DNA of 64,000 nt from Deuterostichococcus epilithicus (Eukaryota > Chlorophyta > Trebouxiophyceae > Prasiolales > Stichococcaceae): contig JAVTLE010000014.1 in assembly GCA_033439295.1 (NCBI GenBank), forward strand, positions 4,216,001 through 4,280,000, in the 5' to 3' direction. The translations under genes were made by a program, and so were the position numbers. Position 1 is the first letter of the stretch; the number at the start of each line of letters is the position of its first letter. Shown piece after piece: positions 1 through 64,000 of this stretch. The notes beneath the pieces were generated by a model. The model made no database searches. It was not told the DNA's origin and was given only the letters and a program-made list of their open reading frames with translations.

Positions 1-300
1 GACAAGGCGCGTCGCTTGCCTTTGCAATTCTGTTACATGCATCCACCGACTGCACGGCCACCATCAGCCGGCACTCGGGCCTGATGGGGCCCGGCAAACT
101 CTGCTGCTGTCCGTCCTGCCGCCCAAAATCTGTTCGTGACGCAACCACTGCTGTCAACAGCACAGGGGGCTTCCGCTCTTTGCGCACTTGCTCTCGATGA
201 CACACTCGCCGTAGAAGCCGGCGGCCGTCACGCATTCCCTGTTCTTTCTGCAAACCCCTCAACATATGCAAGTGGAGATCTAGCTCTGAACACTGCACAG

Positions 301-436
301 GGGGTGTACTACACAAATTTCCCATACCCGGACCCAGAGCAGTATGCGCAGTCCATCGCGGACAACGAGCCGTGGGCCAACATCGTGTGGTGGCGGGTGG
401 AGGGGCAGCTGCACTTCGTGGACGCCATGTGGGCGC
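301..436 (+). CDS. Putative internal exon of an unrecognised gene entering from the left
   Basis: The stretch follows an acceptor-like CTGCACAG and runs open in one frame to a donor-like C|GTGAGT. It reads in part GVYYTNFPYPDPEQYAQ, then a Trp-rich stretch containing WANIVWWRVEGQLHFVDAMW. The aromatic-rich, non-repetitive composition looks like coding sequence rather than intron. I do not recognise the family. I could not link it to an upstream exon in bases 1-300 or to a convincing downstream exon, so the gene, its start and its stop are unknown. It could be a chance open frame. Confidence 0.3.
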
Positions 437-1587
437 GTGAGTTCAGCGTCACCTGGGACTTTTCCAAGTGCGCAAGCCCTTGAGCCTCAACTATGGACTT
501 GACTAACTTTAAAGCTGCGCGCGACTCTCGGTCCCTCTGCCTGCCTGCACTGCACCAGCTGCAGCAAAGTGCGATTTTGCGCCAGCTGCGGCCTCGGCGT
601 TGGCGCTGGTGCTGGGGAAGGGCACCTGGGGAACCGTGCGGCCTGGGACCTGGCGTCGCAGCAGCCGCGGCAGACTTTCTTGCAGTCAGCTAGCGAGGCA
701 TTGCTCGGCAATTGCGGCTCTGAGAGGTTCCGTGTGAACTTCAGGTCGGAGGTATCGCGAGAACACGGCGTCTTTGAGCCGGCGAGGCGAAGACATCGGC
801 GGCGGCGGAGGCAGCTGCACAGCCACCGCCACTGAGCAATTGCTGATGGCGTTCTCTGGGTCTGTGCCGTTTGCGACCGCGGTCGTGACCCGCGTTAAGC
901 ACCTGTAGCTAGGAACCGCGAGGTGTAGGTAGGCTGCAATTGGCAGCAGTTGCGGCCTGCGTTGTACCAGTAACACCCCCTAAACTTGTCATAGATGCGA
1001 CAGACTCCTCCACTTTGCATACGTGCCAGGGCTGCGTCCGCTCCCCAGCTCCCTACCTCATGGGCAACGGTCTTGAACATGCAGTGGCAGGCCTCCCCAA
1101 ACAGTTTGCTGTGCCGGCAGAGTTCTGGCTCAAAACCCCTTTGACCCTGTGCTCACTCCACATGCTGGAGTGCAGTCTGCCACGCCCGGGTGACGCTCTT
1201 CGTAACATTCGCTTATAGCACTTGTCTTACATGCTGGGAGGTGCAAACCTTCACGGAGTGGACCGACTCAAACAGCACAAGTACATATCCAAGATATCGT
1301 ATGAGCAGCTCTGACGCGCACGTCAGGCCCCGCTCCTGGCGAGGTTGGCAAGCTGGTTGCATACAAGTAACTTCACACGGTGGCCACAGCAGCCAGTGCT
1401 GCTGTGTCTGGCAGCAGGCCTCGACACACATAACGCAATTGCTCTCAAGGCATACGCTGCAATGCCATGGCAGTGCCAGCGCAGACTCCATCGTCGTCCT
1501 GCTTTGGCGGTGGCGCCAGCACCGTCCGGTGTTGCGCCAGACTGTCGCCGCGTTAGGTTGCTGTTGTGGCAGCCCCTCTGGCATGGT
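437..1587. other. Unassigned stretch, no supported gene
   Basis: There are short open frames on both strands. One plus frame, roughly 569-835, ends in an Arg-rich tail but shows no family signature. It may hold further exons of the orphan gene at 301-436, but I cannot support a model. No RNA gene or clear promoter element is visible. Confidence 0.3.
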
Positions 1588-1830
1588 CAATTCTAGCGGC
1601 AGGCTAATGCATCGCCAGGTCCGGCGGCAGGCTGCTGGGATCAGCCTCATCCCGCGGCAGCGGCTGCCGGCATCACCAAATCCGGCGGCACGCTACCGCA
1701 TCAGCCTGCCGCCGTGGCGATGGCCGCTGGCACCGTCAGGTCCGGCGGCAGGCTGCCGCTTCAGCTTGGGGCTGCGGCGGCGGCGGCCGCCGGCATCGTC
1801 AAGTTCGGAGGCAGGCAGCCGCGCACGTCA
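1588..1830. repeat. GC-rich minisatellite, unit about 61 bases, about four imperfect copies
   Basis: A unit beginning TCCGGCGGCAGGCTGC and ending near GCCGGCATCGTCA recurs from about 1616, 1679, 1738 and 1801, with a degraded copy before it at about 1588. The repeat starts in the 3' flank of the L15 gene and continues into its last exon, so the L15 C-terminal tail and stop codon are repeat-encoded. Confidence 0.7.
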
Positions 1831-4014
1831 AAGCGGCCCTCCAGCTTTGGCGGCGGCCGCGCCGGCCGCGGCAGTAGCCGACCCTTCTTCGGGAACCAGT
1901 CCGGCTGCAGCAGCGCCTTCAGGCCTGTTCGGAAAAGCATGCCCGCGTCAAAAGCCCGGATCGGCTCCGACAGAGGCTGCTTGGGCAGCCGCTGCTCCCG
2001 CATGATGTTGGTATGGTTCAATGAAGAGGTCTAGATGATGAGAACAGCAGTGATCTCCTCTCCTGAGGGCAGATCAATAGCGAGGCAGAGCCGCGCAGCA
2101 TACGACAGGCAGAGCGCTCTGGATCGACCCTTCGAGACATAGCAGGCTCGTCCGACATACGCATTCGCCAGAGGTGCAACCAGCAGCGGGAAGGCAATCC
2201 ACACCGAGCTTGTTGTAGTAGACTGTGGTGACAGACCCGCCGGCGGCCGCGACCGCCGAGCGCGCCGCTTCCGACGCCTGGCTGACCTGTATGTGCAGCT
2301 GCACGTCAAAGTGCTCCGCCCCCTGCGACACAGGAGCACGAATAAGGGCCGATGTCGGAGATGTTCGCTCGTGCGCTTTCGCTGGAGGCCATCGCACCTC
2401 ATGACTGCACCTACTGGCGCGGCTCGCTGACGACCGCTCCGTGCCCCATCCGTCCCCTGCTGTCCGAGGCTGGCAGGCACGGCCGGCGTCTCCAGACTGC
2501 AGCTTCTGTGTCCCCCAATGCAATCAATTTCCCGGCTGCGAACAGCAGAGCTGTGCACACGCCACCAAACCCTCCTGCCTTGCCGAGGCCAGCAGCCTGC
2601 AGCCTCGCGCGTTGCACCCCAAAAACGTTGCACAGTGCAGGCAAGAGCCAGACAACGGCTCATGCCCCTGCTTGCTGCTGCTGCGCTGTGACCGGCAGCT
2701 CGACGCCGGCCTTGCAGCTTTGTGCACTGCGCAAAAGGCTGCGTGTTGCGGGAGGCGGGTTCGTGAAGTGTGTTTGCGGTCTCACCGTGGCCAGCAGCTT
2801 GACGCCGTCCTTGCAGTTTTTGTGCACGGCGCCGCTGTCCCGCAGGTCCTTCATGGTCACCACGCGGCTGACGTCGATGCGCCCGTCGGCCACCCACTTC
2901 TGCAGCCGGTCGAGGTTCAGCGGCTGCCACCACCGCGAGAACCTGTCGCCGAGAGGCATGGCAGCTAGTCACTGCCCTGGGGTTGCAGTGAGGTGCCAGC
3001 GGCCGTGCGCGGCTGCTTCTGACCGGCACACCTCTGCAAGCCCGTCCCTGTGTGTCTGCACAGCCGCGTCATGACTGCAGCGGGATGCAGGGCTTCTTTG
3101 ATGCACACCGCCCCTCTTTCCGACGGCCGGCAAGTGGCTCGTCAGCAGAGTGTTGCAGCAGACCGGACGTGCGCGGCACATGCGAGGCTGCTGCCACCGT
3201 TCACCCACGCATGCGGCAGGCGGAGGACTCACGGGTTGTGAAAACCCTTCTTTGCGACCCGCAGCCGCAGCGGCGTCTGGCCGCCCTCAAACCCCGGCTT
3301 CGGGTTGCGGCCTGCAACGGAAGGCGTGCTCTAGATGAGGCTCACCACACGCCAGACTGCAACGTTGATGGGCAGCATGCATTATTCATCAGCGACCTAA
3401 ACGCAGATGCCAGTGCCTCAGTTCATGCACTACCAGCACAACCCTGTTGTTGCAGTTGCTGCGCCAGCCTGCGTTTGTTCTTGGCATGAGGGTCCCGTGC
3501 ATGCACTGGTAAGGCGCCGGGTAAGCTCGAGCGCCCACCTGAGCGAGCCTTCTGGCCCTTGTGCCCCCTGCCAGCTGTTTTGCCCTTGCTGGACCCGATG
3601 CCGCGGCCGAGCCGCCTCGCCTGCAAGTGGCCAAGTTCGATACATGATACGTGATCACATGCACACCCAGAGCCGTCTGTGGGAATCATCTGGCATCGTA
3701 AGTGGCATGCAGAGAGACTACATATAATGAATCCTACTGAAGCGAACACGGCCTGCATGCATTGCCGACCGCCGCCGCACCGTCTTTGTGGCGCCTGGGT
3801 TGTCGCTGAGGTTGTTCAGGCTGACAAACTCCTGCTGCACGGGCACGCTAGTGTGCAGCTGCGAGCCGCCGCCGCTGGCGGCTGCCGCTAGGGCGGACAG
3901 CGTCTGCAGCTCTGCGGGCCAGCCGGCCGTGGGGGCGCCTGGCAGCCGTGACTGGCAGCCGGATTGCTGCGCGCCCAGGCGGTGCAGGCATAGGGCGCCA
4001 AGTCGCCGCAGCAT
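1761..4014 (-). CDS. Mitochondrial large-subunit ribosomal protein L15 (uL15m)
   Basis: Structural protein of the mitochondrial ribosome large subunit. The six-exon model (complement 3781-4014, 3539-3620, 3233-3311, 2786-2942, 2205-2322, 1761-1924) keeps phase and gives 277 residues. The N-terminus [17 protein letters not shown] is basic and lacks acidic residues, like a mitochondrial presequence. It leads into [14 protein letters not shown] and the uL15 signature [20 protein letters not shown], then [18 protein letters not shown]. The block [19 protein letters not shown] resembles mitochondrial rather than plastid L15. The conserved C-terminal part has [20 protein letters not shown]. The final Ala/Pro-rich tail lies in a minisatellite. 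The gene is head to head with the PITH-domain gene, 487 bases apart. Family assignment is strong. Mitochondrial targeting is inferred from the presequence and from similarity. Confidence 0.92.
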
Positions 4015-4501
4015 GGTGCCTTAAGCTGTTTGTGTGTGTTTGCAGCCGTTTGATCTGTGCAAAGTGACGTGGGGTAATGCAGCGAGTCGAGCTGCAAGGT
4101 CCCGAGTTTGTGATCGCGTGGCTGAGGCAGACAGCAAAGGGATTGCTAGGCCGTAACACAATGGTGGCTGAAGCGCAACGCGTGTGCAGATGTGGCGATT
4201 GCCAAAGCAGCAGTCCGCTGGAAACCGAGTTGGTGCTGATGTGATTACCTGTTAATAAGCATGCTAGTGGCAGCAGAAATGGCGAGCTTTCACTCGTGTA
4301 CTTGCTGCTTCACATCATATTACACTGCACGCCCATTTGCCAGCAATCCAAGCACTGCTTGTGACCGCTGCACGCCGCAAGCGCCACATTCGCCAGATTC
4401 AAGATTGTGGGAATTCGAAGGCAGGTGCAGCAACCGCCGAGGCACCTTGCGCCTGTCGAAACTCAATCACTTTGACAGAGTTCCACACCATAAGTTGTGA
4501 G
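4015..4501. promoter_or_regulatory. Shared intergenic region between divergent L15 and PITH genes
   Basis: These 487 bases separate the two start codons of divergently oriented genes, so both promoters and 5' UTRs must lie here. The bases are less GC-rich than the flanking exons. No unambiguous TATA box or named motif was recognised. Confidence 0.5.
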
Positions 4502-5726
4502 ATGACGGATTTGCTTGATAGCATCGACTGGAGCGCGGTGGAGTGCCTGAACCAGAATCCGGCGCACGGAATTGAAAATGCCCTCAAACAGGGGTGAGTG
4601 TGATCCTTGTGAATGCGACTAACATATCTTGAGCCTGCTGCAGCAACGAGCTGGCCCAGTTGCCAGAGCGATGCATCAGGCGCATGCAGCCGCTTGGCGG
4701 GCTGCAGGTGGGCCATGGCGTGGCACCCTCAATGCCAGCCTGCGGCTCAAGCAGCGAACATGCCTCCCTGACGGCGGATTCTGTTGTCAGTACAGGTACC
4801 GGGAAGATGCGGGCATAGTGCTGGAGTCAGACACAGATGAGCAGTTGCTCATACAGATCCCATTTCAGCAGGGTGAAAACCTCCTGCAGTTGCTGGAGCA
4901 GTCTTGAGTTGTCCAGACGGTCACTGCAGCCGGACGCTCCTGCAGCCGCTTGTGCAATCCAATGCAATTAGACCCTTGCTGGTGGTCTAATTAGGTGCCC
5001 GTGGTGCCTGCAGCGGTCAAGCTGCAGTCCATCACCATTGCCAGCACCGCTGGCGACCAGGCGCCGCGGAGAGTCAAGCTATTCATCAACAGGCACGAAC
5101 ACGTGATACTGTTGTGCACACTCCGTAAAGTGCGAATTTTTTCCAGCCAGCTGGATAGCATGCCACGTCAAGGTGACATGGGCTCGCACACCCAAGAAAG
5201 AGGGACTCTGAGTGAGCGTGCAGCTTTTCCCGTCGCTGTGCAGGCCATCGCTCGGTTTTTCGGAGGCAGGCGACTTTGCGCCCACACAGGAGTTTGAGCT
5301 CACACAACAGCAGCTGGATGGCGAGGCAGTGGCGCTCAGGTGAGCCGCCACCTCCACTGCTGCAGCAGCGCTCCTGCTGCCTGCCTGGAAGCTCGCTATG
5401 CGCATGCATCAGGTGCTGTCTTGTGGGTCCCGTCACTGCAACCATGTAATGTCCAGCGCCGAGCCCGGCAGGGCAGAGACGAACCTGCTTACCAGTCAGG
5501 ACGGCGCAGAGGCTGAATCCATTGACATGCTGGTTCATGGAATCCACGATAGTGCAAACTCAAGCGCAGGTACGTCAAGTTCCAGGCGGTGACACATCTG
5601 TCCATCTTCATCGAGGACAACCAGGGGGATGAGGAGGTGACGCGCGTGGGAAAGATCCAGCTGCTGGGCGCCGCGGGGCAGACCATGAACGTGGCGGACA
5701 TCAAGAAGGTTGAGGAGGAGCAGTGA
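4502..5726 (+). CDS. PITH-domain protein (PITHD1/TXNL1 C-terminal family)
   Basis: Small cytosolic protein consisting of a single PITH (proteasome-interacting thioredoxin-like) domain. In TXNL1 this domain binds the 26S proteasome. Stand-alone versions such as PITHD1 also occur, including in plants. Five exons (4502-4593, 4796-4872, 5014-5092, 5244-5339, 5570-5726) keep phase and give 166 residues. Diagnostic blocks are [50 protein letters not shown] and [19 protein letters not shown]. It ends KKVEEEQ, close to plant homologues in length. No thioredoxin domain precedes it. The start was chosen because [11 protein letters not shown] matches the N-terminus of plant single-domain homologues. Intron 3 (5093-5243) has a GC-AG boundary. 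Function beyond the family is inference. Confidence 0.92.
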
Positions 5727-6121
5727 GGTGCCTTGGGAGCAAGGGTTGTAGGCGCCTCACTGCACCTTGCCGCAAGGAGATGAGGGGCTGCTGTCAGGCG
5801 GCCGGCGTGTCGTGTCGCGACGAGAGGCCAGCGCTTCTTCGAGGATTCTGGTACCGCCATTGCACTTGAACTGCCCACGCTCAGCCGCAATCTAATGAAC
5901 ACAGTTTGTCCAATCTACAGTGGACCCGCCGGGGGCACGATGAGAGGTCAAAACGCATTCAGTTACCAGAAGCTGCGGTCAAGTGGATGCCGCACTTAGG
6001 TACCTAGGTAGAAACCATACCTCACACCTACCTGTGCGCACACACAGAAACAAAGCTGCTGCTGGGACCTGCCCCATCAAGCTAATCCACACTTGTACAT
6101 ACAAGCTGCCCCTCGCCGTCT
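5727..6121. other. Convergent intergenic gap
   Basis: 395 bases between the stop codons of the convergent PITH gene and the small conserved gene, presumably both 3' UTRs. I see no gene or distinct repeat here. Confidence 0.5.
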
Positions 6122-7048
6122 TCATCTCGTTGGCTCAGCAGCGGCCGCCGCTGCCTTTGCCCGCTTCACAAAGAGGCGGTCCAGATCTTCCGTGACCACA
6201 TTTGCCCTGCACTGGCAAGTCCGCACAAGTACACACTCCAGCACAGAGCTGTGCAAGCGCATTGGGCGTGCAACAATGCAGCGACTCGCGATGGTGATGG
6301 CCTGTGATCGACAAATCTGGCTCAGGTGAGGCGATAAAACAGTACACAACCTCGTTACTCGCGGTGTGTGGCGCAGCATGTGTGATGACGCATGACAGAG
6401 TCAAACAGCAGCGGGTTGCGATGAATTGGCAGGGCGGCAGGGCTCCAGACGCTCGCCTGCCTCGCAGCTGCGGCGGCACGAGCGCCCCAGAGGGATTGCG
6501 CCCGGGCCGGCTGCCAGGCCCAGCTCGCGGCGCCTTGCCAGGCTGTGGCTGCCCCGGTCGCATGCCGTGCGGCTGCTGCCGTTTTTGGACGCTGCCACCG
6601 GCTGGTCGCACGCCGGGGTGCACTTGGCTGCAGGCGGCATCATGCGAATGGTTCACAGTGCTGTAGGTACACTCACACCTATGTTCAGGTAATTGTTGCA
6701 GTGGTGCTCATCGTTGCTTCGTTGCAGATGAGTGTGCACGACATGCATGGGCCGCTGCATGGCTTGCGCAATAGGACAGCAAGTCGGGTGTGAGTACAGC
6801 AACTCAGGAGCTGCCGCACACCCGTCTGGGAGGCCGCCAAACAGGTCTGCGGCGCTGGGCAGCTGCATGCTGGGCGCCGGCGGGCGTGGCCGGGGTGCTG
6901 CTGCTGCTGCTGCTGCTGCCCCGGCTGGCTGTCGCTGCTGTTGTTGTTGTGACTGTTGTTGCTGTGGCGGTGCAGCTGGCGGCGCCGCATCTGTTGACTG
7001 CCCAGCATCTGACTCTGATGAGCTGCCGTAGCCCTGCAGCGCGTCCAT
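6122..7048 (-). CDS. Small conserved plant/algal protein of unknown function
   Basis: Three exons (complement 6822-7048, 6457-6627, 6122-6206) join in phase to give 160 residues. The N-terminus MDALQGYGSSSESDAG is followed by a Gln- and Ala-rich linker, then LPSAADLFGGLPDG. The C-terminal core is KRQQPHGMRPGQPQ, then SGALVPPQLRGRANVVTEDL, ending LDRLFVKRAKAA. I recall small plant proteins with the same layout (acidic-Ser N-terminus, LPS..DLF motif, C-terminal VPPQL-R-NVVTED box), but I cannot name a function. It is basic at the C-terminus and has no signal peptide or membrane segment. The second intron (6207-6456) is GC-AG. The gene is convergent with the PITH gene. Confidence 0.7.
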
Positions 7049-9365
7049 GCTGTGCCAAAGGTGCACACGGACCCTGAACCGCTGCAAGCGATCAATGCAG
7101 ATACCGGCCGGTACAAGTGAGATCGCGTACTCAACAGAACATGTTCATGCGCCCATTGCAAGTTGGCTTGCGAAGAGCTGGACGGCAGTCTGAGCGGACG
7201 CGGCCCTGTGTTGTATTATGCAGGTTGGCGGTGCGGTATCATTTAGACGAGGCGCGTGCACTCACGAGCTACCAGGTGCAAACTTCATGTAAGGGCCGTT
7301 CGTGCTGCAGCTCGCTGATTCGGGGCCACCGGCCAAAGTACCTTTAGATCTCCCCGCCATCTCAACGCACGTGCTCAATATGTGCATTTTCCTAAACCCC
7401 TTTTTGACTTTATGCACAATTGCTCAGTCGGAGCTTCTGCAGTGTCACCGCTGGCCCAGCACTTTCGACGCGAGAGGCGTGGAGCACACGTTTTTTTGAC
7501 AACAGGCTGCTGGCGGTGGCGGCTGATTGCACCGCGTGACGCCAACTGCGTCACCCCAAGTGAAGTGACGGTGAAGAGCTGGGCACACGGCCTGCGGGCA
7601 TCAGAGGACGACGCCAGAGCCGCCGTGCCCGGTGCCTGTGCTCAACCGACGAGCAACACTCGCCTGCGCTGGGGGACCTTCCTGGACCGGGCCCTGCTGC
7701 CAGGCGGAAGCGCGGCAACAACATGAACTCTGGCCGCTACAGCGATTTGGGTCTTGCGCCGGACAACGCGGTGAGTCGACTTTCCGTCTCTGATCCCTGG
7801 ACTCTGCGCGGCGTGGCCGCTCCTAGCCCGCGGCCTGGCGTGGCATCCACAGCGAATTCCGGGTTCCACGGACCCACTCGCCAGCCACACAGCGTACGGC
7901 CTGTGCCTCGTTGCTTGCTTGCCGCCCGCCCACCACGTCCGTCCCCATCGAAAGACGATTGCTCTCGGATCCATTCTGGCAGCCGCGCCTGCCAGACGGG
8001 CCGCCCGCCTCGCCAGGGGCTGTTGTGCTGCGTGTGGGTCGCTAAAGGGCAAACTGCCTAATGGCAGCCGGGCACCGCGTGCGGTGCAGGCAGCCGTGCT
8101 GCCGCTGCCGCATCGAACACTCACCATCCTGCTCTGTGCCCGCAGCTGGCGGCCATCCTGCGCTTCAGGAGCCCCTTCGATGACATGGTAGCGGCCCTGC
8201 GTGTCCCGCGGAAGCCTCGCACAGGTTCGACCGGCTCGCCGCCCACCGCCTGTCTGCTGAGCATATGCCCATCTGCTACGCGCGGCATCGGGCGCTCAAA
8301 TTCCGCCACCTGTTTTATCGCTGTTGCTCCCAAGCTGAGCTGGAGACGCTGTGTTGTCACCGAGGCAGATACGGCGGCTCCCTGTGTGCGTGGGACTGAC
8401 TGCTGACCGGCTGGCCTGTGCCTGCAGCCCTGCGCAAGCGGCCCGGTGATGCGTGGCACGAGGCCGCCAAGCGCGCAGCTGCGGTGCGTTGCCATACCCA
8501 CCTTCGGCTGCACCTTCTCGTACTCGTCTCAGAATGACTCGGCAATCAGTGCCACCCTGATCAAGCACCCTAAAGTGGACCAGATGCTTGGACCACGCAA
8601 GTAGAGTCGCCATGCCGGCCGGTGCAGCCGCCCGAGCCGTCTGACGAAGCATCAACGCCCACTTTTGAGGCACGTGCGATGGCGAGGGGCAATCACCAGT
8701 GCTGCGAGTTGAGCGAGCTGTCGCGGCCAGGCCGCCTGGTGCTTGACAACTTTCATTGCAAGTCAGATGCTTGCCTCGCGCACGACTGGTGCCATCTCGC
8801 GTTCTAGGGTGTCAGCGCCAATCGAGTCGGCTTGCCTCAGAACCTCGCACGTATGGCCAGGTGCTGCGTGCCTTGCACCGACCAGCCTGCAGCTCGGCCT
8901 CTGAATGGCTCTCATCTCGACACCCATTGCCCTAGGGCAGGCTTGCAGCGTGTTTGCGGTCGCATTGGCCGGCTGTTTGAGCGCCTGATGACGTCACGTG
9001 GGTGCCTTGCCCGCGGCGTGCAGTGCCGCGTCAGCCTGTATATGACCCACTCAAGCGCACGCATGAAGCAAACGCTGGCCGATCCCGCGTCTTGCGAGCC
9101 CGCCGGGCGGGCGCTTGCAGCTTTGGCCACCATTCTGTACTGGCTGGAGGTCAGTTCTTGTCTGACACAATTTCCAGATAGTTACTAAGGTCAAAAAAAA
9201 TCATATTCATTTGTCAAGCTGCAGCAGGAAACCCTCCTTCCGGGCTGACATGCCTCATAGGCCAGTTCACGGAGTACTGTCGGGCGCCAGGTGAATTGGA
9301 GCAGGTGGAAGGAAAAGCACTCCAATGCTCACGTGCAACCCAACGCTTTGCTGTATGCCCTGCAG
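7049..9365. other. Region probably holding 5' exons of the TIC-like gene, not resolved
   Basis: Candidate exons lie on the plus strand. One carries ARRKRGNN followed by MNSGRYSDLGLAPDNA and ends at a GTGAGT donor at 7771. Another begins after a CCCGCAG near 8146 and reads LAAILRFRSPFDDM. A third, near 8430-8483, reads RKRPGDAWHEAAKRAAA. A possible 30-base exon lies at 9261-9290, immediately upstream of the secure exon at 9366. Their phases could not all be reconciled, so I do not assert a joined model. They could also belong to a separate short gene. Confidence 0.3.
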
Positions 9366-10350
9366 GAGGAGGTCAGCCAGGAGCACGAGGTGGCCGAGGC
9401 GCTGTTCGACCTGGCCAACATGTTCGCGGCAGCGGAGCCCGTGCTGGAGGCCGAGGAGGCCGCGACCTCGTCGCCGCCGGCGCCCCGCCATGACGGCGGG
9501 CACCGCGCCAAGCGTGCCCGCGGCGCCAAGGGCAGCGCCACGGCCGTGCAGCCGCAGGCGCAGCCCGCGCGGCGACGGGCTTCGGGCACGGCGGCTCCGG
9601 CCACGCCGCCGCCGCCGCCGCCGCCGCCGCGGGCCGAGCTTCCAGGAGGCCCTCGCGCGGCAGCCGCCGGGCGGCGACGCCGCGGGCGCGCACGACTNCG
9701 GCCTCGTCGCGGCGCAGCTGGCGGCGGGGCGCGGCGGCGACTGGGAACGCCGCCCTGGAGCGGCCAATGGCCTCGGCGGCCTGCCGCACGGCAGCAACGG
9801 CGGCCTGGCCAACGGCGGCGCCGGATTTTCGGCGCCCAACGGCCTGCTGCCGGGACTGGCGGGCTTCTACCAGCCGGGTGCGCTGCCGGGGGGCCTCGGC
9901 GCCGCCGGTGCGTGGGCCGCTGCCCCCACCGGTGACCGCGCAGGCGCCGATGGCCAGCTGCCGGCAGGCTTTGGCGGCGGCGGCGGCGGCGTGGACCACC
10001 GCTTCCCGCGCTGTGCCAGCCACGTGTACATCGCGCACTTCATCGAGTACCAGTCCAAGCTCGAGCGTCAGCGGCAGGTGCGTGCTCCTGTGTGCCTTGA
10101 GTGCCGTCTGCCTGCCTGTACATGCATGCCATCGGCATGTATGATCCTCCAAAGCTCATATGGCTTGGCTACGGCGTTCTGAGGAGAAGTCCTAAAGGAA
10201 TTGGGCCGTGCTGAGGATCCTACCTCGCTGTGAACGCAGGCGGCAGGCATGCAGCCAGTCAGCGCCAAGCATGAAGGCTTCTTCCGGCCTGGCGCCGCGC
10301 CGCCATCGGGGTTCCCTGGCCCGCAGCAGAACGGCAGCGTCCAGCATCAA

Positions 10351-10397
<47 letters not shown>

Positions 10398-12060
10398 CGA
10401 CGAGCGTGGCGGCTCCCGGGGCCGCAACGGCAGTGGCGTCAGCGTGAAGCAGGAGCACGGCGACGGGCAGCAGCAGCAGCAGGCGCAGCAGCAGTCGCAG
10501 GCCCAGCAACAGGCGCAGCAGCAGCAGGGCGGCATGGCCGCCAGCGGCAGCCGCGGCAACCTACAGCTGCCGATGTCTGGCGGGCTGCCCTTTGGCGCGC
10601 TGCCGGGGGCGGCGATGCCGCTTGGCGGCGGCGCCCCGCTGCGAGGGCCACCCGAGCATGCCGCCCGCCGCGGCGCTGCAGCAGCAGCAGCAACAGTATG
10701 CTGCGCAGCTCAGCCAGCTGGCGCTGCTGAGCCAGCAGTCTGGCGGCGCTTTCCCGCCGTTCCTGCCGCCGCCGGGTGCGCCGCCGCCGCCGCAGCTGGG
10801 AGCCGGGGCCTTTCCCGGCGCGGGGCTGACGGCGCAGCAGCAGGCGGCGGCCGCCGCCGCCGCGCCCTTCTTCAGCCAGCAGGGCTTCAGCCTGGCCAGC
10901 TTGCTGCCGCCAGCCGCAATGGCGCACCTCGCCACCAGCGCAGGTGTGTGCGGGCCTTCCTGCTGCATCGACCCGTGCAGCTCCGCACTGCCCCGGTTCG
11001 ATGGTCGGTTCCCTGCTGACCAGCAGGGTGCCATGCTACCTGATTATGCACAGGCGATGTGGCTGATGTGCTCCACTCGCCGCCTGTGCAGACCTGTGCG
11101 CCCCTACAGCACCGCCTCACAGCATGGCTTGGGGGTGATGCATCCCCAACTGTACTCATCAAGGACCGCCGTTGATTGCAGGCATGCAGCCAGACCTGAA
11201 GGGGCTGTCCAACGGTCTTGACGGCCTCGTGAAGCAGTCGCCCTCATCCGCGCGCCTTGATGAGCTGCCAGGTGAGACCGGTGCCGCTGCTGTGGGCGAC
11301 CTGCTCACCGCCTCTGCACATGGAGCTCCCTGGCATACCTGTCCCCGTGGCATCCAACACCCGCTCAACTTTTGCGGGGGAGGTCGTGTGACTGCATGCA
11401 AACAACACGGGAATCCACTGGTGCAAGGCCGCCAGTTTTGTGATCCTGAATTTTGCACATCCTGCGCCCAACAGGCGGCCTGCCGCAGAATGCGACGCGG
11501 GCGGAAATTGAGGCCTGGGCGGCGAAGAACCTGGGGGGCGGCGCGGCTAATGGCGGCGGCGGCCAGCAGGGGCAGCAGCAGCATGGCGGCGGCGGTGGCG
11601 GCAGCAGCGGGTACCAGCTGGCGGAGGCGCAGCTGAAGCAGTTCCAGGAGGCTTTCGCAAACGCCGAGCGCGAGCGCAAAATGCGCACTGCAGGTGCGAC
11701 GCCGGACCTGCCCAGTTTTGATGTGGTGCTGGGCGCTCTGTGTCGGCCGTCCGGGTGTCACAGGCTCTGTCGGGACCTGAGCTCTGGCCGAGGTCCATGC
11801 GCAAGTGGGTGTCATGAAGCAGCCTGCAGCGGCTGAGACAGCGGGTTTCATGCATCTGCACCACATCCTGCGATTCGCAAGCGGCAGACTGCATCTGAGG
11901 CGGGACGCCAGGCAGGACAGGCATGAACTGTCTCAGTTCCTTGGAGTGAGCATGCAATTTCACTATGCTCGCAGGCCTGCTGGATGGGCGGAGCATGCCG
12001 CCCAATATCATCGATGCCCATGCGCCAAACGGCGGCGGCACCCGCATTGTACTGCACTAG
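9366..12060 (+). CDS. TIME FOR COFFEE (TIC)-like Q-rich nuclear protein, 5' end missing
   Basis: TIC is a plant nuclear regulator of the circadian clock and metabolism. The strongest link is RCASHVYIAHFIEYQSKLER, which resembles the TIC block RCATHCYIARNIQ, preceded by VAEALFDLANMF, similar to the plant IAEVLYGL motif. Exons are 9366-10077, 10240-10943, 11182-11271, 11475-11693 and 11975-12060. Later parts have a polyglutamine tract, long Gln/Ala/Gly linkers, TRAEIEAWAAKNLGGG and a final NIIDAHAPNGGGTRIVLH before TAG. Two exons each need a one-base frame correction: one within the GCC run near 9600-9640 and one near 10650. An ambiguous N lies at 9698. Composition is that of a disordered transcriptional regulator. 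The clock role is only inferred; other Q-rich cofactors are possible. Confidence 0.62.
10348..10396 (+). repeat. CAG microsatellite encoding polyglutamine in the TIC-like gene
   Basis: An almost pure run of CAG with one or two CAA interruptions, in frame as about 16 glutamines. Further CAG-rich tracts follow at about 10468-10530 and 10678-10697. CAA interruptions usually slow repeat expansion. Confidence 0.85.
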
Positions 12061-12924
12061 CGCGAGCGTACCGAGCCTATCTGCCGGCATTAGACGGCAC
12101 ACCAGACAAGCTATGCAGGCGGGTCGGGCCAGATGCTAGTGGCCCGTCACAGTGCCGCGCCCTATGCCGAACCATCGTCAAGGGCTTCAAATCTTTAGAC
12201 TCCTGGCAGCAGCCTGCATGGGGCAGATCGAAGTGCACACGTCACACATCGGCTTTGTGACATCTTACATGTAGAGTGCCAGCAGTAGATGAGTAGCGCG
12301 GTTGAGGGCATGCCTGATGATGGCGTGCCCACCGGCATTGAACCAAAATTAAGTCTGGCTATGCGGCGTGCGTGTGCGTCCTCAGGCTCTGCCGATTTGC
12401 CAAATGTCATGTTATAGGCAGGTAGAGGCTGCTGGAATGGCACACCCTCTGCTGTGGGTCGTCATGCTGCCGCCCAGCAGCGGCATCCGCACAAGCTGGT
12501 GCACAAGTCAGGCGTATGCGGCTGCCTGACAGCTTTCCTCCTTGTAAGCCTTTGTGGCAGACGGCCCTTCAATACCTGTACCCTGCACGTAAATACTTCC
12601 CCTCCACGCCCTCCCTTGCATGCTGCTGAGTGTCCCATCCAATAATGTCTTGCGTGTGCAGATCCACCATTTCGTGTCCGGAAAACCCTCATGCTGCCCA
12701 GTTCGTGTCCGAAACAACCTCACTTCTGCCGGCAGCAGAAGCTGTATGTCTCAAACTTATTCCAACGCTGTGTCTCATCTTGCGTTTCGTAACTTGACAT
12801 CGGTTTGCTCTCCTAACTTCACTGGTATCGTTTCTGCCCTACGCAAGGCAACAGTTGCAGAACCTGTACCGGCAGACGGATCTACCGCAACATTCTCCCT
12901 CCGATAGTTCCACGGGCCGGCGCG
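12061..12924. other. Intergenic stretch between TIC-like and VWA genes
   Basis: 864 bases between two genes on the same strand. It should contain the 3' UTR of the first and the promoter of the second. One small tandem duplication is visible: a 31-base unit starting TTCGTGTCCG at 12671 and again at 12702, imperfect. No gene is supported. Confidence 0.5.
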
Positions 12925-15900
12925 ATGGTAGATGTCGGAGGCTGGTTGACAGACTCATCGGACGTGGTTTCAAACGACCCCGGCCTGTTTGTGGCGGACT
13001 CCGACGCTGCAAGTGTGCCTCTGCGATCCCGGTGCGACCTCACCGTTCCGACAGCGATTCCAGCCAGCTTGCGCCGCCAGCAGTGGTCTGAACATGATTC
13101 AACGCGTGATTTTCATTCAACAAGTTGCTCCAGTAAACAAAGCTCCCACCTTCATCACGCACATGCCTGCATGCATGCATCTCGCGCACGCACATCCCGG
13201 CGGCAGAGCTAGTTGGTAGTACGCATCGTGTGCCAGGCAATGCAGTAAAATCTCGCAGGAGTCTTTTCGCACAGGGCTTGTCCTCGTGCACCGAAATGAT
13301 GCATGCACTGAAAATCATAAGTCCGTCGCTGTGCAGGCATGTGTGCGTAGTCCTGCACTGCGACCTGGCCTTCAGCGAGGTCACAGAGGAGTTTTCATAT
13401 CTCGCCGACTCGGACGCCACCGTTAGGTTCAAATTCCCCGTGCCGTCACGCGCGGCCATTTACCGGTGCACACCCTGAGGAATGATTGGTCTTGCAGCAA
13501 GCGTCATTGAAGTTTTAGCACCTTTCTGTGTCAAGTGCACGGATTGTCGGTTTAGATGTTAGGTGGCTCTGCCAAATTGCACCTGCCGTGCTGCGAGTGC
13601 TCCTCGGCAGCACCTTGCGCCACGCAGCAGTGGAGCGAGCCTCGGCAATAGGAGGTGACTGCCTGGGTCGTCCGACAAGACGTCCATCCTCAACGGACCC
13701 TTTCACACATGATTCATCGCCTGTGCAGCTTCGAAGCCACCATCGGCGACCGGAAAGTCGTGACGGAGACTAAGCGCAAGGCGGATGCGGATGCGGAATT
13801 TACGGCGGCAACGCAGCAGGGGCACACCGCCTTGTTGGCCAAGCAGGTCGGATTTGGACTCCGTGCTGCAGCTTGAGTTATTGCAGACAACCAAAACCTC
13901 TTGCTGGCAGCCTTTGCGGACATGACGATCCTGCCAGCGTCTGCTGCAGCATGGGACTGCAATCACCTCCGCGTGTGCATCACCACTGAGGGCGTCATGA
14001 ATTGCACCAACACCGCTTGCGACATCCTTGTGATGGTGTGCCATTCCATGTGCAAAAGGCAGCTGGCAACATCTACAGCGTGGAGCTGGGCAATCTGGAA
14101 GCGCACACCGAGTGCATCATCCGCCTGTCTTACCTGCGCCAGGTGTGGCTATCCTGATGAGAGGCCCGTCTGTTGCATTCGGATTATATGGTGCACACCT
14201 TCGCATGCATGGCTGGGCGGCGCAGCACCGCAGCTGCAGCCTTCATAACAGCAATATGCGACCTGACCCTCGGGACTCACGCTTCCCCCTGTCCGCGTCC
14301 CGTCTCTGCAGCTGGACCGCGCAGCCGGCGTGCTGGAGTTCTGCCACACCGCAACATGGGCGCCTCCCTATGTCAATGCTGCCGAGGCCACTGGTGGCCC
14401 CGAGAAGGTGCTGCTTGCACTGCACGAGAGCTGGATGTGTGGTTTTCGACTTCCATGTGTGTGTTTGCTCTTGTTGGGCTTGGTTGCGCAGCAACACTTC
14501 AAGTTTGAGGTAGCCCCAATATGAAGCGTGTCGCACTGGCGTATGCCTGCCGCTGACGCTTTGCCGTACTACGCCACGGACAGGTGGCAGCCTCCAACCC
14601 TGCCTTCGCGAGCAATGTCAGCTACACGCTAACCTATGATGTGACGGTCAACAGCGACTTGCCGCCCGCGGCAATCACCAGCCCCAGCCACAACGATGTG
14701 CTCACCAGCGGCACTGAAGGGAATGCCGGCGCCCCTCGGATCCAGTCTGGAAAGGAAGGTGTGCAGCTTCTTCCTCAGCTCCTGCCTTCCCCACCTGCAA
14801 CGTGACGAGATGTTTGCTTCACATCGAATCAATCGATTGTTTTCTCGCTGCCAGGCTACTGCCAAACTGGCTCTCTTCACCCTGAGGGAGCCCTGTAAAT
14901 TGAAAGTTGACGTCCAAGTGCACGTCGTCTAACCATCAACGGGCTTGTGTTGAAATATACTGAGATTTGACGCCAACAGAGGCTGAAAACTTGGCGGCGC
15001 CTGCAGTCTCGGACGCCAGCCTGGACTTTGTGCTGCTGGTGGAGCTGCCGGAAGCAGCAGCCGCTTCCAGCCAGCTGGCCCTGCAGCGCTGCACCCGCGG
15101 CAGCGGCAAAGACAAGCTCGTCGCCCAGGCCACCTTTGTGCCCAGGTGCGCACGCCGCTCTCGATAAACAACAAGCGTATGATTCTATGATGTTGTAGGG
15201 TACGATCAGCATTTCCAGCACTCTCAACATGCGACATCACGTGTGCACGCGGCAAGCGTACGGTCCTAACGGGTCCCTTTGGCGAAAGCAGGGCATGAGC
15301 AGCCGCCTCGTGCGATGTGTCGCTGGTCGGCAGCGGGTCAGGCTTGCCAATTTGGGTGGCGGCCACGATGACTGGAGCACCTCCCCTCACTTGCCGCACC
15401 CTGCTGCGGAGCAGGCTGGACGACGCTGATGCAGCCGCGGCGCCGGCACCGCGGGAGGTGTGGCTGGTCATCGACGGCAGCGGCAGCATGAGCGGCAGCC
15501 CCGCATTGCAGGCCCGCGATGCGGCTTCATTCTTCGTCAAGGGCTTGCCGCCCGCTGGGGGTGGGCGTGCCATGCTGAGTCACAGACACGCACAAGGGTT
15601 GACTTTTGTGCAGCATTGCAATGCTGCGCCATCCGGCAGGCACACCCATGTCATGAAGCACCTTTGATACGGCTTCGATAGAGCCATGCTGTGTGAAGCC
15701 TGTGCCTGGCGAGCAGGATGAGAGCAAATTATGGGCATTGCCGCAGCGGGTGCATCCACATTGTCCCCGCAACAGGACCAAACGTCATGATGCTGCGCAT
15801 CTCAGCCTGCGTCTTTGGCGTGCTCCCACAGGCGTCAGGTTCAACATCGTCATGTTTGGCAGCCAGCACCTGCTGATGTGGCCCGAGGCGTGCGGCGTGA

Positions 15901-18900
15901 CAGCAGAGAGCGCGGCCGAGGCAGTGGCCTGGGTGCAGCGCCATGTCAACAGCAGCTGGGGCGGCACCGAGATCCTGTCGGCGCTCAAGGCCGTGTACGA
16001 TGTCCCTTTGGGCAAAGGTATGGCGTCGTGAGGATTCTGGCGAGCCCCGGACAGATCTAACTCCTCGCACGAGTCATGTCAGTGCATGCTGACAGTTCCC
16101 TGGTACGTGAGTCGCCACGAGTTGGTGCCGACTGTACGGCAGCTCCCTGCTGCAGGTCCAGAGCATGCGGCATAACGCCAAACTGGTCTGCACCTTTTGG
16201 TTCGCTGATGATGGGCGCTGTGAAGCCTTGGCAACATCACACATTGCAGCTCCACCAGCTTGGACAGCTCGAGCACAGATGGTGTACCTGCGCCGCAGGC
16301 CACTCACGGGAAATCATCTTCTGCACTGATGGCGGCGTGTCGAGCAATGAGGAGGCCGGCATCAAGGCCCTGGTGCAGGGCGGCACCTGCGGCAGCGGCG
16401 GCACTGCGCGAGTCGTGCAGGCGTTGCGCAACCTGATGCCGGCTGGCAAGGGGATGCCGGCAAAGGCGGCGCAGCCTCCGGCCCCTGCAACCGGCGGCAC
16501 TTCTGTTTACATGCTGGGCATCGGTCACGGAGTCCACCGCGGCTTTCTGGACGGTATGCAATGCTTGCCGGTAGTGGTCTGCCACGACGCATGCACTGGC
16601 ATGGTATGCATGGTTTGCGGTCACACCGCTGCTGATTGCGGGTGGTGCACGAAAATTCCATGTCCCTAAGGCGGCAGGGCTGTCACTGGCTGAGTTGCAC
16701 GTCGCCTCAGCATGTTAATTTCGTGGGATCTGCTTGGCACCACAGCCAAGGCCTGCCTGATCAAAATGTCGCGAGCAGACACGTTCTAAAAATCGTGTTT
16801 GAGCAGTCAAACTGCGGTCACAATCGGCTGTCTTTCATGGGGTTTGGCAGACGTTGCCAGTCTGAGCGGCGGCGTGTCGCAGTATGTCGTCGATGGTGAG
16901 GACGTCGCCATCAAGGCCGGCTTCCTCAAGAAGTGCGCCCTTTCCGCCGGCGCGCTCAGCAGGTGCGGGCAGCCATCACAGCCTCTTGAGTGACATCTGG
17001 CGTGGCTTGGCTTTGGCGTTCAGTAAAGGGCAGGATCGGTTGCCACTGCTGACGATGCCAACAGCACACATCATGCAGGCGGCTCGAGTGTGTCGCTTGC
17101 ATCAAGGACGCATGCACTGCGCCTTCTGTGCATCAGCTCGCATTCGCCTTTCATGCAACTCGCTTGTCCGCCAGACAGCTCGAACAGACCTGGTCAGCTG
17201 TCCGAGCGCAGTGCCAATCATCCCTGCTGATGGGCCGCAGGCCGCAGCTGGTGACAAGGAACTGCCTGCTGGCGCCCGCGCCCGCGGCGCTGCCGCCGCG
17301 TCTCTTTCCGGGCGAGCCCCTCGTCGTGCTGGCACAGGCGCGCCACGCTCCGAATCGCTGCCTGCTTCGCTGACGATGCATCGTTCCTGCAGTGAATCCG
17401 CGATTCCATACCTGCGCTCGACCACTGCAGGGAGCTGGCGCCATTCTCCATATGCATGTCATGACTTACGTAGATGCAAGTGAGCTTGCACACATTGCCT
17501 CGAGCTAGGCTTGGACGGGTTGGACCTAATACGACCCTGACGGTCCTCGATGCCTGCTGTGTTTGCTGGTGCTCAGGTGTTGAAGCACCAGCCGGGCGCC
17601 GCTGTCGGCCTCAGGGCGACCCGGGTCGACGGCAGCAAGTTCGAGATCGAGCTGCCGTTGGAGGCTGCTGCGGCAGCGAATGGGGACGCATTTGCCGTCC
17701 TGCATGCCATGTGGTGAGCCGCAGAGGCATTGCACGCTTGCTTTCACTCCGGCGCAGTGTTGGTCAACGTGGTAATAGCATCACGATCGGTCCAAGGGAA
17801 GACTTGGTCTGACAGTTGGTTTTATTATGGATATGTGCAGCTCCGTCAGCGCGCTGCTGGACGGCCGCTCGTCGCTGCACCTTGAGTTGGACGGCACGCC
17901 AAAGAAGCCGCTGCCGAGCGCTGAGGCTGTCAAAGACCAGGTCGTGCACATTGCCATCGAGGTAAGGGGCTGTCACGGCTTCCAGTTGACGGATTGTATC
18001 TAGCAGCACATTGTTGTTTGCACACGTGAAGTGCCAGCACCAGCCCGACTGCAGGATGCAGTTGCAGGGATTGCGGGCAGCCTCTTCCTTCAGAAACTTA
18101 TGTGGGTGACCATTCACGCTTTCCGTCACGTCTGAAAAGGGGCCGGCCGATGTTCAACAGGAGCCTCCTATCATGTTGCACAGTGCATGGGTGGCAGTCA
18201 TCACCCTCAACAGATGCAGGAGTCGCTGCTGCAGCAGCCTTGCAGTTCACCTGGGCGGAACATTGCAGGAAATCCTTTGAAAACTAGGAAAACCCTCTGA
18301 TAACCACAGCATTTCTCACCCTGACGACAGGAGAACCTGATAACGCCGCACACCGCATCGGTGGGCGTGCTGCTGCAGGCGGACCCGCTAGACCCTGCCA
18401 CCACCCAGCGCCACGAGGTGCCGCTGCAGGTGACGACCGCACTGCCCCATTACGATAAACCCTCAACACCGCTTGCCTGTGCGCTCTCGCTCGCCAATTC
18501 AACACCCTGCTGGCCAAGATGTATGCTATCCTGTACTTTTGCCTGCGAGCCACAGCAGAAATTTCCCTCCCCTGGGCGACACGAACCTGTGTGGCAAGCC
18601 CTCGGAAACCCCCAAAGAGTGTCCCCAGCCGTTCCCAGCCTTGCGTTTGTGCACATATTGAGCCATGTTCGCAAAACCTGCCCAGCTGCATGCTCCCTGA
18701 TGTGGCGCCGCAGGCTTTTGGCATCTGGGCTCCATCCTCAAGATGTCTCCAACGCACCGCAGGTCCCCCATGGCCGCTCGCTGTGGCATCAGCCGCAGTC
18801 GCGGTGCCGCGAGTACGCGCTCGCAGCCGGCTGCCCCCCTCAGGGCGCAGCTGGCGGCGGCCCTCCGCTGGCGTCGGTGTTCAGCAGGCCCAAGAACACG

Positions 18901-20227
18901 TCCCGAGGCTTCTCTCTCGGGCAGGCGCTCTTCGGCACCCGCATGTCCAGCGTGCCACAGCCGCCGCCACCGGCGCCCGCCTGTGCGCCACGGGCGGCGG
19001 CGCCCCCGCCGCTCGTCGGCCCCCCGCGCCGCGCGTCGGCCGGCAGCACCGGCGGCGCCGGCGGCTGGGGCACCTCCGCCAGCATTGCCGCGGCTCCGCA
19101 GGCGGCGGCGGCCGCGCCCGCCTCCTGTGTATCCGGAGGAGCTCGCGCCAGCAGCGGCACGGCGGAGGGCGCTGCTGCCCCGGCAGCGCCGCCGGCGTTG
19201 CCGCTGGTGGACACCAGGTGGACACTCCTGCAAGACCTCGGCAGCAGTTTCAGATGCCGAGCGATTGGGTCACATACATGTGTGCGCTGCACGGGCAGCT
19301 ATCTGTGTTCCCGAACACATTTCAGGGCAGCGCCGGCTGTGTTGGTCTGTCATCACGGCAGGGAGGATTTACCTGCAGCTTGGCTGCGCCTGGACTGCAG
19401 CATGCGGGCTTGACAGTTAGTGGACCATGGCTGCCGTGTTCCTGCGCCCAGGAGCGTGCTGCGGGAGCTCAACCTGTTGCGCACCATCGACGGCGCGTGG
19501 CCGGATTTGGACGCCCTGCTGGCCCTGTTGGCCGGCTTCAAGCGAGCTGAAGGGGCCGCAACCGCAGGTGAGCCACCGCTGCAGCATCACGCCTGCGGCG
19601 CGCCTGTCAACTTTGGCGGGTGCACAGAACTCCCTTGTGCAGACGTGCATGGGCGACCGCGAGTCGACGCGGCGCCGGCGCTGCCGAGGCTGCGCAGCTT
19701 GGTCTCGGACACACTTCAACGTTCCTGCTGGCTTGTCCCGGCACAGGCGCGGCATCGCTGCGGGCGGCCAAGCCGGAGGCGGTCGGCGCCGACGCCTGGG
19801 CCACGGTGCTTGTCCTGGCTGCGCTGCGCAAGCGCCTGCGGCAGGAGCAGGGGCTGTGGGCCGATTGGGAGGTGCGATATCTTTTGCTGTTCTTGAAGTA
19901 GATCTGGGATGCAATGAAGTAGAGGTGGGATGCATCTGTTGCCAATGTTATAGGGCCTACGAGCGAGGACCTGCTGTATGGATTGCGGCTGCGCCAGCTG
20001 GTGGCAGCGAGGGCATGTGCATTGAGTTGTTGCCGGATCAGGGCCAATCTCCGCTCTGCGACCCAGTAGGTGTGAGTGCCGGCCCCCTGGCAGACGCCAC
20101 CTGCCCATTCGATCTTTTTTGAATTGTTGCTGTGCAGTTGCGCGCCACAGTATGGCTGAAGGGCCACTGGCCCGCTGCCGGCGGCGGCATAGGCGTTGCG
20201 ATAATTGGCGCCATGAAGCTGGTGTGA
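12925..20227 (+). CDS. VIT + VWA domain protein (VWA5/inter-alpha-trypsin-inhibitor heavy-chain-like)
   Basis: Nineteen exons (12925-13031, 13337-13465, 13729-13846, 14059-14142, 14312-14407, 14584-14758, 15007-15145, 15415-15560, 15832-16017, 16299-16553, 16851-16962, 17241-17337, 17577-17713, 17841-17961, 18331-18429, 18763-19217, 19452-19567, 19747-19871, 20138-20227) join in phase to 928 residues. The N-terminal VIT domain shows LAFSEVTEEFSYLADSDATV and FEATIGDRKVV. The VWA domain has a complete metal-ion-dependent adhesion site: D303-G-S305-G-S307 in WLVIDGSGSM, T377 in GGTEIL and D404 in FCTDGG. A Pro/Ala-rich linker (exon 16) precedes a conserved C-terminal helical region (VLRELNLLRTIDGAWPDLDA; DAWATVLVLAALRKRL). 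No signal peptide is seen, so it is probably intracellular like human VWA5A. Substrate and partners are unknown. Intron 12 is GC-AG. Confidence 0.88.
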
Positions 20228-20726
20228 TGCCAAAAGCAAAGCACCAGGTACACCAATAGTTGTCTTTGGCAGCATTGGAAATTGACAGCGTATACCTTCA
20301 TAGGTGAGCTCGTCGAGCGCGGTGATCATATTGCATGCGTGCCTGCTGGCGCCGCAGAGGTTCTTATCTGTTGAATACTGGAGCAAAACACGAATTTTCC
20401 ACGCCAACCACGCCTACAATACTGTGGCCTCAGAAGCGCATTCCGGCAGTGATCCTGCTCCTGTGCAATTCGGCTTCTTTACAACTCGCAAGCAGCCATC
20501 CCTCGGCTCTAATATGCGTTTGGTAATGACTCGCGCCTCCTCACAGTACACCTCTCGTTGACAAGCATTCCCTCTTTTGCTGAAACGCTCAAGAATGCGC
20601 GCCGTCGCTAGGATTATCTTGTTCATACAAAACATATTGACCGACACCCTTGATTCACCTCCTCTCCGTTTTGCAAATTCAACCAACCGCCCAGTTCCCA
20701 GTCGCTTCCACGTGACCCCCACGACC
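20228..20726. other. Convergent intergenic gap
   Basis: 499 bases between the stop codons of the VWA gene and glutathione reductase, so both 3' UTRs. On the minus strand a TGTAA lies at about 20483-20479, roughly 245 bases past the reductase stop, and may be its polyadenylation signal, since TGTAA is the usual green-algal form. Nothing else is recognised. Confidence 0.35.
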
Positions 20727-23700
20727 CTACTCGCGGTTGTTGGTGGCCGCGTCGCCGCCGCCGCGCCCGCGGATGCGACGCGCCCGGCTGCGCATGGTGA
20801 CCAGCTCCTCCGCTGCGGAGGGGTGGATGCCGACGGTGGAGTCGAACTGGGCCTTGGTGGCGCCCGCCTTGAGCGCGATGGCCACCCCCTGCATGATCTC
20901 GGGGGCGTCCGGCCCCACCATGTGCACTCCGATGACCTGCTCAACCAAACACGAGTCATATTGACATTTGAGGAAGGGTGGCCGGCTGGGGAGTGCTGCT
21001 CTGGGGTAGGGGGGAGCAAGTTCCAATGGCGCACCGACACTCGCCGACGATCTGTTTCCAAGCAGGACAGGCATCGGCCTCGTCAACCTGTGGTGGAGTT
21101 TGCATTCGAGAGTTTCGTGCTGGGTTGTCTGCTGCGTTGGGGCCCACCATGTGTTGCCCCTCTGGCGCCCTGCGCCCTCGTTAGCATGCCGCGCAATGCA
21201 GAGAGCGCCTGCTCTCCATTCAAGAATGCAGAACACCACCGCCGCGACATGCCCATGTGAAGCCGTGTCAATACAGATCACAACATATCACAACACATCA
21301 TATAAAGCTTGACATATCCTTCGCACCTTGTCGGTGGCCACCTCCACGAGGATCTTGATGAGCGTCTTCTCCTCGCGCCCGGTGATGGTGTTCTTCATGG
21401 CCCGGAATTTGGAGACGAACACGTCCACGTCGCCGGAGATCCGCTCCCGGGCCTGCTCCTCCGTCAGACCCACCGTGCCCATCGGAGGCTGGATGAAGAC
21501 CGCCGACGGCACCTGCATCGTTGGGGTCATGGCACTGTTACGCCAGGTGCATCTCGATGAGGATCGTCCACTGCTACCCGCATGCAACACCCCCCCCTCC
21601 CGCCCATGCGCCATGATCACGACCTTGCCGGCTGAAAGCAGTTGGCCAGAGCGTGCCGCCGGCCAGCCGTCGGCATGCGCTGCACCTGTATCTGCTGCCC
21701 AGTAACAACAAGTGCTCAGTGGAGATCGAGGTTGTCAGATGTTTGCACTGGTAGCCCTGTCTGTGGAAGAAGACTGCCGAGAAGAATCCTGCCGCAGCAG
21801 TCGGCTGCGCAAGCAGGAAGTTCAAGAGGGTGCCGGAAGCAGCAGGCAGCCTGGGCATGGACGAGATGGCAGCCCAGGTGTACCTGCTGCTCAGCAGATG
21901 CCAGCTCGGATGCGCACCGGCATGTTTTGCACGAATCATTAGTGAGTGTCCCTTCGCACGCAGGCCGTCGGCGCACATTCTCATGGACGGCGGGCTTCTC
22001 CTTGTCGCCAAACACCGTGGCTGCGACCGCCATGCCCTCCATGAGTGCGACCGGCGTCAGGTTGAGCCGGTTGGTGACGTCGCCCACGGCGTAGATGTGC
22101 GGCACATTGGTGCGGCTGAACTTGTCCACCTTGACCACGCCGCCCTCCGTTAGCTCGACACCCGCTTTCTGCACTCCCAGAGTTCACTTGGTCAGCCTGC
22201 GCCGGCACACAGGCGTATGCGCCGACACACAGGCACCCATTGATGACTCACCGCCCTCCGCCACCTCGGCACCTGCTAGCGCAAAAGTCAGAGTGTCACC
22301 ATTCAGTCGCCGACATGCGTCTGATTTTGTCCATGTTGCCCAGCCGCCCTTGGCAGCTCGTTACCCCCTCTCCCTGTGGGCACAACAATCACCGGTTAGC
22401 TTTCACCCAATGAACAGGTGCTTGAAGCCGAGCCTGCCGCTCTTTGCAGCTCGACTCCCGCTGTTGGGGAGGCACAGAAGCCAAAAGGTCATCAAGGGTG
22501 AACCGCCTTGCAGCTGAGCCTGTCCACGTTGACTGGCGTAGCCCTGCGCCAGCTCTGGCCGCAGCAGGGAGGTGCCGTGTGTGGATCGACCCACCTCCAC
22601 GCCGAGGCGGTTGGTATTGGGCTTGCGGCCGGTGCCAAACATCACGAGGCCCGCCACCAGGCTGTGGCTGCTGCCGTCCTTTTCCTCGTAGTGCACCGTC
22701 AGCGTGCCGTCCTCGTTCTTCTCGATCCTGCACAGGCGGTGGCAGAAGCTGAGGCGGTGACCAAGGCTGACACACTGAGCTGCCAGAACGTCGCAGCGCC
22801 ATCGCCAGCCCAGAACCCTGTAACCCTTTGCAGACACCAGGCAGCACGGGTGCATGCTCCGCGACCTGTGACCCCGTCCGCCGCTGGCGGCGTACCTGGT
22901 CCAAGCAACTTGCAGACCGCGCGACACGACAGCCAACGGCAGCAAGAGCCACAGGACCAGCCGGACAGCTGCAGTGGTGGTGGGAGAGGGGCGGTAGAGC
23001 GCTGTGGGCCTCACTTCGTGGGGGACGTGTCCGGGTGCACGTGCATGCCGCGCTTTGCCATGTTCTCCGCCACGTGTGCTGTGCACTCCTCGTCGAACCT
23101 GCACGCAGTATCAGGGGATCCACACCATCAGCAGCCCTGACATCTGCGCAAGCACGCCGGGGGCAGCCGCAAGCGCAAAACTCAGTTGTACATGCCTCTC
23201 ATGCTGTGCTGGGTGCTGCCACACCCCCCCCGCGCCCCCACCACGAGAGGGCAGCCATGCTGTCCTGCCCGCTAGAAGCACACAGCCAGGCATGCACCCT
23301 GCCATCCCACAGGGCGCCTGCACAGCAGCGCCTGGTGGGTGCCGGGCATCAATGGAGCGGAAGGTGCAGTCAGCAGATGGCATTCGGGGGGTGAGAGCTG
23401 TCCAGAAACCCACTGTGCACTTGCAGAGGCCATGGCCTGGAGAACATGACGCGCGTGTTCGCATCCATGCCATGTGATGTCTCCCAACACAAAGCTGGGC
23501 TCAAACCAAGAGGTGCACGCACCCGCGCAGCGGCCGTGGCTTGCGGAACATGACGTGAGCACTGGCGCCCATGCCGTGGAAAATGTGTGCAAACTCCAGG
23601 CTGATGTACCCGCCTCCCACCGTCACGATCGTGTTGTTGTGCTCGGGCAGGTCGTCCAGTGCAAGCGCCTCGTCGGATGTGATGGCATACTCCTGTGCGT

Positions 23701-25557
23701 GCCATATGGCAAACATAGGGTTGGGATGTGGGGTTCTTGTGTCAGCGCAGCGACAGCAGTCTCGTCTCACGAGTCGTTGCCGATGTACAGGCGGGTGGCT
23801 GATGGATGCCGACACGTCTACCTGGCGGAGTGGGACAATCAGGCTCTGCTGTGTCATGCGCCTGGCATGCGCCAGAGGTTCAGGCAGCAGTCCTGATCGC
23901 AGGAGCCGCTCCTTCGTGCCGGCAGAGGGGCGAAGCAGCGGCCGCCCCTAACTTGCCTGTTGCAGCTCTGCGGGTGCGGCTTCATGACAACACGTCGCTT
24001 GACATCATTGACATTTGATACGAAGCCTCACCGCGCCTTCGATGGGCGCCTTGACGACGCGGCCGCCCGTGGCAATGAGGATGGTCTGCGCTGTGATCTT
24101 CCGCTTGCCGCCGCCCGCCAGCGACACCTCGACTGTGTGCGGGTCCGCAAACTCGCCCCAGCCCTCTGCAGCAGCACCAGGCTGCATCGGAGGCTGGGAC
24201 TGAGTTCCCACAAGCGGATCATGACCGTCAAGCCTCCGGCCACCTGGGAGCTGCCATTGCCTTCAACAAGCAGAAATTCAAGACAGCTTCCCGAGGCAAG
24301 CCGGCAGCATAGCTCACCGATCAGCTCGACGCCTGTGTCCTTCAGCAGAGTGTTGTAGACGCCGTTTAGTCGTGCAATCTCCTTTGCCTGCCATACCACG
24401 GCGCAAGCAGCTCAGCAACAATCGCCCCTGCCGTGCACTGGACTTCAAGTCGCTCACACGACTGCTCAATTGATGCAAAACGGCCAGTTTCGTCGGCAAT
24501 ACAAAAGGCGCAGCACAGCAACTCCTGTGTCCCTGACGACGGGGTCAACCGGCAGCTGCAGGGAAGTCGGCGCGGACGAGCGTGTGTGCATGCATGCATG
24601 CTCATGCAGTAGCGTCACACACCTTCTTCTGTATCAGTTTACTCCAGTGGAACTTCGGCTCCCCTGGGATGTCCCAACCGAATCCGCGGGCATCCTTAAA
24701 ATGGTCCGAGAACTCCGACCTGCAGGCGCACAGCATGGCGACTCGTCCAGGGGTATGTATTCGATATGGTCATTGCCAGCTGCAAATGTGGTGCTGCATG
24801 ACGCAGAAAATCACAGGAGTAACTCCGGGAGGAACACTCACCCGAAAACCAGGAGCTTCTTGGGCACGCAGCCCCGGATCACGCACCTGTATGGCACCAA
24901 CTGGTCATGTGTCACAAGAAGCTGCGGCAATGCAGTGCCGCCTCGAGCTGCGTGCAGACCGGAAGCTTGTGATTCATGTGCAGCGGCAGACGTTCGGCAG
25001 CGGTTCGCCTGCCATGCAGGCATGGATTGCAAGTGCATGTTGACGTCCCGGCTGCTCACGTGCCGCCGGCGCCGCCATGTTTGTCGTCAGGGATGAACGC
25101 AAAGGGCAGCTCCACGATGGCCACCTTGGCGCCGTAGTTCTGTGCCGAGAACCTGTGAGCAGCACGACAGGGTCTGATGTCCCTATCATGATGGATGGCA
25201 GCAGGTCCCGGGCTAGCACCGCAGTAGCACATTGTGATCTACAAGTTGTGCAGTCTGATCACGACTGCATCAAAGAATTGCTGGACTTTCAGAAGTCCGT
25301 TTCGGTTACAATTGGCATGCGCCAGAGGTTGACTGTCTTGAGCATTGCCTAAGGTCACCAACTTGAGGCAGTATAAGCTCGCCCAGAAAAGGCGTGCACA
25401 CCTGCGTTCACTTTTACCTCGATGTTTGATCGACGCATATCGATCTCGAGACCTCGCGACCTCACACATGCACTCGTTACCTTGCAGCTCTGGTACCTCC
25501 ACTCCCTGCGCCTATGACGATGAGGTCGAACTCATACTTCCCGCCGTTCTCCGTCAT
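20727..25557 (-). CDS. Glutathione reductase (NADPH)
   Basis: FAD flavoenzyme that reduces glutathione disulfide with NADPH, maintaining the GSH pool. Twelve exons (complement 25481-25557, 25060-25152, 24842-24886, 24623-24719, 24318-24387, 24032-24165, 23523-23692, 23015-23098, 22595-22727, 21977-22168, 21327-21512, 20727-20936) join in phase to 496 residues, the normal length. FAD site GAGSGG at residues 16-21. Redox pair Cys58/Cys63 in [18 protein letters not shown]-binding [13 protein letters not shown] from about residue 198, with Arg-rich [11 protein letters not shown]. Second FAD block [19 protein letters not shown]. Active-site His465 and Glu470 in [29 protein letters not shown] begins without a transit peptide, suggesting the cytosolic form. 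An organellar start upstream cannot be excluded. It is divergent from the lipocalin-like gene. Confidence 0.96.
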
Positions 25558-26341
25558 TCTAGCTTCTGGCTCCGTCATTGCTGGAAGTTCGGTTTGACGC
25601 CGTCCGCACCTCAAGGGGAGTTCCAGGTGAGCTGCACAGAACATGCCTTCCGCCTTATGCAGTGCGCCAGGAAGACCGTGCTTGCGTAATCGGGCACGTG
25701 CGACTCAAGCAAAACCCTGATTCGCACAGGAATCACGTGCGCGGAAGATTCATGTGCGTAGCGGCTGCCGCTCGGCTGCACCTCGGCAATCCGGGAGACA
25801 CTGAAACGCTTCACTGTCAAGCTTAAGACTCACCGGCGCACCTTGACTGTCTTGAAGCAATCGCGGCTGCTGCGGCTTGCCATGCGGGCCGATCTGCGCG
25901 GAGACATGCTCGCGCCTGTACGGCAGAGCGAGATGCCCGGCTGCAGCCAGACACGATCATTCGTGGCATGGAGCAGGGACCGGCAGCAGGTGCGGAGCGT
26001 TTCAGACGATACGCAGCGCACCTTGGCTGGCATGCTGACGAGGCGTATCTTTTGTGTGCGTTGGACGTGCTGGTCGACTGACAGAGAGCCAACATCCATA
26101 TCCACATGATCATAAAGCAGCTGCAACGACTCGGCATGGTGTGCTTGCAGGCACCCTAACGGCTGCCGCATCCCTTTGCACAGTGTTGATCTGGCTTGCT
26201 TGCGGTGCCACACAACAGCGCAGCGCTTTGGCGCATCTGCGCGGTTGTTGCAAGCTGGTAGCTTTCCAGTAGCCGTTTCAGCGAACAGCAACAATCCTGG
26301 AGCAGTGTCGAGGGAGCGGAAGTGGGGAGACCTCAGACCAG
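25558..26341. promoter_or_regulatory. Divergent promoter region between glutathione reductase and lipocalin-like genes
   Basis: 784 bases between two divergent start codons, so both promoters and 5' leaders lie here. I see no TATA box or named regulatory motif that I would defend. Short open frames on either strand show no family signature. Confidence 0.4.
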
Positions 26342-28427
26342 ATGTCATTTTCAGATTTGGCAGGCTGCCTTGACGGCAGCGCCTCCGGCTTCATGAAGAA
26401 GTCGTTCTCCATTGACAGCAGCCTGTCAATGGTTTCGCATCATGCGGCGCCTCGGTGCCACGCGGACCGCCCGGCGGAACACGGCGGCCACAGTCTCGGC
26501 CTAACGGGACTGAAGACGCTGCATGAGGACCGGTGAACTCTTGTTTCCTGAACAAGCATAGGTGCTCGTCACTCCTACCTTATTGCTAATGCATGTGCAC
26601 GCGCCCGATGTATGTGCGTGTCCGCTTTGCAATGTGATCAGTGGTTGGAGTTGCTCAGTGCAGGGGTCGCAGCCCGCCGGGAGCGTCGCCACGCGCCGTG
26701 CCGCCGCTCTCGCCGCTTGCCCCTGATACGCCTATCGCCAGCCCCAAGCGCGCCGCCTCGCTCGAAGTGCCGGCCCTGGCGAGCATCGTCGGCGGCCGTG
26801 GTCGTGGCGGCAGCACCCTGCGCAACGTCCTGCTGGTCACAGTGACGGCGCTGGCCGCCCTCGCCGCCGCGGTGATGCTGGCGCCAGCGTCGCTGACCTA
26901 CATGCTGGAGCTGGGCGGCGGCGGCGGAGGTGCGGAGCCGGACGTGGACTACTCGCAAATCGCAGCTGGCTGCGCCAACATCGACGCGTTGTCCAACTTC
27001 AACATGACAAGGTGCAGAGCGGCTTTCAGGATGCGGACGCGGCATTGCGGCGCCTGAGCAACTATCGGTGGATGCCAGGCTTTCTGCCAGATTTGGATGG
27101 GCAAGCCACGCCTCAGGACGCGCTGCTGACCCCTGCATGCTGTATCAGCAACATACCGAGGACGACTTTCCTGTGCGACGGCAGCCGACAAAGTTTTTGA
27201 AGCACATAAACACATGCCAAGATCACCACAGCATCTCCCAGGTCGGTATGTTCCCCTGCAGATTTGCTGGCGACTGGCACCACCTCGTGTGGATGCATTC
27301 CTCGTCAGAAGCATCAGCCTGGGCGTCAGTGGTCGGCCACAAGTGCACCACCGCCAGATTCTCGGAGCGGACCGCGGCACCAGTGCCTCGGCGCGCCAGC
27401 AAGAGGCAGCAGCCCAGCGACGACGGCTGCACTGGCAGCAGCGACAAGCCTGCCAGCTACCGCAGCGGCAGCAGCGGCAACAGTTTTGACGTTACCTTCA
27501 CGCACCGGCCCCAGCCAGAGACGGCCGCAAGCGGGCACAGGCAATGGGAAGCAGGGGATGCGACCATTGTGGTTGCGGGCGCCGGCAGCGTAGCCGACAG
27601 GCAGGCGCCTGCCAGGTTGCAGGTGCAGCACCCACTCTGCCGTGTGCTGCACGTGTGTGAGACACATGGCATTACGCTTGCAATCGGCTGCGCTGCCGCA
27701 GCAGCGCCGCAGCAGCGTTTGCACGGAACGGCCTTCAGGAGGTCGGGTGCTTTTATTTTTATGGATGGCACCCTTTCATAGTAGCGCCTGGTCGGCGCAC
27801 AGGCGTTAGCGGCACCAGTCACGAAGCAGAGCATTCTGTCGGCACTGAAGCATGCAGCCACATCTCCTGTCGGCCACAGGAGCAGAAGCAGCAACGGCTT
27901 TGCAGTGGTTCAACATGCAGGACAAACTTCCATAATCTCCTACGGACGTTTGACGCTGCAGGTTCGGCTGGAGAGTGGGCACGTGCTGCCGTACCATGTG
28001 GTGGCGACAGATTACGACTCCTGGGCGCTCATGTGCACGACGTCCGCCTCCCTCGGTGGCCAAAAGCCTGCACAGGTGCGTCTTGGAAGTTTGGGGTGTC
28101 TGCAACCATGCCGCCATCCCACCGGCGCCGCACAGAATGCCGGGGCATCTCCGATGATGCCTTGCGGCGCATTTCCAGCCCGTCTTATTGCGTCCCAAGG
28201 CACGTATTGGCCGCTATCGCTGCTGCTCGCCTGCTGTTCCATTGCCTTCGGCCGAGGCTCGCACTCGTGCTGCACAGGTGCTGGCGCTGCTGTCGCGCAG
28301 CTGGACGCACGACCCCCTGGACGTCGGCGATCGGCTCAACGAGCTGGCCGAGCGGGACCTCCCCTGGAAAGAGGCTGTCTTTGCGCCATCCGCCGCCTGC
28401 GCCGCCGCCGCCGCCACTGCCGACTGA
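26342..28427 (+). CDS. Single-pass membrane protein with a lipocalin-like domain
   Basis: Five exons (26342-26532, 26664-27011, 27262-27622, 27962-28075, 28278-28427) join in phase to 387 residues. The N-terminal about 115 residues are Ser/Pro/basic and have no signal peptide. One hydrophobic anchor follows at about residues 118-140 (NVLLVTVTALAALAAAVMLA), then a Gly-rich spacer. The lumenal or external part begins with DALSNFNMTRFAGDWHHLVW, which carries the lipocalin G-x-W motif at residues 183-185. It later shows RLESGHVLPYHVVATDYDSW, like the lipocalin strand pair ending in D-Y-x-x-x-A-L. The fold would bind a small hydrophobic ligand. A Ser/Arg-rich insert sits between strands. A lipocalin behind a signal anchor is unusual. 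Family assignment rests on two motifs only and needs structural confirmation. Confidence 0.55.
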
Positions 28428-28871
28428 GGGTTTTCATCGGCGCCTGCAGACCCAAATGTTGCTCCGGTTGCGCGGCCCGACCATTGGCGCACCGGGCCCC
28501 CGAATGGGACTCTGGTCATCGCCCACAAGACGAGCTTGAACAGATTCAAGCAGCTTGTAGAGGTTCAAGCAGTTTGAAAGCGATGCAAGCTGAGGGATGC
28601 TAAGGAGGCATCATGCATTAGTGTATGTCCCGAAGGAGCGAAGGAGTGAGAGGAGAAGGAACTGATAGACGAATGAGAATTTGAACGCTTTGCGATGACT
28701 TATTTAGTATTTGGCTTCTAGTCACTAGGTTTAGAAGCCATGATTTTGGACGGTCGGATGCTGCAAAGTTGAAGTTGCAAGTCTCATTAGATAGGCTAGC
28801 TTTCCTTTAAGTGCAAGTCAACAAGGAGCTCGTCTTTCTCTCGACCTCAATCGGTACATGAAAAACAAGGT
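28428..28871. other. AT-richer intergenic segment
   Basis: Base composition drops visibly towards A+T after the lipocalin gene, especially 28590-28860, unlike neighbouring exons. It includes a short inverted pair: TTGGCTTCTA near 28712 and TAGAAGCCAT near 28731, forming a potential hairpin. There is no recognised gene. Confidence 0.4.
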
Positions 28872-29285
28872 GTGTGCGGCGCCTCCACAAACTATCCAAC
28901 TGCAACTAGGAATGTTCCTGTTGGGGACTCGACGGCATTATCATCTCAGGCACCGATCATAGGTTATAACGCTGTTGTAGCCTCTTCCGCCGCTGCTACT
29001 GAAACAGCATCGCGATCCATCCTCTTGATGTTCTGCCGCACCATGCAATGTAAGGCCGCCGCATTGGCAGTGCCTCCGCCGCACAAGGGAAATCAACGTT
29101 GCAAATATTTGAACGAAGGCCATGGCGAGTATGAAGGTTTCTGTTCAGTGTTGCAATTTCGAAGGGTGGGAGGTCTGTTCGAAGAACGTGTCGTCATTCC
29201 ACTGGCTTCAATCCAATCTTCATTGTTGAAAGGCGCTGAAAGTGTTGACGTGCTGATGTCTCGCGAGGTCTATATATCAGAGTAG
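28872..29285 (+). CDS. Hypothetical open frame of 137 residues, low GC
   Basis: An uninterrupted frame starting MCGASTNYPTATRNVPVG and ending MSREVYISE, with a mixed, protein-like composition (GEYEGFCSVLQFRRVGGLFE). Codon use is more A/T-ending than in the surrounding genes. No family is recognised, no introns are evident and no transposon hallmark was found beside it. It could be a remnant of an insertion, an exon of an unmodelled gene, or chance. Confidence 0.25.
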   Translation: MCGASTNYPTATRNVPVGDSTALSSQAPIIGYNAVVASSAAATETASRSILLMFCRTMQCKAAALAVPPPHKGNQRCKYLNEGHGEYEGFCSVLQFRRVGGLFEERVVIPLASIQSSLLKGAESVDVLMSREVYISE

Positions 29286-30379
29286 CTTGGCTTACCGGCA
29301 CATGTCTCACGCACTCACTACTGTACGAATGCGCTCTCAGAACGGATGATCTCTGCCACTGCTGATTGGCCAAAAAGGCAGCAGCTGCCACTTGCCGCCC
29401 TGCTGTGTTAAGCCAGTCCGCCGTTGCCGCCGGTGAACCAACGGACAACGACTGACCGCACCAACAGAAATGAGCCTGGCAACCGAGAGATAGACAAACG
29501 AATACGTGAAAGCAGAATGAAACAGAAGGACGGGGCATCATGTCCCGCTGAGCATGCTGCCTCCATGACACCCCGCATTCTGAATGAGCAACCCAGAGTT
29601 CAACTCTCACAGACTATGTCCAGTCTCGTCATGCGCTGCTAGCTCTCTTGCACGAAGTCCATTACACGCTCACGTCGCAAACTCCACTCAGAGTCCGCCA
29701 CCTCTTTTGAGGCGGCAATGCGCTGGGCGGCTTGAGGAAGCCGGTTCCATCCTGTGTGTTCTGGCAGATTACCTGTCGATAGGTAGAGGCTATTATCGGC
29801 CGTCAGTTGGCCGTCCGGCCCCTTCGGCGGCGCCAAGGTGTGGCATCGAGTCTACATCCTGCTGAAGGAATTACTACAGGTAGTGGTGCTGTGCTGACGC
29901 GCCACGCCATGCTGATTGGCGCCGGTAGCGAGAGTTTCTGGTGATCAAGTCGTGCCTGCGACGTGGAAGGTGGCCGCATCCCCTGCCATGCCTGGCAAGC
30001 ACGAAAGCCGCCCCCGCCTGGCCGCACTGCCCCGCCAACGCCGCCATTGCATGCCAGGACATCATCGATGATGCGACTGCCCTGCTGGAGCGCCGCCCTC
30101 ACAGCAGCTTCGGTTCCATTGCTGCTGAGTTGGTGGGCTGCTGCGTTTGCTGCGAAGTGCCGCCTGCTGCGGAGGATGCCTGCTGCTGAACAGGCAACGG
30201 GCCGGCTCGCTTGCCGCTGCGGATCCCATTTCTCACAGGCGGGCGCTGCTGGCAGGGCCAACAGGCTGCCGACCGCCACTGGTGGCAGCCTCTGCACAGG
30301 GAGCGGCACGCATCCTCGCCGTACCGTGCTTGAACGCTGTGTCTGCTTGCCTGTGCAGGCGGTGCGCCATGGGCGCCTC
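29286..30379. other. Unassigned gap before the bZIP gene
   Basis: About 1.1 kb, the 3' side of both flanking genes. Open frames near 29960-30190 exist on both strands in the same place, so neither is convincing. Nothing else is recognised. Confidence 0.35.
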
Positions 30380-33100
30380 CTACTGGCTAGAGCGCAGCCG
30401 GCGGGCGACCTCCGTTGCCGAGTGGCCGGCCTCCAGTAGCTGCCGAACCTTCCCTGCGCCAGCATGAGGCAAGGGAACACGTGTCAGCATGTCGCTTCAG
30501 GTGCAGGTAGGCCGCCTGCCTCGCCGGCTGACACCGTCTCAATTGTGCCTGAGGCAGCCCGCCCTCATGGACAGGCAAGCGAGTGCACCACGCCTGCCGC
30601 CAGAGGCACTCCTTGCTACCTGCTCCCAGCTGCGATGCCTCTGCAGCTTGGACTGCTACACACTCGCTCCCCTCAAAGGCTTGCCCATAAAGTAGTGTTT
30701 CAATCTTGCAGAAGCGCAATCAGTGGCGTCCAATCGTGTGCAGAGGCGCACCGCCGGTGGAGACGTCGGCCTGCGCCAGGGCGGCGAGCGCCTTCAGCGC
30801 GGCGTCCTCCTCCCGCAGCGCTCGCAGCTGCGCCTCCAGCTCGGTGCGGCGCGCCTTGCCCCGGTAGTACGCCTCCAGCGCGGACGCCCGGTTGCGCTCC
30901 CGCCTGTGCGGATGCAAGCTTGGTGGCTTTGTTCAACGTGTCGAGGTGGTAGGACGTCTCCCAGGTCGATGGGGAAGAATACAGCTAGATGCGGGTCTGA
31001 AGAGGCCCGCCCCGGTGGTAGGACGCCTCCGACGCCGACGCCAGATCGTGCTGTTGCCTGCAGCAGAACTGACTGATGTCTGGTGAAGACGAAAAGAGCA
31101 TGGAACCATATAGGTCCGAGGGGCTGAGGAGATTGAAAAGGGTTTGTGTGGGAGTCTGAGCATGATACTGCAGCGGGGAACAGTTGCAGGTGGCCTCGAG
31201 CTTGGCCTGTAAAGGCAAGAAGCGCTGCGGCTGACGGCCCACCTGCGTGCCAGCGCCTCGGCCGAGGACGAGTACTTTGTACGACCGCCCTTGCGAGGGC
31301 GCCCTTCCTCCGCGCCACTGCCCGGTCCCACCTCGGGTGGCTCGTTATGTTTCCGAGGCCGCCCCACCTGCTTGTGAAGAGGCAGTCTTCAGTAGCGGTA
31401 TTTGATATGTCACACAGTCAACACCCCTAGACTCCAGAGGAATGTGCCGGCTGCCATGCAAACAGGTCAGTAAATACCCCTAGCTACCCATCTTGATCAA
31501 GCCCCTTTCATTCCCCTCGCATCCACCCCGCCCGCATGAACAGGATAGCTCACGGTAGGCTAGAACGCCCGCATCTAACAGCTGTAGAGCGCAGATATGC
31601 CGTGCTCCCACCTCCATAGCGCTGCCTCCCACATTTGAACGATGATTGCAGCCATACTCGCCTTGGGTCGGTCGCCAGGTTCTAGCACTGCTGCCTCCGC
31701 CGCAGCCATCGCCTCCGCCGCCGTCGCGTGCCACGATGTTCGGCGAGCGGAGCTGAGTGCCGGCACCGGCACCGCCGCATTACCGCTGCCCGCGCCGATG
31801 CCACCGCTGTCCTCCTCGAAGTCCGGCCGCCAGTTCCCGTCCGAGTCGCTGCTGCTGCCAGCGCGGCGGCCCTTGCGCTGGGTCGCCCGCCGCTGCGGAC
31901 GCGCCGGCGGAGGCGAGAGGCACAATGGCGGCAACTGCTCCCAAGCTGGCGCGCCCCACGCTGCTTCGACGCCAGCCAGCGGGTCACACGGTGCCTGCGG
32001 CAGCCCGCCGGCGTGTGGCGACGGCGGCAGCCTCGGCGGTTGCGGGAAAGGTTCGTGCGGCACGACGCTGCTGTCGCCGCCGTCGCCACTTCCCAGCCGG
32101 TGCATGTGCGGCGCACTGGGCATGCTGTTGGTGCGGGCGCCGAGGCTGTAGCCGGGGGGCAGTGGCAATGTGCCGCCGTCGATGTCCGCATCCCTGTTCA
32201 AAGGCCAGCCGCTGGTGCCGCCATAGTGGCCGAGCTGCGGCGCCGCCCGGTAGTGGCTGCATATGGCCGCGGTCCTCTGAACGCCCAGTTCGGACAGCAG
32301 CGGCGACAGCAAGCTGTTTGGCGCCGACTGTGTTGACAAACCGCTGCCCGTCAGGCCCATGCTGCTCAGGCCGGCGTCCATGCCGTTGAACGGCCAAGCG
32401 TCTGCTAGCTGCCCGTGACCCAGCGCCGGCAGTATCAGGCCGCCGCCGCAAAAGTCGTTGCTGCCAAAGGCACTGCTGAAACTGCTGGAGATTCCGCCAC
32501 ATCCGGCGAGGCGGTCGTCCGCCGGGGCCCTGCGGCGGTGCAAGCTCTGCCGTGGCAGCGCAACTTCAGCGCTGGCATGCCCGCCCGCCCCCCCGTGCGT
32601 CGCCTCCCACCCTGCCATCAACGTGTCGATGGAGGCGCCGCCGTTGGGGTCGGCACTCACCGAGCGCTGGCCCGCGCTAGGGCCGCTCCTCTGCAGCTTG
32701 TGCTGCAGCTCTGCGGGCGCAGACCTGCGCGTGGAGCTCAGCCGTGGCAGCGGTGGGCGGCCAGCACCGCCGCCTGGGCTGGCATGGCCGGCTGCGCCGA
32801 TGCTGCAGCCGCCAATGCCACGATGGATGAACTGCGCCGGCGGCTGGTGTTGAGCGTCGCCGGACGGCTGGCCGCACAGGAAAGACAGGGCGCTGGCCAT
32901 GTCCGCTGCGCCGGCGCTGCCCGACAGCCCGCCGGGCAGGTCAGCCCGAGGGCTGTGCATTCCTGAGTGGCCCGTGCAGCCGCCGCCGTCTGGACGCAGC
33001 GGCTGGTGCTGTGGCACCGGCAACGGCAGCAGGTGCTGCGGCGCCGACGCCCACAGCTGCGGCAGGCCATAGACCCCCGCTGAAGAACACCAGGCGCCGC
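30380..33100 (-). CDS. AT-hook/bZIP transcription factor with a C-terminal HTH-like tail, 5' end missing
   Basis: Four secure exons (complement 31662-33100, 31243-31367, 30752-30903, 30380-30453) join in phase. Exon one encodes a long Gly/Ser/Pro-rich, probably disordered region ending in an acidic Ser stretch. Exon two has two AT-hook cores, VGRPRKHN and EGRPRKGG. The junction of exons two and three makes a bZIP: basic RRRERNRASALEAYYRGKAR followed by leucine heptads in LEAQLRALREEDAALKALAA. The canonical N-x7-R arginine of the basic region is replaced by Tyr. The last exon encodes KVRQLLEAGHSATEVARRLR and stops soon after; this resembles the recognition HTH of resolvases. It likely binds DNA as a dimer in the nucleus. 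The 5' boundary at 33100 is an inferred splice acceptor (ATTGCGCAG); the start exon was not found. Confidence 0.68.
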
Positions 33101-35052
33101 CTGCGCAATAGCCGAGGATCGCATCGGCAGATGCGGGCAGCGAGAGACGAAGACCACATTGGCGAACTGCAAGGGATCCACTGCAAAGCAAGGCATGCAT
33201 CCACGCTACAATGCGCCATGGCCACATGCCAAGGCTGGTTGCACGATACATGCCGGCCGCTACTGACATCCTTGAATGGAGTTGGTTGACAGTCAGGTCC
33301 AGACGTCCGAGAAAGCACCCGGTTCTACACATCACGACGAGCTTGCGCAAGACAGCATCAACTTGTTGCAGCATGTGCCGCGGCAATGGTCGGCACTGTG
33401 GTATGCGCTGATCGCTGGAAGACAAAACCCAGCAGCACGGAGGATTCAGCATTGATACATACCTTGGGCCTGGACATGCGACAAAATACGGCCGTCATCA
33501 CCCCCGACAGCGGTCCGGCTTGCCGCCGTCGGCACAACTCTGGCGCCATCGCTGCTGCTCCGGCGGCCTTCCTTCCCTCTGCGTGTCCGCAGGTCAGTGT
33601 CCAGCTCGCCAATAGGGCAGCACAAGTGTTTCTGGCAGCAGGATTGGCTTCGACAAGGCATGCACTACCCCGCTGCTGGTACGACTGTCGTGGCGGAGTA
33701 GCTATCCTGTGTAGCGTGAATCGCAGTAGAATGCGGTGTGTGACCGTCCGGGCGCAGCCAGCCGCCGACCAAGGGCCCTGCATTTGAGTCTGCGATGCGT
33801 CCTAATGATGCACGCCCGTGGCTGCAGAAGTGCGCATCAGCGGACACGCCGTCTTGGGAACCAATTCCGCAGTTGTATTAGTTGGGTAGTCGAGTTGCGG
33901 TTGCTGACGACCCTACCCGCCCCGATCGCGGGGCTGCAGCGTCTTGATCAGGCGCGCGGTAGCGCTCGTGTAATCTGGCGTGCGGTGCTTAGGCGCACTA
34001 GCATCGGCGCCGCTGCTTTCCCGAGGTGTGAAATATTTGGGGGTCACTCGAGACTGCCCTCGAGAGAGCTCTGCCAATGGATCTTGGATGACAGGGGCGC
34101 GCTGACAGGGACCGATCGACTCAGGAGCATGCAATCGACGTGTGTACACGCACCCGTCTTGCATGGCGCCGCCTGGCCACAACACTTCCGTGACCGGAGG
34201 TCGGCGGTGCTTTATGGAGCAATGACGGCAGCTTGCTGGGAGGGTCGCGGTGGCTGCAGCCGGCGCAATTGGGTTTGGCGCCACATATCGGCTGCGCGCT
34301 GATCCTTCCGCACCGCTGGTGCCCGCAAACAGCCGGCCCTATCCTCTCTGATGAAAGAAATTTTCTCATCATCTGAAAGCACGGCTGAGTCTATCCGGCC
34401 ATCTTTCCCCAGGCTGCGCATCGCGCACCCAGAGAGAAGTTATGTAGGTCAGGCGAAGCTGTTGGACTGCGTACTCGAGCTGCGAATCACGCTGTGCTGC
34501 GTGCTACAAAGGTCTGGCAATCGCCAATTTGGCAGGTACAATCATTTCCGCATCATGACTCCGCCAATATGTCACTCACGCTTGCGTCGCTTCTGCAAGG
34601 CAGAGTCAGTAAGACATATGGATCATCGGCTGAAAGATAACTACTTGTTTGCGACCGCGAGTGCGCCGGCGTTTGAGCAATTGCGTCATGATGAGTCACG
34701 CACTGAGTCACACACTAAACCCTGAGCTACGGCAGTACAGATCTCGAAACACCAGCACGATACAGCAGGTTGAGTATGTTAGTGCTCAATTTTTGATGGA
34801 AGCTGTGCTCCAGAGGTCATTGAAGAAGGAGTTGAACGTACCTTGTGGCCAGAAGAATGGCGAAGGTACATGCGACTATGTGTCACGTGCAGACATGTCG
34901 CATGGCCGAAAAATAGGGCCACCGCCAAGTAGCACCATGAACCTGCAATGCTTATTCGGCAGTCTCCGGCGTCGTACAGGAATGCGACAAACAGCAATGC
35001 CTAGTGATGATCCAGATCGAATCAGAGGAGCAACCCAGTAGGCAATCCCCCG
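33101..35052. other. Divergent intergenic region, possibly with the first bZIP exon
   Basis: Almost 2 kb between the divergent bZIP and tRNA dehydratase genes. It must hold the dehydratase promoter and presumably the missing first exon and promoter of the bZIP gene. Bases 34330-35040 are less GC-rich. Open frames on both strands (for example 34351-34725 plus) show no recognised family. Confidence 0.4.
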
Positions 35053-38000
35053 ATGAGTGACCAGACTCAGCGCACAGCCTCGGCATTCATAGCAGGGGGG
35101 CTCGTAGGTGTTGCTGCGTCAGCAGCCATCATTTATGGCTTACAACCAGCAGCCACGCAATTGCAGCAGCTACCTCGCATCGCGGAACCCAGCGCACAGC
35201 GGAACCACCGCAGCGACTCTGCGTCTCTGTGGCAGCGCCTACTGGGCTCTATCACTTCCAGGCAACCGCACCAATCCGCGCCTGCAGCAAAGCGCGACCT
35301 GCTTTGGGCGGCAGCAGAGGCGCGTGCAGCACAACAGAATGGCGGCGGTGCGGCGGCGGCTGAGTGTCACAGCGCCCCCGGCGTAGCCGCGGCGAAGGAG
35401 CGGGGCGGAGCACCGCAACAAGTCGCCCCGGCAGGCGTGTCTACGGGAGCGGCTTCAGGGGAGGATGGGGAGGAGGAGGAGGATGAAATTCTTGCAGAGC
35501 ATTTCACCCGCAACACGCAGTTTTTCGGCCGGGAAGGACAAGGCCATGTGGCCGACGCCTTTGTCGTCGTTGTTGGGCTCGGGGTGAGACTCTAGCATCT
35601 GCGCTGCTGTATCTGGCAGCGCGCGCATCGCTGCTGCTTCTGCGTCTCAAACATGTGCCCAGGCTTTCGGTGACTGGACCGCTGGCCCAGAACTGGGAAC
35701 AGCATGCTGCTGCGATGCATGTTCCGCACCGGCTGCGTCGCATGTGGGTGCAAACAGAGACACCCGAGCCTGCCCCGATGGTCTACAGGGCGTCGGCAGC
35801 CACGCCGCGGCGATGCTGCTGCGGTCTGGCGTCCGCAGACTGCGCCTTATTGACTTTGACCAGGTATGGCGGCCCTTCCTTCCAGGTGCTGATCCCAGTG
35901 GCAACAGCATGCATCGCTATCGACTCCCCTATCGACTCGCTGCCAGCATAGGATGGGCGAGCAGTGCAGGCGTCCTGGTGCCACAGACCAGTGCCCTGCT
36001 GTCAGGCGTGTGCACACCACACCCTCAAGGCACCCCTCACGGGCTGCAGGGTCTTCCCAGAGCAGGTCACCAGAAGCCGAAAAGGGAAGCCTGCTGCAAC
36101 CTGAATCATCTGTCGACAGCTCCCGCAAGCTCCCGGGTTTGTGTGCCCAACCATTCGCCAGGTGACGCTGTCGTCCCTCAACCGCCACGCGGTCGCGACG
36201 CGCGCGGACGTGGGCCTGCCCAAGGCGGCGGTGCTGGCGCGGCACTTCGCCGGCATCGTGCCCGAGGCACGCGTCGAGGCGCTGGTGGAGATGTACACCG
36301 GCGAGGCGGAGGGGGCGCTGCTGGCGGGCGGCCCGGACTTCGTGGTCGACGCCATCGACAACATTGACACGAAGGCGAGTGCGGGGCAGCCGCCGCGATG
36401 TGTGCCGCCTCGCCGAGCGCGCCTGCCGCGAGGGTGCGGCCCTCTGCCGGCGCCCTGCTGGCGGCGGCGACGAAGGCTGATGCGGGGACTGCGGCGTCAG
36501 CGCCAATGCTTTGATCCAGCACCGGCGTCCCCGGAATCACCCCTCCTCGCGACAGCCCCCCAGTAGCGCCACACCTCCGCTGTTGAACGTCAAGCCGTCG
36601 TGATTTCTGATTTCTGATTTCATGCGACGTGATCGGTGGCGCCAGCCCCGGGCAGAAGGAGCATTCTGGTCGCCTTTCGGTGGCTGGGCGTTGCTTCAGC
36701 CTGGTCAAGCCCCTCCGCCAGCATGCGCGGCGGCCGGCGACTCGCCATGCCGTGCGCAGGCTCAGCGATAGGCCACATCAAACATGCCGTGGCGCATGCA
36801 TTCCGTTCGAGGTGTTCAGCCCTGCATCCCCAAAAGCCTGCCGCATCGCGCGCAGGTGGCGCTGCTGGCGGCATGCGTGCGGCGGGGCATCCCCGTGCTG
36901 TGCTGCGCGGGCGCCGGCGCCAAGGCAGACCCGAGCCGCCTCCGCTTCTGTGACGTTGCGGAGTCGTCGGCGGACCCTCTGGCGCGCTCCGTGCGCCACC
37001 GGCTGCGGCAGCAGCACGGCATCGACCGGGGTGTACAGGTCAGGGCATCGTCAGAATGGAACCTCGCACGTGTGTGGACGTGCATGCTGCACCGACTGCG
37101 GCCACAGCATCGCATCACCTGCAGCCCACAGCATGAATGCTTCTGCGGCGGCTCCCATTGCGACTGCGCCGCCTGCACGCTTGTCACCAGCCCCCTACAG
37201 CGTCTTGCATCCGTGATGCTTCCCCTCACCGTGCTCTATCTGTTCCCTCCAACCCGCCAGGTGCTGCTGAGCACGGAGCGGCCGCGCTGTCGGCTGGTGG
37301 ATAACACCGGCGGCGGCGGCAACCTGTCGGACTTCCAGGTGGGCTGCCGGAATGAGATCTTCATGCATCGTGCAAGATGGATTCAGAGGGAAACCAGCAC
37401 CCGAGCAGGTTCTCAGCATCCTGCGTCTTTGCCTCAGGGCCAGCTCAGCACCACCCGAGTGCTGCAGGGCCGCCCGACAGCGCACAGCTGGGGCTGCCGC
37501 CCCCCTGCTGCTCCGCTCCCGCACTGTGCTGCTTCCACGCTATGCAGCGCTGTCCTGCTATGCCGCCTCTATGCCGCAGGTGGTGCCGAACTTCAGGGTG
37601 CGCACCATCCCGGTCCTGGGCACGATGCCGGCGCTGTTCGGTCAGGCGGCCGCCGCGTACGTGGTCACTCAGCTGGCGCGGCAGCCATTCAGCCCAGAGC
37701 CCGTATTTGGGTGAGGCGCACCCGGGCTGCGAGACTCCCTCTCGAAACGCGACTCGGCCTGATGGAGAGCTGCAGACGGGATTCGACAGGAACTTCATCC
37801 GCAAGATTGTGGTCTGGCCCAAGTGTGATCTCCTGTCCGACCCGGGTGACTAAGGTTCGGCATGCGACTCGAGATTCCGAGCAAGGACCTGGGGCGCTGC
37901 CGCAATGCCGAACCAAGACCGAAACAAACAATAGGATGCCCCGCGTGCAGGGTGCTGCCGGCGGCGGTGACGGCGCAGCTGCAGCGGCTGCGGGAGCGAG

Positions 38001-38832
38001 AGGAGGTCCGCTTTGGGTCTGGATCCGGCGTCTGCGTCGATGCTGCCGAGGTGCGCCTCTGATGCTGTCATTCGCTGCGGGGCATGTCAGCCGAAACGCT
38101 CCTTTTTCAACGTAAGTGTCCGACTAGACCTAGGCACAATGCAAGGCAGCTCACCCAGCGGCACCATCACCAGCGCGCTGTCTCTCAGGCTCTAGCACCT
38201 TGGGAAACACCGTTCACGAAACCTCGTGCGGTGCTGCTGAAACCCTCAACCTGCCCTTCAGGTGGCGGTGCTGGTCCGGGAGGTGTGGCAGGGCGTCTCG
38301 GCGCGCGCCGCTGCGGCCGGCGAGCCGGCGCCGCAGGACAAGGGGCTGACCCGTCGCATCGACGGCCTCACGCTCACCAGGCGGGCCGCAATGTCCCCTT
38401 GCGCGAACCCCTCCTCACACAAGCAGGGTTTCCTGCCGATCCGTCTCCTCTGAGTTCCGCCGGGACTGCAGCGCCTGGCAGGGGCGCGCCCTTGAGAGCT
38501 GGGCCGGGCGCCCAGCGGAGATCGCGGACCTTGCCGTGTCGGCCCGGGGCGGCCGGTGCGGCAGCCTCGCGCCTCTGTCCGCCCGCACTCGCCAGAACAT
38601 ACGTCGGCACACACCTGCAGTCGGACATCGGCGCCCAGGCTGTGGATCGGGGGCCTGCAGGTGGGACTCCGGCAGGCCGGCAGACATCGGCAACCTGGTG
38701 CTGCTGACGTTCGCCGAGGCGGAGGCGCACGAGGAGGTGGCGGATCTGGACATGCTGCGGCAGCAGGAGAAGCGGTTCGCAGACTTTGTGGAAGCCAAGC
38801 TGGACCGCGCCCGGCGAGAGTTCCTCCAGTGA
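35053..38832 (+). CDS. tRNA threonylcarbamoyladenosine dehydratase (TcdA/Tcd1 family, E1-like)
   Basis: ATP-dependent enzyme that cyclises t6A37 to ct6A in ANN-decoding tRNAs. Nine exons (35053-35583, 35789-35863, 36162-36374, 36856-37038, 37261-37338, 37580-37710, 37951-38050, 38262-38380, 38661-38832) join in phase to 533 residues. The N-terminal anchor AFIAGGLVGVAASAAIIYG (about 11-29) recalls yeast Tcd proteins, which sit on the mitochondrial outer membrane. An acidic linker leads to HFTRNTQFFGREGQ and nucleotide-binding VVGLGGVGSHAAAMLLRSG (G175-G180). Then come RLIDFDQVTLSSLNRHA and VDAIDNIDTK with the ATP-site aspartates 265 and 268, IPVLCCAGAGAKADPSR, and FRVRTIPVLGTMPALFG. The end is NLVLLTFAEAEAHEEVADLD. 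Introns 3 and 8 are GC-AG. It could be numbered Tcd1 or Tcd2. Confidence 0.9.
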
Positions 38833-40116
38833 TTGGGTGGAGTGAGTGGAGGACGGTAAACAAGGAGGAGAATGGTGGAGCAGGGAAATTCCGAGGCGAC
38901 GTGCCGGCAGGGCGTCAGGCACTCGTCGCCGCGCTGGCTTGAGGTTCACCTGCGTTGCCAGCGCTGAGTGGACGTGCCTGTGGACGGCGGCGGCAGGCCG
39001 AGCATGCGTCCTGTTCGAGAACCCTGTGTGTAGCACGCAGTGCTGGTCTGGTTCAGGAATTCGGTGCTGCATTGGAGACGCCTTGCCCATGAAGCGAGCA
39101 GAAGCCTGCTGCTTTGCGCCATATGCGATCTTGCGCCCCGAGCGACTTGAGGTTACCTGCAGACAAGTCCTGGAGAGCAGGAAAGGTGGTTGCGGCACAG
39201 CAACAGACACGGTCATAATGCGTGGCTGCGTCCTCAACCTTGCCTTCTGGACGCAAAAGCATGTGGCATTCTTGATGTCACAGCAGTGCTGACCACCCTT
39301 TGTTCTGGGCTGCGTAACTGGAACGTCGCCAGCCTGAGATTGCAGGTATCTGCCGCAATGCACCCGCTAGCATTGGGACAGTCTGAATGATTCAATACAC
39401 CGGCCCGAAAATGCCGTGCTGAGATGTGCATTCTGTCTGGAGGTCGGGGCTGCAGCAGCATGCCACCCGCACGGTGGCCTGCCGCGGTGACCATCGTCCC
39501 AGTCCTGACTGCCTTTTATCCGATTGCGGCCTCTTCTGGAGCGAGGGCACGGCTGTGCGACCCTGCCAGGTTGCCAGGTCGGCTACCCCCATCCCCTGCC
39601 GTATTCATTTCAGTGCAGCCGCGCTGACCGGCGCCGCTGACTCAGCACTGAGAGTGTCTGCTGCTCATGCATGATGCATTGTGCCGGTCCCTTTCATGGT
39701 GGACCTGCGCTGCCGCTGGCCCGGCGGATGCCAAGAGGCCTCATTCCTTCGACTTGGTGATGGGGTTGTGGATTGGGTGCCCGTCTGGATACCTGCAGGC
39801 AGCACACGAGCGCACAATGGGAATGAGGAGGGGGCAGCTTCCAGCTCGAACCCGGGGCATGCGCTCGTCTGCCTGCAGATCTGATATCAAGTCACCATCG
39901 CGAGAGCTGCAGCGCAAACGAATGGTTGCACGGGCAGGCAAAGCTGCTGCAGCAGCCCCATGCACGCAGGCTCGTGCCCGCGACGCGGCAGCGGATCTCC
40001 CCGAAACATTTACCCATGCCTCCAGCGGCAGCGCGCCACTCCGCCACTCAGCGGGGCGCTTCAGCGGCAACCATCCAAACGGACAGGTTGGTGGGCGAGA
40101 GCGAGTGACAGGAGTG
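38833..40116. other. Convergent intergenic gap
   Basis: About 1.3 kb between the stop codons of the dehydratase and phosphatidylglycerophosphate synthase genes. It is long for two 3' UTRs, but open frames here (for example around 39667-40167) lack any family motif or supporting splice signals. Nothing further is recognised. Confidence 0.4.
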
Positions 40117-42689
40117 TCAACGAACGCGCCTGAAGTGTACCCACACGCCACGGAGGTAGGTGAATAGGCTCCACACGGCGAGCACCGCGCCGCTGTACAA
40201 CAACGCCAGCGCCGACCACGTCAGCGTGCCTATCAGGTCCGTCCCTGCAGTGGGCGGGAGACGCACAAGTCAGCTGCAGCGCGAGAAAGCTTGGGTATCT
40301 TCGCATATCGTCTGCGGCAGAATCTCTGCCGGCCCCGCTTCAAAGCTGCCTGCTCACTCCGGCGTGTTGGCGCAGCAAGCCAGCACCGGCTGCAATCAAC
40401 CGGAGGTGCTGGGAGCGCAGCTGGCGCGGGACGCGGCTCACACGAGCGCAAGGCACAGCACCCCTCCTGCAGCGCACTGGCACGAGGACCCGGCTGCGCT
40501 CAATGACAGGGAGGACAGCTGCAGCGCCTGGGGAGTGTACTGAACAGGGGCCAGGGTCTACGAACCCGGGGGGAGGGGAGGGGGGTGCACTCACATGAGG
40601 TGCCTACCAGGCGCTGGCTATCCCGCAGCGCCAGCAACGCCGAGATGCCCACCATCTGCAGCGCGGTCTTCCACTGCAGCGACAGTCGACAAAGTCGGGG
40701 ATTGTGGCGGACACCTGAGCATATTGTGAGGCAGCAGACGCATGCTTCAAAGTGAGATCTCGCAATATCTGAACTGCGCCCATGACACGGACAGGTGCAC
40801 CTAAAGATCAGACAGAAGGCCGTCATCACATGGCGCAGCAGCGGCACGTGCGTGGCCACAGAAGCTTTGCTTGAAGCTTGCAGCCGCCGCAAGGCCGGCA
40901 GTGCCGTGCAGATGCCTTTCGGTCGCCAACCAGAGTGTGTCGCAGCCATGTTTGGGGCTCACCTTCCCAAGCGAATTGACCTTCACGGCCTGCGACCACA
41001 AAGCATGCACATCGTCAGGAATTTAAGTCATCTAGGCTGCTCCCTTCCATAATTCCAGAATCACAGCTGCAGCGACTCAGAAGGCGCTTTGGCGCACAGC
41101 CTTCTGATGGGGCCACTGCCGCCGACGCCGAATCTCGGGTCAATAGCGGCGCAGACCCGCAGCTGGCGGCCGCTGCCGCGCAGACCCCTGCCGCGGCCTC
41201 ACATGTCCCTTAACTAGTGCATCCTGATGACGCCAATCGACATGAAAGCATGGCGATGTCCAGGAGACGATCAAGGCGGGGGCCAGACTGAGACTCTGCA
41301 TATTGAGGGTTTGCGGACTACCTTGTGCGCGTTGCCGCCCGAGGCGGCAGCCCACTCCCGCAGGCTGGACATCGCAATCTCGCGGCCGATGACCACCAGA
41401 ACGGGCACTGCCAGCGCGGCCTTGCCCAGCGGCGCCGGCGGGTCGCTGGCCAGCAGGATGAGGGCCGTGGCCACCATCAGCTTGTCTGCCACCGGATCGA
41501 GGAAGGCGCCGAACGCCGATGTCAGCTCCATCTGTGCAAATGCCCAGGATCTCAGAGGGTTTCAGGAATTCTTTGTAAGGATTTCTTCGTAAGCTTTTCC
41601 TACTCTAGGCCTGCATTGGAGCTACCACTGCCGTCGCCATCGTGACGTCAGGGAACAGGCGCTGCTGCTCGCCCAGGGCTCCGAGTGCAGGCGCGCAAAT
41701 AACTTGATGGCTGACGGCTCAAGGTCCATCCGGCGAGAGCCGAAATGCTACCAGATGGGCGCACCTTCCGAGCGAGATAGCCGTCAACTGCATCTGTGAT
41801 GGCTGCTCCCACAAACACGATGGCCGTCGCCAGAGGCGCGTAGTACGCTGCGGCGCACAGAGCAGAGAGGCACCTGAGCGGTTTGCAGCTTGCACATGAC
41901 ATGGCCAAGACCCCGACCTTGTGCAGCCACCAGTGGTGATCACCGCTCTTATGGACTGCTATGACATGTGCTCTGATCAGCGCCGCTGCTGCTGCTGCTG
42001 CCGCTGCTGCCAACTCCGTTCTGGAGCCGAGTCCAATGTGCGTCTCCAGCCGTCTCCACGTGTCCGGATGGTGGCGGACCCCAAGACGGCACGCAGCCCC
42101 CATGGGCCATGACAGTGCGACAAGTGGAACACAGGTGCGGCGCCCAACCAGAGGCGGCCGCCAAGTGCGACACACACATTCAGCCGGGGGCTGTCGCGCT
42201 CGCACCTGTGCTGTACCAGGTGACGACGAAGACGGGCACCAGCACCACCCGCAGCAGCGTGAGGATGTTGGGCGGCGTCAGCAGCGGCTGCGGTGGCGGG
42301 TCTTCCGCCGCGGCCTCTGCCAACTGCTCAGCGCGCCGCGAGGCGCGGTAGTAGGCCGACCGCCTGTCGATGGGCGAGTCCAGAGACTCCTGCATCCGAG
42401 CACACCTGGCCTGAAGCGTCTCCATCCGCCAACCGCCGAGGCTCCAGAGGTGCCGGGCATCCAGCATCTGTACCATCGCTTTCCTGCAAGCTGCAAGCCG
42501 TCCAGCAACAGTAGCCAGGACAGACGCCAGCAGGCCGGCTGGCGGCCAGTGTCGGCGGTAAAGCCCTGTGTGCTTGCCCCACCCGCAATGCGCAGAGGTG
42601 CAAGCATGATGGCGAGACTGAACCCTTCTGAGAACTCCCATTGAGGGCGGGCCAGGACCCGCCTGATGAGCTCGTGAGAGTTTGTGCAC
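40117..42689 (-). CDS. CDP-diacylglycerol-glycerol-3-phosphate 3-phosphatidyltransferase (PGP synthase), organellar
   Basis: Makes phosphatidylglycerophosphate, precursor of phosphatidylglycerol for thylakoids and of cardiolipin in mitochondria. Six exons (complement 42206-42689, 41765-41847, 41322-41531, 40963-40989, 40595-40673, 40117-40244) join in phase to 336 residues. The first about 75 residues are rich in Arg, His, Ser and Ala with no acidic residue until about position 77, as in an organelle transit peptide. LLTPPNILTLLRVVLVPVFV is the first membrane segment. The CDP-alcohol phosphotransferase motif D-x2-D-G-x2-A-R-x8-G-x3-D-x3-D is complete: D180, D183, G184, A187, R188, G197, D201, D205. 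VKVNSLGKWKTALQMVGI is the usual PgsA block. Hydrophobic TWSALALLYSGAVLAVWSLF closes the protein. Chloroplast versus mitochondrion is undecided. A downstream start such as 42607 in another frame would need an extra intron. Confidence 0.88.
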
Positions 42690-44476
42690 GCGTCACAACG
42701 GCTGTAGTCTCTCAAGCCCAGCGCGGTGTCATGGGCCGCGGGTCACTTGACACTACGGAATAGAGGGAGGCACAGGCACCACGCATCTACCAGCTCCAAG
42801 CTACATACTGGGAGAAGAACCTGAAGTTACATGCGCGATTGCGGGTGTCTGTCGATCGCCTTGTGCACACCTGGCTGGCTGATGAGTGGAACAGGGGCAC
42901 TCTCCGCAGTTTGCTCTTCGCGCCTGCCGCCGACATCGTCTTGACAGCCGGCGGCAGCTTCACCAATGCCTGGGTGTCAATCCTGCCGCCTCGCCCTTGT
43001 GTGCCTGGCTGTGAGCGGCACCGCAGGAGCATGAAACTTGGCGGAAGCAGGGTTGTCGTACGGCCGCAGCTTTGCGAGTGATCTGCCTGCGTGCCCTGTC
43101 ACGAATGTGTAGAATGGGGCTGTCGGTGGCAATCGGCTGCAAATTGCTGTGTGGAACTGTGAACAAGGGCTCTTGCCATTCTTGCTTGTACTATTCCTCT
43201 GCCCCCTGTGATTTCCTACGCCTTCGCTGGTTGTCGCAGCCTGCTGTGCAGCCCATACAGAGAATGAAAAGGTGTACGCGTGCATTCCTGCTGGCATACC
43301 GTGAAGTCAGCATCGACGATGGCGCACATCATCTGCGCCGCTGCCAGTAGCCGCAGACGCACAATGTTATAAGCTGTCTACAAGCTGTTGCAGAGCAAAT
43401 CACCTCGCAATATGAACAAGAAGAGCATTCAGCGCAGGCTGTGGGCTTTAGCATTGAGCCCCTCATTCGTGGTGCGTGTACCACATCTGGCGCCGCGCAC
43501 ACATTGTATTTTGACCTTGTGTCAACTAATAGCGCAGTCACAAATGCTACGGCTGTGTTGCCTGCCGCAAGGTGCACCACATTCTGGCAAGTCAGACGTT
43601 CTGTCGCGTGACGGTGTTCTGCTGAAGCTGCAAGTCATGACGGCGATTCTGAGGCAGTTTGCAGGCGGGGCGGCAGGGGTGTGGAATACTGCGACCGCAG
43701 CCGCAGGTGCTACAGGAGGTACCTGCCCTCAACGTCTGCAGCGGCTCGTGTCCACGCACCAGCCGATCATTCCGAGCAACTCTAGCAACGCTGCCTCGCG
43801 GCGCGCAGACATAGGATCACTTGTCACTGCAAGGTGAGTGCCCGGCGTCCCCACCAGAGGGAAACACAGAAAATGAAGGCGTTCCGTCGGCCACGCGGCA
43901 TCAGTCATGCGCCCCAGTAGGGTGTGCCAGTTCTGCAGTGGGTGGCAGTCCAGCAGCTAGGAGAATGCATACATGCAGAAGGAAGACAGGAAGCACAGAG
44001 TCTGGAATCATCTGACATGGCGACAACCTTGGCCTTGGTGGCATCGAGCTCACTGATGCCACACGGTCGCGGTCGCGGTATCTGCGATGCTCTTCAGTGT
44101 GTCGTCAGGTGTGGCAGCTGCCGTGCTGCCGCAAGCACTGAAACCCTGCGGCCGCATGTGCTTCATGTCGCAGGGCTCTTTGGCTCTTCACGAGGTTGCT
44201 TGAAGCCTGTGCAGCGGGGCACCTCACATGTGCTTGTAGAAGTTGACGTCATTGTCGAGCAGATGATTAGCGGTGGCCCCACGGGGTGGTTCTGGGCAGG
44301 AAGACGCTGGAGCCTTGCTCTTTGGCGGGGAGTAACAGCGTGCGTGAGGTAAAGACGTCTTGAAGTAGATACCTGGTCCCCCTGGCCTGCCTGGAATCCA
44401 AACATTTCGACCGGCCTTCAAAGCGTGCAGACTCGACAACGGAGCTGAAGCACAGGTTTTAGATCGGTCCGTGTTG
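42690..44476. other. Unassigned intergenic stretch
   Basis: The 5' side of both flanking genes. A frame at about 42839-43081 contains RVSVDRLVHTWLADEWNRG and looks moderately protein-like, but the antisense frame is open too. Frames around 43388-43840 and 43980-44350 are also unsupported. Nothing is recognised. Confidence 0.35.
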
Positions 44477-44813
44477 AAAGAGGGCTTAATGAGCCGGACA
44501 GCATCCTATACGCAAAACATGTAGACTGGGGTCTTTGAGTGGTGTAGCCACCGTTCATCTCCCAGTTACCGTTCCCAGTCGGCTAGCAGAGGCCCCCATC
44601 AGCTTGCCAGGCCGACTAGTGCCCTGTCGCATAGATGCCCGCCCTTCTGTCAGTTGCCCCTGGGAGTCGAACCTGAGACCTCAGTCTACATGTTTTGTTC
44701 AAAGAGGGCTTAATGAGCCGGACAGCATCCTATGCGCATCAACCGGACTGTTGGGAAAGAGGGCTTAATGAGCCGGACAGCATCCTATGCGCATCTCTTC
44801 CAACAGTCCGGTT
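44477..44813. repeat. Palindromic repeat cluster: three copies of a 33-40 base unit with inverted arms
   Basis: The unit AAAGAGGGCTTAATGAGCCG, continuing to a shared CATCCTAT, occurs at 44477-44509, 44701-44740 and 44756-44795. The last two are identical over 40 bases with a 55-base period. Arms of 21 bases at 44514-44534 and 44676-44696 are inverted complements with one mismatch, enclosing 141 bases. A second inverted pair of about 15 bases, AACCGGACTGTTGGG at 44741 and its complement at 44799-44813, flanks the third unit. On the minus strand 44673-44662 reads GGTTCGACTCCC, matching a tRNA-type B box, but no full cloverleaf could be folded. It may be a degenerate tRNA-derived SINE or a small hairpin element. 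Confidence 0.7.
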
Positions 44814-45135
44814 ACCCTTGGCACTTGCTGGCTGCCGTGCCGGCGCTGCACCTCGCTCGCAAGTTGCTCCGAGACAACCCGGTGGCGAACGAACCCTCTA
44901 TCAAGCAGCCGGACAAATGGACTGAACAGGAAAATTGTCTAGCTGGAAGTTCTCAAAGGGCCAGTTGAGTAAGCGAAAGGCCCCGCCTGAGGCTAGCTGC
45001 GTGTCGGAAACGTGGTCGTGTGTACACATGTGCTACGTGCGTGTGCGGCGTCCAAGGTAACCACCGGCGATGCCCGATCCTGTTCAGTTCATTTCTGTTC
45101 ACTCATGCTTGACTGAAGCCTTCTGACAGTTTACC
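44814..45135 (+). promoter_or_regulatory. 5' flank of the secreted-protein gene
   Basis: About 320 bases from the repeat cluster to the start codon. It should contain promoter and leader. No TATA box or named element was recognised with confidence. Confidence 0.3.
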
Positions 45136-47340
45136 ATGGCGCGTGTCCTCGTCGCCGCCGCCGCTTGCGTGCTGGTCCTCTTCACCGCCGGCGAGGTACG
45201 TTGTGATGCGTACCTGCAGGTTATGGAAGCCATGACTACCTGCAGCCGCCGCGGGCCCGTTGGAAGCTCGCGACATTGTCGTTCCGCATGGATTGATCGC
45301 TCCACTCATGCGATAGAAGAACTGGGCGTGCGCGACGATTGCGTACCGTGCATCTGCCGATGATTGCGTGCATGCACGCAGGCGTCCGCAGCACGCGTTC
45401 GCCTGGGTCTGGGCCGCGACCCCGCGCGTCGACAGCTTCTGCAGGAGGACGCTGATGAATCGCACTCAGGATCGCACGGTGTCACCGTCGGTGACCGCCA
45501 CTACCTAGACCTCAACGCCACACGTGCGCCCCTTCCAACTACACTTGATCAGCCTCATCCATTGCGTGCCCGGCGCACTTTATCATGCAGAGGTGTATCC
45601 GGCGTGTAACCTTTCGATTCGCGATTGCTTCCCCGTGTCTAGCAAACATATCTGATTTCATTCTCCTGATGCTTTTCAGAGATTCGGGGCGTGTACGAAG
45701 CTCAGGGACAAAACTACCCTGAGAACATCTGGTCGTCCTTCTTCGTGAGTCTGCCTACCCTTCAGCTGTGGCATCGCCAGCCCGGCATTGAGAAGTTTCT
45801 GTGCGGCTGGGCTTGACTATTCGAGTGCGGCTTCGTTTCACAACCTCAAGAGCCCACTGTGTGCGGGTTGCCGCCTTGCAGACGGAGGAGTTCCCCAACT
45901 GCAACGCAAACACGACCGTTGCCAACTGGGAGCACTTCGGGCCAACGGACGTGCCGATGATCGCCATCTCCGCGCATGCTGAGGACGCTGGCACCTATGT
46001 TGAGGCCCACCACCGCGGCACATATGGTGAGGCAGCCAGCCACGCCATAGCTTTTCAATCGTTCAGCTTTTGCCGCGCTGCAGCCTGCTACATGCCTGCA
46101 TGCTGGCCTGCCTGGTCAGCCTCCGCCGCACACTGACATGCCATGCTGCATGGCCCCTATTACACCGTTTGTTCCACATTGCTTGCCATGCCCCCAGGCG
46201 CCCGCATCCTGGAGTACGCCAACTCAACTCTGCAGCTGGTGGAGCTGGGAGAGGGCGAAAAATACTGCGTGCACTGGTGAGCCGCACTCCATCTCATATA
46301 TTTCATCCGATGTATGCAAGGTCTTTCCCTCAGCCAGCCTGCTGCTGCGCTTGCTGCTAGGATGTCAGCGGTGCATACGGCCGCTGCATGTGTGCAGACC
46401 TCCTCGCCTGCCTCAGCTGCTGTTGCACAATGTGTGTCGACCTCACATCGGGGTGGCTGTGATGGTGCATGCCAGCTACTGCATCAAGGCGCCATGCCAC
46501 ACCCATAATGACGCCTTCCGCCCCCATCCGCAGGCAGCCGTTTGTGAACGTGCACACCGGCGAGCTGCAGATCAGCTCCGTCACCCTCGCACTGTGGACG
46601 AAGGACGCCGCCGGCGCCAACAACTACACCGACCTCACCTGCGACTACGTGGCAGGTGAAACAGTCGCCATGGACTCGTCGCCACTGCTCGCCCGTCAGT
46701 TCCTCACACGCCCCATAAGCAGCGGCTGCGAGTCCCAGCCTGCATCATCGCATGCGCCACGTGCCTGGACAGCCTGCATGTCATTGCGGCGTCCCCAGGG
46801 TTGGCAAGGACGCTGGCATGTCATCCTACTGCGTTTGATGGTGCAGGCAACGAGAAGCCGGGCTGCTACCTGGGGGACGTGGCGCGCTACGAATCCACAC
46901 CAGACGTTGAGGCCCGCGCCGCCGAGATCGAGGCCTCGCCCGTCTTCCAGAATAGGTGCTCATTTCTGACTAGCAGCCTTGTTCAAGTGTGCATTCTATG
47001 TCCAGGTGTAGGCTTCTCGAGCTTGATTGCAGCTGTATCAGCACGCTCTGTATGATGGCCACTTTCTGTGCTTCCATTGCCGCCAGATGCTGTGCGCCGC
47101 ATTGAGCATGCCGGATGCCTCAAGGAGCGTCGCTCCTGGTTGGAGACTGCAGCAATGCTTTCTAGGCGGTCAATCTCCTTTTCAGCGTCTGTCTGCAGCG
47201 CTTTCAACCTCTGTGTCTAATCCTGCAGGCCGGCGGGTTCCGTGATCTCCGCCGCCGTCGCGACCTACGTCTGCCGCAACGGCGAGTGCGGCGCATCATC
47301 CCCCAAGTACGCCCGCATCGACGCCGAGCACGAGGACTAG
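45136..47340 (+). CDS. Secreted protein of unknown family
   Basis: Eight exons (45136-45195, 45382-45592, 45680-45744, 45882-46026, 46198-46276, 46534-46655, 46847-46955, 47229-47340) join in phase to exactly 300 residues. The first exon is essentially a signal peptide, MARVLVAAAACVLVLFTAGE, so the protein should enter the secretory pathway. The mature part contains EEFPNCNANTTVANWEHFGP, ILEYANSTLQLVELGEGEKY, NVHTGELQISSVTLALWTKD, and TYVCRNGECG near the end. Eight or so cysteines and several N-x-S/T sites (NTT, NST, NYT) fit a folded, glycosylated extracellular or cell-wall protein. No transmembrane segment or GPI tail is seen. I do not recognise the family and propose no function. It is convergent with the GT90 gene. 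Confidence 0.75.
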
Positions 47341-47960
47341 TTCGTCGTCGGTTGGGCGCCTTGCGCGGCGGGACTCGCGAAGTCATGCTGGATTTTGAAG
47401 CTGGGGCGTCCGAAGTTTTGCAGAGAACGGCGCGGCAAGCCGGCCGCTTCAAAGGAAGTCAGTGCCACATAAGTTTTGCAGGATGAAGACGTCTGGCAGG
47501 ATGCAAGGAAAGTATGTCGCAACACACGCAGACTGCAGCACGACCCACCATTCTATATCTCGGAAGAGGGCCAGTTACCAAGCAGGCTCCGGTGACTGCA
47601 GCAACTTCATCGTGATTGGTCGAGGAAGATTCCCCGCTTAGGACATGCAGCAGCAGCCAAACATGACACAGGATGCTCCATCGTCGGCTGTGACTGTCAG
47701 AAACTCTTACTGCACCAGAAGAGTTCCGCTGCCATCAGTGTTAAATGGTCTACGCTCCTTATTCTCTGCAATACCTGAATGACCTGAAAGCCGTACCTAC
47801 CCGACCAACAACCCAACAGGTATCAGCCTTCAAACAACACCGCCTCCCCTGCGGCAGTGGGCCCAGGCAAACAATGTATATTGTATGTGTACCCGAGTCA
47901 CATCAGCCGCCCTCGCTTATCTGTAATGGCCCGCCCAACGGACAGCGCCGGCTCCCCCCA
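47341..47960. other. Convergent intergenic gap
   Basis: 620 bases between the stop codons of the secreted-protein and GT90 genes, so two 3' UTRs. A TGTAA at about 47921 on the plus strand is distant (580 bases) from the upstream stop. No gene or repeat is recognised. Confidence 0.4.
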
Positions 47961-50900
47961 TCATCCCCCCGGCTTCCGCAACCGGCGCCGCTTGCGAGGC
48001 TTCTCCTCCGGCGGCAGCCGCTCCGGCGGGCAGGTGCCGGCGCCAAAACCCTCTAGCCAGGGGTACTTTGCCGACACATTGGCGGCATCCGAGGCGTGCG
48101 GCACCGCGAACTGGCCCAGCAGCGCGGCGCCGGTGTAGCACACCGCGCCCTTTGTCGGTTCCACCTGCGCGCAGGGCCAGCCCCCAGGAAGGTGGAGAAA
48201 ACTACGGGGCTGCCTTGGGGAGCGAGCAGAGTGGCCTGAAGCACAGCATGCTAGAGGAAACGGAACAGCGCTCAACTCTGGTCGGCACGTCTCCGCACCC
48301 CAAGTCGCAGGTCTCTGGTGCCAGCAGACCTCCTTTCATTCCAACAAAGGCGCCAGTCCTGGTCACATGCCCAAGCAGAATCCCGCCACACGACCTTGTC
48401 TCGCTCTATGCAGCTCTCCGACCCGGCGTTCGAGCCTCTGCCTTGTGAGTCAAGTCTGTGCCTCGCAACGAAGGTTTTGGGTTCAAACACTCACCTCGAA
48501 CGTCTGCAGCGCAGCATAGACACGAAGGATATCCAGCAGGTACCGCCGCGCATCCGCCATGCGCACATGCTGCGTGAGGAAAGCGCCCGCCGCATCCGCC
48601 ACCTCCGTCGGCTGCGGCACAGCGGGCTTCGTCACCGCGTCCGTGCCCGGCGCCTCTGCCACCACTTGTGCTCGCAGGGCCCGCGCCAGAGCCCGGTCCC
48701 TGTTGCGGACGGCGGCCGCAGCGCCAGCGCCGCGAGCGGCCGCTGTGGCCGCAAGCAGCCGCGTGCCGCCATGCCCTGGGACGCCCTTCGCTGCTGCGCC
48801 ACTGCTGCTGTCGCCAGCGGCACTGCCGCTAGCAGCGGCGCTGGTGCTGCCAGCGCTGCCTGCATCGCTGCCACCGGTTGTTGTTGCGCCGCCGCTGCCC
48901 GTTGCTGCGCCGCCGCCGCCCACTGTGCCGTCAGGGTCTGCGGCAACTGCGCTGGCTGCGCCGGGCCGCCGCCTGAAAGGCCAGGCCGGGAGCAGCGACA
49001 GCGGATCTGCACTGGAAGGCCTCCTCCATCAGGAACTCAGTAAAGAGGGTCGGACCTGGCCCGCAGTTGCCGTTCGCCCGCTCTCTTCCCAACCGAGCGC
49101 AATGACTAGGAGCTTTGTGGTGATGGGTTCTGCGGCCAGAACGCTGAGCAGGGTGTGGCGCAGCAGGTTGAGAAGGCAGCGCACCAAAGAATGCGGGGCG
49201 CCCATGCACCCATTCGTGTGCCGCGTCCATGGCCCGAATCTGCAGGAGGCACACACATCAGACTTTGTTACTTGAGTGCTCGCACAGGTCCCGAAGCTAG
49301 ATGGCCCACAAGCCTGGACATTCCCCCTTGTGCAACCACACCTGTGCAGCCACAAGTGATGGAAGGGCAGGCCCATGCATGCAATGGAAGGTCGTGCTGA
49401 TCCACTCGCTCAATCGAATGCGCACGACTCACTTATCAAATTGCCGTACCTGGGCGACAGTCTCGTTACACTTGTCGGCCACGGACAGCGGCAGGTAATG
49501 CAGCCCCGGGCGCAGAGCGCGACTGAAGAACTCCGGCGAGCGCGGCTCGACGGCAAACACCGGGCTGCCGCTGGCCAGCTTCTGCTTGAAGTTGGTGGCC
49601 CAGGCTCCGGACTCTATGTACACATTGTACCTGCGCGGCTGGCAGGGTTTATCATGCAGGGCCTTGACATCTGCAGCTCTCCAGTTGGCAAGCTGGGTTA
49701 TGTTGTGAACATGCATGCGAGTGTGAAATCCCAAGTATTTCCACAGCCATGACCTGCCTGAAAGGCAGGAGTGCAGCCTGCCACAAGTCAAAAGCACCTG
49801 ATGTGGAAAAGTGATGGTCTGTCAAGCCAAGTGGTGTATCGAAAGGAATGCCCACCTGTACAGAGACAGCTGCGGCAGTGCGACGTCGGGCCACCAGAAG
49901 TTGAAGAGGTTTGCGTCTGCCGTCCGGCTGTCGTTCAGCAGCCGCTCGCGACACATCATGTACTCTTGCCTGCGGGGCAGCCATTTGAATCTAGCATGTC
50001 AATTCAGCAGCAATGCAAAACGCTTCGTTGCAGACCCTTTGCATCGATGCCTCCCAGCGGCGACACTGTCGGCTGGAATCAGTGGGATTGACGCCACGGC
50101 GCTGCACGGCTGCCCGCTGGGCATGGGCGAATCCGGCGGCACACATCGGCAGTCGCAGCCCACACCGGGCTGCGACACGCTGTGTGCACCCAGAGCGAAC
50201 TAGGACTCCTTCCTGGCTGCGCACACTCAGTGCAATCTTCACCTCTTGTCTTTTTATTCCCCACCTGAGCCAGTCGCGACCTGGTCCATGACGGCCGCGC
50301 CAGGTGACCTGCGGCTTGCGCTTCGCCCATGGCCGCCCCCGCGACAGCCGCGCCAGCAGAGGCAGCTGCGCATCCCACCCGATGACGTACTTGCCTCTGC
50401 CCTCTGTGCAACATGTACTAGTGATTAATAGCCGGTGCAGGCACACGCTAACCCTGCAGAGGTCCGGCATTGTGTGCAGTCTCCTTCACACACGGACCCC
50501 TGCCCGGCCCGCCGCAAGCGCTGCGCCCCCAGAAAATCTTGAGTGAACTGCAGGAGTCAGACCGGTCGCAGCCAGGCGCTGCCCGTAATCAGGATTCTGG
50601 AAGCATACCGCACCCCAGAGCCGGTCGAACTCGTGACCCCAGTAGGAGAAGTCGGGAAGCGGGATGTCCCCATGGTTCTCATCCGTGTCGTAGGTGAACA
50701 TTGGGAACGCTGGACCCGAGTCGCCGTCCGCCAGCGCTGCGCGCCGGCTGAACCTGCCGCCGTTGTCGCCGTTGCCGCCGCCGCCGCCACTGCCATGGGC
50801 GCCCCGGGCGCTGCCTGAGTCTGGGGCGTTGCCGCCGCTGCCTCTGCCGGTGCCAGGCCTGCCTGCGCCCGCAGCGTCGCCGCTGCCGCCGCCTCCGGCC

Positions 50901-53139
50901 TCGGCCGACATGCTGCCGACGCCCTCCAGTGCACCGCTGCCTGCTGAGGTGTCGTCAGGGGCCCTGCCATGATAACCTTCCGCAAGGCTGCTGCTGGCGT
51001 CGGCATTGCCACGAGCGCAGCCCGGCACCAGGCTGCCGAAAGCGTCCGCCCTCCGCCGGCAGGCGGCGCCGCTGAACACGCTGCCACCGATGTCATCCCC
51101 AACAGCGCCGCTGCGCCCGCCTGATGCCGCCCCAGCGCCGGGCGCCCCAGCAGCCGCCCCAGAATGCATTCGCCGCCGCCCGCCGGCCTTTTGCGGCTTG
51201 GGGAGATTTGAGCAGGGCGCATCGCCGCAGCCCATGACGATGTCCACATTGGGCACCTGGATCCAGGTTGACGGTCTCAAAGGGAGAGGAGGTCGCCAGC
51301 CCAGGTTGACCACTCCGTCTGCCCTTTTGAGCCAGGATTCAATCCCTGCGCTGCTGTAGCCAGTACTGCAGCATCCCACAGCTTGGCCATAGGTTTTGAG
51401 GCGTTGCCTCAGGCCGAAGCCCCCCACAGGCACAGCAGCTGCACGCACGCTGCAGCCACGGCTCCCCTACTGACAGACATGCATTGCTTGAGTTCAAGCA
51501 CATGTCAAATGATGCCGGGCTGCGCGTTTTGCACCTCGGAGCCAAACTCGCGGATGACATCCATGAGTGCCAGCACCGCATACGGCACCCGTCCCTTGGC
51601 CGACAGCCAGCCTGCGGGCTAGGAATGCATCATGGAAAGGCGCTCATGGAACAGCTCTTGTTTGCCTCCTGCAACTGGCTGTGTTAGTGCACAGGTTGCA
51701 GCAGAAACGCAGGAATGACGGACTTCGCTGTGAGCATGCCTCACACGGCCGCATGGTCCTACGGCAGTTTCGCAGTAGAGCCACCACCAAGTCGCTCTGC
51801 ATGCCAAGCTGTTGTGACATTCCGTTCGAGTGACCTAAGCAGGCGCACCCTCCCCCAGGGCCGCTGGGTACCAGCCCGGCTGCGGCCGCGGCGACAGGTG
51901 GTCGACCCACACTGTGCCGTTCACCGTGAACAGCCGCAGCGAGGAGCCGTGGCACCGCGCCCGCGCCTTCGCCGCCTTCTCCACCAGTTCCTTTGTGGAA
52001 GGCGAGGCCAACTCAGGGTGCAGGCAGGGTTTTGAGTTTGCATGCGCAGGTTGAGGGTTTATAGGGGACGCTGGCGCTCCGCTCCATGTGCCGCCGCCGC
52101 ACGGCTACAACCCGCCAGCATGCCCATGAGGGATTAAGCTCCAGAACCCAGTGCGCTTCCTGTGGCGAGGCCAACATCAAGGTTGGGGTCTGCGATCACC
52201 TTGGAAATCCCGGTGGCGGCCCAGTGTGCCAGATCTGCCAAGATCCAGGGGGCGTAGTACGACTGTAGGCCCAGCGCATGCGGCCCCAGCCGGCTGCCGA
52301 CGCCAGGGCCGACGCCAGAACCGGGCGCAAGCCTGCCTCCCGCGGCAAACAGTACGGCGGCGGCCGCCAGTATCTCCGCCGGTGGCAGCGGCTGCAGCAT
52401 CGATGGCAGGGTCACCCTGGGCTGGGGTTGCCGGTCGGGCACTCGGGAGTCATGTTTTTTGTTCTAGTGAGCAAGCTGCTTCTGAGGCCATCGGGGCAGC
52501 GCCATGACCGCCGTCACTGATGGGTGAGCACACAGCTGTTTCGAGAGCCAATCAGGAGGGCTTGCACCCCCCTGGACAGCCTCATATGCATCAGGAACGA
52601 CCAGAATGCACAGCAGCCAGGCCCACCTGCAGCCCGCTGAGGCCGTGCTCCCAGCGCCGCATGCGCTTGAGTGCGGCAGCCTGCTCCGCGGGCCCGCCCC
52701 GCACGCCCTCGAGCTCAGGATTTAGCTGTATGGCCGCAGCGAATGCCGCGCCGTCGGGGACCTCCGGGCTGGTGCCACCATCATCGCTGCCGCCACTGCC
52801 CCCACCAGGGCCGCCGGGAACCGCCGCGGCGACCTGCGCCAGCCAGTCAGGCAGCGCAGGAGATGGCGAGTCGGCCAGGACCTCCACTAGCGCCGCAGCC
52901 CGCTGCGGCACAAGACGGGACGCCAAGTGGATGGACGCCAGCGTGAGCGTGAGCGCGCCAACCATCAGCACCGCAATATGACGCATCCGCTGCCGCTGGC
53001 TGCCGCCGTGGCCGGTGCTGGTGGCGGTGGGCGCCGCCGCCACGTGAGCCCCCCTCAGCACGCCCCGAACGGTGCGCAGGATGCCTGTCGGCAGCAGGCG
53101 GTTGGTAGCGGCGGCCTTTGGCGACTGGGGACGGTGCAT
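47961..53139 (-). CDS. Type II membrane glycosyltransferase, GT90 (CAP10/POGLUT-like) family
   Basis: Probable Golgi or ER sugar transferase; GT90 enzymes add glucose or xylose to proteins or build glycans. Eleven exons (complement 52627-53139, 52200-52463, 51849-51990, 51535-51611, 50614-51256, 50265-50394, 49856-49969, 49450-49630, 49185-49239, 48495-49006, 47961-48164) join in phase to 944 residues. A basic N-terminus precedes a signal anchor at about 54-74 (IAVLMVGALTLTLASIHLAS). Family blocks in order are VPYAVLALMDVIREFG, VPNVDIVMGCGDAP, DIPLPDFSYWGHEFDRLWG, KPQVTWRGRHGPGRD, ANLFNFWWPDVALPQLSLY, NVYIESGAWATNFKQKLASG and FFSRALRPGLHYLPLSVADK, then FLTQHVRMADARRYLLDILR. Large Gly/Ala/Ser-rich inserts inflate it well beyond the usual 400-600 residues. 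A Lys/Arg-rich C-terminus (KPRKRRRLRK) ends it. Donor and acceptor are unknown. Confidence 0.85.
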
Positions 53140-54708
53140 CGGCGGGCGTCAGGCGGCGCGCCGCCGGCCGCAGAGGCAGCCGCTCGCCGACCGCCGCTGC
53201 ATTCACGCGTTTCCAGTGCGCCCGAGCGCCCGGTAGTGTTTGTTGAACCTTCGTCGCCGCACCACCAGAGCTGCACCTGCACAGCGGTTGTTTCGAGGCG
53301 AATGTGATGGCCAGAGGACAAGCACGAGCATGGTGGCAGCAGAATGGAATGTAACGGAAATTTATATCTAGCACCACTTAATCGAGATGATGAAGCTATA
53401 CCAAGCGTACGACCAATAGCAAGTCTTCTTCCAGGCCCTGCGCGTCCAGCGGTGGGCAGGCAGCCTCGATGGCAGTCTGTTCGACCTGAATTGAGACTGC
53501 TGTGACAATCGCCCCTTGAGCGTGCGCGACGTGCTTCAGATGTTGGGTCCGGCTATCGGACAGTTTCGATCGAAACTCTGCCTAGGACTTTCAAGGGCAT
53601 CAAATATCAACAGATCTGGACCGCTAGTGGTGTTGCCAGCTTCACGCAGAAAACAGGCGATGGTGCGAGGACATCAGGAGTCAGGCCGCAGAGGAGTCTA
53701 GGGTTAGTCTGGTGACCTCTGGAAAAGGAGCGACATTTGGCAGTCCAAATTGCAGCGCCAAAAAGGGCTCGGTCACGTGCGACAAATTAGCTAAAGCTGC
53801 TTCTAGCAATCTGCGAAATGACATCTTTCGCTGCACCCTCTAAAACAGTTGCAGAATATTGCAATAAGACAGCTGCGCGAAGGAGGGGTCAAGCAGTGAC
53901 GCTACTTCGGAAATCGTGCCAGGCCGACTTCCGGAACTCGGCAGCTGGTCTCGGGGCGGCTCACAGGCAAGCAAAGAGCGAACACGGCACGCAACTAGCC
54001 CTATCGAAGGTCTGAGAGACAATCCCCAGAAACCTGCAGTCGATATTGCACACCTTGCGACGATGGTGTCATCACATTAGCACTAGCCAGGGCATTGCCC
54101 GGAATAGTTTGGCTCACAGTCCTTTCGATAGATCAGAACACCAGGAGACCGCCCTGTGTATCCGCGCTCACAAAGCGCGCTGTGGGCACGGTCGCCGTCG
54201 GGTTTGCTGCCTTGTACTGCAGCCCTCTTCAAATACGGCATATCTGCTGCATGCAGTCTCTGCATCAGTGACTGAAGCATGCAGGCCTCCGAGCGGCCGC
54301 TCTTGGTTACAGCTGTGCTGGTAGAGCTTCGTGGTTCCGCCAGCTGTGCTGGTTTCGCGCTGGCATACGAGGGTCGAGCCGGACTGTCTCCAGGCTTACT
54401 GTTGCGAACGGAAGTATCCGTCGTGCAGAGTCGTATGTGGACTTTTGCCAGGCTCGTGGATAGCCGCCGTGATTCAAAGTTGGTCTATAGCCACAGGTGC
54501 TGGTCCGGAAACAAATAATCTCCTGGGTGAGCAGGCCACTTTTGGATCCCAAGGCTCATCTCACCCTTGACTTCACGACTGTGCATTGGCTTGCAAAGCT
54601 TCACGTCTCGCTGACGTAGTTGTTGCTGTTGTAGCCGCGCTTGACCGGTGGCGGTGCGACAGCCGGCAGGCGCCGGCAGCACTGTTCCCGCCTTGCACTG
54701 CAGTCAGG
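53140..54708. other. Divergent intergenic region between GT90 and cyclase genes
   Basis: About 1.6 kb. It should contain the GT90 promoter and leader immediately next to 53139. From about 53340 to 54560 composition is less GC-rich, and only short open frames without family motifs are seen. Nothing else is recognised. Confidence 0.4.
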
Positions 54709-54743
54709 CAGCAGCAGCAGCAGCGGCAGCAGCAGCAGCAGCT

Positions 54744-54790
<47 letters not shown>
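54709..54790 (+). repeat. CAG microsatellite upstream of the cyclase gene
   Basis: A run of CAG triplets with single CGG and CTG interruptions and one long pure tract of about 16 units. It lies about 320 bases upstream of the cyclase start codon, outside any supported coding exon, so it is probably in the promoter or leader rather than encoding a homopolymer. Confidence 0.85.
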
Positions 54791-54791
<1 letters not shown>

Positions 54792-55104
54792 GCTGCGACA
54801 GAGCTTGCGAGCAACAGCGGCACGGCACACAGGCTGCTGCGGTCGCGGCGGCGCAGAGCAGGAGGAAAGCATAGTCGAAGCCCCGGCGGCTGCGTCGTCA
54901 GCTGCACATCGGCTCTGCCAAGGTCGCACACTTGGCTGAGCGGTGGCCACGCCGCAGCGGCGCACAGGTGGTGACGCCTCGGCAGTGGGCGCCATCCATG
55001 CCGCGTTGGGCTGGAGGTGAACACAGCGTCACGGAAGGGCAGTCGCCTCAAGCATGCAGCGCAGCCAGGCCCCAGGGTTATTGAACGTTTGAGAAACGCT
55101 GGCC
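54791..55104 (+). promoter_or_regulatory. 5' flank of the receptor cyclase gene
   Basis: 314 bases from the CAG tract to the start codon at 55105. Presumed promoter and 5' leader. No defined element is recognised. Confidence 0.35.
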
Positions 55105-58100
55105 ATGCCTGCAGCAGATCCTAGCGGCAGTTGGCACGGACACAGACCTCATGCAGCAAAGCGGCAGACAGCTGCATCGGCGGCGCCCAGCAGCCGCCGT
55201 CACCTGCAGTCAGGAGGCAGGCGCGCGACAGCGCCGGCGACGCTGCTACTGGCTGCGGCGCTCCTTGCCGCCATGCTTCCCGCCGCACGCGCGGTGACCT
55301 CGTCCGGCGACAAGGCGGCGCTGCTGGCCTTTGCAGATGCCATCACGCAGGTGAGTCAGGGTCGAGAACAGGGCCGCACGCAAGCCCTAGAGGTGCGCGG
55401 CAGGCGCAGCCTGCTGTTGCAGGGTCTGGTCTGGCAATGGTGACACCGCACGGCACACTCAAACCTCATTGGCAGCCATCTCGTGCTGCTGCACTTTTTA
55501 GCGTTGGCAAGCGAGGCTGCACAAAGTCTCACATTACCACTGTCACAAACCCCTCCTAGGATGTCACGCGCGCACGGGAGCTTCCAGTGCTTGTGGCGCA
55601 CCTGTCGCCACATCTATCAATGGTCGTATTTCCATGAGTACTCCTAACATCGCCTGTCAAGTGCCGAACTTCCTAGCACGTACCTGCCGCCATGCAGGAC
55701 GAGGGCCTGCTGGCGACATGGAACACATCGACCGACCCCTGCGACGACGGCTGGCGCGGCGTCGTCTGCAACTGCACGGCGACGCCCAGGGCGTTCAACG
55801 ACTGCACCCAGGCGCCCGCCGGCCAGCCATTGCGCGTCCTGCAGGTGGGGGAAGAACTGTCCAGGACTGCACGGGTTCACGGCTGCACCCTCAGGCCACC
55901 AGGTGCCACCAGGACAGCTCGAGCCCCGCCCTGGTGAGGGAGGGTCCATGCGTGTCCAGTGCAGGCTCCACACCGAATGTCAGCAGAGGTGGGTCAGAAG
56001 GGGTGCCGGAGAGCGGCCCTTGGCCGCCAGCGCATGCCCCTGCTGGTGCCTTGTCACTCGCAATTCATGTGTTCCTTCAACTCATGTCATGCCTTCTCCT
56101 CGGCAGCTCGACTTCCGGCTGCCGGACGTCAGCACGGCGGCGCAGCTGGAGGGTCGCATCCCGACGCAGATGCGCACGCTGACGGCGCTGCGGCGCCTGG
56201 CGCTGCCGCGGCACAACCTGCTGGTTCGTTGCTTGAGCTGGCTGACGCGCCCTGTATGCGCCCGACTGCCTGCCTTTGCTGCTGGACAACCGCTGGTTGC
56301 GGGCGTTTGATGCACACCGCCACCCGTGGCCCACCTGCATCAGAGCCTGTCTCCTGCATTTGCAAACTTGGCAGCCAGGCCCAGGAACTGGCTGCGTGCT
56401 GTCGCCGACAGGTTTCTGAGTGTCTGTTTCGGGCTCGCGGCTTGGCAGCGTCCTGGCTGCATCCAGGGGGCTCTGTGCGTTGCAGCTCAACTGCTACTAC
56501 CTTATCACGCAGTAACACTTAGCCCCCCACACTGCATGCTGCTGTGTCCCCGTGGGCACTGCACAACGTGCAGCTGCAATGGGCAGACTGGATGGCAGCA
56601 ACCAGGCAGCTCAAACTTGCTGCGCCTCTCCGGCCGCAGGGCACGCTGCCGGCGCAGCTGTCCGCGCTGGCGGCCCTGGAGCAGGTGGAGCTGCAGGACA
56701 ACCGGCTGACCGGGCGGCTGCCGACGTGGGCGGGCGCGCTGCCACAGGGCGAGGTGGTGCGGCTGGACGACAACAACTTCGTGGGGCCCATCCCCTCGGC
56801 CTGGTGCCCCACCAATGGCACGGCGCCAAGCTACAGCATGGTCCTCACCGGCAACACGGGTGCGGAAAAAAACACTTCAGGGGTCAAGGTACTGAAGGGC
56901 CCTCCTTTGCACGCTGGCACGTTCTGGCACCTGGTCCTGGGCGCCGTGCCGTGCTTCGTGGTGCTGCACAACAGTGCGGGTGCGGCACTTTCAGAGCCTG
57001 GCACGATCCCAGCTCCTTAAGATGCTGCCTCAGAGCTCTTGTGTGCCGAGTTTGGAAAGTAATGAAAATCACGAAGCAATAAGGTGTTTTCCGGCTTGCA
57101 GTGGCCAGGTGCTCTGTCTGTCCAGCCGTCCGGTTGCTTGATGGCCTTTGGGCAAGTTGCATGCCGCAGGTCATACTGGACTGAGACGCTCGCGCATCCC
57201 ATCCACCCTGCAGTCCACACCCATCATGCAGCCTGTTGCTGGTCCTCCAGTGAATGACACTCAGCTGGTGCCACCAAGAGCCCACCTCACGCGCAATCTG
57301 TGTGGAGATCGAGGTCAGCAACCTCGGCCAGAGCAGCAGTTGACAGTGGTGCATGCGGATTGGGAGCCACATGCAGCCCTCGTGTTTCCATCCTCGACAC
57401 GCCAACCACCGCTGCACCCGCAGGGCTGTGCGACACGGTGCCGCGGTGCATGGAGCCGCGCCTGTCGTCGGTGGCGGGCACCGGCCTCATCTCCCTGGAC
57501 AACAGCTTCGGCTCCACCGGGCTGCTGTGCGCCTTCAACACCTCGGTGTGCAGTGAGGCCGACGGCTGTGGGTGAGGCGCCTTCCTGATGCGGCTTCTTG
57601 TGTCTCTTAGGGTTGAGGGTGTGCCTCCAGTGTGGTTCCGACGACGCATGCATGCAGTGCTGCTGCACAGCAGGAGTCGCCCAGGGGCCGCTCGCGCGGT
57701 GAATGTGGCTGCGTCCCAGGCTCACCTCGTTTTCAACAGCCAGCAAGGCCCGGGAAGCTGCGCTGCAGAATGCTCTGCAGATCACGCCTGTGCCTGAGGC
57801 GACGTGCTGAGCTGTGGCGCGGCTGCACCTGGCTACTTCGCCTGGCTTGGACAGCTGGCTATCCCCAGCCCTATCGCCAAGCATCGCTTGGGGCTGGGCG
57901 GCGGTGTGCTGCCTCGAGTCGCATCCCAAGGCGGACCTGATGCCCCCGCTCGACCCTCTCGTGTGCCTTGCCACGCAGGATCATCATCAACGAGTGGAAC
58001 ACCAACCTGACCAACATCTTCTTCGCCTTCACGCCATTTGGCGTCGGCGACGCTGACGCGCGCACCGACGTCGGCGTCAACTACTTTTGGGGCCTCGGCA

Positions 58101-61100
58101 CCGTGAAAGGCGATGACAACGTGCTGACGCTGAACGTGCGGCCCTGTGACGCATCCTCTTCACAGCCGCTGGGGCTTGCATGCACCGGATTGCATGAGCT
58201 AAGGCCCTGCTGAGTGGCGTGCGGGCGTGGAGAGCTCGACTCGGCGGCGGTGGCAGCGGTTGTGCCCCCTGATTCTGCTCGTCTTGCGAGCCTGGTCCGC
58301 ATCTCGGAAGCTCTGGCCTCGCCTTCGGTCCCACTGCACCACTTGCAAGGGAGACCAACTGCGCCAGGCAATGGTCTCGCGAGACGCTCTGAATAGGTCA
58401 TGTGGCTCTTCGCCCGCAGCCGGTGGACAAATCGCAGAACTTCACGGGCAACATCACGCTGGACGGCCGGAACTCCACCAGGCTGCTGTATGCGGTGTCG
58501 CAAGACCTGCAAGGCGTCGCCTTCCTCAATGGCCAGGCAAGACAAACACACCGCAAAGAATTTAGTCCCCTTTGGAATCCGCCAAGCGGTTGTATGCGGT
58601 GACGCAAGATTTGCAAGGCATCGCCTCGGCAGCCAGACAAGCCAATACCACCCGAGGACTACATGTCGCTTAAATAGTGCAGCGCAACTGGGGACAACGC
58701 CATCAGGTACAGGGTCTGGTAGAAACGTCGGGTAGAGGCTGCTGGCTGCTGGCAAGAGGGCACATACCTACAGGCAGCAGCCTGCGACTGTGCGCCGCCA
58801 TGGTTGCCGAGCTACCAGCAACGGCGCCTGCGTGCGCACCGCCGCCGCACCAAGCTGATGCTGCGGCGCCTGTTATGTCTTCGTCTTGCTGCTCCTCCAG
58901 GATTGCTGATTTGTGATGATGCTTCCACCTGTTCCTTTGAACCCTGCGCATCACCCCCCTGGCTGCAGGAGTACTGGCCTGTGGTGACGGCGTCCAGCCA
59001 AATCGACCCGGCAATCATCACCAATGTCACCGGGCCCTTCACCAAGGCGCGCCAAAACTGCTGCCTGAACCTCTGGACTGGCCTTCTCTAGCTTGCCCTC
59101 CAACGGTGCCCTCCTGCTCGACGCCGGTGTGTCTGACACACTGTGCTGGCATGATTGCCATCAAACGGAGGCCATGCACACACACGCGTTTCTGAGGGAA
59201 GGCGGGAGGGGTGGCACAGCGGTCAACACCTTGCTTCGTGTCCTGCCTGCAGCGGAATCTTGAGGTCTTCCAATACCGCATAACATGAGTCTCGGATACC
59301 AAGACTGAGTGTTGAAAGACCTGGCGCTGTGCTACAGACCGACACAAATCCGCCATTCCTGCCGCGCACCGGTGCCATCGACAACACGGCGGACTACACC
59401 GTCGCGCAGACGCAGTCGGAAACCGACACATTCGGGTGCGCGCACAGCCTGATGCTACAGCAGGATCCAGGTCGGAAACACCAACCACATGAGTGTGAAC
59501 CTAGACACGAGTCTGCACTTGGCTTCGGGTCTTTGCAGCGGCAACTGAGTTGCGGACAGTCCGCCGCAGCCTTAAGCCTCAACTAGGATCCCACTGTTGC
59601 TATAAATGCACTTTTACTCCACGATCGCCGCAGCGCCAGATCGCCCAAAGTAACATCCAGATCGCTGCGCATGCACTGCAGCACATCAAACAAACCGATC
59701 GGCGTTGAACTGCCTACAAACCCCTGTGAACTGTCCTGGGCTGCAGGGTGTCCTGGGACGACTGGGAGGACCCAGAAAGCGGCGTTGCCAGCTATGCTTA
59801 CCAGATCCTGCAGGTCACAGACCCATCTGGCCGTGGCATCGCCACCACTTTCAGCAACGCCAGCGCCATGGTGCTTTGCCGGCCACCCCCTTGCTTTGTG
59901 GAAATTTGCAGCATTTCGCAGATTCTTCCTCGTGCTGCTGCGGCTTTGCGGGCACTGGCTTGCAGGGCTTGTGAGTAAGGTGGGTCGCACCGGCCCGCTC
60001 TCAAGGGCCGAGCCTCTTGGGGCTGCTGCCGCACCATCGGCATGCACGGGGGTTGCCACCGCAGCCGCCACTCTGCTCAGGGATGGGGCCGAGCGAAACT
60101 GCCCCTGAGGCTTGTGCATGCCCACTGCGGGGGTTCCCCCACAGCTGCCTCGGTCTGTGTGCAGCAGCACATCTCATCCTTCCCAAACCCAAGGTCTGAC
60201 CTGCAAACACACCGCTCAGGTCAATGTGGGCATGAACACATCTGCGACGGCGACCGGCCTGGACCTGCAGCCTGGCGAGCGGTACATCAATCGCGTGACC
60301 GCGTACAACAACGCCGGCCTGTCTGCCTTTGCAGACTCGCCAGCGCTGGTGCATTCTTCCATCGGTCTTCTGTCCCCGTCATTTCCCTTCCATTGATCTC
60401 CAGTGTCTGCCGCGCGCATTTCGTCACTTGCTGCAGGGTTTGCAGTGCTCCCACAGCAACAACACAACACTGCGCACTGCCACGTCGCCGCGGTGCAGCT
60501 CGCCCTGCTTTGCATTGGTCTTCGGCATGGTCGCAGTGGCCTCCTTGCTCAGGCATCGCTGCCATTCTCCTGCAGCTCATCACAAACGACAGCAGTGGGG
60601 TGACCACCTCGAGTGCCGCCATCATTGCGGCGGCGTGCATCGGCGTGTGCTCCATTGTCGTGGCGCTCATCACCGTCTACATCGTCCGCATGCGGTAAGA
60701 GTAGCAGAATGTCAAAGGGCATGCATTCGGGGACGCGGCACCGCCTCCTGATGCATGCTTTGGCGGTCATATGCAAACGGTCAATGCCGGAGGCGCGCCG
60801 GCGCGCAGATGACCTGGGCATGTGCCTCACAGTACGCGTCCCTGTCGAAGCTGCGCCGTGCACTTGAGCCACGACGGCTGCAACCCATCCAGCCATACGA
60901 CCCCTGGGCTATAGGGCCAGGGTAACTTACAACACCCACAAAGCAGCTCCTGCATGCAGGCTGCCCCGACATCTGGCACGCGCACCTTGCCAGATGTGTG
61001 CTCCTTGTGTAACCCAGACTCAATAAGCTTCACCTACAATACCTGTGCCTCAGGTACAATGCGCGGCGGGCTTCGCGGCGGGAGCAGCGCCGCCAGATGA

Positions 61101-64000
61101 AGGAGCTCAAGGGGCTCATGTACGGCCTGGTCTCCTCCGGCGGCGACCCGCTGCAGAAGCGCATGGACGAGATCCGCAACAGCCGGCAGCTGTGCTTCGT
61201 TATGACCGACCTGGAGGCGTCCACGGCGCAGGCCTCGGCGGACGCTGACGCGTTCCTCCAGGTCCAAGACATCCACGATACGGTGCGTCGGGTTTCGACA
61301 GGTTATCGAAAGTCTGAGGGGGAACAAGCGTGTTTTTTGGGGTCTAGAAGCATACACGGCTCTGGCGCCAGCCAGCGCAACCCGGACTCCTTCCTGCAGG
61401 TTCAGGACTAGGATGCGGTGCGGCCCTCTTGTGAGAATCGCTTCCACAAGTGCTGCAGACGTGCAGCTGCTAGTCTTACAGGCATTTGATGGTGGGCAAT
61501 GGTGCCACCGCGTCGCTCCCAAGTCCAGGACATCCACGGTTCACACTTGGGTCCTGATTTCAAGTTGTAGAGTTTCCAAATTCCCAGCTGCAGTTGGTTG
61601 AAACACCTAGAGCAGAGAGAGGGGTGCGCTCAACTGTGCGCCGCTGTGAGCAGTGGCGTAGAAGTCATCTTCCGCCTCCGCCTGGCGACAGCCTGTGACC
61701 TTGTGTTTCTGCGCACACACCCCTCACGAGTGACACCTGTGGCGCGCAGGTGATGCGGGAGGGCATCGCAAAGCACGGCGGCTACGAGATCAACACGGAG
61801 GGCGATGCCTTCCAGGTCGCCTTCACCACCGTGCACCAGGCGCGCTTCCGCTCTCGTGGGAGAAATTTTATATATACAACACAACTCGGTGTAGTTGCCT
61901 TCTGCAGGCTTCCTTCAGTCAGACCTGCAAGGCTGTTCTCGCAGCGCTTGCTGCCACAAATGTCGCAGGCTGCCCATCACAGTCCCCTTCATCTGTGGAG
62001 TATGATGCTTCAGATGCATGGTGGCTGTGCTGGCACTGCTTGCCGGCTCCGGCCGTGCTTGCCCACTGCAGAAGCACTGCTGGCTGCTGGGGTCAAAGAC
62101 AAGCTGCACGCCCTGCTCACCACACACCCAGCCTGTGGTTGCCATCGATCGGTGTGCCTCGCAGTGTGGGGTTTTCAATAAGCAGTCGCTGCTCGGCGCA
62201 GGCAGTGCTGTTCTGCCTGGAGACGCAGTACCGGCTGCTGGAGTCGGCGTGGCCGCGCGAGGTGCTCAAGCTGCCCAGCTGCAAGGAGGTGGTCGCGGCG
62301 GACGGCTCGCTGCTGTTCCGCGGGCCCCGAGTGCGCATGGGAATCCACTGGGCCGGGGAGGGCACCGTGGCCCACAGGTGCGGACTTGTGTCCCCGTCTG
62401 CGAGGCGGTTGTGTGTCTTGTTGAGAGGCAGGAATCTGAAAGGCAGGACGTCAGAAGGGGGACACCGCTAGCGCCGTTTGGCCGGCAGCGGCGCTGCCGC
62501 TGCACAGCAATGCGTCATTCGTCTGTCCTGGCACCTACAGGGTGCAGCCGGGCAACCTTTCGCGCTGGTGACGCAGCCCAAAGTCAATGGACCCAGTTCC
62601 TGGGCTGCTTGCTCGAGAGGCACCTGAATTGCGTTCAGCACCATGTTGCCGCTGCGCTGCTGTCCACCCGATATCTTGTCCGACACCTCCTGACACCGCC
62701 CACGCAGGCTGCACCTGCTGACGAAGCACCGGGTGTTCTCGGGGCCGGGCTTCCTGGTGGCGCAGGAGATCGGGGATGCGGCGCACGGCGGCCAGGTGGT
62801 GCTATCCCACGACGCCTGGCTGGAGCTGCGCAACTGCATGGACCAGGCAAGGGCCTTTTCCCTGCCGCAACCCCCTTCTCCTCCCGGACAGCGGAGCAGC
62901 TGTGCCGCTCAGCTGCGCCACCCTCCTGTTCTCTCGGTGTTGCTCGTGCCGGCGAGCTGCGGCGGCACTCTGCCGCACTCTTGTGAGTTTCCCTTTGCGC
63001 CCTCGTCGCTGCCACCCGCCAGCCTGCAGGCAGCGCACTGGCGGCCGGCTGCTTTCAACCGGTCCTGACCCTGCGACCGGTCCTGCGGCCGACGCCATGC
63101 AAGCCAGTCTGATCGGAGCCCCCGACAGGTCTTCTGGCTGCCGCCCTGCCGGTGGCCGCTCTGCATGGACCTCCGAATGCTGAATTGCTGGTAGGAATGT
63201 TTCTTTTTGGATGGACCAAAAGCCGGTGAAAGCAACGCTGCCGCTGCCGCAGGCGGGCTTTCCCACCGTGGAGCAGCTCGGCCTGTTCAAGGTGGACGCC
63301 TGGCCGGCACCACTGTGGCTGTACCAGGTGCGCCCGATCCAGGGTCAGGGTTCAGGATGCTCGTGCACCGTCTCCGGCGGGGCCTGCCCAGCCGCTGCAG
63401 CACAGCAAGCCGCTTGTGCACGTGCGAAGTGGCGCACGAGAGCGGTCCCCTCCGCGTCACTGGACCCTGCGCAAGGCACCTGCTTTCGCGGCGCGATCTG
63501 AGCTTGCAAGTCAAGCGGGGCCTGATCGTCTGAACACCTCGTGCGTCACTCATCATCAGGTTCAGCATCACATGAGCCCCTCCCCGGACTTGCGCGCAGG
63601 TGACGCACCTGCTGGGCAAGCCGCTGCTGCGGGTGTTCGGCCCCATGCGGCGCATCGTGCAGATCGAGCCGGGGTGGGGCCTCAACATTGTGCCGCCGCC
63701 CGTGCCGCGCTCGCCGCAGGTGCAAAGGGTTTAGGGGTCCAGGTTTGAACCGCTGTCCTGCTGCGCTTGTGTGGCTCGTGGCAGGCCGTTCTCGCCCCCA
63801 AGACTACGTCAAGGGACAGAGAGTGCCAGTTGAGCAGCCGAGCAGGGGAATGCACGCACTGCCGCTTGCATATGGTGAGCCTGAACCCCTGCTGCAGGGC
63901 GACTGGACGTCAGTCTCGCAGTGATCCATCGCTGAGTTGATGTGGCCAAGCGCTGTGTTTACATATCGCGGTTCAGGGCCCTCTCACGTTCGTGGCGGTG
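55105..64000 (+). CDS. LRR-FN3-TM receptor with class III nucleotide cyclase domain(s), runs off the right edge
   Basis: A plasma-membrane receptor expected to make cAMP or cGMP. Main exons: 55105-55350, 55698-55844, 56107-56223, 56640-56859, 57424-57571, 57979-58135, 58420-58536, 58969-59046, 59338-59435, 59747 to about 59813, 60220-60348, 60576-60694, 61054-61282, 61750-61839, 62202-62377, 62708-62846, 63253-63327, 63600-63719, and 63977 onward. Order: signal peptide; plant-type LRR N-cap with WNTSTDPCDDGWRGVVCNC; leucine-rich repeats (LEQVELQDNRLTGRLP); a Cys/Asn-rich region; an FN3-like unit (TGLDLQPGERYINRVTAYNN); one membrane helix (IIAAACIGVCSIVVALITVY); a basic helix; then the cyclase domain. 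Metal-binding Asp appears in CFVMTDLEAST and in TEGDAF, followed by VRMGIHWAGEG and HGGQVVLS. The canonical Lys is Asn (INTEGD) and the N-x3-R pair is absent (GFLVAQEIGD). Exon ends around the FN3 unit are uncertain. Four introns are GC-AG. Confidence 0.85.
58573..58645 (+). repeat. Intronic partial copy of the preceding cyclase exon
   Basis: Within the intron after 58536, a stretch reading TTGTATGCGGTGACGCAAGA and onward closely repeats exon bases at about 58485-58535 (CTGTATGCGGTGTCGCAAGA and onward), including the GCAAGGC-TCGCCT segment and the following AGCCAGACAAG/GGCCAGGCAAGAC. Several substitutions and a short gap break its frame. It is a local duplication of exon sequence, not a usable exon. 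Confidence 0.6.

What the first reader, a model, noticed from the sequence alone, without database searches (positions are those of the whole stretch)
61054..64000. Receptor cyclase with a possible split active site: metal half present, substrate half missing, second domain starting at the window edge
Seen: the cyclase domain keeps both metal-binding Asp positions (MTDLEAST, TEGDAF). The position usually Lys just before T-x-G-D is Asn, and where class III enzymes have V-N-x-A-A-R the sequence has GFLVAQEIGD, lacking both Asn and Arg. The exon at 63600-63719 ends in phase 0. An acceptor at 63976 then opens GPLTFVAV, which aligns with the first strand of a cyclase domain (usual T-L-x-F-T-D-I) but without the Asp. 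Known: in mammalian transmembrane adenylyl cyclases, C1 supplies the metal Asps and C2 supplies Lys, Asp, Asn and Arg. Inference: this protein may have evolved the same division of labour on a single-pass plant-like LRR receptor.
Basis: partly seen in the sequence, partly recalled or inferred. Interest (0 to 1): 0.8.

Follow-up and report, generated by a model that had tools for sequence, protein, structure and literature searches.

The report
Algal receptor with split cyclase site
A gene in what looks like a green alga encodes a cell-surface receptor with three linked cyclase domains inside the cell, and the first and third appear each to hold one half of a single cAMP-making active site, an arrangement like that of animal adenylyl cyclases but on a plant-type receptor.

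Summary
Reading the contig on past 64000, I modelled a 1393-residue receptor (28 exons, 55105-70398): signal peptide, plant-type LRRNT_2 cap, a few LRRs, FN3-like stretch, one TM helix, then THREE class III cyclase-like domains (D1, D2, D3). D1 has three of three metal/triphosphate-side residues and none of five substrate-side residues. D2, which starts at the window edge, is degenerate on both sides. D3 has five of five substrate-side residues (Lys, Asp, Asn, Arg, Lys) and neither metal Asp. Together D1 and D3 make one full site. In 57 prokaryotic relatives the metal Asps are invariant. The three domains look coding (GC3 0.89-0.94; introns 0.61 GC). No second copy was found in the held genome, by searches that can miss diverged copies. 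Most likely this is an LRR-receptor adenylyl cyclase working through a D1:D3 pseudo-heterodimer; a catalytically dead array is the main rival. I had no orthologue, transcript, structure prediction or assay. A 2010 survey of 101 eukaryotes found LRR plus cyclase in one gene only in fungi.

The parts
55105..60348 (+). Ectodomain, 11 exons (E1-E11): signal peptide, LRRNT_2 cap (exons 55105-55350 and 55698-55844), a few LRRs (56107-56223, 56640-56859), N-glycosylation-rich region, FN3-like stretch (59747-60348)
   Evidence: Splice-consistent model made by hand; LRRNT_2 2.6e-10 and LRR_ComC 1.6e-7 over cut-off, fn3 3.5e-4 below cut-off; 12 N-x-S/T sites before the TM helix. Start codon and the ends of exons E5-E9 are less certain.
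60576..60694 (+). Exon with the single transmembrane helix (SSAAIIAAACIGVCSIVVALITVYIV) and basic stop-transfer
   Evidence: Hydropathy maximum 2.82 (19-residue Kyte-Doolittle), only segment over 1.6 besides the signal peptide; phases fit both neighbours
61054..63719 (+). D1, cyclase domain 1 with juxtamembrane lead: exons 61054-61282, 61750-61839, 62202-62377, 62708-62846, 63253-63327, 63600-63719. Metal half present, substrate half lost
63977..64000 (+). First 24 bases of D2, cyclase-like domain 2 (degenerate on both halves). The gene continues beyond the window; in extended numbering (window position = L002 position + 59000) D2 is 63977-64150, 64559-64755, 65635-65752, 66003-66062, 66624-66809. 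D3, cyclase domain 3 (substrate half complete, metal Asps lost), has its first strand at the end of exon 66624-66809, then 67319-67512, 68388-68584, 69188-69346, 69722-69879, 70189-70398 with the stop
   Evidence: Own contig G000:C12 read on; profile D2 43 bits, D3 87 bits; D3 to 1fx4 1.1e-8; residues

Best explanation
The gene encodes a single-pass, plant-type LRR receptor whose cytoplasmic part is an adenylyl cyclase with a split site. D1 supplies the two Asps that hold the metal ions and the beta4 Arg for the triphosphate. D3 supplies the adenine-recognising Lys and Asp, the ribose-orienting Asn, the transition-state Arg and the triphosphate Lys. They pair head-to-tail, within one chain or between two chains of a dimer, giving one working ATP site and one dead pseudo-site, as C1 and C2 do in mammalian adenylyl cyclases. 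D2 keeps the fold outline but no site, and probably serves as spacer or regulatory pseudo-domain. Ligand binding outside would reorient the pair and set cAMP output. SHOWN: domain order (as a gene model), homology, the residue pattern, coding character. INFERRED: pairing, activity, ATP rather than GTP as substrate, ligand control.
For: Eight active-site positions were read off an alignment with 57 prokaryotic relatives and two solved trypanosome cyclases. Metal/triphosphate side: D1 3 of 3, D2 0 of 3, D3 1 of 3 (the Arg). Substrate side: D1 0 of 5, D2 0 of 5, D3 5 of 5. In the prokaryotes the positions are D 57/57, D 57/57, R 57/57, K 54/57, D 54/57, N 44/57, R 54/57, and K or R 43/57 (10 gaps). 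The side to which each belongs, and that Lys + Asp mark adenylate and Glu + Cys guanylate cyclases, follow the solved Chlamydomonas CYG12 enzyme (PMC2576301 section 7). The Lys follows the split (D1 Asp, D3 Lys); the Arg is not diagnostic, as D1 and D3 both keep it. Outside the site D1 keeps 30 of 45 and D3 23 of 45 conserved columns, so the losses are concentrated (D1 substrate side 0/5 vs 30/45, Fisher p 0.007; rough joint chance 1e-5). The three domains are open across splice-consistent exons with GC3 0.935, 0.888, 0.919 against intron GC 0.61. The genome has class I cyclic-nucleotide phosphodiesterase at two places and cNMP-binding domains. Holding the three domains as one clade gives a better likelihood than the free tree (+11.4, p-AU 0.741), which fits internal duplication.
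Against: No orthologue, transcript, structure model or activity datum was available. No second copy was found, so conservation of the split could not be tested. D3's branch is long (2.61) and D2's longer (3.28), which fits relaxed constraint. D3 scores below the Pfam cut-off. D3 keeps the A-side Arg, so its loss is not complete. D3 has Glu residues near both lost Asps (PREV, KEPEAA), so weak metal binding by D3 itself cannot be excluded. The statistics treat columns as independent, and the eight-position list was applied after D3 had been read. D2 between the partners has no counterpart in the two-domain pseudo-heterodimers I compared.
Confidence: 0.62

Rival explanations
1. Catalytically dead receptor: all three domains are pseudo-cyclases kept for binding, dimerisation or scaffolding, and the complementary pattern is a coincidence of decay.
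For: D2 is degenerate on both sides. D2 and D3 have long branches. D3 scores below the Pfam cut-off (19.8 vs 21.9 bits). There is no cross-species check.
Against: D1 keeps 3 of 3 metal-side and D3 5 of 5 substrate-side residues while other conserved columns are kept at only 30/45 and 23/45. Random decay does not favour the exact complement.
Confidence: 0.22
2. D1 (or D3) pairs in trans with a separate cyclase protein, e.g. the other class III cyclase gene on contig C3, rather than with its own chain.
For: Another class III cyclase gene exists (C3:872050-872175, PF00211 25.3 bits; fragments).
Against: The complement sits in the same protein. Searches with D1, D3 and D2 gave no other convincing relative in the genome, though they can miss diverged copies.
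Confidence: 0.06
3. Gene-model or assembly artefact: two genes, missed alternative exons carrying the canonical residues, or wrong exon choice.
For: No RNA evidence; splice sites chosen by hand. Partial exon duplicates lie in introns. 5 of 27 introns use GC donors in the model.
Against: Reading phases fit through the 28 exons. A profile scan of the three + strand frames of 55000-71000 lists nine open frames, each lying over a modelled exon, and no canonical alternative; the shorter modelled exons are below its reach, so short alternatives could be missed. D2 and D3 share the exon 66624-66809, and D1 to D2 splice in phase.
Confidence: 0.1

Closest known systems
Kinetoplastid receptor adenylyl cyclases (GRESAG 4.1 / 4.3, PDB 1fx2, 1fx4)
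   Same: Best solved relatives of D1 (5.7e-12) and D3 (1.1e-8); receptor-type with a cytoplasmic class III domain (receptor type from the PDB entry names; one-TM topology recalled)
   Different: Their one domain keeps the catalytic residues of both sides (Arg for Lys at beta7-8) and so can homodimerise; here there are three domains with the site split, and an LRRNT/LRR ectodomain. In the tree D1-D3 do not group with them
Mammalian transmembrane adenylyl cyclases (C1/C2) and soluble adenylyl cyclase ADCY10
   Same: Single chain, two unlike cyclase domains, one working site and one dead site (PMC2576301 passages; PMC4506562 section 5)
   Different: Those have two domains, and the mammalian membrane enzymes have two six-helix membrane domains (PMC9552081 passages). 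Here one TM helix, an LRR ectodomain and an intervening third domain
Fungal LRR adenylyl cyclases (Cyr1 type)
   Same: LRRs and a class III cyclase in one gene. Their cyclase domain groups with Leishmania and Trypanosoma sequences (PMC2939053 section 6), the kind that D1 and D3 match best among solved structures; no fungal sequence was compared here
   Different: Fungal ones have a PP2C domain and a cyclase domain at the C-terminus; Candida Cyr1p is described as cytoplasmic (same section). Here no PP2C hit, but an extracellular plant-type LRRNT_2 cap and three cyclase domains
Plant and algal LRR receptor kinases
   Same: LRRNT_2 cap (plant use recalled), LRRs, single TM; LRR receptor kinases are reported in Chlorella variabilis NC64A (five in PMC3268121, passages; two in PMC2939053)
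   Different: Cyclase array in place of the kinase

Membership tests
Class III nucleotidyl cyclase fold | Sequence match of each domain to a class III profile | tested here: met
   Profile from 57 prokaryotic + 2 PDB relatives, none of the three domains included: D1 133, D3 87, D2 43 bits. Pfam PF00211: D1 over cut-off, D3 just below, D2 no hit
Class III cyclase, catalytically complete site | Two metal Asps and the substrate-side Lys/Asp/Asn/Arg available across a domain pair | tested here: met
   D1 + D3 jointly complete; D1+D2 and D2+D3 incomplete; no single domain complete
Class III cyclase, catalytically complete site | Formation of cAMP or cGMP | not testable with these tools
   Needs expressed protein
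C1/C2-type pseudo-heterodimer | One chain, metal residues in one domain and substrate residues in the other | tested here: met
   D1 3/3 and 0/5; D3 1/3 and 5/5
C1/C2-type pseudo-heterodimer | Physical pairing of the two domains | not testable with these tools
   Structure prediction takes only unspliced translations here, so the spliced domains were not sent
Mammalian-type membrane adenylyl cyclase | Two six-helix membrane domains alternating with C1 and C2 | tested here: not met
   One TM segment besides the signal peptide. It may work like one, but is not a member
Fungal LRR adenylyl cyclase | LRR + PP2C + C-terminal cyclase domain | tested here: not met
   Three cyclase domains; no PP2C among Pfam hits of the ectodomain and of the three cyclase domains; the short juxtamembrane and C-terminal tails were not scanned
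Plant-type LRR receptor | LRRNT_2 cap with LRRs outside, single TM | tested here: met
   LRRNT_2 2.6e-10 and LRR_ComC over cut-off; TM

The most novel reading that the evidence does not exclude
A green-alga-like lineage built, on a plant-type LRR receptor, a three-domain adenylyl cyclase that independently evolved the C1/C2 division of labour between its first and third domains. The dead middle domain would be the hinge: in a ligand-induced dimer D2 would pair with D2 while each D1 meets the D3 of the other chain, making catalysis depend on receptor dimerisation.
Probability: 0.3. Interest if true: 0.85.

Novelty: new variant of a known kind. Interest (0 to 1): 0.68.

Why it matters
It would be another route to the split-site adenylyl cyclase known from animals, mounted on a plant-type LRR receptor, so that loss of opposite halves of a site in linked domains can be compared between lineages. 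It would also give a photosynthetic eukaryote a direct receptor-to-cAMP enzyme; to my knowledge (recalled) receptor control of cAMP in green algae is little understood. It extends the LRR-plus-cyclase combination beyond the fungi. The three-domain layout makes a clear testable prediction about which two domains are active together.

Tried and rejected
Rejected: D1:D2 as the catalytic pair (D2 lacks the substrate residues). Rejected: chance open frames (phases, GC3 and profile scores). Not found: other copies of the gene. Searches with D1, D3 and D2 gave this locus and one other place, C15:725177-725434 (E 0.078 genome-wide; 3.8e-6 when the 10 kb piece alone is searched, 30% identity), whose aligned stretch shows no cyclase motif to my eye. 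This is no proof of single copy: the tool scores only its best candidates, and its PF00211 search scored one candidate, on C3, and did not ring for this gene. Of the four LRRNT_2 places in the genome one is this gene; the other three have no cyclase-profile match on the LRRNT strand in the roughly 19 kb after it, while the same scan finds nine open frames here.

Led nowhere: viral contigs (13, 8 and 9 pattern matches, no relative); plasmids (two Sinorhizobium records at about 30% identity); most paper searches. The simple alignments and misplace the first strands, so positions were taken from the larger alignment and checked against the profile alignment.

Papers: PMC2939053 section 6 whole plus passages. 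PMC2576301 section 7 whole plus passages. PMC4506562 section 5 whole plus passages. PMC8115329, PMC3268121, PMC9552081 and PMC9433096 passages only. PMC5918993: a term search that found none of the terms. The rest only as search listings. That such a receptor is not in print rests on these ten searches of an open-licence library; subscription papers are mostly missing. PMC8115329 does report two groups of green-algal adenylyl cyclase sequences, with no LRR in the passages I saw.

Rows dropped: of 59 loci 57 gave a usable domain; one of the 57 bears an archaeal title. About 54 residues of D3, an insertion near its end, were cut out before the tree and the residue table. The tree's bootstrap had not settled.

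Full report
WHERE IT LIES. The window is G000:C12:4216001-4280000 of a 46.8 Mb assembly in 21 contigs. 39 chlorophyll a/b-binding matches, counted exon by exon, together with spliced genes make it a photosynthetic eukaryote. Green alga is my inference from this, the plant-type LRRNT_2 cap, the G+C content and the gene structure.

GENE MODEL. On the + strand, 28 exons join in phase from an ATG at 55105 to a stop ending at 70398 in extended numbering, giving 1393 residues. I chose the splice sites by hand. 22 introns have GT donors and 5 have GC donors; every acceptor is AG. The protein has a signal peptide, an LRRNT_2 cap (2.6e-10), a few LRRs (LRR_ComC 1.6e-7), an FN3-like stretch (3.5e-4, below cut-off), one TM helix at residue 539 on, and D1, D2 and D3 from residues 612, 844 and 1076. 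There is no transcript evidence. The start codon and some ectodomain exon ends are the least sure parts.

THREE CYCLASE-LIKE DOMAINS. D1 matches trypanosome receptor cyclases 1fx4 (5.7e-12) and 1fx2 (1.9e-10). D3 matches the same two (1.1e-8 and 2.5e-8). D2 alone gives only 0.19. A pattern-limited scan of one genome for each of 84,980 prokaryote species gave 59 loci encoding relatives of D1. A profile from 57 of these plus the two PDB chains, with none of D1-D3 in it, scores D1 133, D3 87 and D2 43 bits. In Pfam D1 is just over the cut-off of PF00211, D3 just under, and D2 has no hit. GC3 is 0.935, 0.888 and 0.919 for D1, D2 and D3 against an intron GC of 0.61, so the three behave as coding sequence.

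THE SPLIT. Eight active-site positions (roles and sides from PMC2576301 section 7) read as follows in D1 / D2 / D3, with the count of the usual residue in the 57 prokaryotic rows. Metal Asp 1: D / G / E (57). Metal Asp 2: D / G / A (57). Beta4 Arg: R / A / R (57). Base Lys: N / N / K (54). Base Asp: V / E / D (54). Ribose Asn: L / A / N (44). Transition-state Arg: E / H / R (54). Beta7-8 Lys: D / E / K (26 K and 17 R, 10 gaps). The E and A of D3 at the metal positions depend on gap placement; Lys or Glu are alternatives, and no Asp lies in reach. D2's base position is Lys in the profile alignment. Seven positions are held by exactly one of D1 and D3 on the side expected; the eighth, the Arg, is held by both.

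IS IT MORE THAN CHANCE? Outside the site D1 keeps 30 of 45, D2 21 of 45 and D3 23 of 45 columns conserved at 75% or more. D1's loss of 5 of 5 substrate-side residues against 30 of 45 kept elsewhere gives p 0.007. D1 3/3 against 0/5 gives 0.018, and D3 metal 0/2 against substrate 5/5 gives 0.048. A rough joint probability is 1e-5. These treat columns as independent, and I fixed the eight positions after reading D3.

ORIGIN. In the free tree D1 and D2 pair (95/93), while D3 joins one prokaryotic row (L031, 81/91) on a long branch; the bootstrap had not settled. Holding the three together improves the likelihood by 11.4, p-AU 0.741. Internal duplication of one cyclase is therefore the simplest reading, not a proven one.

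GENOME CONTEXT. No second copy was found, by searches that can miss diverged copies: the PF00211 search itself did not ring for this gene. Another class III cyclase lies on C3. Class I cyclic-nucleotide phosphodiesterase lies at two places, and cNMP-binding domains are present. Four LRRNT_2 places exist; the other three show no cyclase within about 19 kb.

COMPARED WITH WHAT IS KNOWN. A survey of 101 eukaryotic genomes reported LRR and adenylate/guanylate cyclase domains in one gene only in fungi (PMC2939053 section 6); the same paper covers Chlorella NC64A. The mammalian adenylate cyclase heterodimer has one active and one non-functional site, each monomer missing residues that the other provides (PMC2576301 passages), and human soluble AC has a sole active site between C1 and C2 (PMC4506562 section 5). 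This protein appears to work like these but has another topology and a third domain, so it is filed as a new variant of class III cyclases, not as a member of either.

VERDICT. Observation confirmed, interpretation right in principle and wrong in partner. Best reading: LRR-receptor adenylyl cyclase with a D1:D3 split site (0.62). The main open risk is that the whole array is catalytically dead.

Noticed in passing
L006:4051-8577 (G000:C3:868000-877500), minus strand: A second class III cyclase gene with motifs IASHGGDVIKFAGDSLIIAF and TVFGDAINLAARL, resembling soluble adenylyl cyclase (label recalled, not tested).
   Followed up: partly
L002:9245-9308 against 9406-9469 (extended window 68245-68308 and 68406-68469): A 64-base partial copy (84% identical) of part of the D3 exon 68388-68584 lies in the intron just before it; by eye its frame is broken.
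   Followed up: no
L002:7782-7810, 7896-7924, 8004-8032 (extended window 66782 on): The end of the exon that encodes the first strand of D3 occurs three times in tandem, 114 and 108 bases apart, each running into a donor-like GT or GC; by eye none has an Asp there.
   Followed up: partly
G000:C7:1809092-1809208, C12:3749283-3749396, C10:2434879-2434953: Three other plant-type LRRNT_2 places in the genome; no cyclase-profile match in about 19 kb after them, and their cytoplasmic parts were not identified.
   Followed up: partly
introns of the gene model, window 55105-70398 (extended): Five of 27 introns in the model begin with GC instead of GT.
   Followed up: no
L015, L018, L031: Three MAG contigs titled Klebsiella pneumoniae carry class III cyclases related to D1; I doubt these titles but did not test them.
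   Followed up: no
window about 54710-54810: A long triplet run just upstream of the gene, read as poly-Gln, poly-Ser or poly-Ala by frame.
   Followed up: no
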